From positions 62,001-126,000 of the forward strand of contig VFZG01000007.1 of NCBI GenBank assembly GCA_016871275.1: a stretch of DNA of 64,000 nt, written 5' to 3'. Position 1 is the stretch's first letter, and every line of letters begins with the position of its first letter. Positions 1-64,000 of this stretch are shown in pieces. The notes under the pieces are model-generated. The model made no database searches and had not been told where the DNA came from. It saw only the letters and a list, made by a program, of their open reading frames with translations. This DNA comes from Acidimicrobiia bacterium. GTDB taxonomy: Bacteria > Acidobacteriota > Vicinamibacteria > Vicinamibacterales > UBA2999. Position numbers and translations under genes: made by a program.

Positions 1-363
1 GTGTTTGCCGCCCGCCGCGATACGCGCGCCAAGGCGTCGATGCCGATGGACGGCTTGGCGGATTCGATCAAGAAGCTGCTCGACGAAATTCAGCAGGGCC
101 TGTTCGATCGCGCCGTGAAGTTCCGCGATGAACACACGTCACGCACCGACTCGTACGACGAATTCAAGTCAACAATGGAGGGACGGCCGGGTTTCGTGAT
201 TTCGCCCTGGTGCGGCGAGGCGCGGTGCGAAGCCGACATCAAGACCGAGACCCAGGCGACGATTCGAAACATTCCCAAGGGCTATGAAACCGCGCCCGGC
301 ACACCGTGCGTGAAGTGCGGCAAGCCGGCCACGGTCTCGGCCTGGTTCGCGAAGGCCTACTAG
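1..363 (+). CDS. proS: Prolyl-tRNA synthetase, C-terminal fragment
   Basis: This is the last ~120 codons of a gene that begins upstream of the window. The sequence resembles the C-terminal zinc-binding domain of archaeal/eukaryotic-type ProRS: a CGEARCE motif followed by CVKCGK gives a four-cysteine site, and the protein ends in FAKAY, close to the Tyr terminus usual in this ProRS class. The full enzyme charges tRNA-Pro in the cytoplasm. The GTG at position 1 is simply the window edge, not a start. The Nudix gene follows after 7 nt on the same strand, so the two are probably co-transcribed. The ProRS class is recognised from the C-terminal motif only. Confidence 0.88.
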   Translation: MFAARRDTRAKASMPMDGLADSIKKLLDEIQQGLFDRAVKFRDEHTSRTDSYDEFKSTMEGRPGFVISPWCGEARCEADIKTETQATIRNIPKGYETAPGTPCVKCGKPATVSAWFAKAY

Positions 364-370
364 CGCCGCG

Positions 371-850
371 ATGCCGAAGCAGGCTGCAGGCATCCTGCTG
401 TTCCGGCGCCGCTCGACTTCGCCCAGGGCAGGCGCTACGCGCCTGGATGTCCTGCTGGCACACCCTGGCGGCCCACTGTGGGCGCGCAAGGATGACGGCG
501 CGTGGACGCTGCCAAAGGGCCAGTTCACCGACGACGAAGCCCCGCTCGACGCCGCCAAGCGCGAGTTCGAGGAGGAAATGGGCTCGAAACCAGTTGGCGA
601 CTTCCTGGCGCTGGGCCCCCTAACGCAAGCGAGCGGCAAGGTGATTTACGCCTGGGCCTGCGAGTCTGATTTCGACTGCGCGACCGTCAAGAGCAACCTG
701 TTCTCGCTGGAGTGGCCGCCAAGATCCGGCCGGATGGGAGAGTTTCCCGAAGTCGATCGTGCCGGCTGGTTTTCGATCGATGCAGCACGGGTGAAAATAC
801 TAAAGGGCCAGGCGCCGTTTCTGGATCGGCTCCTGGCCCTTCTGAAGTGA
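371..850 (+). CDS. Nudix hydrolase
   Basis: The 159-aa protein contains a complete Nudix box: Gly, five residues, Glu, seven residues, then REFEEEMG (about residues 56-77). It is therefore expected to hydrolyse a nucleoside-diphosphate-linked substrate with Mg2+. The N-terminal KQAAGILLFRR and the TLPKG strand before the box are typical of the small NTP/ApnA-hydrolase-like branch, but the substrate cannot be read from sequence. The ATG lies 7 nt after the proS stop. Its TGA is the end of the first unit of a 7-nt repeat array (844-891) that fills the gap to the convergent gene. Confidence 0.88.
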   Translation: MPKQAAGILLFRRRSTSPRAGATRLDVLLAHPGGPLWARKDDGAWTLPKGQFTDDEAPLDAAKREFEEEMGSKPVGDFLALGPLTQASGKVIYAWACESDFDCATVKSNLFSLEWPPRSGRMGEFPEVDRAGWFSIDAARVKILKGQAPFLDRLLALLK

Positions 851-891
851 GAAGTGGGAAGGACTTCTCACTTCCGACTTCTCACTTCTAC
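844..891. repeat. 7-nt periodic array with inverted half (Nudix/OmpA junction)
   Basis: The word GAAGTGA is repeated with period 7 (844-857, with a degenerate third unit) and is followed by its complement CTTCTCA with the same period (864-891). A perfect 12-nt inverted repeat results: 844-855 pairs with 863-874 or, alternatively, with 877-888. The array contains both converging stop codons (TGA 848-850; TAG complement 888-890). It could act as a bidirectional terminator, although it has no T-tract. Confidence 0.85.
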
Positions 892-2516
892 TGCAGTCTA
901 ATCGTCAGCGCGGCGCGACGGTTCAACCGGCGCGTCTCTTCGCGGCTGTTGTCGTGCTTGGGCCGCTCTTCACCGTAGCTCACCGTCTGCACGCGGCCCG
1001 CGTTGATGCCGCGGCTCGTCAGGTAATCCCGCACCGCCGCCGAGCGGCGCTCGCCGAGCGCCAGGTTGTATTCCGTCGTGCCGATGTTGCAGGTGTGGCC
1101 TTCAATCGTGAATCGCAGGTTCGTGTCGTTCTGCATCGCCTTGATGGCGTCGTCGAGGATGCGCGTCGCTTCCGGCCGCAGCGAGAAGCGGTCGAAGTCG
1201 AAGTGCACGTCTTCGAACGTGAGCTGCTTCTTCGGCGCCGGCGCGATCACCTGCACCGTCACGGTGTCGGTGGCGGTCATGCCCTTCCCGTCATCGACGG
1301 TGATGGTGAGCGGCACGGCGCCGACCTGCCCGGGAGCCGTCCACGGCGTCTGACGATCGTTGGCGTTGCCAAACGAACCCGTCGGGCTGGTCCATCGGTA
1401 GCGCAGCGTGTCGCCGTCCGGATCCTGCGCGTCGGCCGACGCGGTGAGCTGACGGTTGATTTCCACGGTGCAGGGCTCGCAACGGGCCTTCACCGTCGGG
1501 GCCCGGTTGGGCGGCATCGCCGGCGTGGTCGGAGCGGTCGGCTGGACGGTCGAAGGCGGCGGCACGAAGTTCTTCACGCCGGACGGGTGATAGCCAATGC
1601 GCACCTGGAGGCCAAGGCGATCGAAATCGCTGTCTTCCGAGGTGGTGAAATCGCGGCGATGCAGGAAGTACGACGCGGTGTAGCTGATGCCGGCGCCGAA
1701 GTAGACGCCGTTGCCGGCGTTGTACTGGAAGCCGCCGAACAGGTCCCGGGTCGCATCCGGATCCCACTCTCTGGGCTGGCCCGGCGCGGGGCTGCTGCCG
1801 GTGAACGTCTGTGACTGGTCGAACAGCGCCTCGCCGACCATCTCGGCGACGACGCGGAAGCGCGCGCGGCTTGGGAACGCGCCGCCGATGCCCCACTTGA
1901 ATCCCGGCGTCAGGTTATAGCCGTCCGGCTGGCCACGCAGCTTGATGCCGGCGTTGGCGGTGAGCTCAAGCTTCTGCGCGACTTCGCGTGAGCCGATCAG
2001 GTCGAACTGGAAATCCGGTTTGCCGCTGCCGAGACCGTCGTTGCGGCTCGCCGAGGGCAGTTTCGCCATCACGCGCAGCGCGGTGGCGTAGCCGTTCGAG
2101 CTGGCCTGCGACGTCAGGTTGAACTTGGCGCCAAGCCACGCGTCGCCGATGCCGGTGCTCCAGCCCTTGTTGATGAGGTAATCCTGCGGCTGACCGTTGC
2201 GCGCGATCGGCACCAGATCGGCGTCGATGCGGCGGAACGCAATCGTGCCGAACAACTCGACGCGATTGGTCGCGCCGAAGGCGAAGGTGCCGCCAATGTC
2301 GGTGATGTCGCTGAATCCCTCGCTGCGGTCGAAATTCACGAGCTGGAGTCCGCCACTCCAAGCACCTTTCGACAGCGTCTCGCCCAGTGCGGTGAACCAG
2401 ATGCCGGTGTCGCCGCTGACCGTGCTGGCGGCAGGGCGGCTATCTTGTGCCCAGACAGAATTCGTATACAAGAAGCTCAGCGTCAGGCCAATCGCCAAAG
2501 GGCGAAGGATTTTCAT
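888..2516 (-). CDS. OmpA-family outer-membrane barrel protein with PKD-like domain
   Basis: The 542-aa protein starts with a Sec signal peptide ending near VWAQ. Residues about 30-310 alternate polar and hydrophobic residues with many aromatics, as in an outer-membrane beta-barrel. A Pro/Thr linker near 315-335 leads to an Ig/PKD-like domain (about 340-425; it contains ADAQDPDGDTLRYRWT). An OmpA C-terminal peptidoglycan-binding domain follows (about 430-542; VHFDFDRFSLRPEA, then NLALGERRSAAVRDYL). It probably tethers the outer membrane to peptidoglycan. The promoter is excellent but its -10 ends 6 nt before the ATG, so the mRNA is predicted to be leaderless. Downstream, the stop codon lies in a 7-nt repeat array. 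Confidence 0.88.
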   Translation of the reverse strand: MKILRPLAIGLTLSFLYTNSVWAQDSRPAASTVSGDTGIWFTALGETLSKGAWSGGLQLVNFDRSEGFSDITDIGGTFAFGATNRVELFGTIAFRRIDADLVPIARNGQPQDYLINKGWSTGIGDAWLGAKFNLTSQASSNGYATALRVMAKLPSASRNDGLGSGKPDFQFDLIGSREVAQKLELTANAGIKLRGQPDGYNLTPGFKWGIGGAFPSRARFRVVAEMVGEALFDQSQTFTGSSPAPGQPREWDPDATRDLFGGFQYNAGNGVYFGAGISYTASYFLHRRDFTTSEDSDFDRLGLQVRIGYHPSGVKNFVPPPSTVQPTAPTTPAMPPNRAPTVKARCEPCTVEINRQLTASADAQDPDGDTLRYRWTSPTGSFGNANDRQTPWTAPGQVGAVPLTITVDDGKGMTATDTVTVQVIAPAPKKQLTFEDVHFDFDRFSLRPEATRILDDAIKAMQNDTNLRFTIEGHTCNIGTTEYNLALGERRSAAVRDYLTSRGINAGRVQTVSYGEERPKHDNSREETRRLNRRAALTIRLQ

Positions 2517-2551
2517 AGATGAAGTGTAGGTCCGGAAAACCCCGAAGTCAA
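2517..2551 (-). promoter_or_regulatory. Sigma70-type promoter of the OmpA-like gene, leaderless spacing
   Basis: On the minus strand TTGACT (2546-2551), a 17-nt spacer and TACACT (2523-2528) are followed by only 6 nt before the ATG at 2516. The expected transcription start falls on or next to the start codon, and no Shine-Dalgarno sequence is present. Confidence 0.8.
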
Positions 2552-2576
2552 AACGTGGCTGAGGGGTTAGCCGCGA

Positions 2577-3401
2577 CTAATCGGTCGGATCCGATTTCTT
2601 GGATTTCCCAAAAAGCCACGCCGCCGCAATGCCAAGCAGGTAGAGCCCAACCATGGGTCCCGCGACCAGCAACTGCGTGATCGGATTGCCGTCAGGCGTG
2701 ATGATGGCGGCCGCCACGACCATCGCAAGGACGGCGTACTTGAAGTTCCGGATCAGGAATTGCGGAGAGATGATGCCGAGCCGCGACAACACGAAGATCA
2801 AGACCGGCAACTGGAACGTCAGTCCCAGCGCAATCACGAGCCGCACGTAGAGTCCGAACACCGGATCGATGCGCGGCGTGAACTCCATGTAGTCGTTCGA
2901 GAAGCCAGCGAAGAACGTCCATGCCGCCGGGAACACCACGTAATGTGTGAACGCCGCTCCGGCTATGAACAGCAGCGATGAGGACAGCACGAAGGGGATC
3001 GCGAACTTCTTCTCTTTCGCGTACAGGCCCGGGGCAATGAACAGCCAGACCTGCAACATGATGTACGGCGAGGCGATGAGTACGCCGGTCAGGGCGCACA
3101 TCTTCATCAGCAGGAAGAAGCCTTCGGTCGGCTCGGTGTAGATGAACTTCCCGCCGGGAATCTGTCCCGCCAGCTTCTGATAGATGAAGTCGCGGACTTG
3201 CTCGTAAATCACGAACGACAGAATAAAGCCAACCAGCAAGCCAGTAACGGCGTGGGTGATGCGCTTGCGCAGCTCGTCCAGGTGCTCGAGGAACGTCATC
3301 CGGCCTTCGCCGGCTGGTTCTGCCTCCGCATCCGGCGCCGGGTCGGCCTTTGCGAGCAACTGTTCGTCGTCGCGATTCTGAGGAAAAGGTACTAGTGCCA
3401 A
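2577..3401 (-). CDS. tatC: Sec-independent protein translocase TatC
   Basis: This is a polytopic membrane protein with the TatC signature MTFLEHLDELRKRI at its first cytoplasmic segment, followed by six hydrophobic segments. The motif SPYIMLQVWLFIAPGLY is typical of the family. With TatA/B it exports folded, twin-arginine proteins; a Tat substrate is encoded at 13389-14606. The start is uncertain. A TTG at 3399-3401 adds a short acidic/Pro N-terminus beginning ALVPFP, while the ATG at 3297-3299 starts directly at the conserved motif (240 aa). I chose TTG because it keeps the frame open just after tatA. The gene follows tatA after 37 nt, forming a two-gene operon. Confidence 0.92.
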   Translation of the reverse strand: MALVPFPQNRDDEQLLAKADPAPDAEAEPAGEGRMTFLEHLDELRKRITHAVTGLLVGFILSFVIYEQVRDFIYQKLAGQIPGGKFIYTEPTEGFFLLMKMCALTGVLIASPYIMLQVWLFIAPGLYAKEKKFAIPFVLSSSLLFIAGAAFTHYVVFPAAWTFFAGFSNDYMEFTPRIDPVFGLYVRLVIALGLTFQLPVLIFVLSRLGIISPQFLIRNFKYAVLAMVVAAAIITPDGNPITQLLVAGPMVGLYLLGIAAAWLFGKSKKSDPTD

Positions 3402-3438
3402 GATCCTGAATGCCTGCTGGCCCGCCCGCCCGCCGGCC

Positions 3439-3738
3439 CTATCCCCGAGACACGGTCTGTGACGGCGCGCTGTCGTCCGGCTTGGCGAATCTGCTCTCGT
3501 CCACCTTGAAAGCGGCGTCAGCCGAATCCTGCTCGGCCTTGGTCTTGGCGGCCGTTTCCTTCTGCTCCTCGATCTTGATTTCCTGCTCGAGGGTGTTCTG
3601 GAGGTCGGTTGAGGCCTTCCTGAATTCGTTGAGGCTGCGGCCCAGCGACTTGCCGAGCTCCGGCAGCTTTCTCGGCCCGAAAATGATGAGCGCAATGATC
3701 GCGATAACGATCAGCTCAGGCATGCCAATAGGGCCCAT
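3439..3738 (-). CDS. tatA: TatA/TatB-family translocase subunit
   Basis: The 99-aa protein has one N-terminal membrane helix (PELIVIAIIALIIFGPRKLP). The FGP hinge and an amphipathic helix (LGKSLGRSLNEFRKA) follow, then a charged tail, which is the TatA/B layout. The Glu soon after the start (GMPE) favours a TatA/TatB-like subunit of the bacterial kind, but A and B cannot be separated with certainty. It lies immediately upstream of tatC. No separate tatB is visible, so it may serve both roles. Confidence 0.9.
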   Translation of the reverse strand: MGPIGMPELIVIAIIALIIFGPRKLPELGKSLGRSLNEFRKASTDLQNTLEQEIKIEEQKETAAKTKAEQDSADAAFKVDESRFAKPDDSAPSQTVSRG

Positions 3739-3739
3739 A

Positions 3740-3781
3740 GGTCCGTCCTCAGTTTGCGGTCTTCAGTTCACCGTTCGGCCT
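3740..3781. repeat. Degenerate 7-nt periodic array upstream of tatA
   Basis: Six 7-nt units ending in T (for example CCTCAGT and CTTCAGT) run between the tatA start and the S41 promoter. They continue into a short hairpin (CGGCC, seven-nt loop, GGCCG). The units are more degenerate than in the other arrays, so this call is weaker. Confidence 0.45.
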
Positions 3782-3840
3782 TTTTCAGGCCGGAAACGTC
3801 TAACTACCCGAGTATAGTCCCAAATCCGTCCCTGCTGTCC

Positions 3841-3875
3841 TTGTGAGGCAGGGGGCAGTCGGCTACCATCGGTTT
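3841..3875 (+). promoter_or_regulatory. Promoter of the S41 peptidase gene, leaderless spacing
   Basis: TTGTGA (3841-3846), a 17-nt spacer and TACCAT (3864-3869) are followed by 6 nt and the ATG at 3876. The transcription start should coincide with the start codon. Confidence 0.6.
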
Positions 3876-5483
3876 ATGCGCAGATCCACCGTTGCCGCCG
3901 TTTTCGCCATCCTGATTTCCGCCGTTACAGGCGGGGTATTGGGAAAGAGCGCGCTCGCCACCAACGAACAGGTCCCGAACCACTACCGGGCCTTTACGGC
4001 GGCCCTCACGGCCATCCAGACCCAGTACGCCGAACCGGTCGAATCCGATCGCATGGTTTACAGCGCGATCAACGGCATGTTGCAGACGCTCGACCCGCAT
4101 TCGAGTTTCATGGATCCGCGGACCTACGCGCAGATGCGTGAGCGGCAGGAAGGCCGCTACTACGGACTCGGCCTGCAGATTTCATCGATCGACGGGGACG
4201 TGACGGCGGTGCGGATCTTCGAAGGTTCACCGGCGTTCCAAAATGGCATGCGGAGCGGCGACGTAATCGCCACCGTGGAAGGTGTCAGCGCGAAGGGCTG
4301 GACGACCGAAGCGACCGTCAACAAGTTGAAAGGCCCCAAAGGCACCTTCGTGAACATCGGCGTGCGCCGCAAGGGGTTCGAGCGGCTGCTCGAAATGCGC
4401 GTGATGCGCGATCAGGTCCGCATCCCGAGCCTGTCAGCATCGTTCATGATTGACAACCAGACGGGCTACGTCGGCATCACCGATTTCGCCGAGCACACCG
4501 ACGAGGATCTCGGCATGGCGCTGGAAGCGCTGACCAAGCGCGGCATGAAGCGCCTGGTGCTCGACCTGCGCGGCAATCCCGGCGGCCAGCTCGATCAGGC
4601 CATCGGCATCACCAACCGTTTCGTGCCCAAGGGCTCGATGGTGGTGTATACCCGCGGCCGCGTGCCGAATTCGGACTCGGACTATCGGGCGACGGACACG
4701 CCAGGCTACCTTTCGTTGCCCATGGTGGTGCTCGTCAATCGCAACAGCGCGAGCGCCTCGGAGATCGTCTCCGGCGCAATCCAGGATTACGACCGCGGGC
4801 TGGTGGTTGGCGAAACCACGTTCGGCAAGGCGCTGGTGCAGTCGGTGTATCGCATCAACGGCGGCGCCGGTCTCGCGCTCACGACCGCGCGTTACTACAC
4901 TCCCAGCGGCCGTCTGATTCAGCGTCCGTGGGACGCGTCGTTCGATGAGTACGCGACCTACACCTTCAAGGAGCAGGGCGATCGCGCCAAGTCTGCCGAT
5001 CAGCTGAAATACACGTCGGCAGGACGCAAGGTCTACTCCGGCGGCGGCATCGAGCCGGATCTGCGCTTCGATGGTCCGGTCGAGGGCTTCAACCCGACGC
5101 GCTTCGGCCGCACGATGCACGCCCGGGCCCTGTTCCTCGGCTACGCCGAACAGTTCAGCGCCGAGGGCGATTCCCGAATGGGCCACTCCGGCCCATCGCG
5201 ACGCATCGTCAAGAAGGGTTTCACCGTGGACGATGCGATGGTGGCGGACTTCAAGAAGTATGTCGCCGGCCGCAACGTGAAGATCGAAGAAGACTCGTGG
5301 GCGAAGGACGTCGAGTTCATCCGAGCGATGATTCGCTATGCGATCGACGAAGCGGCGTTCGACATCGCCACCGCGAAGCAGCACCTGATTGGCGCCGACC
5401 CGCAGGCCGGGTTCGCTATCTCGAAGTTCCCCGAGGCGGAGCAACTGCTGACGCTGAAGAAGACCACCCTAGCCCGGCAGTAG
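3876..5483 (+). CDS. S41 family C-terminal processing peptidase
   Basis: The 535-aa protein has an N-terminal membrane/signal segment (STVAAVFAILISAVTGG), an N-terminal helical region, and a PDZ domain (about 85-170; YYGLGLQI, SPAFQNGMRSGD). The tail-specific protease domain contains LDLRGNPGG. The catalytic Ser is in NRNSASASEIV and the Lys in GETTFGKALVQS, the Ser/Lys dyad of CtpA-like enzymes. It probably degrades or processes periplasmic proteins. I chose ATG 3876 over an upstream GTG at 3843 because the promoter -10 lies directly in front of it. A clear terminator follows. Confidence 0.92.
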   Translation: MRRSTVAAVFAILISAVTGGVLGKSALATNEQVPNHYRAFTAALTAIQTQYAEPVESDRMVYSAINGMLQTLDPHSSFMDPRTYAQMRERQEGRYYGLGLQISSIDGDVTAVRIFEGSPAFQNGMRSGDVIATVEGVSAKGWTTEATVNKLKGPKGTFVNIGVRRKGFERLLEMRVMRDQVRIPSLSASFMIDNQTGYVGITDFAEHTDEDLGMALEALTKRGMKRLVLDLRGNPGGQLDQAIGITNRFVPKGSMVVYTRGRVPNSDSDYRATDTPGYLSLPMVVLVNRNSASASEIVSGAIQDYDRGLVVGETTFGKALVQSVYRINGGAGLALTTARYYTPSGRLIQRPWDASFDEYATYTFKEQGDRAKSADQLKYTSAGRKVYSGGGIEPDLRFDGPVEGFNPTRFGRTMHARALFLGYAEQFSAEGDSRMGHSGPSRRIVKKGFTVDDAMVADFKKYVAGRNVKIEEDSWAKDVEFIRAMIRYAIDEAAFDIATAKQHLIGADPQAGFAISKFPEAEQLLTLKKTTLARQ

Positions 5484-5492
5484 GATTAGGGC

Positions 5493-5520
5493 AAGACCCC
5501 CTAAATATTGGGGGTCTTTT
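5493..5520 (+). terminator. Rho-independent terminator after the S41 gene
   Basis: A perfect 9-bp stem (AAGACCCCC, 5493-5501, with GGGGGTCTT, 5510-5518), an 8-nt AT-rich loop and a trailing TTTT run. It is 9 nt after the stop codon. This is the clearest classical terminator on the plus strand. Confidence 0.9.
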
Positions 5521-5525
5521 CGGCC

Positions 5526-5554
5526 TTGATACAACTTACGGTGCTTGCTAGACT
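5526..5554 (+). promoter_or_regulatory. Sigma70-type promoter of smc
   Basis: TTGATA (5526-5531), a 17-nt spacer and TAGACT (5549-5554). Unlike many genes here, smc has a ~54-nt leader, which holds a hairpin (GGCGGG pairing with CCCGCC) and a CTTCGG-rich run before the ATG. Confidence 0.7.
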
Positions 5555-5614
5555 GGCGGGCGTTTCCTCCCGCCTTCGCCTTCGGCTTCGGCGAGGCAGG
5601 CTCCAGTCGCAATA

Positions 5615-8600
5615 ATGCATCTCGAACGCCTCGAAATCTCAGGTTTCAAGTCCTTCTCGGACCGATCCGAGCTGGCATTCGACCGTGGCGTCACCGCCAT
5701 TGTTGGACCCAACGGCTGCGGCAAGAGCAACGTCGCCGACGCGCTGACGTGGGTGCTTGGCGAGCAGAGCGCCAAGAGCCTTCGCGGCGACAAGATGGAA
5801 GACGTCATTTTCAGCGGCTCCGATGCGCGCAAGCCCACCGGCGCGGCGGAAGTGCGTCTCCGTTTCGGCAACGTCGTCGTGCCGCTCTCAGTCCTCAAGG
5901 AACTGAGCGAGGACGTGCCTGGCGATACCAATGCTGCGGCGGCGCTCAGGGCAGGCGGCAACGGGCACCATCCCGAGCTGTCCAAAGACGTGAGTTCGGT
6001 TGTCCGTGAGGTCGAGGTCACGCGTCGCCTGTTCCGATCGGGCGAGAGCGAATACCTGATCGACGGCCAGACCTGCCGGTTGAAGGACATCCACGAGCTG
6101 TTGATGGACACGGGTCTTGGCGCCAAGGCCTACGCCATCATCGAGCAGGGCAAGATCGGGATGATCCTGAGCTCGCGGCCCACCGATCGGCGGCAGCTGA
6201 TCGAGGAAGCCGCCGGCATCACGAAGTACAAGGCGCGCCGCCGTGCCGCCGAATTGAAGCTCGAAGCGGCACAGCAGAACCTCACGCGACTCGAAGACAT
6301 CATTTTCGAAATCGACAGGCAGCGCGGCTCCATGAAGCGGCAGGCCGCCAAGGCGCGGCGCTACACGCGGCTCCGCGACGAGATGCGGCGCTGGGAGAAG
6401 GTGCTGTTTGCGCGCCGCTACCGCAGCCTGTCTGATGCCATCGAGGCGGCCCGCACGCGCCTGAACGAAGCGCGCACGAACGAAGCCGCGGCCTCGGCCC
6501 GTCTTGCCGAAGTGGAAAACGAGCTTGGCCGCATTCGCCTCGAGCTGGCCTCCGCCGACCAGGCGGCCACGCAGGCGCGCGAGACCGTGCACGCGCACGA
6601 GCTCGAGATCAACCGGCGCCAGCAGCAGATTGCGCTCGACAAGCAGCAGGCCGAAATGCTGCTGGGGCGCGCCGAGGAGCTCGAGGCGGAGCGACAGCAG
6701 CTCGACGCCCGCCGGGAGCCCGAGCGCGTGGCTTTCGAAGGCCGGCGGCAGGCGGCGGCAAAAGCCGCGACCGCGCGCGACGCCGCGGCAGCGCTGGCGG
6801 CAGGCGCCGCCGACGAATACACCAGGGCGTGGCTGGCCATCGAAGCGCTCGAACAGGACGTCGACAAGGCGCGCGCGGACGTCTACGCGATTCTGAACAC
6901 CATCACCGCCCTCACGGCCGTGCACGACTCCGCGGCGGCACAGCGCGAGCGCGCGGTGGACACGCAGTCACGCCTCGAGCTCGAAGCGCGTGAGCTGGGC
7001 GCTGAACTCGACAAGGCGCGCGCCCAGCGCGTGGCTGCGGCTGAAGCGCTGCACCGTGCGCAGGAGAGCCTCGACTCGGCGCGCATGTCCAAGGCGGCCC
7101 GCGAGTCGGAGCTGGCCAGTGCGCGGCTCGAGCACGAATGGCGCGCGCGCGACGTGCGTACGCGCGAGCAGGAGCTGGCCGGAATGGCCGCGCGCCTGCA
7201 CTCGCTCGAAGAGATTGACACGCATCGCGGCGGTTTCGCCGATGCGGCGCGCATCGTGCTGGTCAGCGCCAATGGCAAGGTGGGGCAGATGGGCGCGGTC
7301 GCCGACTTCATCGAGGTCGAGCCGCGCTACGAGCGCGCCGTGGAAGCCTGCCTTGGCGACCTGCTGCAGCACATCCTGGTTGAGCGCCTGGAGCACGTCT
7401 CGGCCGGCTTGAAGTTGATTCGGCAGGAGGACGCGGGCCGGTGCGGCTTCATTGTCGGCAGGCCGGGCGTTCAGACGGGCGTTCAGGCGGACGTTCGGCC
7501 GGATGTTGCTGACGGTGGCATGCTGTCATCCTTCCGGTCGATGTTCGGCGGTTCGACGGCTGGCGGGACCACGCCGGCGCTCGCGGGGGGCATGCAGGAG
7601 TACTGGGCGCCGTCAGGTTCCGCATTGCTGTCATCGGTGGTGCGCGTCGGCGGACCGTTCCCGCAGGCCATCCAGGCCGTGTTGGGCGGCGCGCTGATCG
7701 CGGATTCGTTCGAAGCGGCGTCACGCATTGCGCCGACCGTGCCGTTCCCGGTCGTCACGCTCGAAGGCGATGTGTTCCGTGGCAAGCACCTGGTCACCGG
7801 CGGCGACAAGGCGGAGTCGCGCGGTATCCTGGCGACGAAGCGCGAAATCAAGCAGCTGCGCGAGCGGATTACCGAGACGCGTGCGGCGCTCGACCGATTG
7901 ATCGTCGACACCGCCGGCTTCGAGCAGGCGATGGCGCTTGCTACCGCCGCCATTGCCGGTCTGTCCGACGAGATTCACCGGCAGGAGAAGTCGATGGTCG
8001 GCGTGCAGGCGCAGGCCGAGCGCGCCACCGATGATGAAGCGCGGGTGCATCAGCGCGGCGAGCTCGTGCAGTCGGAGGTCGATCGCGTCCAGGAAGAGAT
8101 CGCCGGCCTCGATGCGCGTCAGCACGAAGCGCGCGAGTCGATTGCCAGCCTGAATCGGCAGAAGACGGATTCCGAATGGACGCTGGCCGACACCCAGCGG
8201 CGATTGTCGGATGCCCGCGACACGGCCGAGGGGCTGAGCGCCAAGGCGGCCGAGGCGCGCGCCAACCACGCCGGTCTCGTCGAGCGCAGCGCCGCCGCGG
8301 TGGCCGAAGTCTCCAGGCTCGAGGAACTCGCCGCCGATCTCGAGCGTCGTGTCGAAGCCGCCACGCGCGACATGGCGCTGACGCGCGAGCAGCGCGAACG
8401 CCTCTTGCACGCGATCGTCGACGGCCAGCGGCTGATGGATGAAGACGTAGCCAGGCTCGAAGGACTGCGCCAGGGAATGGTCGTGGCTGACGAACTCGCG
8501 GTCACCATCAAGCAGTCCGCGGAGAACCAGGAGAACGTGATTCGCGACGCCCGCCGCGCGGTCGACGCCTTGCGCGCGCTCGCCGCGGAAGTCGACGTGC

Positions 8601-9505
8601 AGCGGGCCACCGCCGAATCCGACCTCACCCATCTGGCGCAGCAGGCGCTCGATACGGTCAACGCCGGCCTCGACGATATTCGTGACGAGGTCGCGTCGAT
8701 GGAAGCCGCCGGCCAGGTGCAGCCAGACGTGCGCGCCATCCGCGCCGCCGAGGCCGTGGACCCCGACGAACTGGAGGAAGGCGAGTCCGCCCCCGCTCGC
8801 GAGGATGCCGACGAGCAACGGCGCGACTCCGCGGACGCGGCCGGCGAAGACAGCGCGCCGGCCATGACGGCCGAGGAGGCCATCGCCGAGCTGCGCGAGA
8901 AGATCGATCGCATGGGCCCGGTCAACATGATGGCGATCGAGCAGTCGAAGGAGCTCGAGGAACGCCACGGCTTCCTGACCATGCAGCAGCAGGACCTGGT
9001 GGACTCGATCGCTCAGACCAACCGGGCGATCGCCAAGATCGACGAGACCACGCACGCGCGCTTCCGCGAGGCGTTCATCGCGATCAACGAGAACTTCCAG
9101 CAGATGTTCTCGACACTGTTCGGCGGCGGCAAGGCCGGCATCATGCTGCTCGATGAATCCGACCCGCTCGAGAGCGGCATCGACATCGTCGCGCAGCCGC
9201 CCGGCAAGCGCCTGCAGAACGTGATGCTGCTATCGGGCGGTGAAAAGGCCCTGACCGCGATCGCACTGATGTTCGGGATGTTCAAGTACCGCCCGAGCCC
9301 GTTCTGCCTGCTCGACGAAATCGATGCGCCGCTGGACGACGCCAACATCGGCCGGTTCATCGAGATGCTGCGCTCGATGATGGACAAGACGCAGTTCATC
9401 ATCATCACCCACAGCCGCAAGACCATGGAGATTGCCGACAAGCTCTATGGCGTGACGATGGAAGAACCTGGCGTGTCGAAGCTGGTCTCGATTCAGCTGA
9501 ACTAG
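5615..9505 (+). CDS. smc: Chromosome segregation protein SMC
   Basis: This is a 1296-aa condensin ATPase that organises the nucleoid. It has Walker A GPNGCGKSN near residue 32 and a first coiled coil rich in Glu/Arg/Ala. The hinge lies at about 530-720 (FIEVEPRYERAVEACLGDLL), followed by a second coiled coil. The C-terminal head carries the signature LLSGGEKALTA and Walker B FCLLDEIDAPLDD. It is longer than the usual ~1190 aa because of two insertions. One is a four-residue repeat around 617-632 in the hinge, coded by a 12-nt array. The other is an acidic, Ala/Glu/Asp-rich stretch around 1045-1085, just before the conserved IDRMGPVNMMAIE. No scpA/scpB is adjacent. Confidence 0.96.
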   Translation: MHLERLEISGFKSFSDRSELAFDRGVTAIVGPNGCGKSNVADALTWVLGEQSAKSLRGDKMEDVIFSGSDARKPTGAAEVRLRFGNVVVPLSVLKELSEDVPGDTNAAAALRAGGNGHHPELSKDVSSVVREVEVTRRLFRSGESEYLIDGQTCRLKDIHELLMDTGLGAKAYAIIEQGKIGMILSSRPTDRRQLIEEAAGITKYKARRRAAELKLEAAQQNLTRLEDIIFEIDRQRGSMKRQAAKARRYTRLRDEMRRWEKVLFARRYRSLSDAIEAARTRLNEARTNEAAASARLAEVENELGRIRLELASADQAATQARETVHAHELEINRRQQQIALDKQQAEMLLGRAEELEAERQQLDARREPERVAFEGRRQAAAKAATARDAAAALAAGAADEYTRAWLAIEALEQDVDKARADVYAILNTITALTAVHDSAAAQRERAVDTQSRLELEARELGAELDKARAQRVAAAEALHRAQESLDSARMSKAARESELASARLEHEWRARDVRTREQELAGMAARLHSLEEIDTHRGGFADAARIVLVSANGKVGQMGAVADFIEVEPRYERAVEACLGDLLQHILVERLEHVSAGLKLIRQEDAGRCGFIVGRPGVQTGVQADVRPDVADGGMLSSFRSMFGGSTAGGTTPALAGGMQEYWAPSGSALLSSVVRVGGPFPQAIQAVLGGALIADSFEAASRIAPTVPFPVVTLEGDVFRGKHLVTGGDKAESRGILATKREIKQLRERITETRAALDRLIVDTAGFEQAMALATAAIAGLSDEIHRQEKSMVGVQAQAERATDDEARVHQRGELVQSEVDRVQEEIAGLDARQHEARESIASLNRQKTDSEWTLADTQRRLSDARDTAEGLSAKAAEARANHAGLVERSAAAVAEVSRLEELAADLERRVEAATRDMALTREQRERLLHAIVDGQRLMDEDVARLEGLRQGMVVADELAVTIKQSAENQENVIRDARRAVDALRALAAEVDVQRATAESDLTHLAQQALDTVNAGLDDIRDEVASMEAAGQVQPDVRAIRAAEAVDPDELEEGESAPAREDADEQRRDSADAAGEDSAPAMTAEEAIAELREKIDRMGPVNMMAIEQSKELEERHGFLTMQQQDLVDSIAQTNRAIAKIDETTHARFREAFIAINENFQQMFSTLFGGGKAGIMLLDESDPLESGIDIVAQPPGKRLQNVMLLSGGEKALTAIALMFGMFKYRPSPFCLLDEIDAPLDDANIGRFIEMLRSMMDKTQFIIITHSRKTMEIADKLYGVTMEEPGVSKLVSIQLN
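7465..7512 (+). repeat. 12-nt periodic array inside smc
   Basis: Three clean units of the form GGGCGTTCAGAC (7465-7500) plus a degenerate fourth. They code for the four-residue repeat GVQT/GVQA/DVRP/DVAD in the SMC hinge. The same 12-nt word type recurs outside genes at 59159-59194 and 63576-63635. Confidence 0.85.
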
Positions 9506-9508
9506 TCT

Positions 9509-9704
9509 CACCGGGGAACAGCGGCCGCAAGAGATCCTCGCGGCCCAGGAAGGTCTGCTGAATCGGGCTGAGGGCCAGCTGCTCCTCGAACTTCGTGCCG
9601 AATCAGGCATTGATGCGCGCGGTGTCGTCGGGGGTCTGCGCGAGCGGCGTCAGCACCGCTACGAGCAACAGCACACCGGCCAGAAAGAGTCGTGATTGAG
9701 CCAT
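9509..9704 (-). pseudogene. Decayed 5' fragment of a DUF885-family gene
   Basis: Reading from the ATG at 9702-9704 gives a signal peptide (RLFLAGVLLLVAVLTPLAQT). ARINA, an in-frame TGA and FGTKFEEQLALSPIQQTFLGR follow. From memory, this matches the N-terminus of secreted DUF885 proteins, where Trp is expected at the TGA (INAWF). The homology stops about 65 codons in, at the smc 3' end, so the rest of the gene has been deleted. A -10-like TATCGT lies 5 nt upstream of the dead start, mirroring the neighbouring divergent gene. Confidence 0.65.
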
Positions 9705-9750
9705 TCCTCACGATACCGCGCAGCTTTGCGCTTCGCGGTATCCTCACGGC
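9705..9750. promoter_or_regulatory. Mirror-symmetric divergent start region
   Basis: Inverted repeat GATACCGCG (9712-9720) and CGCGGTATC (9734-9742). Each arm overlaps a -10-like hexamer facing outward: TATCGT on the minus strand, 5 nt before the DUF885 remnant ATG, and TATCCT (9739-9744) on the plus strand, 6 nt before the ATG at 9751. No convincing -35 was seen on either side. Confidence 0.5.
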
Positions 9751-11319
9751 ATGAACCGGACGCGCCTGGCGCTGTTCCTGTTTTTCCAGGCGCTCTACGC
9801 GCTGACCTCGTCAGGAAATGTCTTCCGCCTGCCGGACGAATTCGAGGTGTACTTCCAGGTCGAGCGCCTGATCGACGCTGGTGATCTCTCAGTGCCCCAG
9901 GCACTGGAAATCACGCAAGGCTCCTCGTCTGTGTTCTTTGGGCGCATCGGGATCGACGGCAAGCCCTACGCGCCGTACGGCCCGCTGGTTGCGGTGCTGG
10001 CCGTTCCGCACCACCTGCTCGGACGGGGGCTGGCGGCAGTCATGGGGATCGGGCGCGTGCCTCGCGCGCAAGGACTGGCGTGGCTGATCTTCGTCGGCGG
10101 GGTCACCATGCTCGCCGCCGCGACTGCGGCGGCACTCACCGTAGCCGGGTTCCATCGCGCGGTGATCGCGCTGGGCACGCCGGCGCCGATGGCCCTGGGG
10201 CTGTCGATCGTGCTGGGCGGTGCGACCGTGCTGTGGCCGTACGGCACGTCATTTTTCAGCGAGGCGTTTCTCGCGGCGGCATTCATCTGGGCAGCGGTGA
10301 TGTTGATCGAAGCCCGTCGCGCGCAGCATCCCTCGCGGCGCATCGTGTTGGCGGCCGCTTTGATCATCATTGCCGGCCTGACGAAGGTCACGAGCCTGAT
10401 CATGGCTCCTGCATTCGTGGCGGCGGTGCTGGCCGAGACGCGGATCTCCTGGACGCAGCGAACCCGCGTCGCACTGGCACTTGGTGGAGCGATCGGCGTC
10501 GCGGCTGCGATGCAGCTGGGGTGGAATGCGTACCGTTTCGGCTCGCCGTTCGAGTTCGGCTACGACTGGACCGAGACCATTCCGGTGATGCCGGCCCGCG
10601 CCTTCTCAGTGGCTGAGCTGCCGCGCGGCATCGCGGTCCTGTTGTTTGCGCCGGGCAAGTCGCTCTTGCTGTGGGCCCCCATCCTGCTCGTGTCGCTGCT
10701 CAACGCGGCCGACACGTGGCGGCGCGATCGCGGGCTGGCCGCCGGCGCCCTGACCGCTTTCGCACTGGGTGTGCTGGTCTACGGCGCCTACCTCTTCCCG
10801 GAGGGCGGCTACGCGCACGGCCCTCGCCACGTGGTGCCGATCGTTCCGTTACTGGCGCTGCTCGCGGCGGCGCCTGACCTGCGTACGCATTCCAGAACGG
10901 TCCTCAGGGTTGGCGCGGTCATTGGCGTGGTGCTGGCAGTGACGGCGACCCGCGTATCGTATCTCGAGGACCAGGCACTGAGGCGCGATCGGATGGGCCG
11001 CCCGGTGCCGAATTACTACGAAGTGATCGACCCGGCCCCGGGGCGAGCCAGCAATCGCTACCGGTTTGGCCACATTCCGTTTGTGACCGCCATGAGCTCG
11101 AATGGCTGGTCCGAGTCGCCGGTGCCTGGTCTGGGGCCTGACTACTTCTTCCGGCACCTTCGGCAGGCCCGGCTTCAACTGCGGGACGGGATGGCGATCC
11201 CAGAGCCGCTGACCTGGATCTGGCCCGCCACATGGACCCTTCTGGCCTTTGGCGCCGCCGCATTCCTGGTGCGGCAATACGGCGAAATGACGGAACCGGC
11301 CCGTGCCGAGTTCGTCTAA
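9751..11319 (+). CDS. Polytopic membrane protein, GT-C glycosyltransferase-like
   Basis: The 522-aa protein has about ten or more hydrophobic segments. The first periplasmic loop contains an acidic motif (RLPDEFEVYFQVERL) of the kind that holds the catalytic Asp in GT-C enzymes such as ArnT/PMT-like transferases. A later loop has the aromatic pair GYDWTET, and the soluble end contains a Tyr/Phe-rich segment (GLGPDYFFRHL). I infer a lipid-linked sugar transferase, but no decisive motif is present, so it could be another large membrane protein. The start has no Shine-Dalgarno sequence and a -10-like element 6 nt upstream. The next gene begins 6 nt after its stop. Confidence 0.65.
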   Translation: MNRTRLALFLFFQALYALTSSGNVFRLPDEFEVYFQVERLIDAGDLSVPQALEITQGSSSVFFGRIGIDGKPYAPYGPLVAVLAVPHHLLGRGLAAVMGIGRVPRAQGLAWLIFVGGVTMLAAATAAALTVAGFHRAVIALGTPAPMALGLSIVLGGATVLWPYGTSFFSEAFLAAAFIWAAVMLIEARRAQHPSRRIVLAAALIIIAGLTKVTSLIMAPAFVAAVLAETRISWTQRTRVALALGGAIGVAAAMQLGWNAYRFGSPFEFGYDWTETIPVMPARAFSVAELPRGIAVLLFAPGKSLLLWAPILLVSLLNAADTWRRDRGLAAGALTAFALGVLVYGAYLFPEGGYAHGPRHVVPIVPLLALLAAAPDLRTHSRTVLRVGAVIGVVLAVTATRVSYLEDQALRRDRMGRPVPNYYEVIDPAPGRASNRYRFGHIPFVTAMSSNGWSESPVPGLGPDYFFRHLRQARLQLRDGMAIPEPLTWIWPATWTLLAFGAAAFLVRQYGEMTEPARAEFV

Positions 11320-11325
11320 GGGTGT

Positions 11326-12168
11326 ATGGCCAAATCGTTTGTCCTAACAGCGATTCTCGCGGTCGGACTGGCCACGGCCGGCTGCGACATTCAGACCGGA
11401 AACGGCGATTTCTCAATCGATTTCGCCTCGGGGAAGGCCACCGAGACCTGGTCGCGATCCTACAAGGTGCCCGCCAGCGGGCGCTTCGAGTTGATCAACG
11501 TGAATGGTCGCATCTCGGCCGGGCCGACCGACGGCACCGAGGTCATTGTCGAGGGCAAGAAGACCGCCAAGGCCGGCACCGACGAATCTGCGAAGGAACT
11601 CCTGGCCAAGCTGGACATTCGCGAGGAAGTCGGCGAGTCAACGGTTCGCGTGGAATCGCGCCCGCCCCGCCTCAGCGGCTTCTCGCAGCACGACATCGAG
11701 TGGACCGTGAAGGTCCCGAAGGGCGTGGTCGTTGATTTCCGCACCACCAACGGCGATGTGCGGCTCAATGACCTGTCGAACGAGATTCACGCCAAGACGA
11801 CCAACGGCGGCGTGAAGGGCGAGGGCATCCTGCCGAGCAAGATCGAAGCGTCGGCGGTCAACGGCGGCGTGGAAATCAACCTCGGTGAGCCGCTCGATGA
11901 GAACGATTCGGTCGAGCTGGAGACCGTGAACGGCGTCGTGAGCCTCGGCCTGCCGAACGAGAGCAAGGCCACCATTTCCGCGCGCTGCGTCAACGGCGGC
12001 GTGCGCGTGGACGGCGTGAAGATCGAGCGCGAGGACTCGGGCTCGAACGACTACGAGCGCAAACGCCGGCTGAGCGGCACCATGAACGGCGGCGGCGCGA
12101 AGGTGACGATGAGCACCACCAACGGCGTCGTCCACATCGGCAGCGTGGCTGCAAAGAAGACGACGTAG
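11326..12168 (+). CDS. DUF4097 beta-strand-repeat lipoprotein
   Basis: The 280-aa protein has a lipoprotein signal peptide with lipobox ATAGC (Cys about residue 20). Residues 40-270 are a series of short beta strands punctuated by recurring TTNG/VNGG motifs (for example TTNGDVRLNDL, TTNGGVKGEG, VNGGVEINL, VNGGVRVDG, TTNGVVHIG). This is the right-handed helix-like layout of the DUF4097 family. Anchored in the envelope, its role is unknown. It begins 6 nt after the membrane-protein gene and is probably co-transcribed with it. Confidence 0.85.
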   Translation: MAKSFVLTAILAVGLATAGCDIQTGNGDFSIDFASGKATETWSRSYKVPASGRFELINVNGRISAGPTDGTEVIVEGKKTAKAGTDESAKELLAKLDIREEVGESTVRVESRPPRLSGFSQHDIEWTVKVPKGVVVDFRTTNGDVRLNDLSNEIHAKTTNGGVKGEGILPSKIEASAVNGGVEINLGEPLDENDSVELETVNGVVSLGLPNESKATISARCVNGGVRVDGVKIEREDSGSNDYERKRRLSGTMNGGGAKVTMSTTNGVVHIGSVAAKKTT

Positions 12169-12170
12169 GC

Positions 12171-12240
12171 GGGCGAACGGGCGAACGGGCGAACGGGCTG
12201 GCCAGCTAGCCCGCTAGCCTGCTAGCCTGATGGCCTGATC
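12171..12240. repeat. 8-nt periodic arrays upstream of the M48 gene
   Basis: Three perfect copies of GGGCGAAC (12171-12194) are followed by CTAGCCCG, two CTAGCCTG and ATGGCCTG (12206-12237), all with period 8. The array fills the gap between the DUF4097 gene and the GTG at 12241 and leaves no Shine-Dalgarno sequence there. Confidence 0.9.
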
Positions 12241-13374
12241 GTGAACGAAGACAAAGCCTCCAAATATCACCGCTTGCGCCGGCGCGCCGACCTGATGGGC
12301 ACGGCGGTCGCCGGCCTTTTGCTCTTGGCGCTGTCGTTTGGCGGGGGCAGCCAGCGGCTGCGTGAGCTGTCGGCGGCCATCGGGCAGTGGGTGCCGGGCG
12401 GGTTCGAAGAGGCCGTCACCGTGGCGCTGCTCACGATCATGCTGGTGATCGTTCTTCAGATGGTCGAGCTCCCGTTCGCCTACTACCAGGGGTTCCAACT
12501 CGAACATCGATACGGCCTGTCCACGCAGACATTCGGGCACTGGCTCACCGACCAGGCGAAGGGCATGCTGGTAGGGCTCGTGCTCGCCGTCGCCGGCAGT
12601 GCAGTGGTGTTTGCGGCACTACGCAACTGGCCTGACGGCTGGTGGTGGATCTCCGCCACGGTGTTCGCCATTGCCACCATTGGGCTGGCGCAGCTTGCGC
12701 CGGTGGTGTTGCTGCCGATCTTCTACAAGTTCAAGCCGCTCGATCGCCCGGCGCTGGCAGACCGTCTGATGTCGCTGGCGACGCGGGCGCGCACCGACGT
12801 GGTCGGCGTGTTCGAGTGGGTGTTGAGCGGGCATACCAAGAAGGCCAACGCCGCCCTGGCGGGCATCGGCAAGACCCGCCGTATCCTGCTGTCCGACACG
12901 CTGCTCACCGACTATTCCGAGGACGAGATCGAAGTGATCCTCGCGCACGAACTCGCCCACCATGTCCACCGCGACCTGTGGCGCGGCATTGCCGTGCAGA
13001 CGGCCGCCCTGGTCGGCGGCTTCTTTGCCGCTGACCTGGCGCTGCGGTGGCTCGAAGATCCGCTGGGGTTGCGGGGCCTGTCGGATCCCGCGGCCTTGCC
13101 TATGCTGCTGCTGATGGGCGGCGCATGGTCGCTCCTGCTGATGCCCCTGGCCAATGCGGTGTCGCGCGCCCAGGAGCGCGCCGCCGATCGTTACGCGCTG
13201 AAGACGACGGGCAATGCCGAGGCGTTTGTGACGGCGATGAAGCGGCTGTCGCAGCAGAACCTGGCCGAAGAGCACCCCTCGCTGCTGGTGCGATGGTTCT
13301 TCTACTCACACCCGCCGATTCGCGAACGGATCGATGCCGCGCGTGCGTTCGCGCGCGACGGCGCGCAAGCCTAG
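12241..13374 (+). CDS. M48 family (Ste24-like) membrane metalloprotease
   Basis: The 377-aa protein has several membrane segments and a Zn site HELAHH at residues 236-241. The third-ligand motif is Glu312...Asp316 (ERAAD). The N-terminal half contains LPFAYYQGFQLEHRYGLSTQT, the domain that precedes the protease in CAAX-prenyl-protease-1/Ste24-type enzymes. VFEWVLSGHTKKANAALAG near the catalytic region is also typical. It likely performs membrane-protein quality control. The GTG start comes directly after the 8-nt arrays; other starts would cut into conserved sequence. Confidence 0.9.
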   Translation: MNEDKASKYHRLRRRADLMGTAVAGLLLLALSFGGGSQRLRELSAAIGQWVPGGFEEAVTVALLTIMLVIVLQMVELPFAYYQGFQLEHRYGLSTQTFGHWLTDQAKGMLVGLVLAVAGSAVVFAALRNWPDGWWWISATVFAIATIGLAQLAPVVLLPIFYKFKPLDRPALADRLMSLATRARTDVVGVFEWVLSGHTKKANAALAGIGKTRRILLSDTLLTDYSEDEIEVILAHELAHHVHRDLWRGIAVQTAALVGGFFAADLALRWLEDPLGLRGLSDPAALPMLLLMGGAWSLLLMPLANAVSRAQERAADRYALKTTGNAEAFVTAMKRLSQQNLAEEHPSLLVRWFFYSHPPIRERIDAARAFARDGAQA

Positions 13375-13388
13375 GCGTCGTTCACCGC

Positions 13389-14606
13389 TCACCCACGCGC
13401 CAGCCGCACCATCTGGTCGAAGGCGGGGTCGGTCGCCTCACCGAGCGCGCGCTTGGCGATGTACTCGCCCAGGACCGGTCCGTGCTTGAACCCGTGTCCC
13501 GAGCCGCCCCCCGCGATCAGCACATTGTCGAAGTCCGGATGGCGGTCGATGATGAAGTGTTCGTCCGCGGTGTTTTCGAGCTGGCAGACGCGACTCTCAA
13601 TCACTGGTTGATCTTTGAGGGCGGGGAAGCGCAGCGCCAGGTAGGCGCGGGCCCGGCGGACTTCGTGGGGCGTCACGATACGTTCGTCGGTATCGGGATC
13701 GAACGTCGGCGCGCCGGTGGTCGTGCAGACCTTGAAGCCGCGCTCGTCGATGCTGGCAAAGCCGTAACAGCGGTCTTCCGAGTAGTTGGGAAAGTTCGGG
13801 AAGCTGAAGCGCGTATCGCCGGCCGGCGTGCCGAAGTACAGCACGTCGCGTCCCGGCACCTGAATCCTGTTGCCCAACAAGGCCGGGAACAACCGCGGCA
13901 GCCACGGTCCGCAGGCGAACACGAACTGCTCGGCGGCCACCCGCTCACCGCCGGCTAACTCGAGGTCCTGCAGTCTTCTGCCCTGGGCGCGGCCGGGCTT
14001 GGCGCGGGCGACGGCGACCGTGCCGCCCTTGCGGGTCAACGCCGTGGCGACCGCCAGAATGGCCTGTTTCGCGCGCAACACGCTCGCTCCTGGTTCGAGC
14101 AGGCCCACGCCCACGCCTTCCGGATTCATCTGCGGGTATCGCTTGCGCAGCTCGTCGTGCGACAGTGATTCGGTGGCGACGCCAAGCCGGGCGAGTGTCG
14201 CCTGCGTGGCCCGCATTCCGGCGGTCCAGTCGGGCGCCAGTTGCAGGCGGCCGGTCTGCATCATGAGCGGCACGCCGAATTCTTCCTGCCGTGCGCGCCA
14301 GGCGGTGATCGCGCGCAGCGCCGAACGCGAATACAGCTCACGGTCGCCGTAGCCGCATCGGATCTGCCTGGTCTCATCGCCGGACGTCGCGCGCGAGTTG
14401 CCCGGCCCGTAGGCGTCGAGCAGGGTGACGCGGTGGCCCATTTCGCGCAGGTGGAGCGCCGTCCACGCGCCGAACGCGCCGCCGCCGACCACGACCACCG
14501 GCGCTCTCGGCGTGGCCTGTGACGCGGCGCTCAGCCGCGTGCCGAATCCCAGCGCCGAGGCGCCGACCGGCAATCCGGTGGCTTTGATGAAGGTGCGTCT
14601 ATTCAC
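13389..14606 (-). CDS. Tat-exported FAD-dependent oxidoreductase (sarcosine-oxidase-like)
   Basis: The 405-aa protein begins with a twin-arginine signal (NRRTFIKATG) before a hydrophobic core. A dinucleotide-binding motif follows (VVVVGGGAFGAWTALHL), then the DAO fold. YGPGNSRATSGDETRQIR resembles the monomeric sarcosine oxidase/N-methyltryptophan oxidase group, whose members bind FAD covalently through a Cys near the C-terminus. Here GGGSGHGFKHGPVLGEYIA is present near the end without an adjacent Cys, so covalent attachment is doubtful. The start is GTG 14606. It converges with the M48 gene (14-nt gap). Confidence 0.85.
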   Translation of the reverse strand: MNRRTFIKATGLPVGASALGFGTRLSAASQATPRAPVVVVGGGAFGAWTALHLREMGHRVTLLDAYGPGNSRATSGDETRQIRCGYGDRELYSRSALRAITAWRARQEEFGVPLMMQTGRLQLAPDWTAGMRATQATLARLGVATESLSHDELRKRYPQMNPEGVGVGLLEPGASVLRAKQAILAVATALTRKGGTVAVARAKPGRAQGRRLQDLELAGGERVAAEQFVFACGPWLPRLFPALLGNRIQVPGRDVLYFGTPAGDTRFSFPNFPNYSEDRCYGFASIDERGFKVCTTTGAPTFDPDTDERIVTPHEVRRARAYLALRFPALKDQPVIESRVCQLENTADEHFIIDRHPDFDNVLIAGGGSGHGFKHGPVLGEYIAKRALGEATDPAFDQMVRLARG

Positions 14607-14716
14607 GGCTCGCTGCTTTCCCGGCGCGGATGTGCCCCATACCCGCAGAGTTTACACTTCCGTGCGTGCGCGTTCGCCACAACCTGCGGCATGCTACGCT
14701 GCGGAGAGGCCACACC

Positions 14717-15649
14717 ATGCTGGCGAGAGTGGGAACGTGGATCGTGGGACTTGGGGCGTGGGCCATGGTCATGAGCATCACCGGGTCGGCGCAGTACACC
14801 AAAAAGACCAACGTCGCGCACCGCGGCGCGTCGGCCTATGCGCCGGAACACACGCTGGCGGCCTACCGGCTGGCGATCGAGATGGGCGCCGACTTCGTCG
14901 AGCAGGATCTCGCCGTTACCCGGGACGGCGTGCTGATTTGCCTGCACGACGCCAGCCTCGAGCGCACCACCAACGTCGAGCAGTTGTTTCCAGGCCGGGT
15001 CAGCACGCAAACGATCGAAGGCAAGACCCGCCAGGCCTGGCTCGCCAACGATTTCACGCTCGCCGAGATCAAGACGCTCGACGCGGGATCGTGGTTCGAC
15101 AAGAAGTACGCCGGCGAAAAGATCCCGACCTTCGATGAAGCGATTGCGCTGATTCGCGGCAAGGCCGGCATTTTCCCTGAGCTGAAGACGCCCGAGATCT
15201 ACGCCGGCCGTAACGTCGAGTTCGAACAGCTGGTGGCCGCCGCGCTCGAGAGGAACGGGCTGCGCGGCCCGAAGGCCGATCCGAAGACGCCGGTGATTCT
15301 CCAGACCTTCGGACCATCGAGCGCGCGCACCCTGGCGCAGATCAAGATCGGTGTGCCGGTGGTGCTGCTGCTCGGCAACGACGAGGGCTTCAAGACCGCC
15401 GCCGACCTCAAAGCCTGGAAGGGCATTGTCCAGGGCTTCGGGCCCGCGAAGAACATCGTCTTTCGCAATCCCGACTTCGTGAAGTGGGCGCACGCCGAAG
15501 GCATGACGGTCACGCCCTATACGTTCCGATCGTCAGATGTGGGGAAGACCAACTTCCGGGACGTGTCGGAAGAGATGTCGCACTATCTCTACCGACTGGG
15601 CGTCGACGCGCTGTTTACCGACAACCCCGACCGATTCCCGCGAAAGTGA
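14717..15649 (+). CDS. Glycerophosphodiester phosphodiesterase
   Basis: The 310-aa protein has a signal peptide (WIVGLGAWAMVMSITGSAQ). The GDPD fold shows catalytic His in NVAHRGASAYAPEHT, metal ligands in DFVEQDLAVTRDGVLICLHD, and a C-terminal strand VDALFTDNPDRF. It releases glycerol-3-phosphate from phospholipid head groups in the periplasm. The large insertion after the first His region (about 75-110) is normal for GlpQ-like forms. The start at ATG 14717 is supported by GGAGAGG 8-9 nt upstream; an upstream in-frame ATG would precede the signal peptide. The gene ends in a 7-nt array. Confidence 0.9.
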   Translation: MLARVGTWIVGLGAWAMVMSITGSAQYTKKTNVAHRGASAYAPEHTLAAYRLAIEMGADFVEQDLAVTRDGVLICLHDASLERTTNVEQLFPGRVSTQTIEGKTRQAWLANDFTLAEIKTLDAGSWFDKKYAGEKIPTFDEAIALIRGKAGIFPELKTPEIYAGRNVEFEQLVAAALERNGLRGPKADPKTPVILQTFGPSSARTLAQIKIGVPVVLLLGNDEGFKTAADLKAWKGIVQGFGPAKNIVFRNPDFVKWAHAEGMTVTPYTFRSSDVGKTNFRDVSEEMSHYLYRLGVDALFTDNPDRFPRK

Positions 15650-15670
15650 CTTCTCACTTCTCACCTCGCC
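15650..15670. repeat. 7-nt periodic array at the GDPD/cupredoxin junction
   Basis: Two copies of CTTCTCA and a degenerate third directly after the GDPD stop, overlapping the convergent cupredoxin stop (15661-15663). It uses the same word as the array at 844-891, 15 kb away. Confidence 0.75.
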
Positions 15671-16038
15671 CTGACGCTCAATACCCCGCGCATGTCCTTG
15701 CAGCGCGGGTCGGTCGTCAGGTTGCAATAGAACGTAAATGTGCCCGCCTGATCGGCGCGAAACTCGAACGAGATTGAGCTCATGCCGGCGACGCGCTTGA
15801 AGATGCGATAGGCGTCGATGGCGAAACTCACCGGCACGTCTTCACTGTGCAGGATGATCTTGACCAGATCGTCCTGTGAGACTTCCAGCCTGTCAGGGGT
15901 GAAGACGTAATCCTTGGCGACAATGGTGAATTCGCGGCGGTGTTGGGCGGGCTCCTGCGCCACAGCCAGAGCCGCTCCGCCCATCACCAGCGCGACCGCC
16001 CACAGCAGTCGTGAGGGTCGTGGCCGGCGCAGGTGCAT
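15661..16038 (-). CDS. Secreted cupredoxin-fold protein with altered metal site
   Basis: The 125-aa protein has a signal peptide (LLWAVALVMGGAALAVAQ). Its fold resembles the CuA/cytochrome c oxidase subunit II cupredoxins: FTIVAKDYVFTPDRLEV, LHSEDVPVSFAID and FTFYCNLTTDPRCKDMRGVLSV. The usual Cys-x3-Cys-x3-His-x2-Met loop is instead Cys-x7-Cys-x2-Met with no His, so a normal CuA or blue-copper centre is unlikely. The -10-like TACACT (16045-16050) is 6 nt from the ATG. It may bind copper differently or be a structural relative. Confidence 0.75.
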   Translation of the reverse strand: MHLRRPRPSRLLWAVALVMGGAALAVAQEPAQHRREFTIVAKDYVFTPDRLEVSQDDLVKIILHSEDVPVSFAIDAYRIFKRVAGMSSISFEFRADQAGTFTFYCNLTTDPRCKDMRGVLSVRAR

Positions 16039-16050
16039 GTTGACAGTGTA
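16039..16050 (-). promoter_or_regulatory. -10 element of the cupredoxin gene, leaderless spacing
   Basis: TACACT on the minus strand (16045-16050), 6 nt before the ATG at 16038. No -35 was recognised and there is no Shine-Dalgarno sequence. Confidence 0.5.
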
Positions 16051-16058
16051 TTACGCGA

Positions 16059-17051
16059 CTACGGGTGCGACGGCGTGACGTGGCCGGCAACAACTGGCGC
16101 CTTGCAGGCGGTTGGCGGGACCCGCCGCTTCGACGCCTGCTCGTAGGCGAAGGCCGGCCCAATCAGCGTGTCTTCCGTCCATGCCGTTCCTACAACGGAG
16201 ATGCCGACAGGCATGCCCTCGACCTGTCCCATCGGCACTGAGAGGTGAGGATAGCCCAAGGTGGCGGCGTAGGCCGTTGCCGATGGTTCCTGTGTGTCTC
16301 TGGGGTCGGCTGAGACCGCGCCGCTCGTCGACGAGCCGTCAGGCCGAATCTCGCCGGCCGGCCCACCGGTGACGGTCACCAGCGCGATGGCGTTGGTGAC
16401 GCGCAGAATGCGGTCAATGCTCTCGTCGCGCGTAATCCGGAGCGCATCGGCCGCGCAGCACCGCCAGAGGTGTACCCCTCAGCGCATCGGCGCTGAGCGC
16501 GGCGACGTAGTCCGTCTTGTGACGGTCGGCATCTGTCGACCACCGGTCGTCTGGATCGGTGCCCGCGATCGCGGTGAGGATCATCGCCGCGTCTCGCATC
16601 GTTCGGGTGATCGGACCAGCCATGTCCTGCGTCAGGCTGATTGGCACGATGCCGCGACGCGAGACGAGGGCGATGGTGATGTGAGGCCGACGACCCCATT
16701 CAAGTTGGCGGGTCCGGTGATGGAGCCGGAGGTTTCCGTGCCGATCGTGCCGGCCGCAAAGCTGGTGGCCGCGCTGATTGCGGAACCGTTCGACGAGCCA
16801 CCGGCTGACTTCGACACGTCGTACGGATGGTGCGTGCCGCCCCCGACGGTGGATCCGTTCAGTCCCGTCGATGTCCGGAAGCCCGCGTACTGCGAGGTGC
16901 CGGCGGCGAGGTCACTGGGGACCTTACTGAGCGGCACCTCTTCACCCGCGTATGGCTGTGCCGCGGGAGCCGATGGCGCCGATCCGCACGACGCCAAAGG
17001 CAGAGGCGTGAGCAGCGCGAGACAGATGATGCAGAGGCGCGTCGTCAACAT
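16059..17051 (-). pseudogene. Disrupted amidase-signature family gene
   Basis: Pieces of a secreted amidase (Asn/Gln-hydrolase family) are found in different frames. They are a lipoprotein-like signal (ending ASC), the nucleophile loop AGGSSNGSA with TIGTETSGSITGP, then VPISLTQDMAGPITRTMRDAA in another frame, then LGYPHLSVPMGQVEGMPVGISVVG in a third. Frameshifts lie near 16660-16690 and 16430-16460. About 100 residues between the signal peptide and the Lys region, and a stretch before the C-terminal part, are also missing. The gene cannot make a full enzyme. Confidence 0.85.
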
Positions 17052-17074
17052 GCGTTCAGGTCCGGCGACCTTCG

Positions 17075-17125
17075 ACAGGCTGAGCGCCACGAAGCGCACG
17101 AAGCCAATCGGCTTCGTGAACTTCG
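17075..17125. repeat. 9-nt periodic array with inverted half upstream of the amidase remnant
   Basis: CACGAAGCG and CACGAAGCC are followed by the reverse-complement type units CGTGAACTT and CGTGGTTGG with period 9. Just beside it (about 17066-17085) is half of the common dispersed palindrome CCTTCGACAGGCTGAG. Confidence 0.55.
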
Positions 17126-17148
17126 TGGTTGGCGTCTAGCACATTGAC

Positions 17149-19359
<2,211 letters not shown>

Positions 19360-19371
19360 ATTTAGCCTTGC

Positions 19372-19403
19372 CCCGCCTCCGGCGGGAGCTTGTCCTGCAA
19401 GCT
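19372..19403 (-). promoter_or_regulatory. Paired hairpins between rpsO and pnp
   Basis: Two abutting perfect 6-bp hairpins: CCCGCC-TCC-GGCGGG (19372-19386) and AGCTTG-TCCTG-CAAGCT (19387-19403). They lie in the 58-nt rpsO-pnp gap. In E. coli the equivalent position holds a terminator and the RNase III site used in PNPase autoregulation; a similar processing role here is inference. Confidence 0.5.
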
Positions 19404-19417
19404 GGAAGCGACCCGAG

Positions 19418-19687
19418 TTACTTGCGGATGCCGAGGCGCCTGATCACCTCAGCGTAACGGTCCGCGTCCTTGCTCTTCAGATAGTCGAGCAGCCGCCGGC
19501 GCTGGCCGACGAGCTTGAGCAGCCCGCGGCGCGAATGATGATCTTTGCCGTGCGACTTGAAATGCTCGGTCAGGTAATTAATGCGTTCGCTGAGAATCGC
19601 GACCTGGACTTCTGGTGAGCCGGTGTCTGTGTCGTGCGTCTTGTATTCGCCGATGAGGGCGGTCTTCTTGTCTTTCGTCAGTGCCAC
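19418..19687 (-). CDS. rpsO: 30S ribosomal protein S15
   Basis: The 89-aa protein has the family's usual length. Recognised by [50 protein letters not shown] and the terminal [12 protein letters not shown]. It binds 16S rRNA helix junctions h20-h22. The start is GTG 19687, backed by GGAGG with 5-6 nt spacing; starting further upstream would add 20 non-conserved residues. The leader contains two hairpins that could serve S15 autoregulation. Confidence 0.97.
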
Positions 19688-19805
19688 GAGTACCTCCACG
19701 CACAGCCGAGTCCGTCTTCGCTCCTGGCGGAGCTTCGGCGAGACCAATGCTGCCGTATATGGCGATTCCTACATCGCCTTGAACCTCATCATGTTACCCC
19801 AGAAG
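19688..19805 (-). promoter_or_regulatory. Structured leader upstream of rpsO
   Basis: Two hairpins lie between truB and rpsO: GGCGAT-6 nt-ATCGCC (19761-19778) and GCTCC-TGGC-GGAGC (19720-19733). S15 represses its own mRNA through leader structure in several bacteria. The position fits, but no specific S15-binding motif was identified. Confidence 0.35.
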
Positions 19806-19845
19806 GGCTTAGGGGCCTAGGGGGTTGGGGGCTAAGGGGCCTAGG
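19806..19845. repeat. 8-nt periodic array at the truB 3' end
   Basis: Five units with period 8, two of them GGCCTAGG (19814-19821 and 19838-19845); the others are GGCTTAGG, GGGTTGGG and GGCTAAGG. The last unit runs into the truB stop codon (19841-19843). Confidence 0.9.
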
Positions 19846-20761
19846 GCAGCAGGACGATCCAGCCATGCAGGTGGCCGGCGTTTTTGGCGGGGCGGGCAAG
19901 GCCGACCAGGTCGCCCTCGTGGGATATCAGCCGAACGATTGGCGGGAGAGCAGGAAAGGGGGCGACGAGGTCTGCCGGGGTCATTTCGACACCGTTCCTG
20001 AGCCGTTCAAGCTGGACTGCGGAACAAAGGGTGACACAGGGCAGGTCGGTCAGAAGTTCACGAAATGGCACGATCCTGGCCCGGAGCGAGTCCTGCGGCG
20101 CCTGCAGCAATTCCGCGAGCGGCACAGCACGGTCCAGGCCGAACTCACCGGACCGCGTGCGGCGCAAGCAGGTGAGAACGCCGCCGCAGCCCAGCACGTC
20201 GCCAAGGTCGTGCGCCAGCGAACGAACGTAGAAGCCCGCGCTGACCTGCAGGTCGACCTGCGCCATGTCGCCGTCGAACGCCACCACCTCGAGCCGTTTC
20301 ACCGTGACCGAGACCGACTTTGGACGTCTCGGCGTCGCAGTCTTGCCCTTGCGCGCCAGCTCGTACGCTCGCTCGCCCTCGATGTTCTTGGCGGAGTAGG
20401 CCGGCGGTGTCTGCTCGAACGTGCCGCGGAACTGCGCCAGCGCCGTGTCTACCTCCGCTCGCGATGGCCGTCGATCGCACGTCGAGGTGTCGTTGCCGGC
20501 CGCGTCGTAGGTGTCGGTCGTGCGGCCGAATTCGATCGTCGCCTGGTAGCTTTTGTCGCTCGCCGTCAGGAACTGCGCCAGCCGCGTCGCGCGGCCGACC
20601 ACCAGCGGCAGCACACCGGTGGCCATCGGATCGAGCGTGCCGGTGTGGCCAATGCGCGATACGCCCAGCGCCCGGCGGGCCATCGTCACCACGTCATGCG
20701 AGGTCGGCCCCTGCGTCTTGTCGACGACCAGGACACCGTCAAGGAAGTGCCAGCGTGTCAG
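19841..20761 (-). CDS. truB: tRNA pseudouridine synthase B, predicted CTG start
   Basis: The enzyme converts U55 of tRNA to pseudouridine. Catalytic Asp lies in GHTGTLDPMATGVLPL, with further conserved motifs PPAYSAKNIEGERAYELAR and VSAGFYVRSLAHDLG. The essential N-terminal motif VLVVDKTQGPTSHDVV lies upstream of every ATG/GTG/TTG in frame, and a stop codon closes the frame shortly before it. The only reasonable start is CTG at 20759-20761, which has GGAG 6 nt upstream and gives 306 aa. It overlaps the end of orn by 23 nt. The C-terminus lacks a recognisable PUA domain but is otherwise of normal length. Confidence 0.9.
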   Translation of the reverse strand: MTRWHFLDGVLVVDKTQGPTSHDVVTMARRALGVSRIGHTGTLDPMATGVLPLVVGRATRLAQFLTASDKSYQATIEFGRTTDTYDAAGNDTSTCDRRPSRAEVDTALAQFRGTFEQTPPAYSAKNIEGERAYELARKGKTATPRRPKSVSVTVKRLEVVAFDGDMAQVDLQVSAGFYVRSLAHDLGDVLGCGGVLTCLRRTRSGEFGLDRAVPLAELLQAPQDSLRARIVPFRELLTDLPCVTLCSAVQLERLRNGVEMTPADLVAPFPALPPIVRLISHEGDLVGLARPAKNAGHLHGWIVLLP

Positions 20762-21302
20762 GTCCGGCTCCGGTGAGCAGCGAGCGGTAGAACTTCAGCT
20801 CGGCGATCGATTCCTCGATGTCGGCCAGGGCGCGATGCGTGTCCTGCTTGGCCGGCGGCTCCGCGCCAGGGAACCAGTGCCTCGCCATCAGCTTGATCGA
20901 GCTGACGTCGACGATGCGGTAGTGGAGGTAGCGCTCGATGGACGGCATGTAGCGCGACAGGAAGCGCTTGTCCTGCCAAACCGAATTGCCACAAAGCGGA
21001 GCCGTCTTCGCCGCGCAGTGCCGCCTGATGAATCGCAGCGTCTGTTTCTCGGCCTCGGCCAGCGACACACCTTCGGTCTTGCATCGCTCCAGCAGCCCGC
21101 TCCTGGTGTGAGTGCGGCGGGGCCAGGGGTCCATCGCCTTCCCCTTGGCCGGTGTGAGCCTGATGGCCAGGTCGGGGCCGCGATCGATGATTCGCAGGTC
21201 GAAGTCGGTGATGATGGTGGCGATCTCGATCAGCGTATGACGGGCGGGATCCAGCCCCGTCATCTCGCAGTCGACCCAGACCATCAGATCATCTCGTTTC
21301 AT
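20739..21302 (-). CDS. orn: Oligoribonuclease
   Basis: The 187-aa DEDDh exonuclease degrades 2-5-nt RNA (including pGpG) to mononucleotides. Motif I is VWVDCEMTGLD; CGNSVWQDKRFLSRYMP and YRIVDVSSIKLMARHWFP are highly conserved; motif III is HRALADIEESIAEL. The start ATG 21302 (MKRDDLMVW) overlaps the rbfA end by 14 nt; a longer form from 21332 would add a poorly conserved Arg/Lys stretch. Its place between rbfA and truB in the nusA-infB-pnp operon is unusual and joins two RNA-turnover enzymes in one transcript. Confidence 0.96.
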   Translation of the reverse strand: MKRDDLMVWVDCEMTGLDPARHTLIEIATIITDFDLRIIDRGPDLAIRLTPAKGKAMDPWPRRTHTRSGLLERCKTEGVSLAEAEKQTLRFIRRHCAAKTAPLCGNSVWQDKRFLSRYMPSIERYLHYRIVDVSSIKLMARHWFPGAEPPAKQDTHRALADIEESIAELKFYRSLLTGAGPDTLALP

Positions 21303-21669
21303 CGACTTTTTTTCTGGCCGCATCCTCGGCATGGATCTCCTGGATGATTTCTTCGACGCGTTGCTGTGCCGCGACGGAGGCGTCGTAGATGAACTTCACT
21401 TCCGGCGACCGGCGCAGCGACAGCCGTTCCGCCAGCAGATGACGGACGAACCCCGTAGCGCGCTCGAGCGCCTGCTGGGTCTTCTGCCGCTCATGCTCGT
21501 TGCCGAGGATGGTCCAGTAGACGCGCGCCAGCGAGAGATCGGCGGTCACCTTGGCGCGAGTGACGGTGACGAGGCCCACGCCTGGGTCGCGGACCTCGGT
21601 TGCCAGCATTTGACTGACTTCTTCGCGCACCTGTTCCTGCATGCGCTCGACTCGATGGGTAAGAGCCAT
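21289..21669 (-). CDS. rbfA: Ribosome-binding factor A
   Basis: The 126-aa KH-fold 30S maturation factor is recognised by RVERMQEQVREEVSQMLATEV, DPGVGLVTVTRAKVTADLSLARVYW and the end RLSLRRSPEVKFIYDASV. It has normal family length. It is preceded by a 200-nt 7-nt-periodic array that separates it from infB and is followed by an overlapping orn, so its translation is probably coupled to orn. Confidence 0.95.
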   Translation of the reverse strand: MALTHRVERMQEQVREEVSQMLATEVRDPGVGLVTVTRAKVTADLSLARVYWTILGNEHERQKTQQALERATGFVRHLLAERLSLRRSPEVKFIYDASVAAQQRVEEIIQEIHAEDAARKKVDETR

Positions 21670-21671
21670 GA

Positions 21672-21870
21672 TTCAGTCTACAGTCAAGAATCGACAGTCG
21701 GCCGTTAAGAGTTGTCCGTCAAGAGCCCACAGTCCCGTCCACGGTCCCGTCCACAGTCCGTCAACAGTTGTTTCAATTCGCCCACTGCCGACCGTTGACT
21801 GCACTGATGACTGGACTGCTGACTGCCGACCGAAAACTCTTAACTGCCGACTCTTGACTGCTGACTGTCA
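21672..21870. repeat. Long 7-nt periodic array with inverted half (infB-rbfA gap)
   Basis: About 28 degenerate heptamers fill the whole intergenic region. The first half uses words like ACAGTCA and AGAGTTG, the second half their complements like TGACTGC and AACTCTT. The outer ~35 nt on each side are nearly reverse complements, so the transcript could fold into one long imperfect hairpin inside the operon. This is the largest array of the window. Confidence 0.85.
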
Positions 21871-21871
21871 C

Positions 21872-24595
21872 TTACGCTGTTTGCGGCACGCGTTCCATCT
21901 GGAACACTTCGATGACGTCGCCAACCTTCACGTCGTTGAAGTTCTGCAGGCCGAGGCCGCACTCGAAGCCGGCCTTGACCTCGGAGACGTCGTCTTTGAA
22001 GCGCTTGAGCGAGGCGAGCTTGCCTTCCCACACCACGACGTTGTCGCGGAGCAGGCGGGCCTGCGCGTCGCCCTGGCGGGTGATACGGCCGTCGGTGACC
22101 ATGCAGCCGGCAATGGTGCCGATCTTGGGCACCTTGAACGTCTCGCGCACCTGCGCCGAGCCGATGCGCGTTTCCTTGAACGTCGGCTCGAGCAGGCCGG
22201 CCATCGCTTTCTTGATCTCATCGGTCACGTGGTAGATGACCGAGTGCTGGCGGATGTCGACCTTCTCGCGCTCGGCGACATCGGCGGCGTTGCGATCCGG
22301 ACGCACGTTGAAGCCGATGATGATCGCGTTCGAGGCGGTGGCGAGCAGCACGTCGCTTTCGTTGATGGCGCCGACCGCCGAGTGAATGATCTTGATGCGG
22401 GTCTTGTCGTCCGACAGCTTGGCGAGCGTGTCGGCCAGCACTTCGGCCAAACCCTGCACGTCGGCCTTGATGATCAGCGGCAGATCCTTGGCGCCGTCCG
22501 CCGACAGTTGCGCCTGCAGCGATTCCAGCGTGAGGCGCGAGCCCCTGGCGGCGTGCGCCTTGTCCTTGGCTTGTCCCTGTCGGAACGTCGAGATCTGGCG
22601 CGCCTTGGCGGCATCGGCGACCTGCTGGAAGAGGTCGCCCGGCGACGGCAGCGACTCGAGGCCCAGCAGTTCGACGGGCGTGGACGGGCCGGCGAGCTTG
22701 AGGTTGCGCCCGCGATCGTCGATCAGCGCGCGCACCTTGCCGACCACCGGGCCGGCGATCACGTTGTCGCCGACGCGCAGCGTGCCGTCCTGGATGAGGA
22801 CCGTCGCCACCGGGCCGCGGCCCTTGTCCAGCTTGGTTTCGATCACGGTGCCGATGGCGCTGCGCTTCGGGTTGGCCTTGAGATCGTCGAGCTCGGTGAC
22901 CAGCAGGATCATCTCGAGCAGCGCATCGATACCGGTCTTCTTCTTCGCCGACACCTCGACGAACACGGTCTGGCCGCCCCAGTCTTCCGGCATCAGCCCG
23001 AGATCCGTCAGCTGGCGCTTGACCGTTTCCGGGTTCGCGCCCGGCTTGTCGATCTTGTTGACCGCCACGATGATCTTCACGTCCGCGGCCTTGGCGTGAT
23101 CGATCGCTTCCTTGGTTTGCGGCATGACGCCGTCATCGGCCGCCACCACCAGCACCACCACGTCGGTGATTTTGGCGCCGCGGGCGCGCATCATGGTGAA
23201 CGCCGAGTGGCCGGGCGTATCGAGGAACACGATGCTCTTGCCGGTCTTGTCGCCGGCGCTGACCAGGTAGGCGCCGATGTGCTGCGTGATGCCGCCGGCT
23301 TCGCGCTCGGCGACGCGGGTCTCGCGGATCGAGTCGAGCAGCGTCGTCTTACCGTGATCGACGTGGCCCATGATGGTGACCACCGGCCAGCGCGTCACCA
23401 GGTCTTTCGGATCGGCGGCCTTGTCGCTCTCGGCGCTGATTTCCTGCTCGAAACTGCGCGTCTCGATCTCGGCGCCGAAGTTGGCGGCCAGCGCCCTGGC
23501 GGTGTCAAGGTCGATCGCGGAGTTGATGGTCATCATCAACCGGCGATCGAGCAGCGCTTTCAGCGCGTCCTTGACGCGCACGTCGAGGCGATCCGCCAGG
23601 TCCTTGACCGTCATGCCTTCAGAGAAGGTGATGGTGCGGGTGATGGGTGGCGGCGCCGCCGGCGCCTGCACCTGCGGGCGGGGTGTCTGCAGCGCGTCGC
23701 GCTTCTGGGCCGGCTTCATCCCTCCACCGGGACGTGCCTGTTGCGGGCGGAAGCCAGGCCGCATGGGCGGCTGGCCTGGTCGCGGCGGCATGCCGGTCGA
23801 CGGACGCACGGGCTGCGACGGCAGCGGGCGGGGACCGCCAAGCATGGCCGCGGTGTTGCTCTGCGGCGGGCGGGGGCCGTACGACGGGCGCTGGCCTTGC
23901 GGCCGCGCGAGGTTGCCGGTGGCCCCCTGTGGCGGACGCGGCGGAGCCGGCGGCACGACGCGAGGCGGTTGCGGCGGCAGTACGCGCTTGGGCTGCAGCG
24001 GCGGCGCGCTCGGTGGCGCCTGGCCGGGTTCTTCGACGCGCAGGCGAATGCTCGGCGGAATGAATCGCCCGGCCTTTTCGCGCGCGACTTCAACAGGTGC
24101 CGGTTCGGAGCTCGCCGCGGGTGGCGGCTCGACGACCGGCGCCACGGCCTCAACCACCGGAGCTGGTGCTTCGACAGGAGCGGTCGCCTCGATGGGCGCC
24201 GGCGGAGCCTCAGCGGCCGGGACCTCTTCGACCTTCGGCGCCTCGGGCTTGACCAGCGTCGGCTTCTTGATCAGCCGAGGCGGTCCCAGCGTCGGCACCG
24301 CCGGCTTGGCCGGTTCCGGCGCGGGAGCGGCCACGCCTTTCTTACCCGGCGTGACTTTCGCTTTGGAAGCCGTCCTGACTTGCTTGACGGCGGCTTCGGA
24401 AAACATGTCGCCCTTGGGCAGCGTGATGCCCTTCTGCTTCGCCAGGCGCTCAACGAACTGGCGCGCGACGATTTCCTCGAGCGTGCTCGAGGCGCTCTTG
24501 AGCTCGATGCCGTGGTCCTTCTTCAACAGCGCCAGCACGTCGGCACTGGCAATGTCGAGCAGCTCAGCGACTTTGTAAACCCGAACGGTGGACAA
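21872..24595 (-). CDS. infB: Translation initiation factor IF-2
   Basis: The 907-aa GTPase places fMet-tRNA on the 30S subunit. The N-terminal IF2 domain ([21 protein letters not shown]) is followed by a long low-complexity Pro/Ala/Gln/Arg linker (about 80-330). The G domain has G1 [10 protein letters not shown]3 DTPGHSAF and G4 NKIDKPG. Domains II-IV and a C-terminal fMet-binding domain follow. The start is ATG 24595, 23 nt after nusA. The gene order nusA-infB-rbfA is conserved in bacteria. Confidence 0.97.
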
Positions 24596-24618
24596 TCAGT
24601 GTTCCTTTGCTGTCGGTT

Positions 24619-25779
<1,161 letters not shown>

Positions 25780-25833
25780 AACCTCATCAACGACGTCTAC
25801 GGAACCGCAACCACGGAGCGGTTCCCGGTGACG

Positions 25834-26331
25834 TCAAAATTCGACTTCCAATCGGGCGCGTGCAATCAAGCGAAGCGGCAGCTTCATCAGCTTCGTGCCC
25901 TCCGACTCGAACAGCACGTCCTCGCCGTCAACGCCCTTGACGCGGCCGGCAAACGCCGTCTGGCGCTGCACCGGTTCCGACGTCACGATCTTCGCCCAGC
26001 GTCCGGCAAACCGCCGGTAGTCATCCGCCGAGCGCAGCGGGCGATCCAGCCCTGGGGACGACACCTCGAAGGTGTAGCCGCCGGGCATCACGTCCTCGAC
26101 GTCGAGCAGCGTGCCCAGATCCTCGGCCACGCGCGCGCAGTCGTCGATGCTGACGCTGTCTTCCGGCGTCGCCGACGGCCCGGGCCGATCGACGAACACG
26201 CGGAGCACCTGTTGGCCCCCCTCGCGCTTCAGTTCGACCTCGAAAATATCGAGGCCGTAACTCGAAGCCACCCGGGCGGCCAGCTCTCTGACGCGATCAA
26301 CGGGCGTCTTATCGGCACCCAAGCGTGTCAC
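25834..26331 (-). CDS. rimP: Ribosome maturation factor RimP
   Basis: The protein is about 165 aa from the GTG at 26331. Recognised by SYGLDIFEVELKREGGQQVLRVFVDRPG, SVSIDDCARVAEDLGTLLD and the signature YTFEVSSPGLDRPLR. It helps assemble the 30S subunit. The frame stays open up to an ATG at 26388, but that start sits directly behind a terminator T-tract and has no ribosome-binding site, so I prefer the GTG; neither has a Shine-Dalgarno sequence. It is the first gene of the rimP-nusA-infB-rbfA-orn-truB-rpsO-pnp operon. Confidence 0.9.
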   Translation of the reverse strand: MTRLGADKTPVDRVRELAARVASSYGLDIFEVELKREGGQQVLRVFVDRPGPSATPEDSVSIDDCARVAEDLGTLLDVEDVMPGGYTFEVSSPGLDRPLRSADDYRRFAGRWAKIVTSEPVQRQTAFAGRVKGVDGEDVLFESEGTKLMKLPLRLIARARLEVEF

Positions 26332-26670
26332 CCAGGAGCACCAGCCGTTGACAAAGGGATCCCATCGAACCGCTCCGCGAACCCCCATAAAAACAAAAAG
26401 TGGGCTGAATTACAGGCCCACTCTGGTTTCCCAGACTAGATACCGACCCCATAGTCTAGCATGGACCGGCGCGAGCGAAGTGGTCGCCCGGCGGACGCAA
26501 ATGACGGCGGGTGTGGACGTTATCGCCGTTGGCGTTGTGGCGAGCGGGCCTGGCAATCTGGCCGGCGGAGTGTGGACAGGCGTCAGTCTGGCACCGACGG
26601 AATCGCCGTAACCGTAATGCTGGCCGCTGGTTGCGCACCGAAGCGTGGCTGGCGGCGGCCGCCGCTCCGC
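26332..26670 (-). other. Non-coding region upstream of rimP
   Basis: This ~340-nt stretch holds no gene I can support. Apart from the T-tract hairpin, it contains a second stem, AGACTA (minus strand, near 26458) with TAGTCT (near 26434), separated by 13 nt. A possible -10 TAGACT overlaps the first arm, which would give a ~60-nt leader ending at the terminator hairpin. No tRNA was found, although a tRNA gene occupies this spot in some bacteria. The remaining part (26470-26670) shows only short incidental reading frames. Confidence 0.5.
26389..26424 (-). terminator. Terminator/attenuator in front of rimP
   Basis: On the minus strand AGTGGGC (26416-26422) pairs with GCCCACT (26399-26405) across a short loop, with one bulge extending the stem by two pairs. 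TTTTTGTTTTT follows at once. It lies 70 nt upstream of the rimP GTG and 250 nt downstream of the nearest upstream gene. It is therefore more likely an attenuator of the rimP operon than a terminator for that gene. Confidence 0.75.
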
Positions 26671-27810
26671 TCAGCCGCGACCACGGTTCCGCAAAGGCCA
26701 CACCGTCTGCGGGATGAGATCCGGCGGCACCGGATCGCCCTCGATGCCGTAATGCTCCGGCCATCGATCGGCCGGCTCATAGGCGGTCCCGAACAGCCGA
26801 TCGATCCACGGCAGGTGCACCGCGAAGTTCTTGTCGATCGCCGCGCGCTCCTTCGCGTGATGCCAGTGATGGAATCGCGGTGTCACGATCCATGGCTCCA
26901 GGCGGCTCAGGTCGAATCGCACGTTGGCGTGAATGAACACGGCGTGGAACGACACGAATACCAGGTAGGCCGCGACCGCTCGCTGATCAAACCCCAGCGC
27001 AAACAACGGACACACCACGATGGCCCGCGTCACGATCACGTCGACGATGTGCAGCCGGGAGCCGGCGAGCCAATCCATATCGATGCTCGAGTGGTGAATG
27101 GCGTGGAACCGCCACAATGCCGGCACGGCGTGAAACGCGCGATGGATGCCGTACTCCGCCAGGTCGGCGCAGAGCAGCACGGCGGAGAACTGGACGACCA
27201 ACGGCAGGTGCGCGATGGCGCTGCGCCACGCCTGTCCGTCGAGCGCGACGAATGCGGCGTGCGCCGGCGCGAGGATCAAGAACGTCGTGACCTGTACGAA
27301 CAGGTGGCTGGTCAGGAAATAGAGCGTGTCTGTGGTCCAGCCCGGCCGGAACGTGCTTTGCTCGGGACGCAACGGCCATCGCCGCTCCATTGGCACGAAC
27401 AGTGCCGCGAGCAGCAGGACGTTGAGGGCGAACCAGTCGAGGCCCAGTGACGGCGCATCCGCGTTCGACAGTGTGAAATCGATGCCGCTTCCGCCGAGGA
27501 TGGATGCGATCGAGGCGAGCGACATACCGAACAAGCCCATCACCTTGCGGCGGCGGAGTGCGGTCGAGATCAATCCGAGGATGAACGCCAGCACGATAAC
27601 AACCTGAAGGATCGCACGTGCCCAGTTCAGTGGCAGGCGGGCCCGGACCTCGGCGGTGGTCAGGTAGTCGGGGAAGAGGAAGCACGCCACTCCGGCCATG
27701 GCGAGCGAGCCACAGAACACCGACGCGGCGCCGCTCCACCAGCCGGATCCCAACGTCGTCGGCTCGTCATCGTCGAACGCTCGCTTGAACGCGCGATCGA
27801 GATCGCTCAT
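26671..27810 (-). CDS. Sterol desaturase/fatty-acid hydroxylase family membrane protein
   Basis: The 379-aa protein has about six hydrophobic segments and the di-iron histidine motifs of the family: HRAFH, WRFHAIHHS, a middle HAVFIHANV and FHHWHH. It should hydroxylate or desaturate a membrane lipid using O2; the substrate is not readable. The first ~120 residues are an extra membrane region. The ATG at 27810 is at the edge of the 31-bp inverted-repeat element, whose arm supplies everything directly upstream (no ribosome-binding site). Downstream is the non-coding rimP leader region. Confidence 0.88.
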   Translation of the reverse strand: MSDLDRAFKRAFDDDEPTTLGSGWWSGAASVFCGSLAMAGVACFLFPDYLTTAEVRARLPLNWARAILQVVIVLAFILGLISTALRRRKVMGLFGMSLASIASILGGSGIDFTLSNADAPSLGLDWFALNVLLLAALFVPMERRWPLRPEQSTFRPGWTTDTLYFLTSHLFVQVTTFLILAPAHAAFVALDGQAWRSAIAHLPLVVQFSAVLLCADLAEYGIHRAFHAVPALWRFHAIHHSSIDMDWLAGSRLHIVDVIVTRAIVVCPLFALGFDQRAVAAYLVFVSFHAVFIHANVRFDLSRLEPWIVTPRFHHWHHAKERAAIDKNFAVHLPWIDRLFGTAYEPADRWPEHYGIEGDPVPPDLIPQTVWPLRNRGRG

Positions 27811-27917
27811 TTGTAACGGGGACTGACCCCACACCCCCCGAAATCATCGCAGGTTTTGCCGCCGTGGCAATAACTGACACGTTTTTGGGGGGTGTGGGGT
27901 CAGTCCCCGTTACAAAT
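27809..27917. repeat. 109-bp element with perfect 31-bp inverted repeats
   Basis: Left arm 27809-27839 and right arm 27887-27917 are perfect reverse complements (ending ATTTGTAACGGGG at the outer ends), with a 47-nt AT-richer centre. The element exactly fills the space between the desaturase start codon and the rimO stop codon, both of which overlap its ends. It looks like a REP/MITE-type non-autonomous element; no transposase is present in the window. Confidence 0.95.
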
Positions 27918-29266
27918 CAGAGCGGGCGGGCCACCAGGTCGTACTCTTCGGCGCCGACGATCTCGACGTCGATGAACGAGCCCGGGGCGACGGCAGACGG
28001 ATCGCAGTCGGTCAGATACACAACCGGATCGATCTCCGGCGCCTGGCCGGGCAAACGGCCCTGCAGCACGAGCTCGTGCTCGGGCGACGTGCCGTCGACC
28101 ACCAGCCGCGTCTTTTCGCCGAGCCGCGCCTGCTGGCGCCTTGCGACAATGTCGCGCTGGCGGGCCATCAGCCGCTTCTGCCGCTTCTGCTTGGTCGCCG
28201 CGGGCACGTCGTCTGTCATCTCGTATGCCGAGGTGCCTTCTTCGTGCGAGTAGGTGAAGACGCCGACGTGATCGAAGCCGATCTCTTCTATGAAGCCCTC
28301 GAGCGCCGCGAAATCTTCGGCCGTCTCGCCAGGAAACCCGACGATGAACGTGGTGCGAAGCGCGACGGTGGGAATGCGGGCGCGGATGTTGTCGAGCAGC
28401 CGCTGGTACGACTGCCGCGTGCCGGGCCGCTTCATGCGCTTCAACACCGCGTCCGAGGCGTGTTGCAGCGGCAGGTCGATGTACTTCACGACCTTGTCGA
28501 GATCCGCGATGGCGTCGATGACGTCGCTGGTGATGGTCGTGGGATACAGGTAGAGCAGCCGGATCCACTCAATGCCGTCCACCTCGTTCAGCGCGCGCAA
28601 CAGCCGCGGCAGCGCGCCGCGCTCGCCCCGGTCGATGCCGTAGAAGGTGGTGTCCTGCGAAATCAGCAGCAGCTCTTTCACGCCCTGCGATGCCAGGTGC
28701 GCCGCTTCCTGGACGATCGATTCGACCGTCCGGCTGCGATAGTGCCCGCGCATCTTGGGGATGATGCAGAACGCGCACCGGTAATCACAGCCCTCGGCGA
28801 TCTTGATGTACGCGTAGTGGCCGGGAGTGACGCGCTTGCGCGGCGTGTCGGCGTCGTAGATGTAGTTGGGCAGGTCGACGCCGAACACCGGCGCTGTGCG
28901 GTGAAGCGTCAGCGGTTTCACCCCCGGCGCGAGTGCTTTCACGAAATCGGGAACTTCTCCGGTTCCGTAAATCGCGTCGATCTCGGGGATCTCCTTCTTC
29001 AGCTCGTCCCGATAGCGCTCGGCCAGACAGCCGGTCACCACCAGCTTGCGGCCTGCGGCCTGCTTCTTCAGCTCGGCCATCTCGAGGATGGTGTCGATGG
29101 ATTCCCGCTTGGCCCTGTCGATGAAGGCACACGTATTCACTACCAGGACGTCGGCCTGCGACGCGTCGGCGGTAATCTCGTGCCCTTCCTTCTCGGCCAT
29201 GCCGAGCATGACTTCGGAATCGACGAGATTCTTGGGGCACCCCAGGGAAACGAACCCGATCTTCAT
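27917..29266 (-). CDS. rimO: Ribosomal protein S12 methylthiotransferase RimO
   Basis: The 449-aa radical-SAM enzyme adds a methylthio group to S12 Asp. The N-terminal MTTase domain (GFVSLGCPKNLVDSEVMLG; VVNTCAFI; VVTGCLAERY) supplies three Cys for one cluster. The radical-SAM motif C-x3-C-x2-C is in GCDYRCAFCIIPKMRGHYRSR, and a C-terminal TRAM domain ends in EEYDLVARPL. RimO rather than MiaB is indicated by CPKNLVDSE. The start ATG 29266 is 45 nt after asnS; it has a weak GAGAG upstream. Its stop abuts the inverted-repeat element. Confidence 0.95.
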   Translation of the reverse strand: MKIGFVSLGCPKNLVDSEVMLGMAEKEGHEITADASQADVLVVNTCAFIDRAKRESIDTILEMAELKKQAAGRKLVVTGCLAERYRDELKKEIPEIDAIYGTGEVPDFVKALAPGVKPLTLHRTAPVFGVDLPNYIYDADTPRKRVTPGHYAYIKIAEGCDYRCAFCIIPKMRGHYRSRTVESIVQEAAHLASQGVKELLLISQDTTFYGIDRGERGALPRLLRALNEVDGIEWIRLLYLYPTTITSDVIDAIADLDKVVKYIDLPLQHASDAVLKRMKRPGTRQSYQRLLDNIRARIPTVALRTTFIVGFPGETAEDFAALEGFIEEIGFDHVGVFTYSHEEGTSAYEMTDDVPAATKQKRQKRLMARQRDIVARRQQARLGEKTRLVVDGTSPEHELVLQGRLPGQAPEIDPVVYLTDCDPSAVAPGSFIDVEIVGAEEYDLVARPL

Positions 29267-29310
29267 GGGAGCTCTCAAGTGTAGCAGGTGCGACGTTCTG
29301 GCCAGCGTGA

Positions 29311-30603
29311 CTACGGATAGATCCGGTAGAGCATTCGCGGATAGGGAATGGTCTCTCTGACGTGCTCCAGGCCGCAGATCCAGCTCACGCAACGCTCGAT
29401 GCCCATGCCGAACCCGCCATGCGGCACCGACCCAAAGCGGCGCAGATCCAGGTACCACTCGAAGGCTTGCTGCGGCAGGTCGTGTTCCTTGATGCGCTGC
29501 AGCAGCAGATCCAGGTCGTCCAGGCGCTGGCCGCCGCCGATGATTTCGCCGTAGCCTTCGGGCGCGAGCACGTCCACGCAGAGCGCCTTGTCCGGCTCGT
29601 TCGGATCCGGCTTCATGTAGAACGCCTTGATCGCGGCCGGATAGTGGGTCACGCACACCGGTCGATCGAACTGCTCGGACAAGACGGTTTCATCGGTGCC
29701 GCCGAGATCGCCGCCGACTTGGAAGGGCAGGCCCTTGTCGAGCAGGAGCTTCGCTGCCTGGTCGTAATGCAGCCGCGGGAACGGCGCCTTGATCGCTTCG
29801 AGCTTCGACACGTTGCGCTCGAGCGTCTTCAGTTCCTTCTGCCGACGATTCAGCACGCGCGCGACCACTGACGCGATCAAGCCCTCGGCGAGCGCGATCA
29901 CGTCGTTGAGATCCGCGTAGGCCATCTCTGGCTCGACCATCCAGAACTCGGTCAGGTGGCGGCGCGTCTTGCTCTTCTCGGCCCGAAACGTCGGGCCAAA
30001 GGCGTAGACCTTGCCCAGCGCCATCGCATTCGCTTCGTTATAGAGCTGACCGCTCTGCGTCAGGTACGCCTTTTCGTCATCGAAGTACTCGACGGGGAAG
30101 AGCGTGGTGGTGCCCTCGCACGCCGCGGGCGTGAAGATCGGTGCGTCGGCGAGGATGAAGCCCTGGTCGTTGAAGAAGTCGCGGACCGCGTTGATGATCT
30201 CGTGGCGCACGCGCAGGATCGCCGTCTGCCGCTCGGCGCGAATCCACAGGTGGCGCCGGTCCATCAGGTAGTCCACGCCATGTTCCTTTGGCGTGATCGG
30301 ATAGTCATGGGCCTCATTCACGACTTCCAGCCCGCTGGCGACGAGTTCATAGCCGCCGGCCTGCCGCGTGTCTTCCTTGACGAGGCCGGTGACAATGATG
30401 GCGCTTTCCTGGCTCAGGTGGTCAGCCTTCGCGAAGGTCGCCTCATCGACGTCCCGCTTGCCCATCACCACTTGAATGAAGCCCGAGCCGTCGCGAACGG
30501 TGAGAAAGTGAATCTTGCCGCTCGAACGCCGGTTATGCAGCCAGCCCTTGATGGTGACGGTCTGTCGGGCGTGCTCGCCGATCTTGTTGATGTAGGTATG
30601 CAT
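29311..30603 (-). CDS. asnS: Asparaginyl-tRNA synthetase
   Basis: The 430-aa class IIb synthetase has an N-terminal OB fold ([29 protein letters not shown]). Motif 2 lies around [27 protein letters not shown] and motif 3 is [13 protein letters not shown]. These distinguish it from AspRS by the [10 protein letters not shown] pattern. The start ATG 30603 leaves only a 7-nt array as 5' region; a GTG at 30612 is the alternative. It is in line with rimO downstream and the sugar isomerase upstream (40-nt gap). Confidence 0.96.
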
Positions 30604-30610
30604 GCGGGCC

Positions 30611-30646
30611 ACGGGTTACGCGCTACGGGCTACGGGCTACGGGCTA
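30611..30646. repeat. 7-nt periodic array at the isomerase stop/asnS leader
   Basis: Units of period 7: ACGGGTT, ACGCGCT, then three perfect ACGGGCT (30625-30645). The array contains the stop codon of the upstream isomerase (TAG, 30644-30646) and forms the whole asnS 5' region. Confidence 0.9.
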
Positions 30647-31510
30647 GTTCTCGTCCAGGCCCATCATCTCATCGCCGAGCTTCATCAGCGACTCGAATCG
30701 TTCGCGCGCCTTGACCGCCTGCTCGAGCACCGGCTTGGCCTGCGCCGCCACCGCCAGTTCGAACAGCCACGTGCCGTCGTAACCGACCTTCTGGAAGGCC
30801 AGCGTGGTGGCGTCCCAGTCGATCACGCCCTTGCCGGGCACCAGGTGATCGTCCGATCGCCCGCGGTTGTCGTGCAGGTGCGTCGCGATCAGGTGACCCG
30901 AGCACGCCTCGATGGCGTCGACCACGTCGCCCATCAGCCGGGCATGGCCCACGTCCATGCAGATGCCGAGGCCGGTCGCGTCGATCTCGCTCTCGATCAA
31001 GTCGACCAGCGCCGACGGCGTCGAGAGCTCGTTCGGGATGACCTCGATCGCCAGTCGCACGCCGTGCCGCTGCGCTGCCGGCGACAGCTCCTCGAGGCTG
31101 CGTATCAGCGAGCCCCGGTGATTGTCGGCCGGCGAGCCATAGGGCGCCGGGACGCCGCAGTGCGTCACCAGGACCTGGTAGGGAACCGTGGCGGCCACTT
31201 CCAGCGCGGCGAGCGTCTCGTCGACAGCGGCCTGACGCCGGCCTTCGTCCGAGGCGGCCAAGCTCACACCGTCCCGCCAGGCACCGTTGGCGTACGTGCC
31301 GGCGATGGGCGCGTGCATGGCGTGCAGGCGAAGCCGCGTGTCATCGAGCCACTCGGCGAGCGCCACTGCGGCGCGCCGATCCCGATAGTCGAAGTGGTTC
31401 CTGAGCGCGAACACCTCTACGGCGTCGAAGCCATGCGCGGCAATCTCGACCAGGTGGTCGCGATCGAGCCGATCGCCGACGAACAGGTGAGTCGAAATGC
31501 CAAATCGCAT
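30644..31510 (-). CDS. Sugar phosphate isomerase/epimerase-like TIM-barrel protein
   Basis: The 288-aa protein has the AP-endonuclease-2/xylose-isomerase-like fold. It is recognised by MRFGISTHLF, a strand with VTHCGVPAPYGS, a metal-binding Glu region LAIEVIPNELSTPSAL, CMDVGHARLMGD, and IATHLHDNRGRSDDHLVPGKGVIDW. The His/Asp/Glu metal ligands typical of these enzymes are present. The substrate is unknown; its position next to amgK/murU suggests an amino-sugar or cell-wall sugar, but this is inference. It starts 1 nt after the amgK stop. Confidence 0.85.
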   Translation of the reverse strand: MRFGISTHLFVGDRLDRDHLVEIAAHGFDAVEVFALRNHFDYRDRRAAVALAEWLDDTRLRLHAMHAPIAGTYANGAWRDGVSLAASDEGRRQAAVDETLAALEVAATVPYQVLVTHCGVPAPYGSPADNHRGSLIRSLEELSPAAQRHGVRLAIEVIPNELSTPSALVDLIESEIDATGLGICMDVGHARLMGDVVDAIEACSGHLIATHLHDNRGRSDDHLVPGKGVIDWDATTLAFQKVGYDGTWLFELAVAAQAKPVLEQAVKARERFESLMKLGDEMMGLDEN

Positions 31511-31511
31511 G

Positions 31512-32504
31512 TCACAACCACGCGTCGAGCACGTCCCCGAGGCGGGCAAACCGCGGGTATCGTGCCAGGTTCGCCTTCACGTACGCGACCGTTCGCGGAA
31601 TGTACTGAATATAGACCGTGTTGTCGCGCGACGTCGTCATGTAGCCGAACGTGCCGAGCGCTTTCAAGTTGCGCTGCAGGGCCATCAGGTCGAAGCGCCG
31701 CCGAAAGTCAGTCAGCGCAGAAGGCGCAGATGGCTCAGATCCCTTCAGGGCCAGGAAAAACGCGATCAACTCCTCGACCTGCTGCGGGCTCAGGTCCACA
31801 TACGCATCGCGCAGCAGCGATGCCAGATCGTAGGTCTCGGGGCCCAGCCGCGCATCCTGGAAGTCGATGATGTACAGCGACCCGTCGTGCAGCATCAGGT
31901 TGCGGCTGTGATAGTCGCGATGGCAGAGCACGCGCGGCTCGGAGGCCAGCTCGTCGACGATCGTCGCCCACTCCGCCCGCAGCGCGTCGCGATGCGCCTC
32001 GGACAGCGGCGCCCCCTTGTAGGCGAGCAGGTAGTGCCTGACGAAGAACTCGAGCTCCCACGTCAGCTTTTCGTGATCGAACGCGATGCGATACGGCGGA
32101 TAGGCATCCGACCGCAGCGCCTCGCCGCGCTGCTGCAGTCGGGCGATGAAGCCGACCGCCTGGCGGTAGAGCGCGGCATGTTCGGCCGGTGTGGCGGCGC
32201 CGAGGTGCGCCTGCAGCGTCACGTCGCCGAGGTCCTCGAGCCCGAGCACGCCGAGCGCGTTGGAGTGGTGCAGGATGCGCGGTACCGGCAAGGGTACCTC
32301 TGCCAGCAGCCTGGCGACCGACACGAACGGCATTGTCTGGTATTCGATCGGCCCGGTATGCAGCGCCAGCACGATGGGCCTGGCGTGTTTGAGCAGCACG
32401 CGGAAGTAGCGGCGATCTGACGCATCGCCCGTGAGCGGCATGACCTTCAGCGTCTGATCGGTCAGCTGATGTTCGGCGAGGTACTGTTCGAGCCTGGGTT
32501 CCAT
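31512..32504 (-). CDS. amgK: AmgK-like N-acetylmuramate/N-acetylglucosamine anomeric kinase
   Basis: The 330-aa aminoglycoside-phosphotransferase-fold kinase has a nucleotide-binding region (VMPLTGDASDRRYFRV), catalytic loop CHRDYHSRNLML and metal motif IDFQDARLGPETYDLASLLRDAY. These are close to AmgK, which phosphorylates MurNAc/GlcNAc at C1 in cell-wall recycling. The adjacent MurU-like gene supports this. Its ATG overlaps the murU stop by one base (TGATG). Residues around 255-264 (SEPSAPSAL) are a 3-residue repeat coded by a 9-nt array. Homology-only assignment, but the pair is characteristic. Confidence 0.85.
   Translation of the reverse strand: MEPRLEQYLAEHQLTDQTLKVMPLTGDASDRRYFRVLLKHARPIVLALHTGPIEYQTMPFVSVARLLAEVPLPVPRILHHSNALGVLGLEDLGDVTLQAHLGAATPAEHAALYRQAVGFIARLQQRGEALRSDAYPPYRIAFDHEKLTWELEFFVRHYLLAYKGAPLSEAHRDALRAEWATIVDELASEPRVLCHRDYHSRNLMLHDGSLYIIDFQDARLGPETYDLASLLRDAYVDLSPQQVEELIAFFLALKGSEPSAPSALTDFRRRFDLMALQRNLKALGTFGYMTTSRDNTVYIQYIPRTVAYVKANLARYPRFARLGDVLDAWL
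31715..31741. repeat. 9-nt periodic array inside amgK
   Basis: GCGCAGAAG, GCGCAGATG and GCTCAGATC (plus strand), three units of period 9 that keep the reading frame and code for a Ser-x-Pro/Leu repeat in AmgK. Confidence 0.7.
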
Positions 32505-33406
32505 CAAAAGGGCGTCGCGACGATCCTATTTTCACGCATGACCAGCGAGGCACGCGAAAATTCCGCGCCGGCCGGCACCACCACGTCGTCGGCGACCACG
32601 CACTGCGTCAGCCGTGCGCCCGCGCCAATCGACACGCGATCCCAGAGAATCGTGTCCGTCAGCACCGCGGTGGCGGCCACCTTACCGTCCCGGCCCCTGT
32701 CCAGGGGCACGCGCTCCCGGCCTGCGATCGCCATCGCCGTGCTGAGATAGTCGGGCACGGAGCCGATGTCGAAGTAGTCGGCGTTCGAATGAAACACCCG
32801 GATCGCCTCCGGCCTCCCGGCGATCAGCGACGGATAAATGCCGTGAACGGTCTCCGATTTCGTTCGCACGTCGACACCGGCGAACACCGACGCGTTGACG
32901 ACCTGCACGCCGATGAAGTGAGAGGCACCCGGCGCCGTCCCGAACCCGGAAACGATGCCGCGGTGGTCGGCGATCACGCCGTTATAGCCGTCGCGCCCGT
33001 CAATCACCGCCATGGTGACCAGCGCGTTGGTATCGACGTGCGCCGCCGCAAGGGCGTTCAGATCGACGTTGGTGATCATGTCGCCGTTGACGATCAGGAA
33101 GCGGTCCGCTTCGAGCAGCGGAATCGCCCTCGCCGGCCCGCCTGCCGAGCCCAGGATCTCGGCCTCCCAGGAGTAGCGCACCTTGAGTCCATGACGCGAA
33201 CCGTCACCAACCAGCCGCGTGATCGAGTCGGCGCGATGGTGAAGATTCACGACCACGCGCGACACGCCGGCGCTCTCGAGCCAGCGCAGGATTCGAGTGA
33301 TGAGCGGCGTGCCGGCCACCGGCAACGCCGGCTTGGCGCGAACCAGGGAGAGCGGCTGCAGCCGGGTGCCAAGACCCGCGCAGAGCACTAAGGCTGGAAG
33401 ATTCAT
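32504..33406 (-). CDS. murU: MurU-like N-acetylmuramate-1-phosphate uridylyltransferase
   Basis: The 300-aa nucleotidyltransferase has N-terminal LVLCAGLGTRLQPLSLVRAKPALPV (G-x-G-x-R and the conserved Lys), EILGSAGGPARAI, metal-binding NGDM and DYFDIGSVPDYL. A short left-handed helix-like C-terminus (VSIGAGARLTQCVV) follows. It is predicted to make UDP-MurNAc (or a related nucleotide sugar) from the product of AmgK, bypassing de novo synthesis. The extra C-terminal segment compared with the ~225-aa Pseudomonas MurU makes a broader sugar-nucleotide role possible. It overlaps both neighbours (CYTH by 4 nt, amgK by 1 nt). Confidence 0.82.
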   Translation of the reverse strand: MNLPALVLCAGLGTRLQPLSLVRAKPALPVAGTPLITRILRWLESAGVSRVVVNLHHRADSITRLVGDGSRHGLKVRYSWEAEILGSAGGPARAIPLLEADRFLIVNGDMITNVDLNALAAAHVDTNALVTMAVIDGRDGYNGVIADHRGIVSGFGTAPGASHFIGVQVVNASVFAGVDVRTKSETVHGIYPSLIAGRPEAIRVFHSNADYFDIGSVPDYLSTAMAIAGRERVPLDRGRDGKVAATAVLTDTILWDRVSIGAGARLTQCVVADDVVVPAGAEFSRASLVMRENRIVATPF

Positions 33407-33957
33407 TCCCGCCCCGCGAACACCATGTCGTGCCCGGCCAGGCCGGTGGCGTCGCGATGCTGCAGGAAGATGATCCGGTACGAGTCGGTGATGTAATCGG
33501 CGGCCGACTTGCCGAGCGCTGCGGCGGTGCGATGAATCGCGTCCTCGGTGCCCTCGATCTCGACGAACACCCCAACTGGCGTTTCATCCACGGCAATCAC
33601 AACGTCGTCTCCGTTGAACTCTTCGCGGTACTTCTCGTAGCGGAACCAGACGTGCAGGCCGATCTCTTCGAGGATGGTCTGCAGCGCCGCCCCGTCGGAC
33701 ACGACGGTCTCGTATTCTTCGCGGATCTTGATGGCGGCAGCAATGACTGGACCCTTCCAGGTCAGCAGGGCCTTGCCGCCTTCGGATCGCACGCGCAGCG
33801 TGGAGCGCTGGCGGCGCAGGCGCTCGTCGTCGGTATCGAACAGGCAATCTTCCTGCAACCGGCGACCGAGCAGGGGGGTGGCGCCGAGCGCGAGGATCTG
33901 CTCCCGTGCTGCTTCAGCACTGTCGAAGCGAAGCTTGATCTCGCGCTCGATCGGCAC
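33403..33957 (-). CDS. CYTH-domain (triphosphate tunnel) protein
   Basis: The protein is 184 aa from GTG 33957 (PIEREIKLRF). It carries the E-x-E-x-K signature and alternating charged strands (STLRVRSEGGKALLTWKGP, IKIREEYETVV, FRYEKYREEF, DDVVIAVDETPVGVFVEIEG). These line the tunnel of class IV adenylate cyclases/thiamine triphosphatases. Activity may be tri(poly)phosphate hydrolysis or cyclase. It starts 7 nt after htrA and overlaps murU by 4 nt. Link to cell-wall recycling is positional only. Confidence 0.86.
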   Translation of the reverse strand: MPIEREIKLRFDSAEAAREQILALGATPLLGRRLQEDCLFDTDDERLRRQRSTLRVRSEGGKALLTWKGPVIAAAIKIREEYETVVSDGAALQTILEEIGLHVWFRYEKYREEFNGDDVVIAVDETPVGVFVEIEGTEDAIHRTAAALGKSAADYITDSYRIIFLQHRDATGLAGHDMVFAGRE

Positions 33958-33964
33958 TGACCGA

Positions 33965-35530
33965 TTACTCCTTGCGGATCGTGACGAACTGCTCCGACCC
34001 GTTGCGCAGCACCAGCAGGAACGCCGTGCCACCCGACGGCACCTGCGACAGGATGCGGCCGGCCTCCTGCGGCGTGCGCACGACCTGCCGGTTCACGCGG
34101 GTGATGACGTCGCCGCCAACCAGGCCGGCGCGGAACGCCGGGCTGCCGGGCGCGACTTCGGAGACCAGCACGCCCTGGATATCGGCCGGCAGGCGCAGCC
34201 GCCGCGCCTGCTCCGCGGTGATCGAGGTGATCGTGAGGCCGAAGCCCTGCGATTCCTCTTCCGGCGTGTCGTTGTTGGCGCGGCGCGGTTCAGGGCTCGC
34301 GTTCTCCGACTCGAGGTCGAGTTCATCGACGGTCAGCGACATGGTGCGTTCCTGCTTGTCGCGCAGGATCTTCACCGGCACCGTGGTGCCGGGTCTGGTC
34401 GCGACCACGGTGGCGACCAGCTCGTCGCGATTGCGCACGGCCTTGCCGTTGAATTCGAGAATGACGTCGCCGGGCTCGATGCCGGCCTTGGCCGCCGGCC
34501 GTCCGCGCGTCACCGAGCCGACCAGCGCGCCGCGCCGTTCCTTCAACCCGAATTCCGCGAGCAAATCGAGCGGCACCGGAGACACCTGGACGCCGATCAC
34601 GCCGCGCGTCACCTTGCCGGTGATCAGCTGCGGAATCAGCTCACGCACGTTGTTGATCGGAATCGCGAAGCCAATGCCGATGTTGCCCTGCTGGCGCGAG
34701 TCCGTGTAGATGGCGGTGTTGATCCCGATCACTTCGCCGCGCGCGTTCAGGAGCGGACCACCGGAGTTGCCGGGGTTGATGGCGGCATCGGTCTGGATCA
34801 CGTCCGCGAAGCGCTGCTGCGCGACCGGCAGGTTGCCGACGCGGGTGCCGCTGATCACGCCGACGCTGACGGTGTGACCGAGCGAGAAGGGGTTGCCGAT
34901 GGCCACCACCCAGTCGCCGGGCTGCATCTGCGACGAATCCCCGAACTTGATCTCGGTGAGATCGGACTTGGTGTCGGTCAACTGGATCAGCGCGCTGTCG
35001 GTCAGCGGGTCGCGCCCGATCAATTTCGCCTCGTGGTAGACGTCGCCGTCTTCACCAAAGAAGCCGACCTCGATCTTGCTCGCGCCCTCGATGACGTGGT
35101 TGTTGGTGAGGATGTAGCCGAGCGCCTTGTTGATGACGAACCCGGTGCCGGCCGACTGCGTTTCCTGTTCCCGCGGCCGCTGCTGGCGCGGTGGATTCTG
35201 CCCGCCGCGCCCGCCCCCGAAGAAGCGCTCGAGCAGGTCTTCCTGGCTGCCGCCGCCGAAGAACTCGGTCATCTCCTGCGCGCGCTGTTTCGACGTGCTG
35301 CGGATGTTGACCACCGCCGGCGACACCACCTTGGCGATGTTCCGGAACGTGCCCGCGTCCACCGGACCGCTCAGTGGCGCGCTGTTCATCGGCGGCGCCG
35401 CCATCGTCGACTGCGCGGCCGACGTGGGCGTCAGGTCGAGCCGGGAGGCGAGCACCATCCCGACGGCCAGCGAGGCCACCATGATCAGGAACGAATAGAA
35501 CAGCGTCGTCTTGCGAATGCCGGTCGACAT
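33965..35530 (-). CDS. htrA: HtrA/Do-family periplasmic serine protease
   Basis: The 521-aa protein has an N-terminal membrane anchor or signal (TTLFYSFLIMVASLAVGMVLA) and a trypsin-like domain. Catalytic His is in ILTNNHVIEG, Asp in GRDPLTDSALIQL, and Ser in NPGNSGGPLLN. Two PDZ domains follow (about 285-385 and 415-515). A Gly/Arg/Gln-rich loop lies near residues 90-120. It degrades or refolds damaged envelope proteins. The start at ATG 35530 has GGAGG 5 nt upstream. It follows the M24 peptidase by 18 nt, so both are likely in one operon. Confidence 0.95.
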   Translation of the reverse strand: MSTGIRKTTLFYSFLIMVASLAVGMVLASRLDLTPTSAAQSTMAAPPMNSAPLSGPVDAGTFRNIAKVVSPAVVNIRSTSKQRAQEMTEFFGGGSQEDLLERFFGGGRGGQNPPRQQRPREQETQSAGTGFVINKALGYILTNNHVIEGASKIEVGFFGEDGDVYHEAKLIGRDPLTDSALIQLTDTKSDLTEIKFGDSSQMQPGDWVVAIGNPFSLGHTVSVGVISGTRVGNLPVAQQRFADVIQTDAAINPGNSGGPLLNARGEVIGINTAIYTDSRQQGNIGIGFAIPINNVRELIPQLITGKVTRGVIGVQVSPVPLDLLAEFGLKERRGALVGSVTRGRPAAKAGIEPGDVILEFNGKAVRNRDELVATVVATRPGTTVPVKILRDKQERTMSLTVDELDLESENASPEPRRANNDTPEEESQGFGLTITSITAEQARRLRLPADIQGVLVSEVAPGSPAFRAGLVGGDVITRVNRQVVRTPQEAGRILSQVPSGGTAFLLVLRNGSEQFVTIRKE

Positions 35531-35548
35531 GCTTCCTCCAGCCAATGG

Positions 35549-36730
35549 CTACAACAAGCTCAGGATAGCCTTTTGACGAGGCCCCGTCACTTCTGGTCCG
35601 TGATCCGTCCAGACCATGTTGATCTCGGTCCGGACGCCAAATTCCTTGAAATACAGCCCAGGCTCGATCGTAAAACCGCTTCCCGGGATGAGCCGACGCT
35701 CGTCGTGCGTTTCGTAATCGTCCAGATGCGCGCCGTTGCCGTGGACGTTCTCGCCCAGGCTGTGACCGGTGCGGTGCAGGATGGCGTCCTGATAGCCGGC
35801 GTCGATGAGTACCTTGCGCGCCGCCCTGTCGGCCTCGAATCCGCGGACGTCTCGGCCGGCCGCGGCGGCGTCCGCCACCGCTGACGCCGCGGCGTCGCGC
35901 GCCGCGCAGATGGCGGCGAACGCCCTGGACATGCGCTCTGGCACCTGCGGACCGGTGAATCCCATCCACGTGATGTCCGCGTAGACCGATCCGGGCGCGT
36001 TCAGCTTGCCCCACAGATCGAGCAGCACGAGTTCGTCCGTGTGAATGATGCGATGGTCGGCCGCGGTCGCCAGGTAATGCGGATTGCCGGCATTCTCCTG
36101 AGCCGATACGCACGGCGCGGACTCGGCCACGAGGCCTTCGTCTCGAAACCAGCCCGCCATCTGCTGCTGAATGTCGTACTCGGTGGTCGGCACGCCGTCT
36201 CGAAGGCGGCGCGCGACTTCCTCGAACGCCTGGTCCTTGATGCGGTACAGCTTCTCGGAGGCGGCGCGGTGCGCGGCAATCGCGGTGCCGCTCCAGCGCG
36301 CTTCGAACTGCTGAATCAAATCGCCGGACGACGCGACCTCGACGCCATGGCCCCGCACCAGCTCGATCGTGCCGGCGTCGACCCGCGAGACGTAGGGAAT
36401 GCCGCAGTCGGGCGAATACTCCATCGCGATGCGCTTGCGGCCCGCGACCAACTTGCCGAGTCCCGCCACGAGCTGCTCACGTCCGGCGTACACGACCTTC
36501 GATCCCGGGAGGTGATCCAGGTTGTGCCGCTCGATCGCATGGACGAGCGCCATCGGTTCGCCAATCGCCGGAATCAGGTAGAACCAGCGACGGGTCGCGA
36601 GATGGCCGGCGCCGCCCATGCCAGCGAGGCGATAGGAGACGGGATTGGAGCCGTGGAAGTCGTAGAGCAGCCACGCGTCAAGACCTTCAGCGCCCAGCGC
36701 TTTCTGGACGGCTCCGATATCAAGGGGCAT
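35549..36730 (-). CDS. M24 family metallopeptidase (Xaa-Pro aminopeptidase-like)
   Basis: The 393-aa protein has a creatinase-like N-terminal domain (YDFHGSNPVSYRLAG) and the pita-bread peptidase domain. Ligands are recognisable in LLDLWGKLNAPGSVYADITWMGF, HRTGHSLGENVHG, FTIEPGLYFKEFGVRTEINM. The usual first metal Asp appears as DLWG, and the second Asp as YADITW. It probably removes N-terminal residues before Pro. A TATAAT element is 9 nt before ATG 36730. First gene of a likely eight-gene run ending at rimO. Confidence 0.9.
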   Translation of the reverse strand: MPLDIGAVQKALGAEGLDAWLLYDFHGSNPVSYRLAGMGGAGHLATRRWFYLIPAIGEPMALVHAIERHNLDHLPGSKVVYAGREQLVAGLGKLVAGRKRIAMEYSPDCGIPYVSRVDAGTIELVRGHGVEVASSGDLIQQFEARWSGTAIAAHRAASEKLYRIKDQAFEEVARRLRDGVPTTEYDIQQQMAGWFRDEGLVAESAPCVSAQENAGNPHYLATAADHRIIHTDELVLLDLWGKLNAPGSVYADITWMGFTGPQVPERMSRAFAAICAARDAAASAVADAAAAGRDVRGFEADRAARKVLIDAGYQDAILHRTGHSLGENVHGNGAHLDDYETHDERRLIPGSGFTIEPGLYFKEFGVRTEINMVWTDHGPEVTGPRQKAILSLL

Positions 36731-36787
36731 ATGCTCGCGATTATACCGGCTGACGAACCATGACCGGCCGGGCGGCGTCCTATAATC
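36731..36787. promoter_or_regulatory. Divergent promoter region of the M24 and VWA genes
   Basis: Minus-strand TATAAT (36740-36745), 9 nt before the M24 ATG, and plus-strand TATAAT (36781-36786), directly before the 8-nt tandem array in the VWA leader. Neither has a convincing -35 at 17 nt. Confidence 0.6.
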
Positions 36788-36843
36788 AGGCCAGCAGGCC
36801 AGCAGGCCAGCAGGCCAGCAGGCCAGCAGGCCAGCAGGCCAGC
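36788..36843. repeat. Seven perfect 8-bp tandem repeats (AGGCCAGC)
   Basis: Exactly seven identical copies of AGGCCAGC occupy 36788-36843, between the TATAAT box and the ATG of the VWA gene. Perfect short tandem repeats like this are prone to slippage. Because 8 is not a multiple of 3, copy-number change would also shift an upstream in-frame start (ATG 36760) in and out of frame. Confidence 0.97.
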
Positions 36844-36864
36844 GACTTGATTTGGACATTTGTC

Positions 36865-38973
36865 ATGACGAAGAGATTGCTCCTTTGCACGATGGCGGTC
36901 TTGGCGCTCGCAGGACGTGGCGCGAGCGGCCGGCAACCGGCACCGCCGCAGCAACCACAGCAGCCACCAGTCACGTTCCGCGCCGAAATCAACTACGTCG
37001 AGGTCGATGCGCGCGTGCTCGATCGTGACGGCAAGTTCATCCCTGGCCTGCAGGCCGCCGACTTCCAAGTGTTCGAGGACGGCAAGCCGCAGAAGATCAC
37101 CGCGTTCTCGATGGTGAATATTCCGGTCGAGCGCGTCGAGCGGCCGCTGTTTGCATCGCGCCCGGTGGAGCGCGACGTCCGCACCAATCTCGAGGCGGCC
37201 GACGGGCGGATCTACGTGATCGTGCTCGACGACATGCATACCTCGGCACTCCGTTCGCAGCGCATCCGGCTCGCCGCGCGCCAGTTCATCGAGCGCTACG
37301 TCGGCGCCAACGACCTGGCCGCGGTCGTGCACACCAGCGGCCGGGGCGACGCGGGGCAGGATTTCACCACCAGCCAGATCCGCCTGCTGCGCGCGGTCGA
37401 CAAGTTCATGGGCCGAAAGCTCCGTTCGTCGACGCTGAACATGATCGACGACGTGCAGCGCCGCGCCGGGACGCCCTTCTCGGGCGATCCGGCCGCCGAT
37501 CTGGACGACAAGGAGCGTGGCTACCACGCCCGCAGCACGCTCGACACCATTCGCAACCTGTCCAACTTCCTCGGCAACGTTCGCGGCCGCCGCAAGGCGA
37601 TCGTGATGTTCGGCGAAGGGATCGACTACAACATCAACGCCGTCCTCAACGATCAGATCACCGAGGGGCAGGCGGTGATGGACGCGACGCGCGACATGAT
37701 CGCCGCCGCGACCCGCGCCAACGTCGCGATCTACGCCGTCGATCCGCGCGGCCTGGGCGCGGAGTTCGACGAGCTGGCCACCATTCAGTCGTTCCCGGAC
37801 GACACCTCCCTCGGTCTCGGCATGGGGTCGATATTCAACGAGGTGCGCCTCGCCCAGGACAGCCTGCGGGTCATGGGTGACGAGACCGGCGGCTTTGCCG
37901 TCGTGAATCGCAATGACTTCGCCACCGCCTTTCAGCGGATTGTCGACGACAACAGCGCCTACTACGTGATGGGCTACTACTCGACCAACGATCGGCGCGA
38001 CGGACGCTTCCGGAAAATCGAGGTGCGGTTGCCCGACAAGCCCGGTTTCGTGGTGCGTGCCCGGAAGGGCTACGTCGCGCTGCGCGGCCGGGCGCCGGAC
38101 GCCAAGCCGCTCACGTCGAAGGACGGGGCGTCGCCCGAACTCCGCGATGCGATGGAGAGCCCGCTGCCGCTGGCACAACTGCCGATGGCCGTGACCGCGA
38201 CGGTGTTCAAGGGGCCGGAGAAGAAGGGCGCGGTGGTGATCTCGGCGTTCGTGCATGGCGCCACGTTGCCGATGGCCGAGGTGGACGGCGGCATGTTCAA
38301 GAACGACCTTGAATTCCTCGGGGTGGCGACCGACGACAAGGGGAAGACCTTCGGGACGGGACGCCACACCGTCAACCTCCACCTGAAGCCCGACACCACC
38401 AGGCGGGTGATGGCCTCCGGATTCCGCGTCATCAGTTCGATTGACCTGGTTCCCGGCCGCTATAACCTTCGCGTCGCGGTTCGCGAAGCCAACACGCGCA
38501 AGGCCGGCTCGGTGATGTTCGACGTCGAAGTGCCGGATTTCTCGAAGCCGCAATTGACGATGAGTGACATTGCGCTCACCTCGGCGACCAGCGGCGTCAC
38601 GCCGACGATTCGGCCGAAGGACCCACTCGAGAAGATGTTGCCCGGGCCGCTGACCACCTTCCGCGAATTCTCGACGGCCGACGAACTGGCGTTATTCGCC
38701 GAGATTTACGACAACGTCACGCAGTCCCACAAGGTTGAAATCAACGCCACCGTGAAGGCCGAAGGCGGCACCACGGTGTTCCAGACGCGCGAAGAGCGCG
38801 ACAGCGCCGACCTCAAGGGCGCGGCCGGCGGCTTCGGCTTCGAGACCCGTGTGCCGTTGAAGGCGCTCGCGCCCGGGCTGTACGTGCTGCGGGTCGACGC
38901 CACGATGCGCCTCGGCGATCGTCCGACGACGGAGAAGGAACTCATCTTCCGCGTGACGGGGGCACAACCGTGA
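36865..38973 (+). CDS. VWFA-related Acidobacterial domain protein
   Basis: The 702-aa protein has a signal peptide (LLLCTMAVLALAGRG) and a Pro/Gln stretch. The N-terminal module is FRAEINYVEVDARVLDRDGKFIPGLQAADFQVFEDGKPQ, the hallmark of the Acidobacteria-type VWFA family. A VWA-like domain follows (IYVIVLDDMHTSALRSQRIRLAARQFIERY; metal-site Asp replaced by the DDMHTS loop). The C-terminal half has two Ig-like beta domains. Function unknown, secreted. I chose ATG 36865 because it begins at the signal peptide. It overlaps the next gene by 4 nt. Confidence 0.93.
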   Translation: MTKRLLLCTMAVLALAGRGASGRQPAPPQQPQQPPVTFRAEINYVEVDARVLDRDGKFIPGLQAADFQVFEDGKPQKITAFSMVNIPVERVERPLFASRPVERDVRTNLEAADGRIYVIVLDDMHTSALRSQRIRLAARQFIERYVGANDLAAVVHTSGRGDAGQDFTTSQIRLLRAVDKFMGRKLRSSTLNMIDDVQRRAGTPFSGDPAADLDDKERGYHARSTLDTIRNLSNFLGNVRGRRKAIVMFGEGIDYNINAVLNDQITEGQAVMDATRDMIAAATRANVAIYAVDPRGLGAEFDELATIQSFPDDTSLGLGMGSIFNEVRLAQDSLRVMGDETGGFAVVNRNDFATAFQRIVDDNSAYYVMGYYSTNDRRDGRFRKIEVRLPDKPGFVVRARKGYVALRGRAPDAKPLTSKDGASPELRDAMESPLPLAQLPMAVTATVFKGPEKKGAVVISAFVHGATLPMAEVDGGMFKNDLEFLGVATDDKGKTFGTGRHTVNLHLKPDTTRRVMASGFRVISSIDLVPGRYNLRVAVREANTRKAGSVMFDVEVPDFSKPQLTMSDIALTSATSGVTPTIRPKDPLEKMLPGPLTTFREFSTADELALFAEIYDNVTQSHKVEINATVKAEGGTTVFQTREERDSADLKGAAGGFGFETRVPLKALAPGLYVLRVDATMRLGDRPTTEKELIFRVTGAQP

Positions 38974-39335
38974 TCTTCGCGTCGGTCCTCGCACTCGCAT
39001 TACAAACGGTATCGCCGTCACAAACGGTCGCGAAAGACGTGATCGGCACGGTCGAGGAGCCGGTGCAGACAGTCGCCCGGACCCCGGCCGAATTTGCCAC
39101 TCTGTGGAAAGGCCCCAACGGCAGCCAGCCGACCCCGAAGGTGGACTTCGGATCCCGCATGGCGGTCGCGGTGTTCCTTGGCACTCGCGAGGCTGCCGGC
39201 GTGTTGACCGTCGAGTGGCGCGAGCGCCGGCCCGATCCGGGAGCCATGGCCGCGCAGCTCCTGACCAGCCCCTGCCACATTGCCACGGTGCCCCGTTTCG
39301 TGGGCGAGGTTCGCCTCCAGAAGGTCGACCAATGA
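38970..39335 (+). CDS. PrcB-like small exported protein
   Basis: The 121-aa protein has a weak signal peptide. VDFGSRMAVAVFLGTRE and PPGAM-like PDPGAMAAQLLTSPCHIATVPRFVGEVRLQ resemble the C-terminal domain of PrcB, a protease-complex subunit. Compared with typical members, the strand containing the Gly-Gly-Tyr motif after FLG is absent, so this copy looks internally shortened by roughly a dozen residues. The GTG start overlaps the VWA stop (GTGA) and its stop overlaps the next ATG (ATGA), so the three are translationally coupled. Confidence 0.65.
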   Translation: MIFASVLALALQTVSPSQTVAKDVIGTVEEPVQTVARTPAEFATLWKGPNGSQPTPKVDFGSRMAVAVFLGTREAAGVLTVEWRERRPDPGAMAAQLLTSPCHIATVPRFVGEVRLQKVDQ

Positions 39336-39703
39336 GCAGCCCGACGAGCACCGGCGTGGACGCCAGGCTCGCGTCGGTGTTGTGCTACGCCGGATGGTGG
39401 GTGACCGGCCTCGTGTTCCTGTTCGCGGAACGTCGTAATTCCACGGTGCGGTTTCACGCCGCGCAGTCGCTGCTGGTCTTCGGGCCGATTACCGTGGCGC
39501 TGTTCCTGAGCGGCGGCGCCAGCGCGATCGCGTTCTTCGTGGCGGCGCCGACCTTCCAGACGCTGCAGGCCCTTGGCAACGCGATCTGGTTCGCGGCGGT
39601 CTTCCTGTGGCTGCTGTTGCTGCTGAAAACCTGGCGGGGTGAGGATGTGCGCCTGCCTGTCGCTGGCGCGATCGCAATGAAGATTGGGCGATTCCTCAAT
39701 TGA
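39332..39703 (+). CDS. DUF4870/Tic20-like membrane protein
   Basis: The 123-aa protein has three to four membrane helices: DARLASVLCYAGWWVTGLVFLF, TVRFHAAQSLLVFG with the typical RFHAAQ motif, and a final FAAVFLWLLLLLKTW. This arrangement with a conserved F-H-A-x-Q is characteristic of small membrane proteins of the DUF4870/Tic20-like group; function unknown. Third gene of the VWA operon; ATG overlaps the previous stop. Confidence 0.8.
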   Translation: MSSPTSTGVDARLASVLCYAGWWVTGLVFLFAERRNSTVRFHAAQSLLVFGPITVALFLSGGASAIAFFVAAPTFQTLQALGNAIWFAAVFLWLLLLLKTWRGEDVRLPVAGAIAMKIGRFLN

Positions 39704-39805
39704 CGACTGTTGGGCGACTGACGATTTTCAATCGCCAATTCAATCGGCGATATCAAAATCGCCGAATCACCCAACAATCAAGGAATCAAGGAATCACCCC
39801 ATCGT
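39682..39805. repeat. 7-nt periodic array with inverted words
   Basis: Heptamer-spaced words such as AATCGCC and its complement GGCGATT, later AATCAAGG/AATCACC, span the last codons of the DUF4870 gene and the gap to the convergent gene ending at 39812. Both orientations occur, giving hairpin potential. Confidence 0.75.
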
Positions 39806-39811
39806 CAATTG

Positions 39812-40267
39812 CTACGTCTTTGGCACTTCAATCTTGGGCACGGCCTTGGGCTTGATGTTGCCGTTGGCGTGGATGAAGTTGTAGCTGTTGTTGTTCATGC
39901 GGGCGTTGTACGGCGTGGTCAGCGTGATGCTGATCACTTCGTTCGGCATGAGCGGCCGCGGATGACGGTAGACGTCGCCGCCGGCGAGGTTGCCGGTCTT
40001 GTCCGACCAGCTTTCTTCGAGGCGGAACCCGGCCAGCGGTCCGGACGAGGTGTTCTTGACCATCAGCGTCGTGACGATGTTGGCGCCGGCGCGCTTGGTG
40101 ACCGGGCGGGTGAACTCCACGGTCGCGTCGCCGCGGAACGGCGAAATCAGCTTGCGCGGGGCGGCCTGAGCGGCAGGCGCAGCCGGCGCAGGCGTCTGCG
40201 CGAATGCCATCGGGGCGAACAACCCAAGGGCCACAGCCAGGGCCACAGTCCGCTGGAACAATTGCAT
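39812..40267 (-). CDS. Secreted protein of unknown function
   Basis: The 151-aa protein has a signal peptide (VALAVALGLFAPMAFAQ), a Pro/Ala linker and one beta-rich domain. The domain contains GDATVEFTRPVTKRAGANIVTTLMVKNTSSGPLAGFRLEESWSD and ends with a basic KPKAVPKIEVPKT. The layout resembles a single Ig-like/transglutaminase-type accessory domain, but I do not recognise the family. It has GGAGG before ATG 40267 and a TATAAT at 40289-40294, so it is a normal leadered gene, unlike many neighbours. Confidence 0.8.
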   Translation of the reverse strand: MQLFQRTVALAVALGLFAPMAFAQTPAPAAPAAQAAPRKLISPFRGDATVEFTRPVTKRAGANIVTTLMVKNTSSGPLAGFRLEESWSDKTGNLAGGDVYRHPRPLMPNEVISITLTTPYNARMNNNSYNFIHANGNIKPKAVPKIEVPKT

Positions 40268-40288
40268 ACGGGAATCCTCCAGGCCGCG

Positions 40289-40294
40289 ATTATA
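40289..40294 (-). promoter_or_regulatory. -10 element for the 39812-40267 gene
   Basis: TATAAT on the minus strand, 21 nt before the ATG, with GGAGG in between. It is a conventional leadered start that contrasts with the leaderless ones. Confidence 0.5.
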
Positions 40295-40320
40295 TATCGG
40301 TGCCGAAACGGCCGTCATGC

Positions 40321-40782
40321 TCACATTTCCCCATTCCAGTCCTCAGGCTCGGCGGCCGTTGACCGGAACACTTCGAGATGCCATTTGCCGCCGCCCCACG
40401 GTTCAATGACCTCGGTGGCCACGACGTCGACCAGCAGCTCCGCGAAGGTGCGCCCCTCGGGGTCGCCGTCGAGGTTGTAGGCCGGATCGTCCCACGAGAA
40501 GTTCGGATAGAGCGTCATCGTCAGGAACAGGTCGTAGCCGTCGTCGACCACGATGATCTGGCCGATCGGGCGCTTCTGGGTGGAGTGGTAGACGAGGTAC
40601 TTCTCGGCGCTGTGCGCGCGGATGTAGCGCTTGAGCGCGAAGTCCCGGGCGACGATCTCCTCGACGGCGATCTTCTTGTCCCAGCATTCACGGCAGTAGC
40701 GCTCTTCGCCGCGTGGTTCGGACACTTCCTTGGCGCCGCACAGGACGCACCCCTTCTTATTGCCGATTGACTTCCGGGACAT
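40321..40782 (-). CDS. Zinc-ribbon protein of unknown function
   Basis: The 153-aa cytoplasmic protein has an N-terminal zinc ribbon (Cys12, Cys15, Cys30, Cys33) and basic residues before it. An alpha/beta domain with GQIIVVDDGYDLFLTMTLYPNF and FAELLVDVVATEVIEPWGGGKWHLEV follows. No family recognised. A TAAAAT box ends 6 nt before the ATG, and its promoter overlaps that of the divergent M28 gene. Confidence 0.7.
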   Translation of the reverse strand: MSRKSIGNKKGCVLCGAKEVSEPRGEERYCRECWDKKIAVEEIVARDFALKRYIRAHSAEKYLVYHSTQKRPIGQIIVVDDGYDLFLTMTLYPNFSWDDPAYNLDGDPEGRTFAELLVDVVATEVIEPWGGGKWHLEVFRSTAAEPEDWNGEM

Positions 40783-40804
40783 CGAACGATTTTACTTCAG
40801 GTGC
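40767..40804. promoter_or_regulatory. Overlapping divergent promoters (zinc-ribbon / M28 genes)
   Basis: Minus-strand -10 TAAAAT (40789-40794), 6 nt before the zinc-ribbon ATG, shares four bases with plus-strand TTTACT (40791-40796), 8 nt before the M28 ATG. TTGACT (40767-40772) lies 18 nt upstream of the latter as a possible -35. Confidence 0.6.
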
Positions 40805-42469
40805 ATGGGTGCCACAGTGCAGCGGAGCCTGGGTGCGTGGTGCGCGGCCATCTTGCTTTGCAGTTCTGGCTACGCGCAGGAAAGCTTCCACCTGCCGCCG
40901 CTCGATCAGCACTTGCCGCCTCGAGCGGAAGCGATCTATCGCCGCCTGGCGCAGTCGACGGATGCCACGGTGGCAATGGACATCGCCACGTTCATGGCGC
41001 CGCTGTGGCGGCTGGCCGGTAACCCGGCGTTCGAGGCGTCGCAGCAGCGCATTTTCGATCGCCTGGTGGCCGCGGGGCTGCAACCGCGATACGAGGAGTT
41101 CCCCAACACCAGTGGGGGCTGGGAGCACTCGGTTGGCACGCTGCGGCTTGGCGGCCCCGCCGGTGATGTGCTGCTGTCCAGGGCGACGCATCAGGTCGCG
41201 CTCGCCATCAATTCGTACAGCACGGCGCCGGCAGGCGTGACGCTGCCGCTGATCGACGTGGGTGCCGGCACCAGCGCGGCCGCCTACGAGGGCAAGGCCG
41301 TGAAAGGCGCGGTGGTGCTCACGACCGGTTCGCTCGGCCAGGTGTTTCAGCAGGCGGTGCGCGACCGCGGCGCCGCTGGTGTGATCTCGTCCGACATTGC
41401 CCCCTACACCCGGCCCGCAGACACGCCGGATGTCCTGCAATGGGGGAGCGTGCCGAACAACGCGGCGCTCCGCTCGTTCGGCTTCAAGGCGACGCCCAGA
41501 GCGGCCGGCCGGCTGCGTGACGAGTTGGCGCGCGGACCCGTCTTTGTGCACGTGGAGATTGCCTCCACGTTTCATCAACGACCCAATCGCAACCTGATAC
41601 TCGAGATTCCGGGCCGCGTGCCCGCCGACCCTTCGACAGCCTCAGGATCGTCCCGAGCGCAGTCGAGGGACCAAGAGCGCATCGTGATGGTCGCGCACGT
41701 CCAGGAGCCAGGCGCGAACGACAACGCGAGCGGCTGCGGCACCCTGCTGGCGGCGGCACTGGCGATTCACGAGGGCGTGCGCAACGGCACGTTACCGGCG
41801 CCGGCGCGAACCCTCACCTTCCTGTGGGTCGACGAGATTCGCGGCAGCGAGCAGTGGGTCAAGGCCGATCCCGAGCGCGTCAAGCAGGTCGTGGCCATGC
41901 TGTCGCTTGATATGACCGGACAGGACACCGCCAAGACCGGCGGCACGTTCCTGATTGAAAAGGAGCCCGATCCGTCGGCGATTTGGGATCGTCCCACCGA
42001 TCCGCACTCGGAGTGGGGCGCGAGCAAGGTGGATCCGGCGACGGTGCGCGGCAGCTTCCTGAACGATCTCCACCTCGGCGTGGCGCTGCGGCGCGCGCGG
42101 GACACCAACTGGGTGGTGCGCACCAACCCGTACGAGGGCGGCAGCGATCACACGGTGTTCATGCGCGCGGGCGTGCCGTCGCTGCTCAACTGGCACTTCA
42201 CCGATCGCTACTATCACACCAATCTCGACACGCTCGACAAAGTCAGCGCCTCGGAGATGCAGCACGTGGCGATCGTGGTCGGCACCACGGCACTGTTTCT
42301 GGCCGCGGCCGACCAGACCGACTCGACGTCGTTGCGGGGCTTGCTGCAGTTCGCGCGGGCCGCGCGGATGGCGACCGAGCAGCAACACCAGGCCACGCCG
42401 GAGATTCTCGCGGCGTGGCACAAGTGGTACGACGAGGCGCTGGCGAGCGTTACGAGGTTGGAGCGGTAA
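40805..42469 (+). CDS. M28 family aminopeptidase
   Basis: The 554-aa protein has a signal peptide (WCAAILLCSSGYAQ). A PA-like insert lies at about 150-240. The Zn peptidase domain has ligands in VMVAHVQEPGANDNASG (His, Asp), FLWVDEIRGSEQW (Glu), MLSLDMTGQD (Asp) and LNWHFTDRYYHTNLD (His). It lies in the envelope and probably cleaves N-terminal residues from peptides. Residues about 276-289 (PSTASGSSRAQSRD) are an in-frame copy of a dispersed palindromic repeat. The 3' end overlaps the convergent glgP by 20 nt. Confidence 0.9.
   Translation: MGATVQRSLGAWCAAILLCSSGYAQESFHLPPLDQHLPPRAEAIYRRLAQSTDATVAMDIATFMAPLWRLAGNPAFEASQQRIFDRLVAAGLQPRYEEFPNTSGGWEHSVGTLRLGGPAGDVLLSRATHQVALAINSYSTAPAGVTLPLIDVGAGTSAAAYEGKAVKGAVVLTTGSLGQVFQQAVRDRGAAGVISSDIAPYTRPADTPDVLQWGSVPNNAALRSFGFKATPRAAGRLRDELARGPVFVHVEIASTFHQRPNRNLILEIPGRVPADPSTASGSSRAQSRDQERIVMVAHVQEPGANDNASGCGTLLAAALAIHEGVRNGTLPAPARTLTFLWVDEIRGSEQWVKADPERVKQVVAMLSLDMTGQDTAKTGGTFLIEKEPDPSAIWDRPTDPHSEWGASKVDPATVRGSFLNDLHLGVALRRARDTNWVVRTNPYEGGSDHTVFMRAGVPSLLNWHFTDRYYHTNLDTLDKVSASEMQHVAIVVGTTALFLAAADQTDSTSLRGLLQFARAARMATEQQHQATPEILAAWHKWYDEALASVTRLER
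41629..41671. repeat. Dispersed palindromic repeat inside the M28 gene
   Basis: CCCTTCGACAGCCTCAGG is followed by CCCGAGCGCAGTCGAGGG as an imperfect inverted copy. The sequence type (CCTTCGAC...CTCAGG) is familiar as a dispersed repeat in many bacterial genomes. Here it is inserted in frame; a half-copy lies at 17066-17085. Confidence 0.8.
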
Positions 42470-44609
42470 CCGCCGAACGCGACGCCGGGCCGTACATTTC
42501 GGTCACATACTGCTTGACCATGCGGCGCGTGGAGAAGCGCGGCACGTTGGAGCGCATCGCCTCGCGCACCACCGCCACCCACTTGCGCGGCAGGCCGCGC
42601 GCATCGCGCTCGTAGAATGCCGGCACGACGTCCGTTTCCAGCAGATCGTAGAGTGCCGCGGCGTCCGCGGCGTCGACGGCGGCATGATCGTCGGGGTTGG
42701 CGTGGCTCTCGATCAGCCATCCGTTCCGGCCGTTGAAGCCTTCCGCCCACCAGCCGTCGCCGATGCTCAGGTGCGGCGCGCCGTTGAGCGACGCCTTCAT
42801 GCCGCTGGTGCCGCTGGCCTCGAGGGGCTTGCGCGGACTGTTCAGCCACACATCGCAGCCCTGCACCAGGTAGTGCGCGACGTGCATGTCGTAGTCGTCG
42901 ATGAAGGCGAGCCGGCCCCCGAACTTCGGATCGAGCGCGTGCTTGAAGACGCGCTGCAGGTGATGTTTGGCGGGCTCGTCGGCGGGATGCGCCTTGCCCG
43001 CGAACACGATCTGCACCGGCCGATCGCTGTTGGTCAGGATCCGCGCCAGCCGATCCGGGTCGTGGAAGATCAACTCGGGCCGCTTGTAGGCCGTGAAGCG
43101 GCGCGCATAGCCCAGCGTCAGCGCCTCGGGATCGAGCATGGCGCCGGCCGATACAATGCGGCTTTGGCCGACCTGCTCGAGCGAGAAGCGCGCGCGCATC
43201 CGTTCGCGGATGAACGAGAACAGATCCTGGCGCAGCTGGTTCCGCATCGCCCAGATTTCGGAGTCGGGGATATCGTTCAGCTGTTCCCACAGTTCCGGAT
43301 CGTCCACGCGATCGAGCCAGCCCGGTCCGAAGTGATGATCGAGCATCTCGTGCACGTCGCTGGCCAGCCAGGTGGGCACGTGCACGCCATTGGTGATGCT
43401 GCGCACCGGCAGCTGGTCGGCCGGCGTGTCTGGCCACATCGGCCGCCACATCGATCGGGTGACCTCGCCGTGCAGCGCACTGACGCCGTTGACGAACGAC
43501 GAGGTGCGCAGCGCCAGCGCCGTCATGTTGAACTGCGATCCGCTGCCGTTGTCGTACTCGCCGAGCGCGAGGAAGCGCTGGCGATGCTGGCCGATTGCGC
43601 CCCACCTGCCCGCGAGGTGCTTCTCGACGAGATGGAACGGGAACGCATCGTGGCCGGCCGGCACCGGCGTGTGCGTGGTGAAGACGGTCGATCGCTGCAC
43701 TTCTTCCAGGGCATCGTCGAACGAACGGCCTTGCTCGATGAGCTCGCGGATGCGCTGCAGCGCCACGAAGGCCGCGTGTCCCTCGTTGAGGTGCCACACG
43801 GTGGGGGCGATGCCAAGCGCGCGCAGCGCGCAAACGCCGCCGATGCCGAGGATGACCTCCTGCTGAATGCGGGTCTCGCGATCGCCGCCGTAGAGGCGGG
43901 CCGACAACTCACGGTCCCACGGCGCGTTCTCGGCAAGGTCGGTGTCGAGCAGGAACAACCGCACGCGCCCGAGCCGCACCCGCCACACCGCGGCCAGCAC
44001 CGTGCGATCGCCCAGCGGCACCGCGGTGATGCACCGGCGCCCGTCGGGGGTCACGGCGGCTTCGATCGGCGCGTCGGTCCAGCTGATGCGCTCGTAGCGT
44101 TCCTCCTGCCAGCCGTCGTTGGTCATGCGCTGGCGGAAATAGCCCTGCGGATACATGAAGCCAACGCCGACGAACGGCAGGCCCAGGTCCGCGGCTTCCT
44201 TGCAGTGATCGCCGGCCAGCACGCCGAGGCCGCCGGCATAGATTGGCAGCGACTGGTGCAACGCGAACTCCGCGGAGAAATACGCCACCGTGCCGCTTCC
44301 GAGCATTGCCTGGTGGTCGCGCCACCACGGATGCGAGACCGTGCGCGCGTTGTCGAGGCCGAACAGCGCTTCGTCGTAGGCCTTCAGGAACGCGGCGTCA
44401 GCGGCCGCCCACGCCAGCCGCTCGGGTGAGATGCGCTGGAGCATCTGCACCGGGTTGTGCGCCGTCGCCCGCCAGAGCGCCAGATCGAGACGGCGAAACA
44501 CCTGGCGCGCGCGATCGTCCCAGCTCCACCACAAATCCAGGGCGAGTTCATGAAGACGATGCAGGCGACCTGGCAGGGGAGCGGCTTTCGAAAAACGTTC
44601 TTCGGACAT
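42450..44609 (-). CDS. glgP: Alpha-glucan phosphorylase
   Basis: The 719-aa enzyme is of the short GlgP type. It has N-terminal LHELALDLWWSW and VAYFSAEFALHQSLPIYAGGLGVLAGDH. WHLNEGHAAF and TNGVHVPTW follow. The pyridoxal-phosphate region EASGTSGMKASLNG contains the Schiff-base Lys. It releases glucose-1-phosphate from storage glucans. The N-terminal allosteric parts of the classical ~815-aa enzyme are reduced, as usual for this branch. The gene converges with and overlaps the M28 gene; downstream of its start is a 7-nt array. Confidence 0.93.
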   Translation of the reverse strand: MSEERFSKAAPLPGRLHRLHELALDLWWSWDDRARQVFRRLDLALWRATAHNPVQMLQRISPERLAWAAADAAFLKAYDEALFGLDNARTVSHPWWRDHQAMLGSGTVAYFSAEFALHQSLPIYAGGLGVLAGDHCKEAADLGLPFVGVGFMYPQGYFRQRMTNDGWQEERYERISWTDAPIEAAVTPDGRRCITAVPLGDRTVLAAVWRVRLGRVRLFLLDTDLAENAPWDRELSARLYGGDRETRIQQEVILGIGGVCALRALGIAPTVWHLNEGHAAFVALQRIRELIEQGRSFDDALEEVQRSTVFTTHTPVPAGHDAFPFHLVEKHLAGRWGAIGQHRQRFLALGEYDNGSGSQFNMTALALRTSSFVNGVSALHGEVTRSMWRPMWPDTPADQLPVRSITNGVHVPTWLASDVHEMLDHHFGPGWLDRVDDPELWEQLNDIPDSEIWAMRNQLRQDLFSFIRERMRARFSLEQVGQSRIVSAGAMLDPEALTLGYARRFTAYKRPELIFHDPDRLARILTNSDRPVQIVFAGKAHPADEPAKHHLQRVFKHALDPKFGGRLAFIDDYDMHVAHYLVQGCDVWLNSPRKPLEASGTSGMKASLNGAPHLSIGDGWWAEGFNGRNGWLIESHANPDDHAAVDAADAAALYDLLETDVVPAFYERDARGLPRKWVAVVREAMRSNVPRFSTRRMVKQYVTEMYGPASRSAVTAPTS

Positions 44610-44616
44610 CGGTCAG

Positions 44617-44658
44617 GAGTTAGGGACCAGGAATTAGGAATTAGGGATTAGGGAGTCG
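44617..44658. repeat. 7-nt periodic array at the dehydratase 3' end
   Basis: Six units of period 7: GAGTTAG, GGACCAG, two GAATTAG, GGATTAG and GGAGTCG. The array contains the TAA stop of the dehydratase (44648-44650) and its last codons. Confidence 0.9.
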
Positions 44659-45607
44659 GCTGGGCGACCAGTTCAGCGAAACGCGAGAGATCGATATTGC
44701 CACCGGACACCACGGCGACGATCTTACCGGTGCCGGCTTTGCCGCTCAGCGCGGCCGCGATGGCCGTGCCCGCGGCGCCTTCTGCGACGACGTGGACGCG
44801 ATCGGCGGTCTTGCGCATGGCCGCCGCCACGTCATCCAGCGGCATGACGATCGATCCGTCGACCAGATTCTTCAGCAGCGGCCACATGGTGGGCAGCACC
44901 GACTTGCCGCCGGCGCCATCCACGAACGATGGCCGCCAACCCTCGAACCAGCTCGGCTCACCGCGCTTCAGCGACACGTCGAGCGGCGCCGCGGTCTCAG
45001 GTTCAGCCGCATAGATCCGCACGCCCGGCTTCCTGGCGCGCATCACCGAGCCGATGCCCGACAACAGCCCGCCGCCACCCAGCGCGGCCACCACCGCATC
45101 GACCTCCGGCAGGTCTTCCAGGATTTCGAGGCCGGCCGTGGCGTTGCCGGCAATGAAGTCGTCGTCATCGAACGGGTGGACGAAGTGACCGCGCATCCGC
45201 GGTGACGCGTGGTTCTGCACTGTCTGCCAGCATTCGTCGTAGCTGACCTTGACGATGGACGCGCCCAGTGTCTCAATGGCGCGCAACTTGGCCTGCGGTG
45301 CGGTGTCCATCACCATCACCGAACACGACGCGCCGGCCAGGCGCGCCGACAACGCCACGCCCTGTGCGGCGTTGCCGGCACTGACCGTCCACACGCCGTC
45401 TGTCATTTGTTCGGGCGTGAGCTTGCGAACCGCGTTCCACGCGCCGCGGATCTTGAACGACCCAATCGGCTGGAGCGATTCGAGCTTGAGATAGATCTCA
45501 GGACCCTCGCCCGACGGCAGATCGAGTCTGATCAGTGGGGTGCGTACCGCGGCCCGGTAGACGTGTGTCGCAGCGTCTTCGACGGCTGCGAGCGAAATTT
45601 GCCGCAT
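44648..45607 (-). CDS. PLP-dependent threonine/serine dehydratase-like enzyme
   Basis: The 319-aa fold-type II enzyme has LKLESLQPIGSFKIRGAWNA with the PLP Lys, SAGNAAQGVALSARL, and the phosphate-binding loop ALGGGGLLSGIG. It ends with VSGGNIDLSRF. It lacks the C-terminal ACT regulatory domain of IlvA, so it resembles catabolic threonine dehydratase/serine racemase-type enzymes and should give 2-oxobutyrate or pyruvate. This could feed the ilv genes downstream of 46923, but they are separately oriented units. The start ATG 45607 is the first before the conserved N-terminus. Confidence 0.87.
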   Translation of the reverse strand: MRQISLAAVEDAATHVYRAAVRTPLIRLDLPSGEGPEIYLKLESLQPIGSFKIRGAWNAVRKLTPEQMTDGVWTVSAGNAAQGVALSARLAGASCSVMVMDTAPQAKLRAIETLGASIVKVSYDECWQTVQNHASPRMRGHFVHPFDDDDFIAGNATAGLEILEDLPEVDAVVAALGGGGLLSGIGSVMRARKPGVRIYAAEPETAAPLDVSLKRGEPSWFEGWRPSFVDGAGGKSVLPTMWPLLKNLVDGSIVMPLDDVAAAMRKTADRVHVVAEGAAGTAIAAALSGKAGTGKIVAVVSGGNIDLSRFAELVAQPTP

Positions 45608-45627
45608 GCAGACGTCGATCGTATCAT
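45599..45627 (+). promoter_or_regulatory. Promoter of the P1 peptidase gene
   Basis: TTGCCG (45599-45604), a 17-nt spacer and TATCAT (45622-45627). A leader of about 12 nt with AAAGG before the ATG follows. The -35 overlaps the first codons of the divergent dehydratase. Confidence 0.55.
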
Positions 45628-45638
45628 CCAAACCAAAG

Positions 45639-45674
45639 GTTCCTGATGTTCCAACGATTCCAGGGGTTCCACAG
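45639..45674. repeat. 9-nt periodic array covering the P1 peptidase start
   Basis: GTTCCTGAT, GTTCCAACG, ATTCCAGGG and GTTCCACAG, period 9. The start codon lies in the first unit, so the array codes for the 3-residue repeat FQR/FQG/FHR at the protein N-terminus. Confidence 0.8.
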
Positions 45675-46848
45675 GTGTGCTGCGGTCGGGTTCGTTGTGG
45701 TCGGCATCGCCACCGTTGCCGCACAGCAGACAGGTCGGCCGCGCGCGCGTGACCTGGGTCTCGTGCCGGGCGTGTTTCCGCCGGGAGCGCGCAACGCCAT
45801 CACCGATGTTGCAGGTGTGTCGGTCGGTCACACGACACTCAGCCAGGGCGACAACGTCCGCACCGGTGTGACGGCGATCGTGCCGCACGCGGGCAACGTG
45901 TTCCAGGACAAGGTGCCCGGCGCCGTGTTCGTCGGCAATGCGTTCGGCAAGCTCGCCGGATCGACGCAGGTCGACGAACTCGGCACGATCGAAACGCCGA
46001 TCGCGCTGACCAACACGCTGAGCGTCGGCGCGGCGATCGACGGACTGGTCAAGTGGACGCTCGACCAGCCCGGCAACGCCAACGTGCGATCGGTCAACGC
46101 ACTGGTCGGCGAAACCAACGACGGCGGCCTCAACGACATTCGCGGCCGGCACGTCAGGCCCCAGCATGTCATCGAGGCGATCGCGTCGGCGTCGGCGGGC
46201 GAGGTGCAGGAGGGCAGCGTCGGCGCCGGCACCGGCACGCAGGCCTTCGGTTGGAAGGGCGGCATCGGCACATCGTCTCGGAAGCTCGACGCGCGGTTCG
46301 GCGGATACACCGTCGGCGTGCTGGTGCAATCGAACTACGGCGGCGTCTTGACGATGGGCGGCGCGCCGGTGGGGAAGATCCTGGGACGTTATGCCTACAG
46401 GCCTACGGGCCAGCAGGCGAACGGGCGAACAGGCCAACGGGAGGACGGGCGAACGGGCCTTGCCGATCACGGGGATGGGTCGTGCATGATTGTCGTCGCG
46501 ACGGATGCGCCGGTGGATGCGCGCGATCTGAAGCGGATCGCCGCGCGCGCCATCTTCGGCCTGGCGCGGACCGGGTCGTCATACAGCAACGGCAGCGGCG
46601 ATTTCGCGATTGCGTTTTCCACGGCGGCAGAGCTGCGCACGCGGTTTGGAGCTTCCGCGGTCCAGTCTCGCACGCTGCTGCCATCGGATGGCGTATCGCC
46701 TCTCTTCCAGGCGGCGCTTGAGGCCACCGAGGAAGCGGTCTACAACTCGCTGCTGAAGGCGACGCCTGTGTCCAGCCGGTTCGGAAAGGCCGAGGCGCTG
46801 CCAATCGACAAGGTGAAGGAAATACTCGCGCGCTATCCCAGGAACTAA
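45646..46848 (+). CDS. P1 family (DmpA-like) self-processing peptidase
   Basis: The 400-aa protein has a signal peptide (VGFVVVGIATVAAQ) after a repeat-derived FQRFQGFHR start. The DmpA/ornithine-acyltransferase-like fold shows GARNAITDVAGVSVGHTTL, TNTLSVGAAIDGLV, GETNDGGLNDIRGRHV and NGSGDFAIAFSTA; the autocatalytic Gly-Ser cleavage is expected near the last motif. It is probably a D- or beta-aminopeptidase. Residues about 250-272 (containing YRPTGQQANGRTGQREDGR) are coded by an 8-nt array and interrupt the fold; they lie in a loop, so activity may survive. Confidence 0.88.
   Translation: MFQRFQGFHRCAAVGFVVVGIATVAAQQTGRPRARDLGLVPGVFPPGARNAITDVAGVSVGHTTLSQGDNVRTGVTAIVPHAGNVFQDKVPGAVFVGNAFGKLAGSTQVDELGTIETPIALTNTLSVGAAIDGLVKWTLDQPGNANVRSVNALVGETNDGGLNDIRGRHVRPQHVIEAIASASAGEVQEGSVGAGTGTQAFGWKGGIGTSSRKLDARFGGYTVGVLVQSNYGGVLTMGGAPVGKILGRYAYRPTGQQANGRTGQREDGRTGLADHGDGSCMIVVATDAPVDARDLKRIAARAIFGLARTGSSYSNGSGDFAIAFSTAAELRTRFGASAVQSRTLLPSDGVSPLFQAALEATEEAVYNSLLKATPVSSRFGKAEALPIDKVKEILARYPRN
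46396..46459. repeat. 8-nt periodic array inside the P1 peptidase gene
   Basis: Eight units of period 8, such as TACGGGCC, AACGGGCG and AACAGGCC. Because 64 nt is not a multiple of three, the flanking sequence must have adjusted to keep the frame. The words resemble those of the intergenic arrays at 12171 and 36788. Confidence 0.9.
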
Positions 46849-46858
46849 TGGTGTGGGT

Positions 46859-46882
46859 GGAACCGGCCGTCGCGCCGGTTCC
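46859..46882. terminator. Hairpin between convergent P1 peptidase and ilvC genes
   Basis: Perfect 8-bp stem GGAACCGG (46859-46866) with CCGGTTCC (46875-46882) and an 8-nt loop, in the 74-nt tail-to-tail gap. There is no T-tract, so it may be a weak bidirectional terminator or an mRNA 3' end stabiliser. Confidence 0.55.
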
Positions 46883-46922
46883 GGTGTACGTCGATGTGTT
46901 CGAGTCCGGCTTCAGCCAGGAC

Positions 46923-47945
46923 TCAGGCTACGGGCACGGGATCTGACGCAGGCGCCACCGACGGCTCGAGGAACGGCATTCGGGCGCGGAGTTTCGCGCC
47001 GACTTGTTCGATCTGGTGATCGCGCTGGCGCTCTCGCTCGGCCTGGAACCATCCGCTCTTCGTCTCGCGCGCCAGTTTCTCCGCGTACGCGCCCGACCGG
47101 ATCTCGGCCAGCATCTTCCGCATCTCGTCCTTGGTCTCGGCAGTGACAATGCGCGGGCCGCCGGTGTAGTCGCCGTGCTCGGCGGTGTCGCTGACCGAGT
47201 AGCGCATGAACCCGAGCCCGCCGCGATACATCAGGTCGACAATCAGCTTCAGCTCGTGGAGGCACTCGAAATACGCGATCTCCGGCTGGTAACCGGCCTC
47301 GACGAGCGTCTCGAACCCGGCCTGGACGAGCCGGCTGACGCCTCCGCACAGCACCGCCTGCTCGCCGAACAGATCGGTTTCGCATTCTTCAGAGAAGGTG
47401 GTCTCGATGACGCCGGCGCGCGTGCAGCCGATGCCCTTGGCATAGGCCAGCGTCGACTTCAGCGCCTGGCCGGTGGCGTCGGCGTGAATCGCCATCAGGC
47501 CGGGAACGCCGGCGCCTTCCTTGAAGACCTCGCGGACGCGGTGCCCGGGCGCCTTTGGCGCCACCATCGACACGTCGACGCCCGGCGGCGGCGTGATCCA
47601 GCCGAAACGGATCGCGAAGCCGTGCGCGAACATCAGCATCTTGCCGGGGGCGAGGTGGGGCGCGAGGTGCTGCTCGAACAGGTCCGGCTGCGCGAGATCG
47701 GGGACGAGAATCATGATCACGTCGGCCCACGCCGCCGCGTCGGCGGGCGAGAGCGGCGCGAAGCCGTCCTTGGTGGCGGCGTTCCAGCCGCGGCTGCCGG
47801 GCCGCACGCCGACGCGCACGTCGGCGCCGCTGTCCCTGAGGTTCAGCGCGTGCGCATGCCCCTGGGACCCGTACCCCATGATCGCGATCTTGCGCGACAG
47901 GATCGGTGACAGGTCGACATCTGCGTCGTGAATCATCTTGGCCAT
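46923..47945 (-). CDS. ilvC: Ketol-acid reductoisomerase (class I)
   Basis: The 340-aa enzyme converts acetolactate/acetohydroxybutyrate to the dihydroxyacids. The Rossmann motif [19 protein letters not shown] and cofactor loop GVRPGSRGW suggest [20 protein letters not shown], then Mg ligands in [10 protein letters not shown] and [16 protein letters not shown]. Normal length. ATG 47945 has GGGAG upstream and starts 4 nt after ilvN. Last gene of the leu-ilv operon; followed by a hairpin. Confidence 0.96.
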
Positions 47946-47949
47946 CGGA

Positions 47950-48219
47950 TTACTGCTCCCTTGCTGCTGAGGTGAAGTCTTCCACTGCCAGCACGCCGAT
48001 CTGCTTCTCCAGCAGCGACACGATGCGCGCGGCGGTTCTGTCGGAACTGTCGAACATGATGGTGGCCTGCACCGTGGCGCGATCCTGCGACGCCACCGCC
48101 GTGAACGCCTCGGCGCGCACGCGCTGCCGCCGCAGCACCGAGGCGACGCGGTCGAGCGCATCGATCTCGTGCTCGTAGCGGACGAGGATGGTGCGGGGGC
48201 GAAGGTCCTCTACGGTCAC
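47950..48219 (-). CDS. ilvN: Acetolactate synthase small subunit (short form)
   Basis: The 89-aa ACT-domain protein, [32 protein letters not shown], is about half the length of typical IlvN/IlvH and matches the short IlvM/IlvN type. It is expected to bind and tune IlvB and carry feedback sensitivity. Its GTG overlaps the ilvB stop (GTGA) and ilvC follows after 4 nt, which makes the assignment safe despite weak sequence signal. Confidence 0.88.
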
Positions 48220-49928
48220 CGGTCCGCTCCCGTTTCTGCCAGCGAGACCGCCCCGGGCCGCTTGATCATGTCGTGCAGCGCCGCGCCCGGCGACACCATC
48301 GGGTAGACCGTGTCTTCCTGATCGACGCGGAAGTCCATCACCACCGAGCCGGCCGACGCCCGGGCGTGGCGCAGCGCGTCGGTCATGTCCGATCGCCGCG
48401 TGACGCGCACCCCGGGCAGCCCGTGGGCATCAGCCAGCTTGACGTAATCGGGCGACGACATCGGCGTCGCGGAGTAGCGGCGATCGTGGAAGAACTGCTG
48501 CCACTGGCGCACCATGCCCAGGTAGCCGTTGTTGATGATCGCGATGTTGACCTTGACGTTCTCCTGCACGATCGTCTGCAGCTCGGCCTGCGTCATCTGG
48601 AAGCCGCCGTCACCGACAATCGCCCAGACCTCGCGGTCGGGCCGCGCCAGCTTGACGCCGATGGCTGCGGGCACGCCGAAGCCCATGGTGCCAAGACCGC
48701 CCGAGGTGATGAACGTGCCTGGCTCGGCCACCTTGTAGTACTGCGCCGCCCACATCTGGTGCTGCCCGACGTCGGTGACGATGATGGCGCGGCCGTTGGT
48801 GGCCTTCCAGATGTCGTGAATCACGTGTGCCGCGCACAGCCGGCCGTCGTCCGGCAGATCGTCGATATCGCGGACCGTCGGCCCGCCCGCCAGCTCGCCG
48901 ATGCGCGCGAGCCAGGGGTCGCGCGTCGCCGGGCCGACGAGCGGCAGGAGATTCTCGAGGACGGCCCGCAGATCGCCGGCGATGGCCACGTTGGCGCGCA
49001 CGTTCTTGTTCAGTTCGGACGGGTCGATGTCGATGTGGATCTTCCTGGCCAGCGGGGCGTAGGAGGCCAGCTTGCCGGTCACGCGATCGTCGAAGCGCAT
49101 GCCGAGCGCGATCAGCAAGTCGGCTTGCTGGATCGCCTCGTTGACCCAGTGCTCGCCGTGCATGCCCATCATCCCGAGGTTGAGCGGATGGTGCGCCGGC
49201 ACGCTGCCGATGCCGAGCAGTGTCATGGCCACCGGGATCTGGGCGCGCTCGGCCAGCTGCAGCACCTCGTCCATCGCGCCGCTCTTCAGGATGCCGTGCC
49301 CGGCGAGAATGACCGGCGCTTTCGACGTGGCGATCAGTTCTGCCGCGCGGGCGATAGAGGTGGCCGTACCAGCCGCGCGCGCCGCGGCTCGAGGGCCCGG
49401 CGTCTGCGACGGCTCCGTGTACTCCGCGTCCTCCTGCTGAGCGTTCTTCGTGATGTCGACCAGCACCGGACCAGGCCGGCCCGACGTCGCGATCTCGAAC
49501 GCCTTACGCAGCGCCGGCGCGATGTCCGCGGCCTTGGTGACCAGGAAGTTGTGCTTGGTGATGGTCAGCGTGATGCCGGTGACGTCGGTTTCCTGGAACG
49601 CGTCCGACCCGATCAGCGCTTCGGGCACCTGGCCGGTGATGCAGACCATCGGTATCGAGTCCATCATCGCGGTGGCGATGCCGGTGACGAGATTGGTGGC
49701 ACCGGGGCCCGAGGTCGCCAGCGCGACCCCGACCTTGCCGCTGGCACGGGCGTAGCCGTCGGCCATGTGGGTCGCCCCCTGCTCGTGGCGGACGAGGACG
49801 TGGCGAATCGGGTGATCGAGCAGGGCATCATAGGCCGGCAGAATCGCGCCGCCCGGATACCCGAAGACAGTATCGACGCCCTGTTCAACCAGGACCTTCC
49901 AGATGATGTGCGAACCCTTGGTTCTCAT
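48216..49928 (-). CDS. ilvB: Acetolactate synthase large subunit
   Basis: The 570-aa ThDP enzyme has VFGYPGGAILPAYDAL with the nearby catalytic Glu in RHEQGATHMADGYAR, SGPGATNLVTGIATA, the FAD-related middle domain and the ThDP motif VGDGGFQMTQAELQTIVQENVKVNIAIINN. First step of valine/isoleucine synthesis. The start ATG 49928 is preceded by the array 49933-49960, so no ribosome-binding site is seen. Confidence 0.96.
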   Translation of the reverse strand: MRTKGSHIIWKVLVEQGVDTVFGYPGGAILPAYDALLDHPIRHVLVRHEQGATHMADGYARASGKVGVALATSGPGATNLVTGIATAMMDSIPMVCITGQVPEALIGSDAFQETDVTGITLTITKHNFLVTKAADIAPALRKAFEIATSGRPGPVLVDITKNAQQEDAEYTEPSQTPGPRAAARAAGTATSIARAAELIATSKAPVILAGHGILKSGAMDEVLQLAERAQIPVAMTLLGIGSVPAHHPLNLGMMGMHGEHWVNEAIQQADLLIALGMRFDDRVTGKLASYAPLARKIHIDIDPSELNKNVRANVAIAGDLRAVLENLLPLVGPATRDPWLARIGELAGGPTVRDIDDLPDDGRLCAAHVIHDIWKATNGRAIIVTDVGQHQMWAAQYYKVAEPGTFITSGGLGTMGFGVPAAIGVKLARPDREVWAIVGDGGFQMTQAELQTIVQENVKVNIAIINNGYLGMVRQWQQFFHDRRYSATPMSSPDYVKLADAHGLPGVRVTRRSDMTDALRHARASAGSVVMDFRVDQEDTVYPMVSPGAALHDMIKRPGAVSLAETGADR

Positions 49929-49932
49929 ATGA

Positions 49933-49960
49933 GTTGTCAGTTACCAGTTGCCAGTTGCTA
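49933..49960. repeat. 7-nt periodic array between leuD and ilvB
   Basis: GTTGTCA, GTTACCA, GTTGCCA, GTTGCTA: four units of period 7, immediately upstream of ilvB. The words GTTACCA and GTTGCCA are the same as in the array at 61557-61612. Confidence 0.9.
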
Positions 49961-49966
49961 GAACGG

Positions 49967-50575
49967 CTACGCAATCACGTCGACTCGCAGCCGCTCAAAG
50001 GCTGCAATGTCGGATTCACTTTTCAGAATGAGATCGATGTCGTCAGTTCCGTCGAGCAATCGCTGGCGCGATGCCGCATCAATCGTGAACGGCTCACGCA
50101 GGCCGAATTGATCGCGGACTTCGCACGCTTCCAGGTCGACGTCGATCGCGTAATCGGCCTGCTGCTCGGCACGGCCGAGGATCTGTTCGACCGCCGCATC
50201 AGGCAGCGCGACGGGCAGCACGCCGTTGCCGATCGCATTGTTGCGGAAGATGTCGGCGAACGACGGGGCGATGACCACTCGGAAGCCGGCGTCGAGCAGC
50301 GCCCAGGCGGCATGCTCACGCGACGAGCCGCAGCCAAAGTTCACGCCGGCCGCCAGCACCGACGCGCCCGCGTAGTTCGGGTGGTTCAGCACGAACTGCG
50401 GATCGAGCTTCCAGTCGTTGAACAGGAAGGGGCCGAAACCCGAGCGCTCGATGCGTTTCAGGAACTGCTTCGGAATGATCTGGTCGGTGTCGACGTGATT
50501 GCGTCGAAGCGGGGCGACGGTTCCGCGATGCAGGCGAAACGGCTCCCGGCTCCCGGCTTCCGGCTGCCCGCTCAC
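49967..50575 (-). CDS. leuD: 3-isopropylmalate dehydratase small subunit
   Basis: The 202-aa protein is recognised by [60 protein letters not shown]. Together with LeuC it isomerises 2- to 3-isopropylmalate. Its GTG overlaps the leuC stop by 4 nt. The first ~13 residues ([12 protein letters not shown]) are coded by a 7-nt array, so the N-terminus is longer than usual; a start inside (no clear codon) is not available before the conserved region. Confidence 0.95.
50541..50575. repeat. 7-nt periodic array at the leuC/leuD junction
   Basis: Two GGCTCCC, then GGCTTCC, GGCTGCC and CGCTCAC, period 7. It contains the leuC stop and the leuD start codon and codes for the LeuD N-terminal residues. Confidence 0.9.
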
Positions 50576-51984
50576 GACCGGTACTCCCACTGCCGCACGT
50601 CGGTGAAGTGCCCGCTGATCGCCGCCGCCGCGGCCATGGCCGGGCTCACCAGGTGCGTGCGTCCACCGCGGCCCTGGCGGCCCTCGAAATTGCGATTGCT
50701 GGTCGAGGCGCAGCGTTCGCCTTCGCCAAGGATGTCGTCGTTCATGCCCAGGCACATCGAGCAGCCGGGCTCCCGCCATTCGAAGCCGGCCTCGGAAAAG
50801 ATCCGGTCGAGCCCTTCGCGCTCCGCGTCGGCTTTGACCTGCTGCGACCCGGGCACGACCAGCGCGCGGACACGGGTGTTGACCTTGTGGCCCCTGGCGA
50901 CGGTGGCGGCGGAGCGCAGGTCTTCCAGCCGCGCGTTGGTGCAGGAGCCGATGAAGACGCGATCGACCATGACGCCCTCGATCGCGGTGCCGGGCGCCAG
51001 CCCCATGTAGGCCAGCGCGCGCTCCATGGCGCGGGCGTCGCCGTCGGAGGCCGCCGACTTCGGATCGGGCACGCGGCCGGTGACCGCTTCGACCATGTCT
51101 GGGCGTGTGCCCCACGTGACCAGCGGAGCGAGTCCGCTGACGTCGATGCCAATCTCGGCGTCGAACTGCGCGCCGGCATCGCTCTTCAGCCCGCGCCATT
51201 GTTCGACGGCAGCCGTCCACGCCGCGCCCTTGGGGGCATGCGGCCGGCCTTCCAGGAACGCGAACGTCGTCTCGTCCGGCGCCACCAGCGCGCTGCGCGC
51301 GCCGGCCTCGATGCTCATGTTGCAGACCGTCATCCGCTGTTCCATCGAGAGGCGCTCGATGAGCGGGCCAGCCAGTTCGAGCGCGTGGCCGGTACCGCCG
51401 CCGACGCCCAGCCGCCCCATCAGCGCGAGCGCCACGTCCTTGGCGGTGACGCCGGCACTGAGTGTGCCGGCAACGTTGACGCGCATCGCCTTCGGCTTCT
51501 GGTGCGCCAGGCACTGCGTGGCCAGCACGTGTTCGACTTCGCTGGTGCCGATGCCGAACGCCAGCGCCCCGAACGCGCCATGCGTGCTGGTGTGACTGTC
51601 GCCGCACACGATGGTGGTGCCCGGCAGCGTGAGACCCAGCTCGGGCCCGATCACATGGACGATACCCTGGCGGCCGGAATTGAAATCGTAGAGCGGCACG
51701 CCGAACCGCACCGCGTTGTCGCGCAGCGTGTCGACCTGCTGGCGGGCCAGCGGATCGGCAATCGGCAGGTGGCGCGCCGAGGTCGGCACGTTGTGATCGA
51801 CCGTGGCGAAGGTGAGATCGGGACGGCGGACCTTGCGGCCGGCGAGGCGCAGGCCTTCGAACGCCTGCGGCGACGTGACCTCGTGCACCAGGTGACGATC
51901 GATGTAGAGCAGCGTGCGGCCGTCTTCGAGCTCGCGCACGACGTGCGCGTCCCAGACCTTGTCCAACAGCGTCTTAGACGCCAT
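50572..51984 (-). CDS. leuC: 3-isopropylmalate dehydratase large subunit
   Basis: The 470-aa aconitase-family protein has [33 protein letters not shown] and [24 protein letters not shown] supplies the remaining 4Fe-4S cysteines, and [13 protein letters not shown] follows. Normal length. The start ATG 51984 ([12 protein letters not shown]) overlaps the leuB end by 11 nt. Confidence 0.96.
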
Positions 51985-53074
51985 GGTAGCAGTGCTTTCG
52001 ATCGCGCACTTCGTTGAGCGCCTCTTCGATGGCCTGTCCCATCTCGCGCGTGGACAGCACGCGTTCGCCCGGACCCGCGAGGTCCCTGGTGCGGGCGCCG
52101 GCCGCCAGCGCGTCCTCAATGGCGTGATCGATGTCGCCGGCTTCCTTGTCCATCCTGGCGCTGAAGCGCAGCAACATCGCGGCGCTGGCAATGGCGCCGA
52201 TCGGGTTGGCGAGGCCCTTGCCCGCAATGTCGGGCGCCGAGCCGTGGACCGGCTCGTAGAGATCGACCTTGCCGCCAACCGTCGCCGATGGCAGCAGTCC
52301 GAGCGACCCGGCGATCGACGCGGCCTGATCGCTCAGGATGTCGCCGAACAGGTTGTCGCACAGCATCACGTCGAAGCTGGCCGGCGCGGTCGCCAGGCGC
52401 ATGGCGGCGGTGTCCACGTAGACATGCTCGAGCTCGACGTCGGGGTAGCCCTTGGCCACGTCGGAAACCACCGCGCGCCACAGGCGCGATGTCTCGAGCA
52501 CGTTCGCCTTGTCGATGGACGCGACCTTCTTGCGGCGCTCGCGGGCTCGCTCGAACCCGACCTTTGCGACCCGCTCAATCTCGTGGCGCGAGTAGATCAG
52601 CGTGTTGAAAGCGGTGTTGCCGGAGGCTTCGAACCCGCGCGGCTCGCCGAAGTACAGGCCGCCCAGCAGCTCGCGTACGATCAACACGCTGGCGCCTTTG
52701 ACGCGCTCGGGCTGGAAGGCCGTGCGCCTGGCGAGCGGCGGGTAGCACACTGCGGGACGCAGGTTGGCGAAGCCGCCCAGTGCCTGTCGGAGCGCCAGCA
52801 GGGCCGCTTCGGGCCGCTCGGCCGTCTTCTGACCGTCGAATTTCGGATGGCCCACGGCGCCGAGCAGGACCGCGTCGGCGTTGAGCGCGGCCTCGAGCGT
52901 GCGTTCGGGCAGGCCTCGTCCTGCCGTGTCGATCGCGGCGCCGCCAATGGCGTGCGTCGAGAACGTGAACGACCTGCCGGCATGCTCGGCAACGTTCGTG
53001 AGGATGCGGACGGCTTCGTCGGTCACTTCAGGGCCGATGCCGTCCCCTGGCATCAGGGCGATCTTCAACGACAT
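51974..53074 (-). CDS. leuB: 3-isopropylmalate dehydrogenase
   Basis: The 366-aa NAD-dependent beta-decarboxylating dehydrogenase has [28 protein letters not shown] with the substrate-specific region, [40 protein letters not shown] and [16 protein letters not shown]. It produces 2-oxoisocaproate. It follows leuA by 8 nt. Confidence 0.96.
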
Positions 53075-53082
53075 ATCGGTTC

Positions 53083-54267
53083 TCAGTGGTGAGTGGCGCC
53101 CATCGTCATCGGGGCCGCCAGCTCCTCGCGAATGACTCTCGACAGCGCGTCGTCATCAACCGCCTTGGTACGGTCGGCGAGCGCGGTGACCTTGACGTAG
53201 AGGCGTTCGAGCTCCGGTTGGCGGAGGCGATGCCCCAGCGCGCGGCAGCGCGCGTCGAGGCCGCGCAGGCCGGAGTGTTTGCCCAGCACGAGCCGCGTGC
53301 CCGGGGCGCCCACCGATTCGGGCCGCATGATTTCGTAGGTCAGCTCGTGTTTCAGCATGCCGTCCTGGTGGATGCCGGCCTCGTGCGCGAACGCATTGGC
53401 GCCGACAATCGCCTTGTTGGGCGGCACCGAGACGCCGACGACCGACGACAGTGCGTTGCTGGTCGGCACCAGCGCCGGTGTGTGAATGGCGGTGCGATGG
53501 GGCAGCGCATCGGCGCGAACCTCGAGCGCCATCACGATCTCTTCGAGCGACGCATTGCCGGCTCGTTCGCCGATGCCGTTGATGGTGCACTCCACCTGAC
53601 GGGCGCCGGCCTGCACGGCGGCCAATGAGTTCGCCACCGCAAGGCCGAGGTCGTTGTGGCAGTGGGCCGAGAGCACGGCGCGATCGCCAATGCGGTCGCC
53701 GACCGTCTTGAAGATTCGCTCGATGTCGGCCGGCAACGCATAGCCGACGGTATCCGGCAGGTTGATGGTTGTCGCACCGGCGTTCACCGCCGCTGCCGCG
53801 ACGTCGCACAGGAAATTGAGGTCGCTGCGCGTGGCGTCTTCCGCTGAAAACTCGACGTCGCCGCACAGGCCGTGCGCGTGGGCCACGGCCGACGCGATCT
53901 GTTCCAGGCACTGCGCGCGGCTGATGCGCAACTTGTGTTCGAGATGAATGTCCGATGTCGCCAGGAAGACGTGGATGCGAGGACGGGCGGCCGGCGCCAG
54001 CGCCGCCCACGCCCGGTCGATGTCGGCCGGAATGGCCCGGGCCAGGCCGGCGATGATCGGCCGGCGCACGTTGGTGGCAATCGTGCAGACGGCGTCGAAG
54101 TCGCCGTCGGACGAGATTGGAAAGCCCGCCTCGATGATGTCCACGCCCAGACGATTGAGCTGCTGCGCCAGCAGCAGCTTCTCCGCGGCGGTCATGCTGA
54201 AGCCGGGCGCCTGCTCGCCGTCGCGGAGGGTCGTGTCGAATATTAGAATTTGTGACGTGGTCGCCAT
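53083..54267 (-). CDS. leuA: 2-isopropylmalate synthase lacking the regulatory domain
   Basis: The 394-aa enzyme has the DRE-TIM barrel: ILIFDTTLRDGEQAPGFSM, LSAHCHNDLGLAVANSLAAVQAGARQVECTINGIGERAGN, and FAHEAGIHQDGMLKHELTYEIM. The protein stops after the connecting subdomain and lacks the ~120-residue C-terminal leucine-binding dimer domain of the 510-aa LeuA. Leucine feedback inhibition is therefore not expected. An alternative reading as (homo)citrate/methylthioalkylmalate-type synthase exists, but the leuBCD neighbours argue for LeuA. First gene of the operon. Confidence 0.92.
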   Translation of the reverse strand: MATTSQILIFDTTLRDGEQAPGFSMTAAEKLLLAQQLNRLGVDIIEAGFPISSDGDFDAVCTIATNVRRPIIAGLARAIPADIDRAWAALAPAARPRIHVFLATSDIHLEHKLRISRAQCLEQIASAVAHAHGLCGDVEFSAEDATRSDLNFLCDVAAAAVNAGATTINLPDTVGYALPADIERIFKTVGDRIGDRAVLSAHCHNDLGLAVANSLAAVQAGARQVECTINGIGERAGNASLEEIVMALEVRADALPHRTAIHTPALVPTSNALSSVVGVSVPPNKAIVGANAFAHEAGIHQDGMLKHELTYEIMRPESVGAPGTRLVLGKHSGLRGLDARCRALGHRLRQPELERLYVKVTALADRTKAVDDDALSRVIREELAAPMTMGATHH

Positions 54268-54367
54268 CTGAGATTAGCCAGACTAAGAGAGTAGGGCTGA
54301 CGACCCAAATAAGTCAAAATAATAATATCTATAGACGACTCGGTATTTGGTTATAGTATGCCTGTCG
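54268..54367. promoter_or_regulatory. leuA/LysR divergent control region
   Basis: AT-rich 100-nt region. Minus strand: TTGACT (54312-54317) and, 18 nt on, TACTCT as a likely leuA promoter. Plus strand: TATAGT (54352-54357), 10 nt before the LysR ATG. CTATA (54329-54333) and TATAG (54352-54356) form an interrupted dyad that could be a LysR-type operator overlapping the regulator's own -10. Confidence 0.55.
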
Positions 54368-55285
54368 ATGGAACTGTTTCAGCTCGAAGCATTTCTTGCG
54401 GTCGTTCGAGAGGGCAGTTTTTCGGCCGCGGCCAAGGCGCTGTACCGCACTCAGCCGGCCATCAGCCAGACCATCAAGAAGCTCGAGGACGAGATTGGCC
54501 GGCCGCTGTTCGATCGATCGAGCCGCCGCGGCGTGCTGACCGATGCGGGACTGGTGCTGGCCGATCATGCCGAGCGGCTGGTGAACCTGCGCGCCCGCGC
54601 CATGTCGGCGCTCGACGATGTGCGGCAGTTGCGGACCGGGCGGCTGACCGTGGCGGCCAACGAGCTGACCTGCCTGTATCTATTGCCGATCCTGCACGAA
54701 TATCGCCGGCTCTATCCGGAAGTGCACATCACGGTGCAGCGGGCCCTGGGCAGCCGCGTGCCGGCGCAGGTGCTCGACTACGGCGCCGACTTTGGCGTGA
54801 TCACGTTTCGCCCCGACACCGAGGCGCTGAACTCGATCGTGGTCTATCACGACGAGCTCGCGTTCGTGGTGCCGCCGGCGCATCCGCTGGCGCGTCGCGC
54901 CAAGGTCTCGATCGTGGAGCTGTCGCAGGAGTCATTCGTCGCGCATCACGTGTCGTCGCCCTATCGGCTGCGGGTGATCGAAACGTTCAAGAAGAAGCGG
55001 GTCGAGCTGCGGATGCCGGTGGAGATGCCGACCATCGACGCGATCAAGAAATTCGTCGGCATGGGCAACGGCGTGGCGTTACTGCCAGCCATCACCGTCG
55101 AGCGCGAAGTGGCGCGGCAGGAACTGGTGCGCGTGCCGGTGCCGGAACTCGCCTTCGATCGCAAGCTGCGGCTCATTCATCGCCGCGAAGGCCCGCTCTC
55201 CCATGCGGCGGAAGCGCTGCTGGCGGTCGTCGAAGCGCAAAGCGAGCTCCGGAAGGGCCGCTACGCCTTCGCCGCAGAGCGATAG
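54368..55285 (+). CDS. LysR-type transcriptional regulator
   Basis: The 305-aa protein has an N-terminal winged helix (MELFQLEAFLAVVREGSFSAAAKALYRTQPAISQTIKKLEDEIG) and a linker helix. The periplasmic-binding-protein-like effector domain runs from about 90 to 295. Divergent from leuABCD-ilvBNC, it probably controls that operon in response to a branched-chain intermediate, as IlvY and LeuO-like regulators do elsewhere; this is inference. I prefer ATG 54368 (MELFQLEAF) over an ATG-less upstream extension from 54347 because it starts at the conserved helix. Confidence 0.92.
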   Translation: MELFQLEAFLAVVREGSFSAAAKALYRTQPAISQTIKKLEDEIGRPLFDRSSRRGVLTDAGLVLADHAERLVNLRARAMSALDDVRQLRTGRLTVAANELTCLYLLPILHEYRRLYPEVHITVQRALGSRVPAQVLDYGADFGVITFRPDTEALNSIVVYHDELAFVVPPAHPLARRAKVSIVELSQESFVAHHVSSPYRLRVIETFKKKRVELRMPVEMPTIDAIKKFVGMGNGVALLPAITVEREVARQELVRVPVPELAFDRKLRLIHRREGPLSHAAEALLAVVEAQSELRKGRYAFAAER

Positions 55286-55341
55286 CGCCCGTGCGCGAGA
55301 GGCCGTGGCCGGGATGGGTGTCGAGGCGAGGGATCCTGTCG

Positions 55342-55347
55342 TATACT
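55342..55347 (+). promoter_or_regulatory. -10 element of the tRNA-Leu gene
   Basis: TATACT 37 nt before the mature tRNA 5' end. A TGTCGA at 55319-55324 is a poor -35 candidate. Confidence 0.45.
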
Positions 55348-55383
55348 TGTAGCTTCCTGCCGGCGTAAGAAACCCCTCCGAGT

Positions 55384-55470
55384 GCGGGAGTGGCGGAATT
55401 GGCAGACGCGCTAGCCTCAGGAGCTAGTCCGAGCAATCGGGTGGAGGTTCGAGTCCTCTCTTCCGCACCA
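55384..55470 (+). tRNA. tRNA-Leu (anticodon CAG)
   Basis: An 87-nt class II tRNA including an encoded CCA. Acceptor arms GCGGGAG/CTTCCGC pair (one G-T). The D arm contains GGAATTGGCAGAC, and the anticodon stem CTAGC/GCTAG encloses loop CTCAGGA with anticodon CAG. It has the long variable arm of leucine tRNAs (TCCGAGCAATCGGG...) and GGTTCGAGTC in the T arm. It reads CUG codons, the dominant Leu codon in this GC-rich genome. Confidence 0.97.
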
Positions 55471-55574
55471 CTCAACTCAGCATTGAGCCAGGCCGTCGCA
55501 TGCCGGCGGCAGCCGAGCGACGCGGGTCGACCGCAGCCGCCCGAGCTTGATGAATCGCCGTCCCAGCTTCGAGA

Positions 55575-55580
55575 TATGAT
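55575..55580 (+). promoter_or_regulatory. -10 element of udk, near-leaderless spacing
   Basis: TATGAT, 8 nt before the udk ATG; no Shine-Dalgarno sequence. A small hairpin (CTCAA...TTGAG, about 55471-55487) follows the tRNA and may end its transcript. Confidence 0.5.
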
Positions 55581-55588
55581 CGCGCCCG

Positions 55589-56212
55589 ATGCAGTCGTTC
55601 GTGATTGGTGTCGCGGGTGGCTCCGGGTCCGGCAAGACCACGGTGGTTCGCAAGATCGTCGATAGTCTTGGACTCGACCAGGTCACGCTGCTCCAGCACG
55701 ATCGCTACTACCGCGATCGTAACGACTTGCGGCTCGAAGAGCGGGCCGCGCTCAACTACGACCACCCGAACTCACTCGAGACGGACTTGCTGGTGCAGCA
55801 CGTGCGCGAATTGAAGGCCGGGCGGCCGGTCGACGTTCCGCAGTACGACTTCACGCGCCACGCGCGGCTGGCCGACCGCGAAACGTTTCAGCCGCGCCGG
55901 GCGCTGATTGTCGAAGGGATCCTGATCTTCACCGATGCGGCGCTGCGCGACCTGATGGACATCAAGGTGTTTGTCGACACCGATTCCGACACGCGCTTCA
56001 TCCGCCGATTACAGCGAGACGTGGCTGAGCGCGGCCGGACCGTGGAATCGGTGATCGAGCAGTACCAGAACACCGTCCGCCCGATGCACCTCGACTTCGT
56101 GGAACCGAGCAAACGCTACGCCGACGTGATCGTGCCGCTCGGCGGCCAGAACACGGTGGCCATCGAACTGCTGTTGACGATGCTGAGAAGTGTGGCGAAC
56201 CGGCAGGACTGA
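55589..56212 (+). CDS. udk: Uridine kinase
   Basis: The 207-aa P-loop kinase phosphorylates uridine/cytidine in pyrimidine salvage. Walker A is GVAGGSGSGKTTVV. LLQHDRYYRDRNDLRLEERAALNYDHPNSLETDLL is a hallmark, as are YDFTRHAR and RRALIVEGILIFTDAALRDLMDIKVFVDTDSDTRFIRRLQRD. Normal length. The tRNA-Leu gene lies 118 nt upstream. Confidence 0.95.
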   Translation: MQSFVIGVAGGSGSGKTTVVRKIVDSLGLDQVTLLQHDRYYRDRNDLRLEERAALNYDHPNSLETDLLVQHVRELKAGRPVDVPQYDFTRHARLADRETFQPRRALIVEGILIFTDAALRDLMDIKVFVDTDSDTRFIRRLQRDVAERGRTVESVIEQYQNTVRPMHLDFVEPSKRYADVIVPLGGQNTVAIELLLTMLRSVANRQD

Positions 56213-56227
56213 AGTCTTGTTGTCCCG

Positions 56228-56326
56228 CTACTGGCCCGGCGACATCATGACGTTGATGACCAACAGCATCAGCAGGATGAATGGGGCGGTGATCAGGAAC
56301 TTGACACGACGAAGGGGTCCCAACAT
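56228..56326 (-). CDS. Predicted 32-aa single-span membrane protein
   Basis: A small gene in the gap between udk and the next gene. It starts with MLGPLRRVKFLI, has a hydrophobic core FILLMLLVINVMM and ends SPGQ, giving one membrane span with a basic N-terminus. It has two GGAG motifs upstream (spacing 3-10 nt). The positive-inside layout and ribosome-binding site make it credible, but no homologue is known to me. Confidence 0.55.
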   Translation of the reverse strand: MLGPLRRVKFLITAPFILLMLLVINVMMSPGQ

Positions 56327-56361
56327 AGGCTCCTAATCTCCTATACGATGCGGCATCCTAC

Positions 56362-56802
56362 ATGTTCGGCCTGGTGATTTCCTTCACAATCGTCGCGTTT
56401 CAGGCGGTGATTGGGCCTCCCGAAAAGGTGCGCGCCGAGCTCAATGGCTGGTGCGCCGGCTGGCGGCTTGCTGCGGTCATGCCGGAGGTGGCCGAGGAGA
56501 TCAGGGCGCGCACGCCGTCGTGGCCGCCCAATCTGATTCCGGGAGACTTCAACGCCGACGGGCGGACTGACCTGGCAATGCTTGTCGACTGCAAAGGCCA
56601 GGTGCAGTTGTTCGCATTCGTGGCGGCCAGTCAGGGATTCACGACCTACACCCTCGACCAGCCACAGCCGCTCGACCCGCGTCAGTTTCTGCACCTGATA
56701 CGGAAGGACTATGGCAGCGACGCGATCGGCGTCGAGTTCGAAGCCATCGGCGGTCGCGCGTGGGTGTGGCGTGACGGCCGATGGCAGTCGGTCGGTCGCT
56801 AA
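56362..56802 (+). CDS. Secreted FG-GAP-like small protein of unknown function
   Basis: The 146-aa protein has a signal-like N-terminus (LVISFTIVAFQAVIG). It carries one calcium-loop motif GDFNADGRTDLAML, typical of FG-GAP/VCBS repeats, and a C-terminal WVWRDGRWQSV. A single such repeat is unusual, so this may be a remnant or a minimal family. Its stop overlaps the S9 peptidase stop by 4 nt (convergent). Confidence 0.7.
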   Translation: MFGLVISFTIVAFQAVIGPPEKVRAELNGWCAGWRLAAVMPEVAEEIRARTPSWPPNLIPGDFNADGRTDLAMLVDCKGQVQLFAFVAASQGFTTYTLDQPQPLDPRQFLHLIRKDYGSDAIGVEFEAIGGRAWVWRDGRWQSVGR

Positions 56803-59141
56803 GGGGCGGTGGTCGTCGGCGGCGCCGGCGCGCCCTTCATCTCGTAGCCCGGAGGCTCCACGCCCATCAGGTGCCGCACGAAATAATCCCAGCGGCGACG
56901 CACCATGTAGGCCTCTGCGCCGAACCCGTGCCCGCGGTTCGGGAAGATGATCAGGTCGAAGTCCTTGTTCGCCTTAATCAGCGCGTCCACCACCAGCAGC
57001 GTGCTGTAGAACGGCACGTTGGCGTCCATCGAGCCGTGCGCCAGCAGCAGTTTGCCCTTCAACTGGTGCGCCACGAGCTGGTTCGCCTGGTTGTCGTAGT
57101 TGGTCGTGCCGTCTGGGCGCTTTTCGAGCAACCCCTGCCACTTCTCGGCCCAGTCATCTTCGTAAACGCGGTTGTCGTGATTGCCGGCCTGCGACACCCC
57201 CACTTTGAAGAAGTCTGGATGCCGGAACATCGCCGCCGCCGTCGCGAACCCACCGCCGGAATGGCCGTAAATGCCGGCGCGCTCGATGTCGATCCACGGA
57301 TACCGCGACGCCAGCTCCTTCATGCCCGCCACCTGGTCGGGCAGGGTGTTGTCGCCCATGTTGCCGTAGTAGGCGGCGTGGAACCGCTTCGAGCGCCAGG
57401 GCGTGCCCATGCCGTCGATCTGCACGACGATGAAGCCGAGCTCGGCGAGTGCCTGCGTGTCGCCGCGTGACGCGCTGAACTGGCGGCTGCCCACGCTGCC
57501 GGTCTGCGGCCCCGGATAGATATTGTTGATGATGGGGTACTTCTTTGACGGGTCGAAGTTGGTCGGCCGGTAGAGCAGGCCGTGGAGATCGCCCACGCCG
57601 CCGCGGTCCTTCACCGTGATCGGCATCGGCGGTTTCCAGCCGGTCGCCAGCAGGCGGGAAATATCCATCTGTTCGAGTCGCAGGATGGTCCTGCCGGTGT
57701 CATCCCGAAGCACCGACGTCGACGGCATGTCCGGCTTCGAATAGTTGTCGATGAAGTACTTGCCGGACGGCGACAACGAAATGTCGTGATCGGCGTCCTC
57801 GGGCGTCAGTAACTGCGGCGCCGTGCCGTCCATATTGGCCCGATAAAAGTGGCGGAAGTACGGATCGCGCCCGCGCTCGCGTCCGACGCCCGTGAAATAC
57901 AGCATCCGCCCGGCTTCATCCACGCGCAGCAGCGCCGTGACGTTGCTGTCGCCGCTGGTGATGGCCAGCTTCTGCTTGCCGCTCTGCAGATCGTGGAGGT
58001 AGAGGTGGCCCCAGTTCTCCTTCTGCGAGAACCAGATCGCCTCGTTCGATCCCGGCAGGTAGCGCCAGTTGGCGCGCCCCTGGCCGGACTCGAGGAAGGT
58101 TTCCGTCTTCTCTTCGAGGACTTCGCGAATCACACCGCTCCTCGCATCCGCCACCCGGAGGTTGGCCTGCTGGTGGTTGCGCGAGGTCGACACGAACGCC
58201 ACCTGGCTGCCGTCGGGGTGCCACTGCACGTCAATCCACTCGCCGCCGCACAGGATGTCGTCGCAAATCGTCGAGCGATGCTGATCCTGGCCCATCTCGA
58301 GGCGGATGACCTTCGGCCCCTCAACCTCGATGACGACGCGCTCGATCATGGTGATGTGTTCATCACCCGGCAGCGGATACTTCCACGCGCTGAGGGTAGG
58401 GTGGCCGACCACCGTGTTGACCAGGTACATCTCGCCGGTCTTGCGTTGATCCTGCTGGAAGGTGGCGATCTTTTTCGAGTCGGGCGACCACTTGAGCACC
58501 GGACGGCTGCTGAATCGCCAGCCGGCGTTGTCGGTGGCGTATCCGTAGTCCTTCACGCCGTCGCTGGTGAGCGGCGTGTCCGTGCCCGTGGTCATGTCGC
58601 GGACCCACAGATTCCAATCCTTGATGAAGGCGGCGTACTTGCCGTCGGGAGACAGCTCGCTGTTCGGCACCACGGCCGGCCGCGTGGTGGCCGCGCACTT
58701 GCCGCCCTGCACATCGCACGTCCAGCGGCGGTTATCGGCGTCGAACGAGAACGACAGTGCATCGGCTGCGAAGACGATTTGCTGGAACGGCAGGCGCGAC
58801 GCGGTGACCGGCTTGCCGAGCGCCGTTGAGAGCGACGCCGCCACGGCGGCGTGATTGAACGCCGGCGCCTTCGTGGCCTTGACCGCATCGACCAGGAAGA
58901 ACTGCGCGCCGCTTGCGTCCTGGTTGCGGTACCAGAAGCGGTCGCTGCCGGCGAGCCAGGTCGCGCGCACCGGCCCGTTGGCCACCAGCGGCGTGGTGTG
59001 GTAGTTGAGGTAGCGCTCCGCGCGCGCGTAGTCGTCCAGGCTCACGGCGGCGCGCGACTGGGCGGCGCCAGGGAGTGTGGCGGCGCACACCAGGGCGACG
59101 GGCGCCAGGAGTCGAACGGGGCGTTGAGCGAGCAATTTCAT
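56799..59141 (-). CDS. S9 family (dipeptidyl-peptidase IV-like) serine peptidase
   Basis: The 780-aa secreted protein has a signal peptide (LLAPVALVCAATLPGAAQ) and an N-terminal beta-propeller (about 90-510). The alpha/beta-hydrolase domain has nucleophile GIYGHSGGGFATAAAM. Asp in HGSMDANVPFYS and His in FPNRGHGFGAEAY complete the triad. It releases dipeptides (often X-Pro) from peptides. I chose ATG 59141 at the signal peptide. A CATACT 7 nt before it and no Shine-Dalgarno sequence fit the leaderless pattern. Confidence 0.93.
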   Translation of the reverse strand: MKLLAQRPVRLLAPVALVCAATLPGAAQSRAAVSLDDYARAERYLNYHTTPLVANGPVRATWLAGSDRFWYRNQDASGAQFFLVDAVKATKAPAFNHAAVAASLSTALGKPVTASRLPFQQIVFAADALSFSFDADNRRWTCDVQGGKCAATTRPAVVPNSELSPDGKYAAFIKDWNLWVRDMTTGTDTPLTSDGVKDYGYATDNAGWRFSSRPVLKWSPDSKKIATFQQDQRKTGEMYLVNTVVGHPTLSAWKYPLPGDEHITMIERVVIEVEGPKVIRLEMGQDQHRSTICDDILCGGEWIDVQWHPDGSQVAFVSTSRNHQQANLRVADARSGVIREVLEEKTETFLESGQGRANWRYLPGSNEAIWFSQKENWGHLYLHDLQSGKQKLAITSGDSNVTALLRVDEAGRMLYFTGVGRERGRDPYFRHFYRANMDGTAPQLLTPEDADHDISLSPSGKYFIDNYSKPDMPSTSVLRDDTGRTILRLEQMDISRLLATGWKPPMPITVKDRGGVGDLHGLLYRPTNFDPSKKYPIINNIYPGPQTGSVGSRQFSASRGDTQALAELGFIVVQIDGMGTPWRSKRFHAAYYGNMGDNTLPDQVAGMKELASRYPWIDIERAGIYGHSGGGFATAAAMFRHPDFFKVGVSQAGNHDNRVYEDDWAEKWQGLLEKRPDGTTNYDNQANQLVAHQLKGKLLLAHGSMDANVPFYSTLLVVDALIKANKDFDLIIFPNRGHGFGAEAYMVRRRWDYFVRHLMGVEPPGYEMKGAPAPPTTTAP

Positions 59142-59158
59142 GGGGGGAAGTATGCCAC

Positions 59159-59194
59159 GGCCGTTCGTGCGCGCGTTCAGGCGGCCGTTCAGCC
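59159..59194. repeat. 12-nt periodic array upstream of the S9 gene
   Basis: GGCCGTTCGTGC, GCGCGTTCAGGC, GGCCGTTCAGCC: three units of period 12, of the same word type as in the smc hinge and at 63576. Confidence 0.85.
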
Positions 59195-59206
59195 GATTGC
59201 AAGACT

Positions 59207-59235
59207 GAAGGCCGGGACCAGGGGACCCGGCCTTC
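59207..59235. terminator. Strong hairpin, likely terminator of the 59783-59248 unit
   Basis: Perfect 10-bp stem GAAGGCCGGG (59207-59216) with CCCGGCCTTC (59226-59235) and a 9-nt loop. It lies between the S9 promoter and the end of the minus-strand small genes. No T-tract. Confidence 0.65.
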
Positions 59236-59247
59236 GAGGGGACTGAG

Positions 59248-59361
59248 TTACTTCTTGCGGCTGCCAAACAGCATGGCTGTGACGAAACACGGCTCGCTCA
59301 CGGGCGGAAACATCGTCCCGCTCGCCAGAATACCGGTGCTTGCGCTGGCGGCGGAGGTCAT
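59248..59361 (-). CDS. Possible 37-aa protein, coupled to the upstream gene
   Basis: Its ATG overlaps the preceding stop (ATGA, 59358-59361). It codes for 37 residues, starting MTSAASASTGILASG and ending AMLFGSRKK, then a strong hairpin follows 13 nt after the stop. The start/stop overlap suggests real coupling, but there is no family match and no independent ribosome-binding site. Confidence 0.35.
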   Translation of the reverse strand: MTSAASASTGILASGTMFPPVSEPCFVTAMLFGSRKK

Positions 59362-59783
59362 TTCGTCGCGTGAAGCCGCCGCCACTCGTCACTGCCTTGA
59401 ATGGCGTCCCTGACCAGCTGCTTGGCCTGCTCGTCGGTCTTTCCCTCGACGCGGGCGTTCAGGTAGACGTCCAGCACCCACGCGCCGATCGCTTCAAAGT
59501 CGGGCTGTTTCAGATCTGAACGCCAGAGGCCGTCGGCGCGTCGGAGTCCCTCGTCGGAGGCGTAATACTGGTGCAGCCACTGCGCCGCCTGCATGAGATC
59601 GGCGCGATGGCCCTTGAGCCGCTCGGCCGCCAGCTTGCCGACCTGCTGCTCGAACTGACGCTGCTGGAAGTCCATCGACGCCTGCAGCTGGGAGGTCCGG
59701 CGGTTCTGGTAGTACACCTGGCCCAGCAGCACCACGACAATAACGAGCAACACGGTAGTGATCGGCCTGGAGCGATCCATCAT
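59358..59783 (-). CDS. Membrane-anchored coiled-coil protein of unknown function
   Basis: The 141-aa protein has an N-terminal membrane helix (PITTVLLVIVVVLLGQVYY). A coiled-coil-like helix (TSQLQASMDFQQRQFEQQVGKLAAERL) leads to a helical C-terminal domain with HQYYASDEGLRRADGLW and DFEAIGAWVLDVYLNARVEGKTDEQAKQLV. Not recognised. ATG 59783 has TATAAT 7 nt upstream that overlaps the promoter of the divergent sppA. Confidence 0.75.
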   Translation of the reverse strand: MMDRSRPITTVLLVIVVVLLGQVYYQNRRTSQLQASMDFQQRQFEQQVGKLAAERLKGHRADLMQAAQWLHQYYASDEGLRRADGLWRSDLKQPDFEAIGAWVLDVYLNARVEGKTDEQAKQLVRDAIQGSDEWRRLHATK

Positions 59784-59804
59784 CCGTGAAATTATACTGG
59801 TAAT
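59784..59804. promoter_or_regulatory. Overlapping divergent -10 elements (59783 gene / sppA)
   Basis: Minus-strand TATAAT (59791-59796), 7 nt before ATG 59783, and plus-strand TATACT (59793-59798), 6 nt before GTG 59805, share four bases. Both genes would be transcribed leaderless, and polymerases could not occupy both sites at once. The start codons are only 21 nt apart. Confidence 0.7.
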
Positions 59805-61556
59805 GTGAAGGGTTTGCGCTTCGTCGTTGGGTTCCTGATCCTCGCTACCGTGCTGTCGGTGGCGGCCATGTTGTTGCTGTATGCCGTGGCGTCGCGGGAA
59901 CCGGCCGTTCCGGCGCGCGCCACGCTGGTGCTGCGACCCTCGGGCGACCTGCCCGAAGTTGCGCCGGACCTGGCGTTTGTCGGCAGCGGACTGACGGTGC
60001 GGGCCTACACGGAGCTGATCCGCAAGGCGAAGGGGGATGCGCGCATTGCCGGCATCCTGCTCAGGCCGGGCGGCATCAACTCGCCGTTCTGGGCGAAGCT
60101 GCAGGAACTGCGCGACGCGGTCCAGGACTTCAAGGCCAGCGGCAAGTTTGTCCACGCGTGGCTCGAGTACGGCGGCGATCGCGAGTATTACCTGGCGTCG
60201 GTGGCCGATCGCGTCTACCTGCTGCCGTCGGCGTCGCTCGATCTCACCGGCGTGGCCAGTTACGAGGTGTTCCTGCGCGGCACGTTCGACTGGATTGGCA
60301 CCTATCCGGACTTCCTGCACGTCGGCGATTTCAAGACCGCGGTGAACACGTATCTCGAGAAGGCGTTCACGCCGGCCCACAAGGAGATGAGCGCGTCGCT
60401 CAATCGCAGCCAGTACGATCAGCTGGTGCGCACCATCGCGGATGCGCGCGGCAAGAGCGAGGCCGAGGTGCGCGCCCTGATTGACCAAGGGCCGTTCCAG
60501 CCGATCGACGCGCTCCGGGTCGGGCTCATCGACGAGGTGGCGTACGAAGACGAGCTCGACGACCTCGCCGACGAGCTCGAGGATGCCGACTATATCGAGG
60601 CCGAAGACTACGCGTCGGTGTCGTGGGAGCGGACCGGCACGCGCCGCCGCAGCAAAGTGGCGGTGATCCACGCGTCGGGCCTGATCAACTCCGGCAGCAG
60701 CGGCTTCGATCCCGTGAACGGCCCGGTGGCCGGCGCCGATTCGCTGATCGAGTACATCAGGGAAGCGCGCGCCGACCGCTCGGTCCGCGCCATCATCCTG
60801 CGCGTCGACAGCCCGGGCGGTTCATCCACGGCGTCGGATGTGATCTGGCGGGAGCTGTCGATCTCACGCGACAACAACCGGCCGGTGATCGTGTCGATGT
60901 CGGACCTGGCGGCATCGGGCGGCTATTACATTGCTCTGGGCGGCGACGCGATCGTTGCGCACCCCGGCACGTTGACAGGCTCGATTGGCGTCTACACCGG
61001 CAAGTTCGTCACCACCGGCTCGCTCGACAAACTGGGGGCGAACATCGAAGCGACCAGCGACGGCCAGCACGCGCAGATTTACTCGCCCGATCGCCGCTTT
61101 ACCGCGGCCGAGCGCACGAAGATCCAGGAGTCGATGCAGAACGTCTACGACCAGTTCGTGGAGCGCACCGCGGCGGCGCGCCACATGGCTCCCGAGAAGG
61201 TGGACGAGATTGCGCAGGGCCGGGTCTGGACGGGGCAGCAGGCCAGGGACCTCGGCCTGGTGGACGAACTCGGCGGCCTCTACACTGCGATCGATCTGGC
61301 CAAGCGGCGCGCGCGCATCCCGATGGACGAGGAAGTGGAGATGGTGGTGTACCCGCCGCGTCGCAGCTTCTACGAAGTGCTGGCGGACACGCTGTCGAGC
61401 CCGGTGGGCCGGATGCGTGCGGGGTCTACCTCGGACGCGTTGCTGGAGTTGCTGGGGCCGAGAGAGCGGCGGGCATTGGCCGCCGTGCTGGCCCCGTCGA
61501 GACTGTTCCGCTCAGGTCAGGTGCTGGCGCACATGCCGTATGTGTTTGTTCGGTAA
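59805..61556 (+). CDS. sppA: Signal peptide peptidase SppA (67K type)
   Basis: The 583-aa protein has an N-terminal membrane anchor and two S49 repeats. The first holds the catalytic Lys region [25 protein letters not shown]. The second holds the Ser in [33 protein letters not shown]. This is the Ser/Lys dyad split over the tandem domains seen in E. coli SppA. It degrades leftover signal peptides in the membrane. The GTG start follows a -10 by 6 nt. The gene ends directly at a 7-nt array. Confidence 0.95.
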
Positions 61557-61612
61557 AGTTGCCAGTTACCAGTTGCCAATCAACCCAACTGGCAACTGCC
61601 AACTGCCAACTA
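61557..61612. repeat. 7-nt periodic array with inverted half (sppA/PPIase junction)
   Basis: Forward words GTTGCCA/GTTACCA are followed by their complement (AACTGGC, AACTGCC). They form a perfect 11-nt inverted repeat, 61557-61567 with 61587-61597, in the tail-to-tail gap. It includes the PPIase TAG stop. The words are shared with 49933-49960. Confidence 0.92.
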
Positions 61613-63541
61613 TCGAACAGCCTGCCCGGTCACGATGGTCAGCATGTCTTCGCGAATGTTGATGCGCAGACCGGTCTTGGCCTTCTGCATGTAGGCGCCG
61701 AAGAACTTGTCGCGGCGGGTGTTCACGAGCTCGCCGCGCAACTCGTCCTTGCCGCCCTCGACTTCCGCATCCGTGACGTTGACCTTTTCCGCCACGCGGA
61801 CGATGGCCGTGGCGGTCGGTGTGGTGACGGCGTCGCTGACGCCGCCTTGCGGCAGGGCGAACGCCGCGGCATCCACCGCGTCGCTGATGCCCACGTCGGG
61901 GATCGCCGAGCCGCGGGTGATGAGCTCGGTCGACTTGACCTCGAGGTTGTGGCGCTTGGCTGCCGCCGCGAAGTCCTTGGCGGTTTTCAGATCAGCTGCG
62001 ATTGCGGCGGCGCGCTGCTTGGCCAGCTCCGCCGCCTTCTCCTGCTTGACGTCCTCGGTGACACGATCGCGCACTTCATCGAGCTTCGGCACGTAGGCAT
62101 CCTGGCGACCGGTGACGGTGGCGAACGCCCAGCCTGCGGCGACGCGCATCGCCGGCGTGACTTCGCCTTCCTTCATGCCGAACACCCGGCCCGACAGCTC
62201 GGGCTGCGAGCCGACGCCCTCAATGGGATCGCCCGAGGCGATCAGTCCGGTCTCGGTGACCGTCATGGACCGCTCTTTGGCGATGCGATCGAGGTCGGCC
62301 TGCGTCTTCAGGGTCGCTTCGAGCGACTTGGCGATCTTCTCGGCCTCGGCCTGCGCCTTCTGCCACTTCAACTGGTCTTCGAGCTCGGCTCGGACCTCGG
62401 CGAGCGGGCGCGTCGACTCCGGCTTGTTGTCCACCATCTTGATGATGTGGAAGCCGAACGCGGTCTTCACGAGGCTGCTGATCTCGCCGGGCTTCATCGC
62501 GAATGCCGCCGCTTCGAACTCGGCTACCATGCGGCCGCGGCCGAAGTAATCGAGGTCGCCGCCGGAGGTGTTGTTGGACTCGTCTTCGGAGTATTTCTGG
62601 GCGAGCGCGGCGAAGTCGGCGTTGGGCGCTTTGGCCATGGTCAGCACTTCGTTGGCCTGGGCCTCGACGGCCTTCTCGTCCTTGCCCTCGATCTTGAACA
62701 GGATGTGGCTGGCGCGCACCTGCGCGGGCGTCTGGTACTGCGAGAGGTTGGTCTTGTACATCGCTTCGATCTCCGCGTCGGGCACGGCGATCGTGGTGCG
62801 CAGCTGCTCGACGTTCAGCAGCGCGTACTTGATGCGGCGCTTCTCGCCAATGCGATAGCGCTCCTTGTCCTTCTCGAACTTCGCATAGAGCTCCGCGTCG
62901 GTGGCGGTGACCTGGCCCTTGAACGCCTCGGCGGTAATCGGCACGACGTCGAGCTTGACCTTCTCGTTGCGGCGGCGGAACTCCGCCGTCACTTCCGCGT
63001 CGCTCACCGACATCCAGCCGGTGAGGGCGTTGCGGAGCTTCTCGATCAGCACCGCGCGGCGCAGGCCGTTCTCGAACTCCGATGTCGTCATCGGCGGGTT
63101 GTTGAACTGCAGGATCTGGCGGTAACGCTGCTCACCGACGAAGCGGCCGTTCTCCTGGAATCCAGGCAGCGCCAGGATGCGCTCGCGAATTTCGACGTCG
63201 CTGACCTGCAGGCCCTGCTTGCGGGCCTCGGCGACCATCGCCTCCTCGTCGACCAGCGAGTTGAGGATCTGGCGATCGATACCCAGCTGCTTGATCAATT
63301 GATCGTTGATCTGCCCGCCGTAGGCATTGCGATAGGCCTGCACCTGTAAGTTGTAGCGGCGCTGGAAGGCGCCGACCGTGATCGGCTCGCCGTCGACCTC
63401 CGCGATCATCTCGCTGGGTGCCGCACCCGCGCTCGGGGTGAGGAAGTCGGGGATGTAAAACACCACAAAAGTCAGGACGACAAGCGCCAGGCTCCATTTC
63501 AGCCAGCCCTTGTGCCGCCGCATCCGGTCGAGCATGGTCAT
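61610..63541 (-). CDS. PpiD/SurA-like periplasmic peptidyl-prolyl isomerase
   Basis: The 643-aa protein has an N-terminal membrane anchor (WSLALVVLTFVVFYIPDFL) and a SurA_N-like chaperone region (about 40-220; AEVDGEPITVGAFQRRYNLQVQ). A parvulin domain follows (about 270-370; VRASHILFKIEGKD, YSEDESNNTSGGDLDYFGRGRMVAEFEAAAF), then a second, degenerate parvulin-like part. This is the PpiD layout. It assists folding of exported proteins such as the OmpA-like barrel. ATG 63541 has GAGGA about 10 nt upstream. Confidence 0.92.
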   Translation of the reverse strand: MTMLDRMRRHKGWLKWSLALVVLTFVVFYIPDFLTPSAGAAPSEMIAEVDGEPITVGAFQRRYNLQVQAYRNAYGGQINDQLIKQLGIDRQILNSLVDEEAMVAEARKQGLQVSDVEIRERILALPGFQENGRFVGEQRYRQILQFNNPPMTTSEFENGLRRAVLIEKLRNALTGWMSVSDAEVTAEFRRRNEKVKLDVVPITAEAFKGQVTATDAELYAKFEKDKERYRIGEKRRIKYALLNVEQLRTTIAVPDAEIEAMYKTNLSQYQTPAQVRASHILFKIEGKDEKAVEAQANEVLTMAKAPNADFAALAQKYSEDESNNTSGGDLDYFGRGRMVAEFEAAAFAMKPGEISSLVKTAFGFHIIKMVDNKPESTRPLAEVRAELEDQLKWQKAQAEAEKIAKSLEATLKTQADLDRIAKERSMTVTETGLIASGDPIEGVGSQPELSGRVFGMKEGEVTPAMRVAAGWAFATVTGRQDAYVPKLDEVRDRVTEDVKQEKAAELAKQRAAAIAADLKTAKDFAAAAKRHNLEVKSTELITRGSAIPDVGISDAVDAAAFALPQGGVSDAVTTPTATAIVRVAEKVNVTDAEVEGGKDELRGELVNTRRDKFFGAYMQKAKTGLRINIREDMLTIVTGQAVR

Positions 63542-63575
63542 TTCGGTCCGTTCCTCGAAGAAACCCTAATCGTAA

Positions 63576-63635
63576 CGTACGTTCGACCGACGTTCGAAGG
63601 CTCGTCAGAACGGCTGTCGGAACGGCCGGCCGAAC
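63576..63635. repeat. 12-nt periodic array with inverted half
   Basis: CGTACGTTCGAC and CGACGTTCGAAG are followed by GCTCGTCAGAAC, GGCTGTCGGAAC and GGCCGGCCGAAC: five units of period 12, the later ones in complement orientation. They lie between the PPIase start and the next promoter. Confidence 0.88.
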
Positions 63636-63639
63636 GTGG

Positions 63640-63645
63640 TATATT
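63640..63645 (+). promoter_or_regulatory. -10 element of the GAF-domain gene
   Basis: TATATT, 10 nt before the ATG at 63656; short AT-rich leader without Shine-Dalgarno sequence. Confidence 0.5.
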
Positions 63646-63655
63646 CATGTTATTA

Positions 63656-64000
63656 AATGACTTACGGCGGTTCTCGCCGTCCGGATCTTGCCGCCCGCCT
63701 GCGTCGCGGCCAGCGCGTGCTCAGGGGGCGTCTCAAGCGGCCTGAGTCCGTGCTGGCGCTACTTCGTGCCGCTCACGATTCGCTCGACCCGGAGAGTATT
63801 GGCAAACTCGTTGTGACCCGTGCCGAGGAGTGGTTCAAGACGCCTGCCTCTGGCGTCTATGCCGCGCACCTCGACGGACAGGTGGTGGCGCTCTGCTCGA
63901 AAGGCATGGAGGAGGCGCTGTCGCGGGCCGCGCTCGACGTGGCCCGATGGGTGATCGGTCGCGGCGAGGACTTTGCGTCCGCTGACCTGCGGAAGGATTC
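63656..64000 (+). CDS. GAF-domain signalling protein, N-terminal part
   Basis: The frame is open from ATG 63656 to the window end (115 codons). After a basic N-terminus, LVVTRAEEWFKTPASGVYAAHLDG and VALCSKGMEEALSRAALDVARWVIGRGEDFASADL resemble the start of a GAF sensor domain. These N-termini usually precede a GGDEF, PAS or histidine-kinase output that would lie beyond the window. Type of output unknown. Confidence 0.6.

Follow-up and report, generated by a model that had tools for sequence, protein, structure and literature searches.

The hairpin that fills the gap between rimO and a gene of the fatty-acid-hydroxylase superfamily in the window (the whole stretch of 64,000 nucleotides that was analysed) is, with high probability, a small non-autonomous mobile repeat, most likely copied into this gap by the RAYT-type transposase encoded on contig C27 of the same genome. 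With its two inverted half-units of 48 nt it is a REPIN-like dimer, and could as well be called the TIR dimer of a TIRtron. The C27 enzyme, a Y1 (HUH, single-tyrosine) transposase, would have copied the element in between the two genes by working in trans on the hairpin core at each end, in single-stranded form. We infer that the C27 RAYT binds and moves the repeat by way of a single-stranded intermediate, and that the difference from the relative lacking the element is due to an insertion here rather than to a loss there. In what follows, G000 is the window's own genome (3.96 Mb), other G numbers are the genomes compared with it, and C numbers are contigs.

The Element between rimO and the Hydroxylase Gene

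The preliminary description of this DNA had reported perfect inverted arms of 31 nt, and these are there: positions 27809-27839 and 27887-27917 are exact reverse complements, with 47 nt between them. It was also right that the element fills the gene gap, its ends overlapping the ATG of the hydroxylase gene (the "desaturase" of that description; 27810-27808) and the TGA of rimO (27919-27917), both on the minus strand, with the A of the ATG falling within the element's edge (Table 1). The 47-nt centre, which had been called unrelated, turned out to belong to the palindrome, which is built of two inverted half-units of 48 nt and is imperfect in its inner part. The palindrome extends imperfectly to arms of 55 nt that are 85% complementary, with 5 nt between them, and columns 29-48 of the two half-units are 65% identical to each other, fitting the second conserved block of the family. 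Within the 31-nt arm, 19 nt (TGTAAC and the core) are the sequence common to the other exact copies of class A, the type of the C27 RAYT, and the last 9 nt (ACACCCCCC) are common only to a few close copies (nearly so to the dimer on C65, and to a single half on C42).

Table 1. Features of the element and its two neighboring genes in the window.
Feature	Positions	Strand	Description or basis
REPIN-like dimer	27812..27914	.	TGTAAC...GTTACA, outer end to outer end, 103 bp
Dimer including TT/AA edges	27810-27916		
Left 48-nt half-unit	27812..27859	+	TGTAAC, core, variable ACACCCCCC, inner block; alignment; half-unit model match E=1.7e-10, the window copy itself being in the training set
Right 48-nt half-unit, inverted	27867..27914	-	Alignment; half-unit model match E=1.1e-9, the window copy itself being in the training set
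13-nt hairpin core GGGGACTGACCCC, left	27818..27830	+	Exact-copy count
13-nt hairpin core, right	27896..27908	-	Exact-copy count
rimO, upstream gene	27917..29269	-	TIGR01125, 533 bits (cut-off 357); TGA abuts element
Fatty-acid-hydroxylase-superfamily gene, 379 aa	26671..27810	-	PF04116, 102 bits (cut-off 31)

The very stable hairpin that had been foreseen is likewise real in prediction, the fold being far beyond chance on both the DNA and the RNA level: 27806-27920 folds at -49.6 kcal/mol (z -12.2) as DNA and at -83.9 (z -12.4) as RNA, each value being reached by none of 200 shuffles. An Rfam scan of 27700-28050 gave no match at gathering scores, and no target-site duplication was evident by eye, although the two flanks of the window element do share TGA.

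A Repeat Family Dispersed in the Genome

The claim that the element is one of many REP-like copies was supported by a search of the whole genome, in which the exact 13-nt core occurred 19 times and a reversed-pattern control not at all, i.e., the window core, identical in both arms, is also present at 17 other places in G000. A single copy with no related elements, the outcome named beforehand as speaking against the idea, was not what the genome held. A looser core pattern, with up to 2 mismatches, gave 32 matches (control 0), two of which look like chance.

The alignment of 45 copies from G000, G007 and G004, gapless except for two G004 rows, gave the order of the 48-nt half-unit as TGTAAC, the 13-nt core, then bases that vary between copies (TTAACA or nCACC and a few bases), and the block TTTTGnTGCAGTTTCTGC. 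The model made from it, in which the training copies were 30 of G000's matches, 11 of G007's and 4 of G004's, found 31 halves in G000: seven dimers account for 14 of them, the flanks of two transposase genes for 4, and 13 stand alone. The dimers are of uniform size, 22 of the 25 measured in six genomes being 100-104 bp and the other three longer (126, 134 and 146 bp), and six of the seven in the own genome lie outside any ORF as called by a crude ORF caller. By the same caller, divergent gene starts flank the single half at C10:93826 as well as several other singles, which may have a promoter or operator role there. Halves like those of class B, the type of the RAYT on C68, are also dispersed in G000, and one chimeric dimer (C2:23681-23783) has one half of class A and one of class B.

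Decay of dimers was considered as the source of the single halves and rejected, as no partner was found beside 15 singles (12 of the 13 own and 3 of G007), the lowest shuffle count being 8 of 200. Within the dimers of G000, columns 20-28 are more alike than between them (identity 0.81 vs 0.49; none of 5000 shuffles, all seven dimers), and for the four class A dimers alone the excess was reached by 43 of 5000 shuffles. The idea that the arms are kept alike everywhere by pairing or conversion had to be dropped as a family rule, given the corresponding counts of 3371 of 5000 shuffles in G004 and 5000 of 5000 in G001; several G004 inner blocks and that of G006 were off register by 1-2 bases in this test, so their inner-block identities are underestimated. 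For the core hairpin (3 pairs, 45 rows), 88% of the cells are paired vs 42-71% when the pairing is slid, and two of the three pairs have two-sided change; five covariation measures were reached by 27 to 386 of 500 shuffles, and the score is higher at slides +2 and +3 than in register.

RAYT Genes Bracketed by the Repeat

The preliminary description had likened the element to REPs moved by RAYT enzymes and found no such gene encoded here. The likeness and the association both stood, as did the lack of a RAYT in the window, but a matching gene does exist in the genome. Pfam Y1_Tnp genes number five in G000 and none in the window, and the one at C27:15659-16222 lies between inverted half-units, with outer ends at 15578 and 16341, that carry the window's exact core. 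A second RAYT, on C68 and 68% identical to that of C27, is bracketed by class B halves (TGTATCCGGGACTGGCACC), and neither a short-string look nor the half-unit model found a half-unit of this family directly adjoining the Y1_Tnp genes on C5, C17 and C18 (30-34% identical to C27's). In the genus, all seven RAYTs that are at least 49% identical to the C27 protein are bracketed by inverted halves; they come from five genomes (two each from G000 and G007, and one each from G004, G006 and G001), the 49% line was drawn after the matches were seen, and the count leaves aside the RAYTs below it and two from other genera (G013 and G032) that are 51-52% identical.

The RAYT units of G000 and G007 measure 764-793 bp end to end, and the 48-nt ends of RAYT units and of dimers agree in sequence and orientation, features that would also suit a MITE-like derivative, i.e., an autonomous RAYT transposon that kept its ends and lost its gene by internal deletion, in place of a REPIN with a RAYT that does not move itself. 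We regard this origin as unlikely, since the C27 RAYT and one on C30 of G007 are at one locus, beside orthologous genes (the locus comparison being of that pair), and were probably inherited in place; the seven RAYTs are diverged, the others being 49-74% identical to C27's, and are not fresh copies; and the anatomy is equally that of REPINs.

The NHWH and Y-V-E-x-N-P motifs are kept in all seven proteins, with HxH and Y invariant, and PF01797 (Y1_Tnp) is above its cut-off in each. A profile of the seven matched E. coli TnpA_REP (4ER8) at 7e-7, two other transposase entries following at about 0.6. NF047646 (REP_Tyr_transpos) was matched by all seven at E<=0.001, its cut-off of 80 bits being reached only by the G001 protein (80.8 bits), with the own two (C27 64.1, C68 65.7) and those of G007 (58.8 and 48.7), G004 (69.4) and G006 (76.2) below it. 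In the four complete proteins of G000 and G007 (188-204 aa), Pfam finds only Y1_Tnp, a C-terminal helix-turn-helix being absent; the Pfam scan of the other three (G004, G006 and G001) covered the matched part only.

Empty, Shared and Altered Sites in a Related Genome

The notion that relatives might have an empty site proved correct in the same-genus genome G007, the one genome that shares the neighborhood, in which rimO and the hydroxylase gene are 15 nt apart with no element between them and the hydroxylase protein is 85% identical to the window's. Nothing in the window corresponds to the 15-nt spacer, which thus does not display a clean pre-insertion sequence. G007 has in addition an extra minus-strand ORF (stretch L049, 2618-3298), absent in the window, that separates the hydroxylase gene from the conserved gene next to it. 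The site of the dimer at C68:1507 has 13 nt of other sequence in G007, the element again being absent. At the site of the C65 dimer, G007 has an unrelated strong hairpin (C1, about 72815-72898; GAGGCACGGAG...CTCCGTGCCTC).

Some copies are nonetheless old, as one single half has been kept at orthologous sites (G000 C10:93826 and G007 C16:87131) and one dimer (G000 C3 and G007 C14) lies at one site with 77% identity over about 2.1 kb, beside the start of a gene that we take to be rpiB-like. From these shared copies it could be argued that the window element, too, is an old inherited repeat that no longer moves and was lost from the relative; this is improbable, as the two arms of the window element and 17 other places in the genome all have an identical core and two further dimer sites are devoid of the element in G007.

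At two of the shared loci, the core itself has changed. At the orthologous RAYT locus (G000 C27 and G007 C30), four positions of the core differ between the genomes, and they are the same four in both flanks (GGGGACTGACCCC vs GAAGACTGACATC); the core of the C30 flanks is also that of many dispersed copies in G007. In the C3/C14 dimer, positions 7 and 17 of the core differ alike in both arms, with a further difference at 15 in one arm and in columns 4-6 in the other. Of the 36 pairs that can be formed from nine dimers, only the own pair C7/C65 is more alike in its inner sequence, and the uncommon TGTAAA edge is kept in one arm, with the G000 centre 23 bp longer. Because core changes shared by two arms occur together with retained inner sequence and a retained TGTAAA edge, rewriting of the core in place, not re-insertion, is suggested, and it may be, though we advance this tentatively and with some doubt, that the recognition core of the repeat population was rewritten in place together with its RAYT. 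The differences at these two loci point to short-tract conversion or to a transposase whose specificity has shifted and which selects strongly on the core.

Half-Units and RAYT Flanks in Sister Genomes

At E<=0.1, the half-unit model gave 26 matches in G007, 23 in G004, 18 in G001, and 5 each in G005 and G006; the counts for G001, G005 and G006 are independent, as these genomes contributed no copies to the model. There was one weak match each in G003 and G008 and none in G002, and these three genomes have no close RAYT. The exception is G005 (85% complete), with its 5 matches, including a dimer, and no close RAYT, which counts against our explanation. The exact 17-mer was found in 2 of 60 genomes, own included (G000 and G007), in a search that the other cores of the sister classes escape. 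A scan of a genome collection for GTAAMGGGGACTGACCCC (from which own-genome records were maybe excluded) gave nine stretches, four of them in the MAG JAIEMQ01 and five single and scattered, the latter being at about or below the chance level, estimated at about 15 for 257 Gb.

Comparison of the sequences showed that the cores of the sister genomes are related but different and resemble the flanks of their own RAYTs. The comparison included 65 halves, with identity taken over columns 7-25 and a strict match defined as at least 94% to both RAYT flanks on average. Strict matches were found for 12 of 16 own halves with the G004 RAYT, 10 of 10 with that of G001, 2 of 2 with that of G006 and 4 of 9 with that on C32 of G007, and the best mean match came from own-genome halves for the RAYTs of C27, G007 C32, G004, G006 and G001. 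For C27 itself, only 2 of 26 dispersed own halves matched strictly (mean 0.79), which also counts against our explanation; these matches are few because columns 20-25 vary, and the exact 13-nt core of C27 is in 17 of 27 dispersed own halves. The C68 flanks had a higher mean match to G001 and G006 halves (0.87) than to the mixed own set (0.75), and at 94% or more they matched 8 of the 26 own halves, 2 of the 9 G007 halves, and no half from G001 or G006. For the G007 C30 RAYT, of whose class the table had only one dimer, the core GAAGACTGACATC was exact in 10 of 11 additional loci inspected in G007. Matches of 94% or more to a RAYT from another genome also occur in a few halves; by these figures, the matching of RAYT flanks to own-genome copies is not exclusive.

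Comparison with Known Systems

The likenesses and differences given here are to the published systems as they appear in the available portions of the papers cited. A REPIN is a REP doublet that forms a hairpin (Bertels and Rainey 2011, PMC3116915), and the window family resembles it in its two inverted conserved ends, its less conserved pairing spacer, its dispersal, and the matching repeats beside a RAYT. Three of the features by which such an element is recognized, namely an inverted pair in one hairpin, dispersed and mainly intergenic copies, and a RAYT bracketed by the same repeat, were found. The family differs from REPINs in having no GTAG-type tag, in having another block of conserved sequence (TTTTGnTGCAGTTTCTGC) beside the centre, and in numbering tens of copies, many of which are single halves with no detectable partner. 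A GTAG or GTGG tetranucleotide 5' of the hairpin is absent, with TGTAAC in its place, and the G001 and G006 copies read have no common tag.

For TIRtrons and their TIRYTs, Di Nocera et al. (2013, PMC3733652) describe TIR families that partly occur as dimers and a motif, GGGGWSAS, and they name a TIRYT group of acidobacteria. The system described here is similar in that a RAYT-like gene lies within long terminal inverted repeats and the TIRs are dispersed as singles and dimers; the motif corresponds to GGGGTCAG in the window arms, read outward, whereas several cores of the genus (GGTGCCAG and GATGTCAG, read outward) do not fit it. In the text available of PMC6006769, 20 of 26 TIRYTs belong to subclass 2.1, which has a C-terminal helix-turn-helix, unlike the four complete proteins here.

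The proteins share with RAYTs and TnpA_REP the Y1_Tnp domain and the HxH and Y..xNP motifs (PMC6006769, PMC8266576), 4ER8 being the closest solved structure, and differ in that six of the seven are below the NF047646 cut-off and that NHWH and YVE(Q/A/S)NP are absent from the motif sets of Table 1 of PMC6006769, as far as the paper was available. With IS200/IS605 (likewise in PMC6006769), they share an HUH single-tyrosine transposase that would act on hairpin ends; their tyrosine motif is of the NP type, vs Y---Q of class 1, and the close RAYTs have diverged from one another and are not near-identical copies. The window hairpin is best classed as a REPIN/TIRtron-type non-autonomous element of a RAYT, without the GTAG tag, and this kind of system has already been described. 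Four core strings, looked for in the available literature, turned up only in an unrelated paper.

Possible Consequences for the Neighboring Genes

That the hairpin might stop transcription either way was left without support, as the stem is not followed by a T-run on either strand. An intrinsic terminator was rejected from a direct reading of the sequence at and after the stem end (GTTACAAATGAG on the minus strand and GTTACAAATCAG on the plus strand); a terminator scan also omits the window hairpin, but it covers loops of 3-8 nt only, and the evidence is the direct reading. As for the suggested silencing of the hydroxylase gene, its start region is predicted to be about 98% paired (0.02 unpaired vs 0.44 in G007, the stretches differing in length), and this could block initiation. 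Equally, since the hairpin foot sets the rimO stop and the hydroxylase ATG side by side, a ribosome terminating on rimO would open that foot. Removal of the element would leave TGATG. As judged by its homologues, the hydroxylase protein has no sign of decay and is no more diverged than its G007 counterpart, the scores of the two (own/G007) to five distant homologues being 411/419, 372/380, 340/342, 299/296 and 305/294 bits. Inside the centre, and facing the hydroxylase gene, is a weak promoter-like match (sigma-70-like TTGCCA-16-GATGAT, 27870-27843, minus strand; 1 vs 0.0 expected).

A regulatory or terminator hairpin of the host, kept for the two genes and not mobile, could account for a very stable fold placed exactly at the stop/start junction, for a start region almost fully paired in RNA prediction, and for the one promoter-like match on the minus strand of the centre. 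We nevertheless consider it very improbable, given the 19 exact cores genome-wide, an orthologous G007 junction that does without the element, a stem with no T-run after it, and the same half-units bracketing transposase genes.

Broader Relevance

The mobile repeat that we propose in its place changes how this stretch of the genome is read, in that an apparent regulatory hairpin becomes a copy of a mobile element. In the experiments on RAYT target recognition described in the available part of PMC8266576, the enzymes are of groups 2 and 3 and the REPs are GTAG-tagged. The five related genomes have seven transposases with six different bracketing cores, none with the GTAG tag, and these include an orthologous pair with different cores; mixing such enzymes and hairpins could directly test the specificity of RAYTs and how dispersed repeats follow their enzyme.
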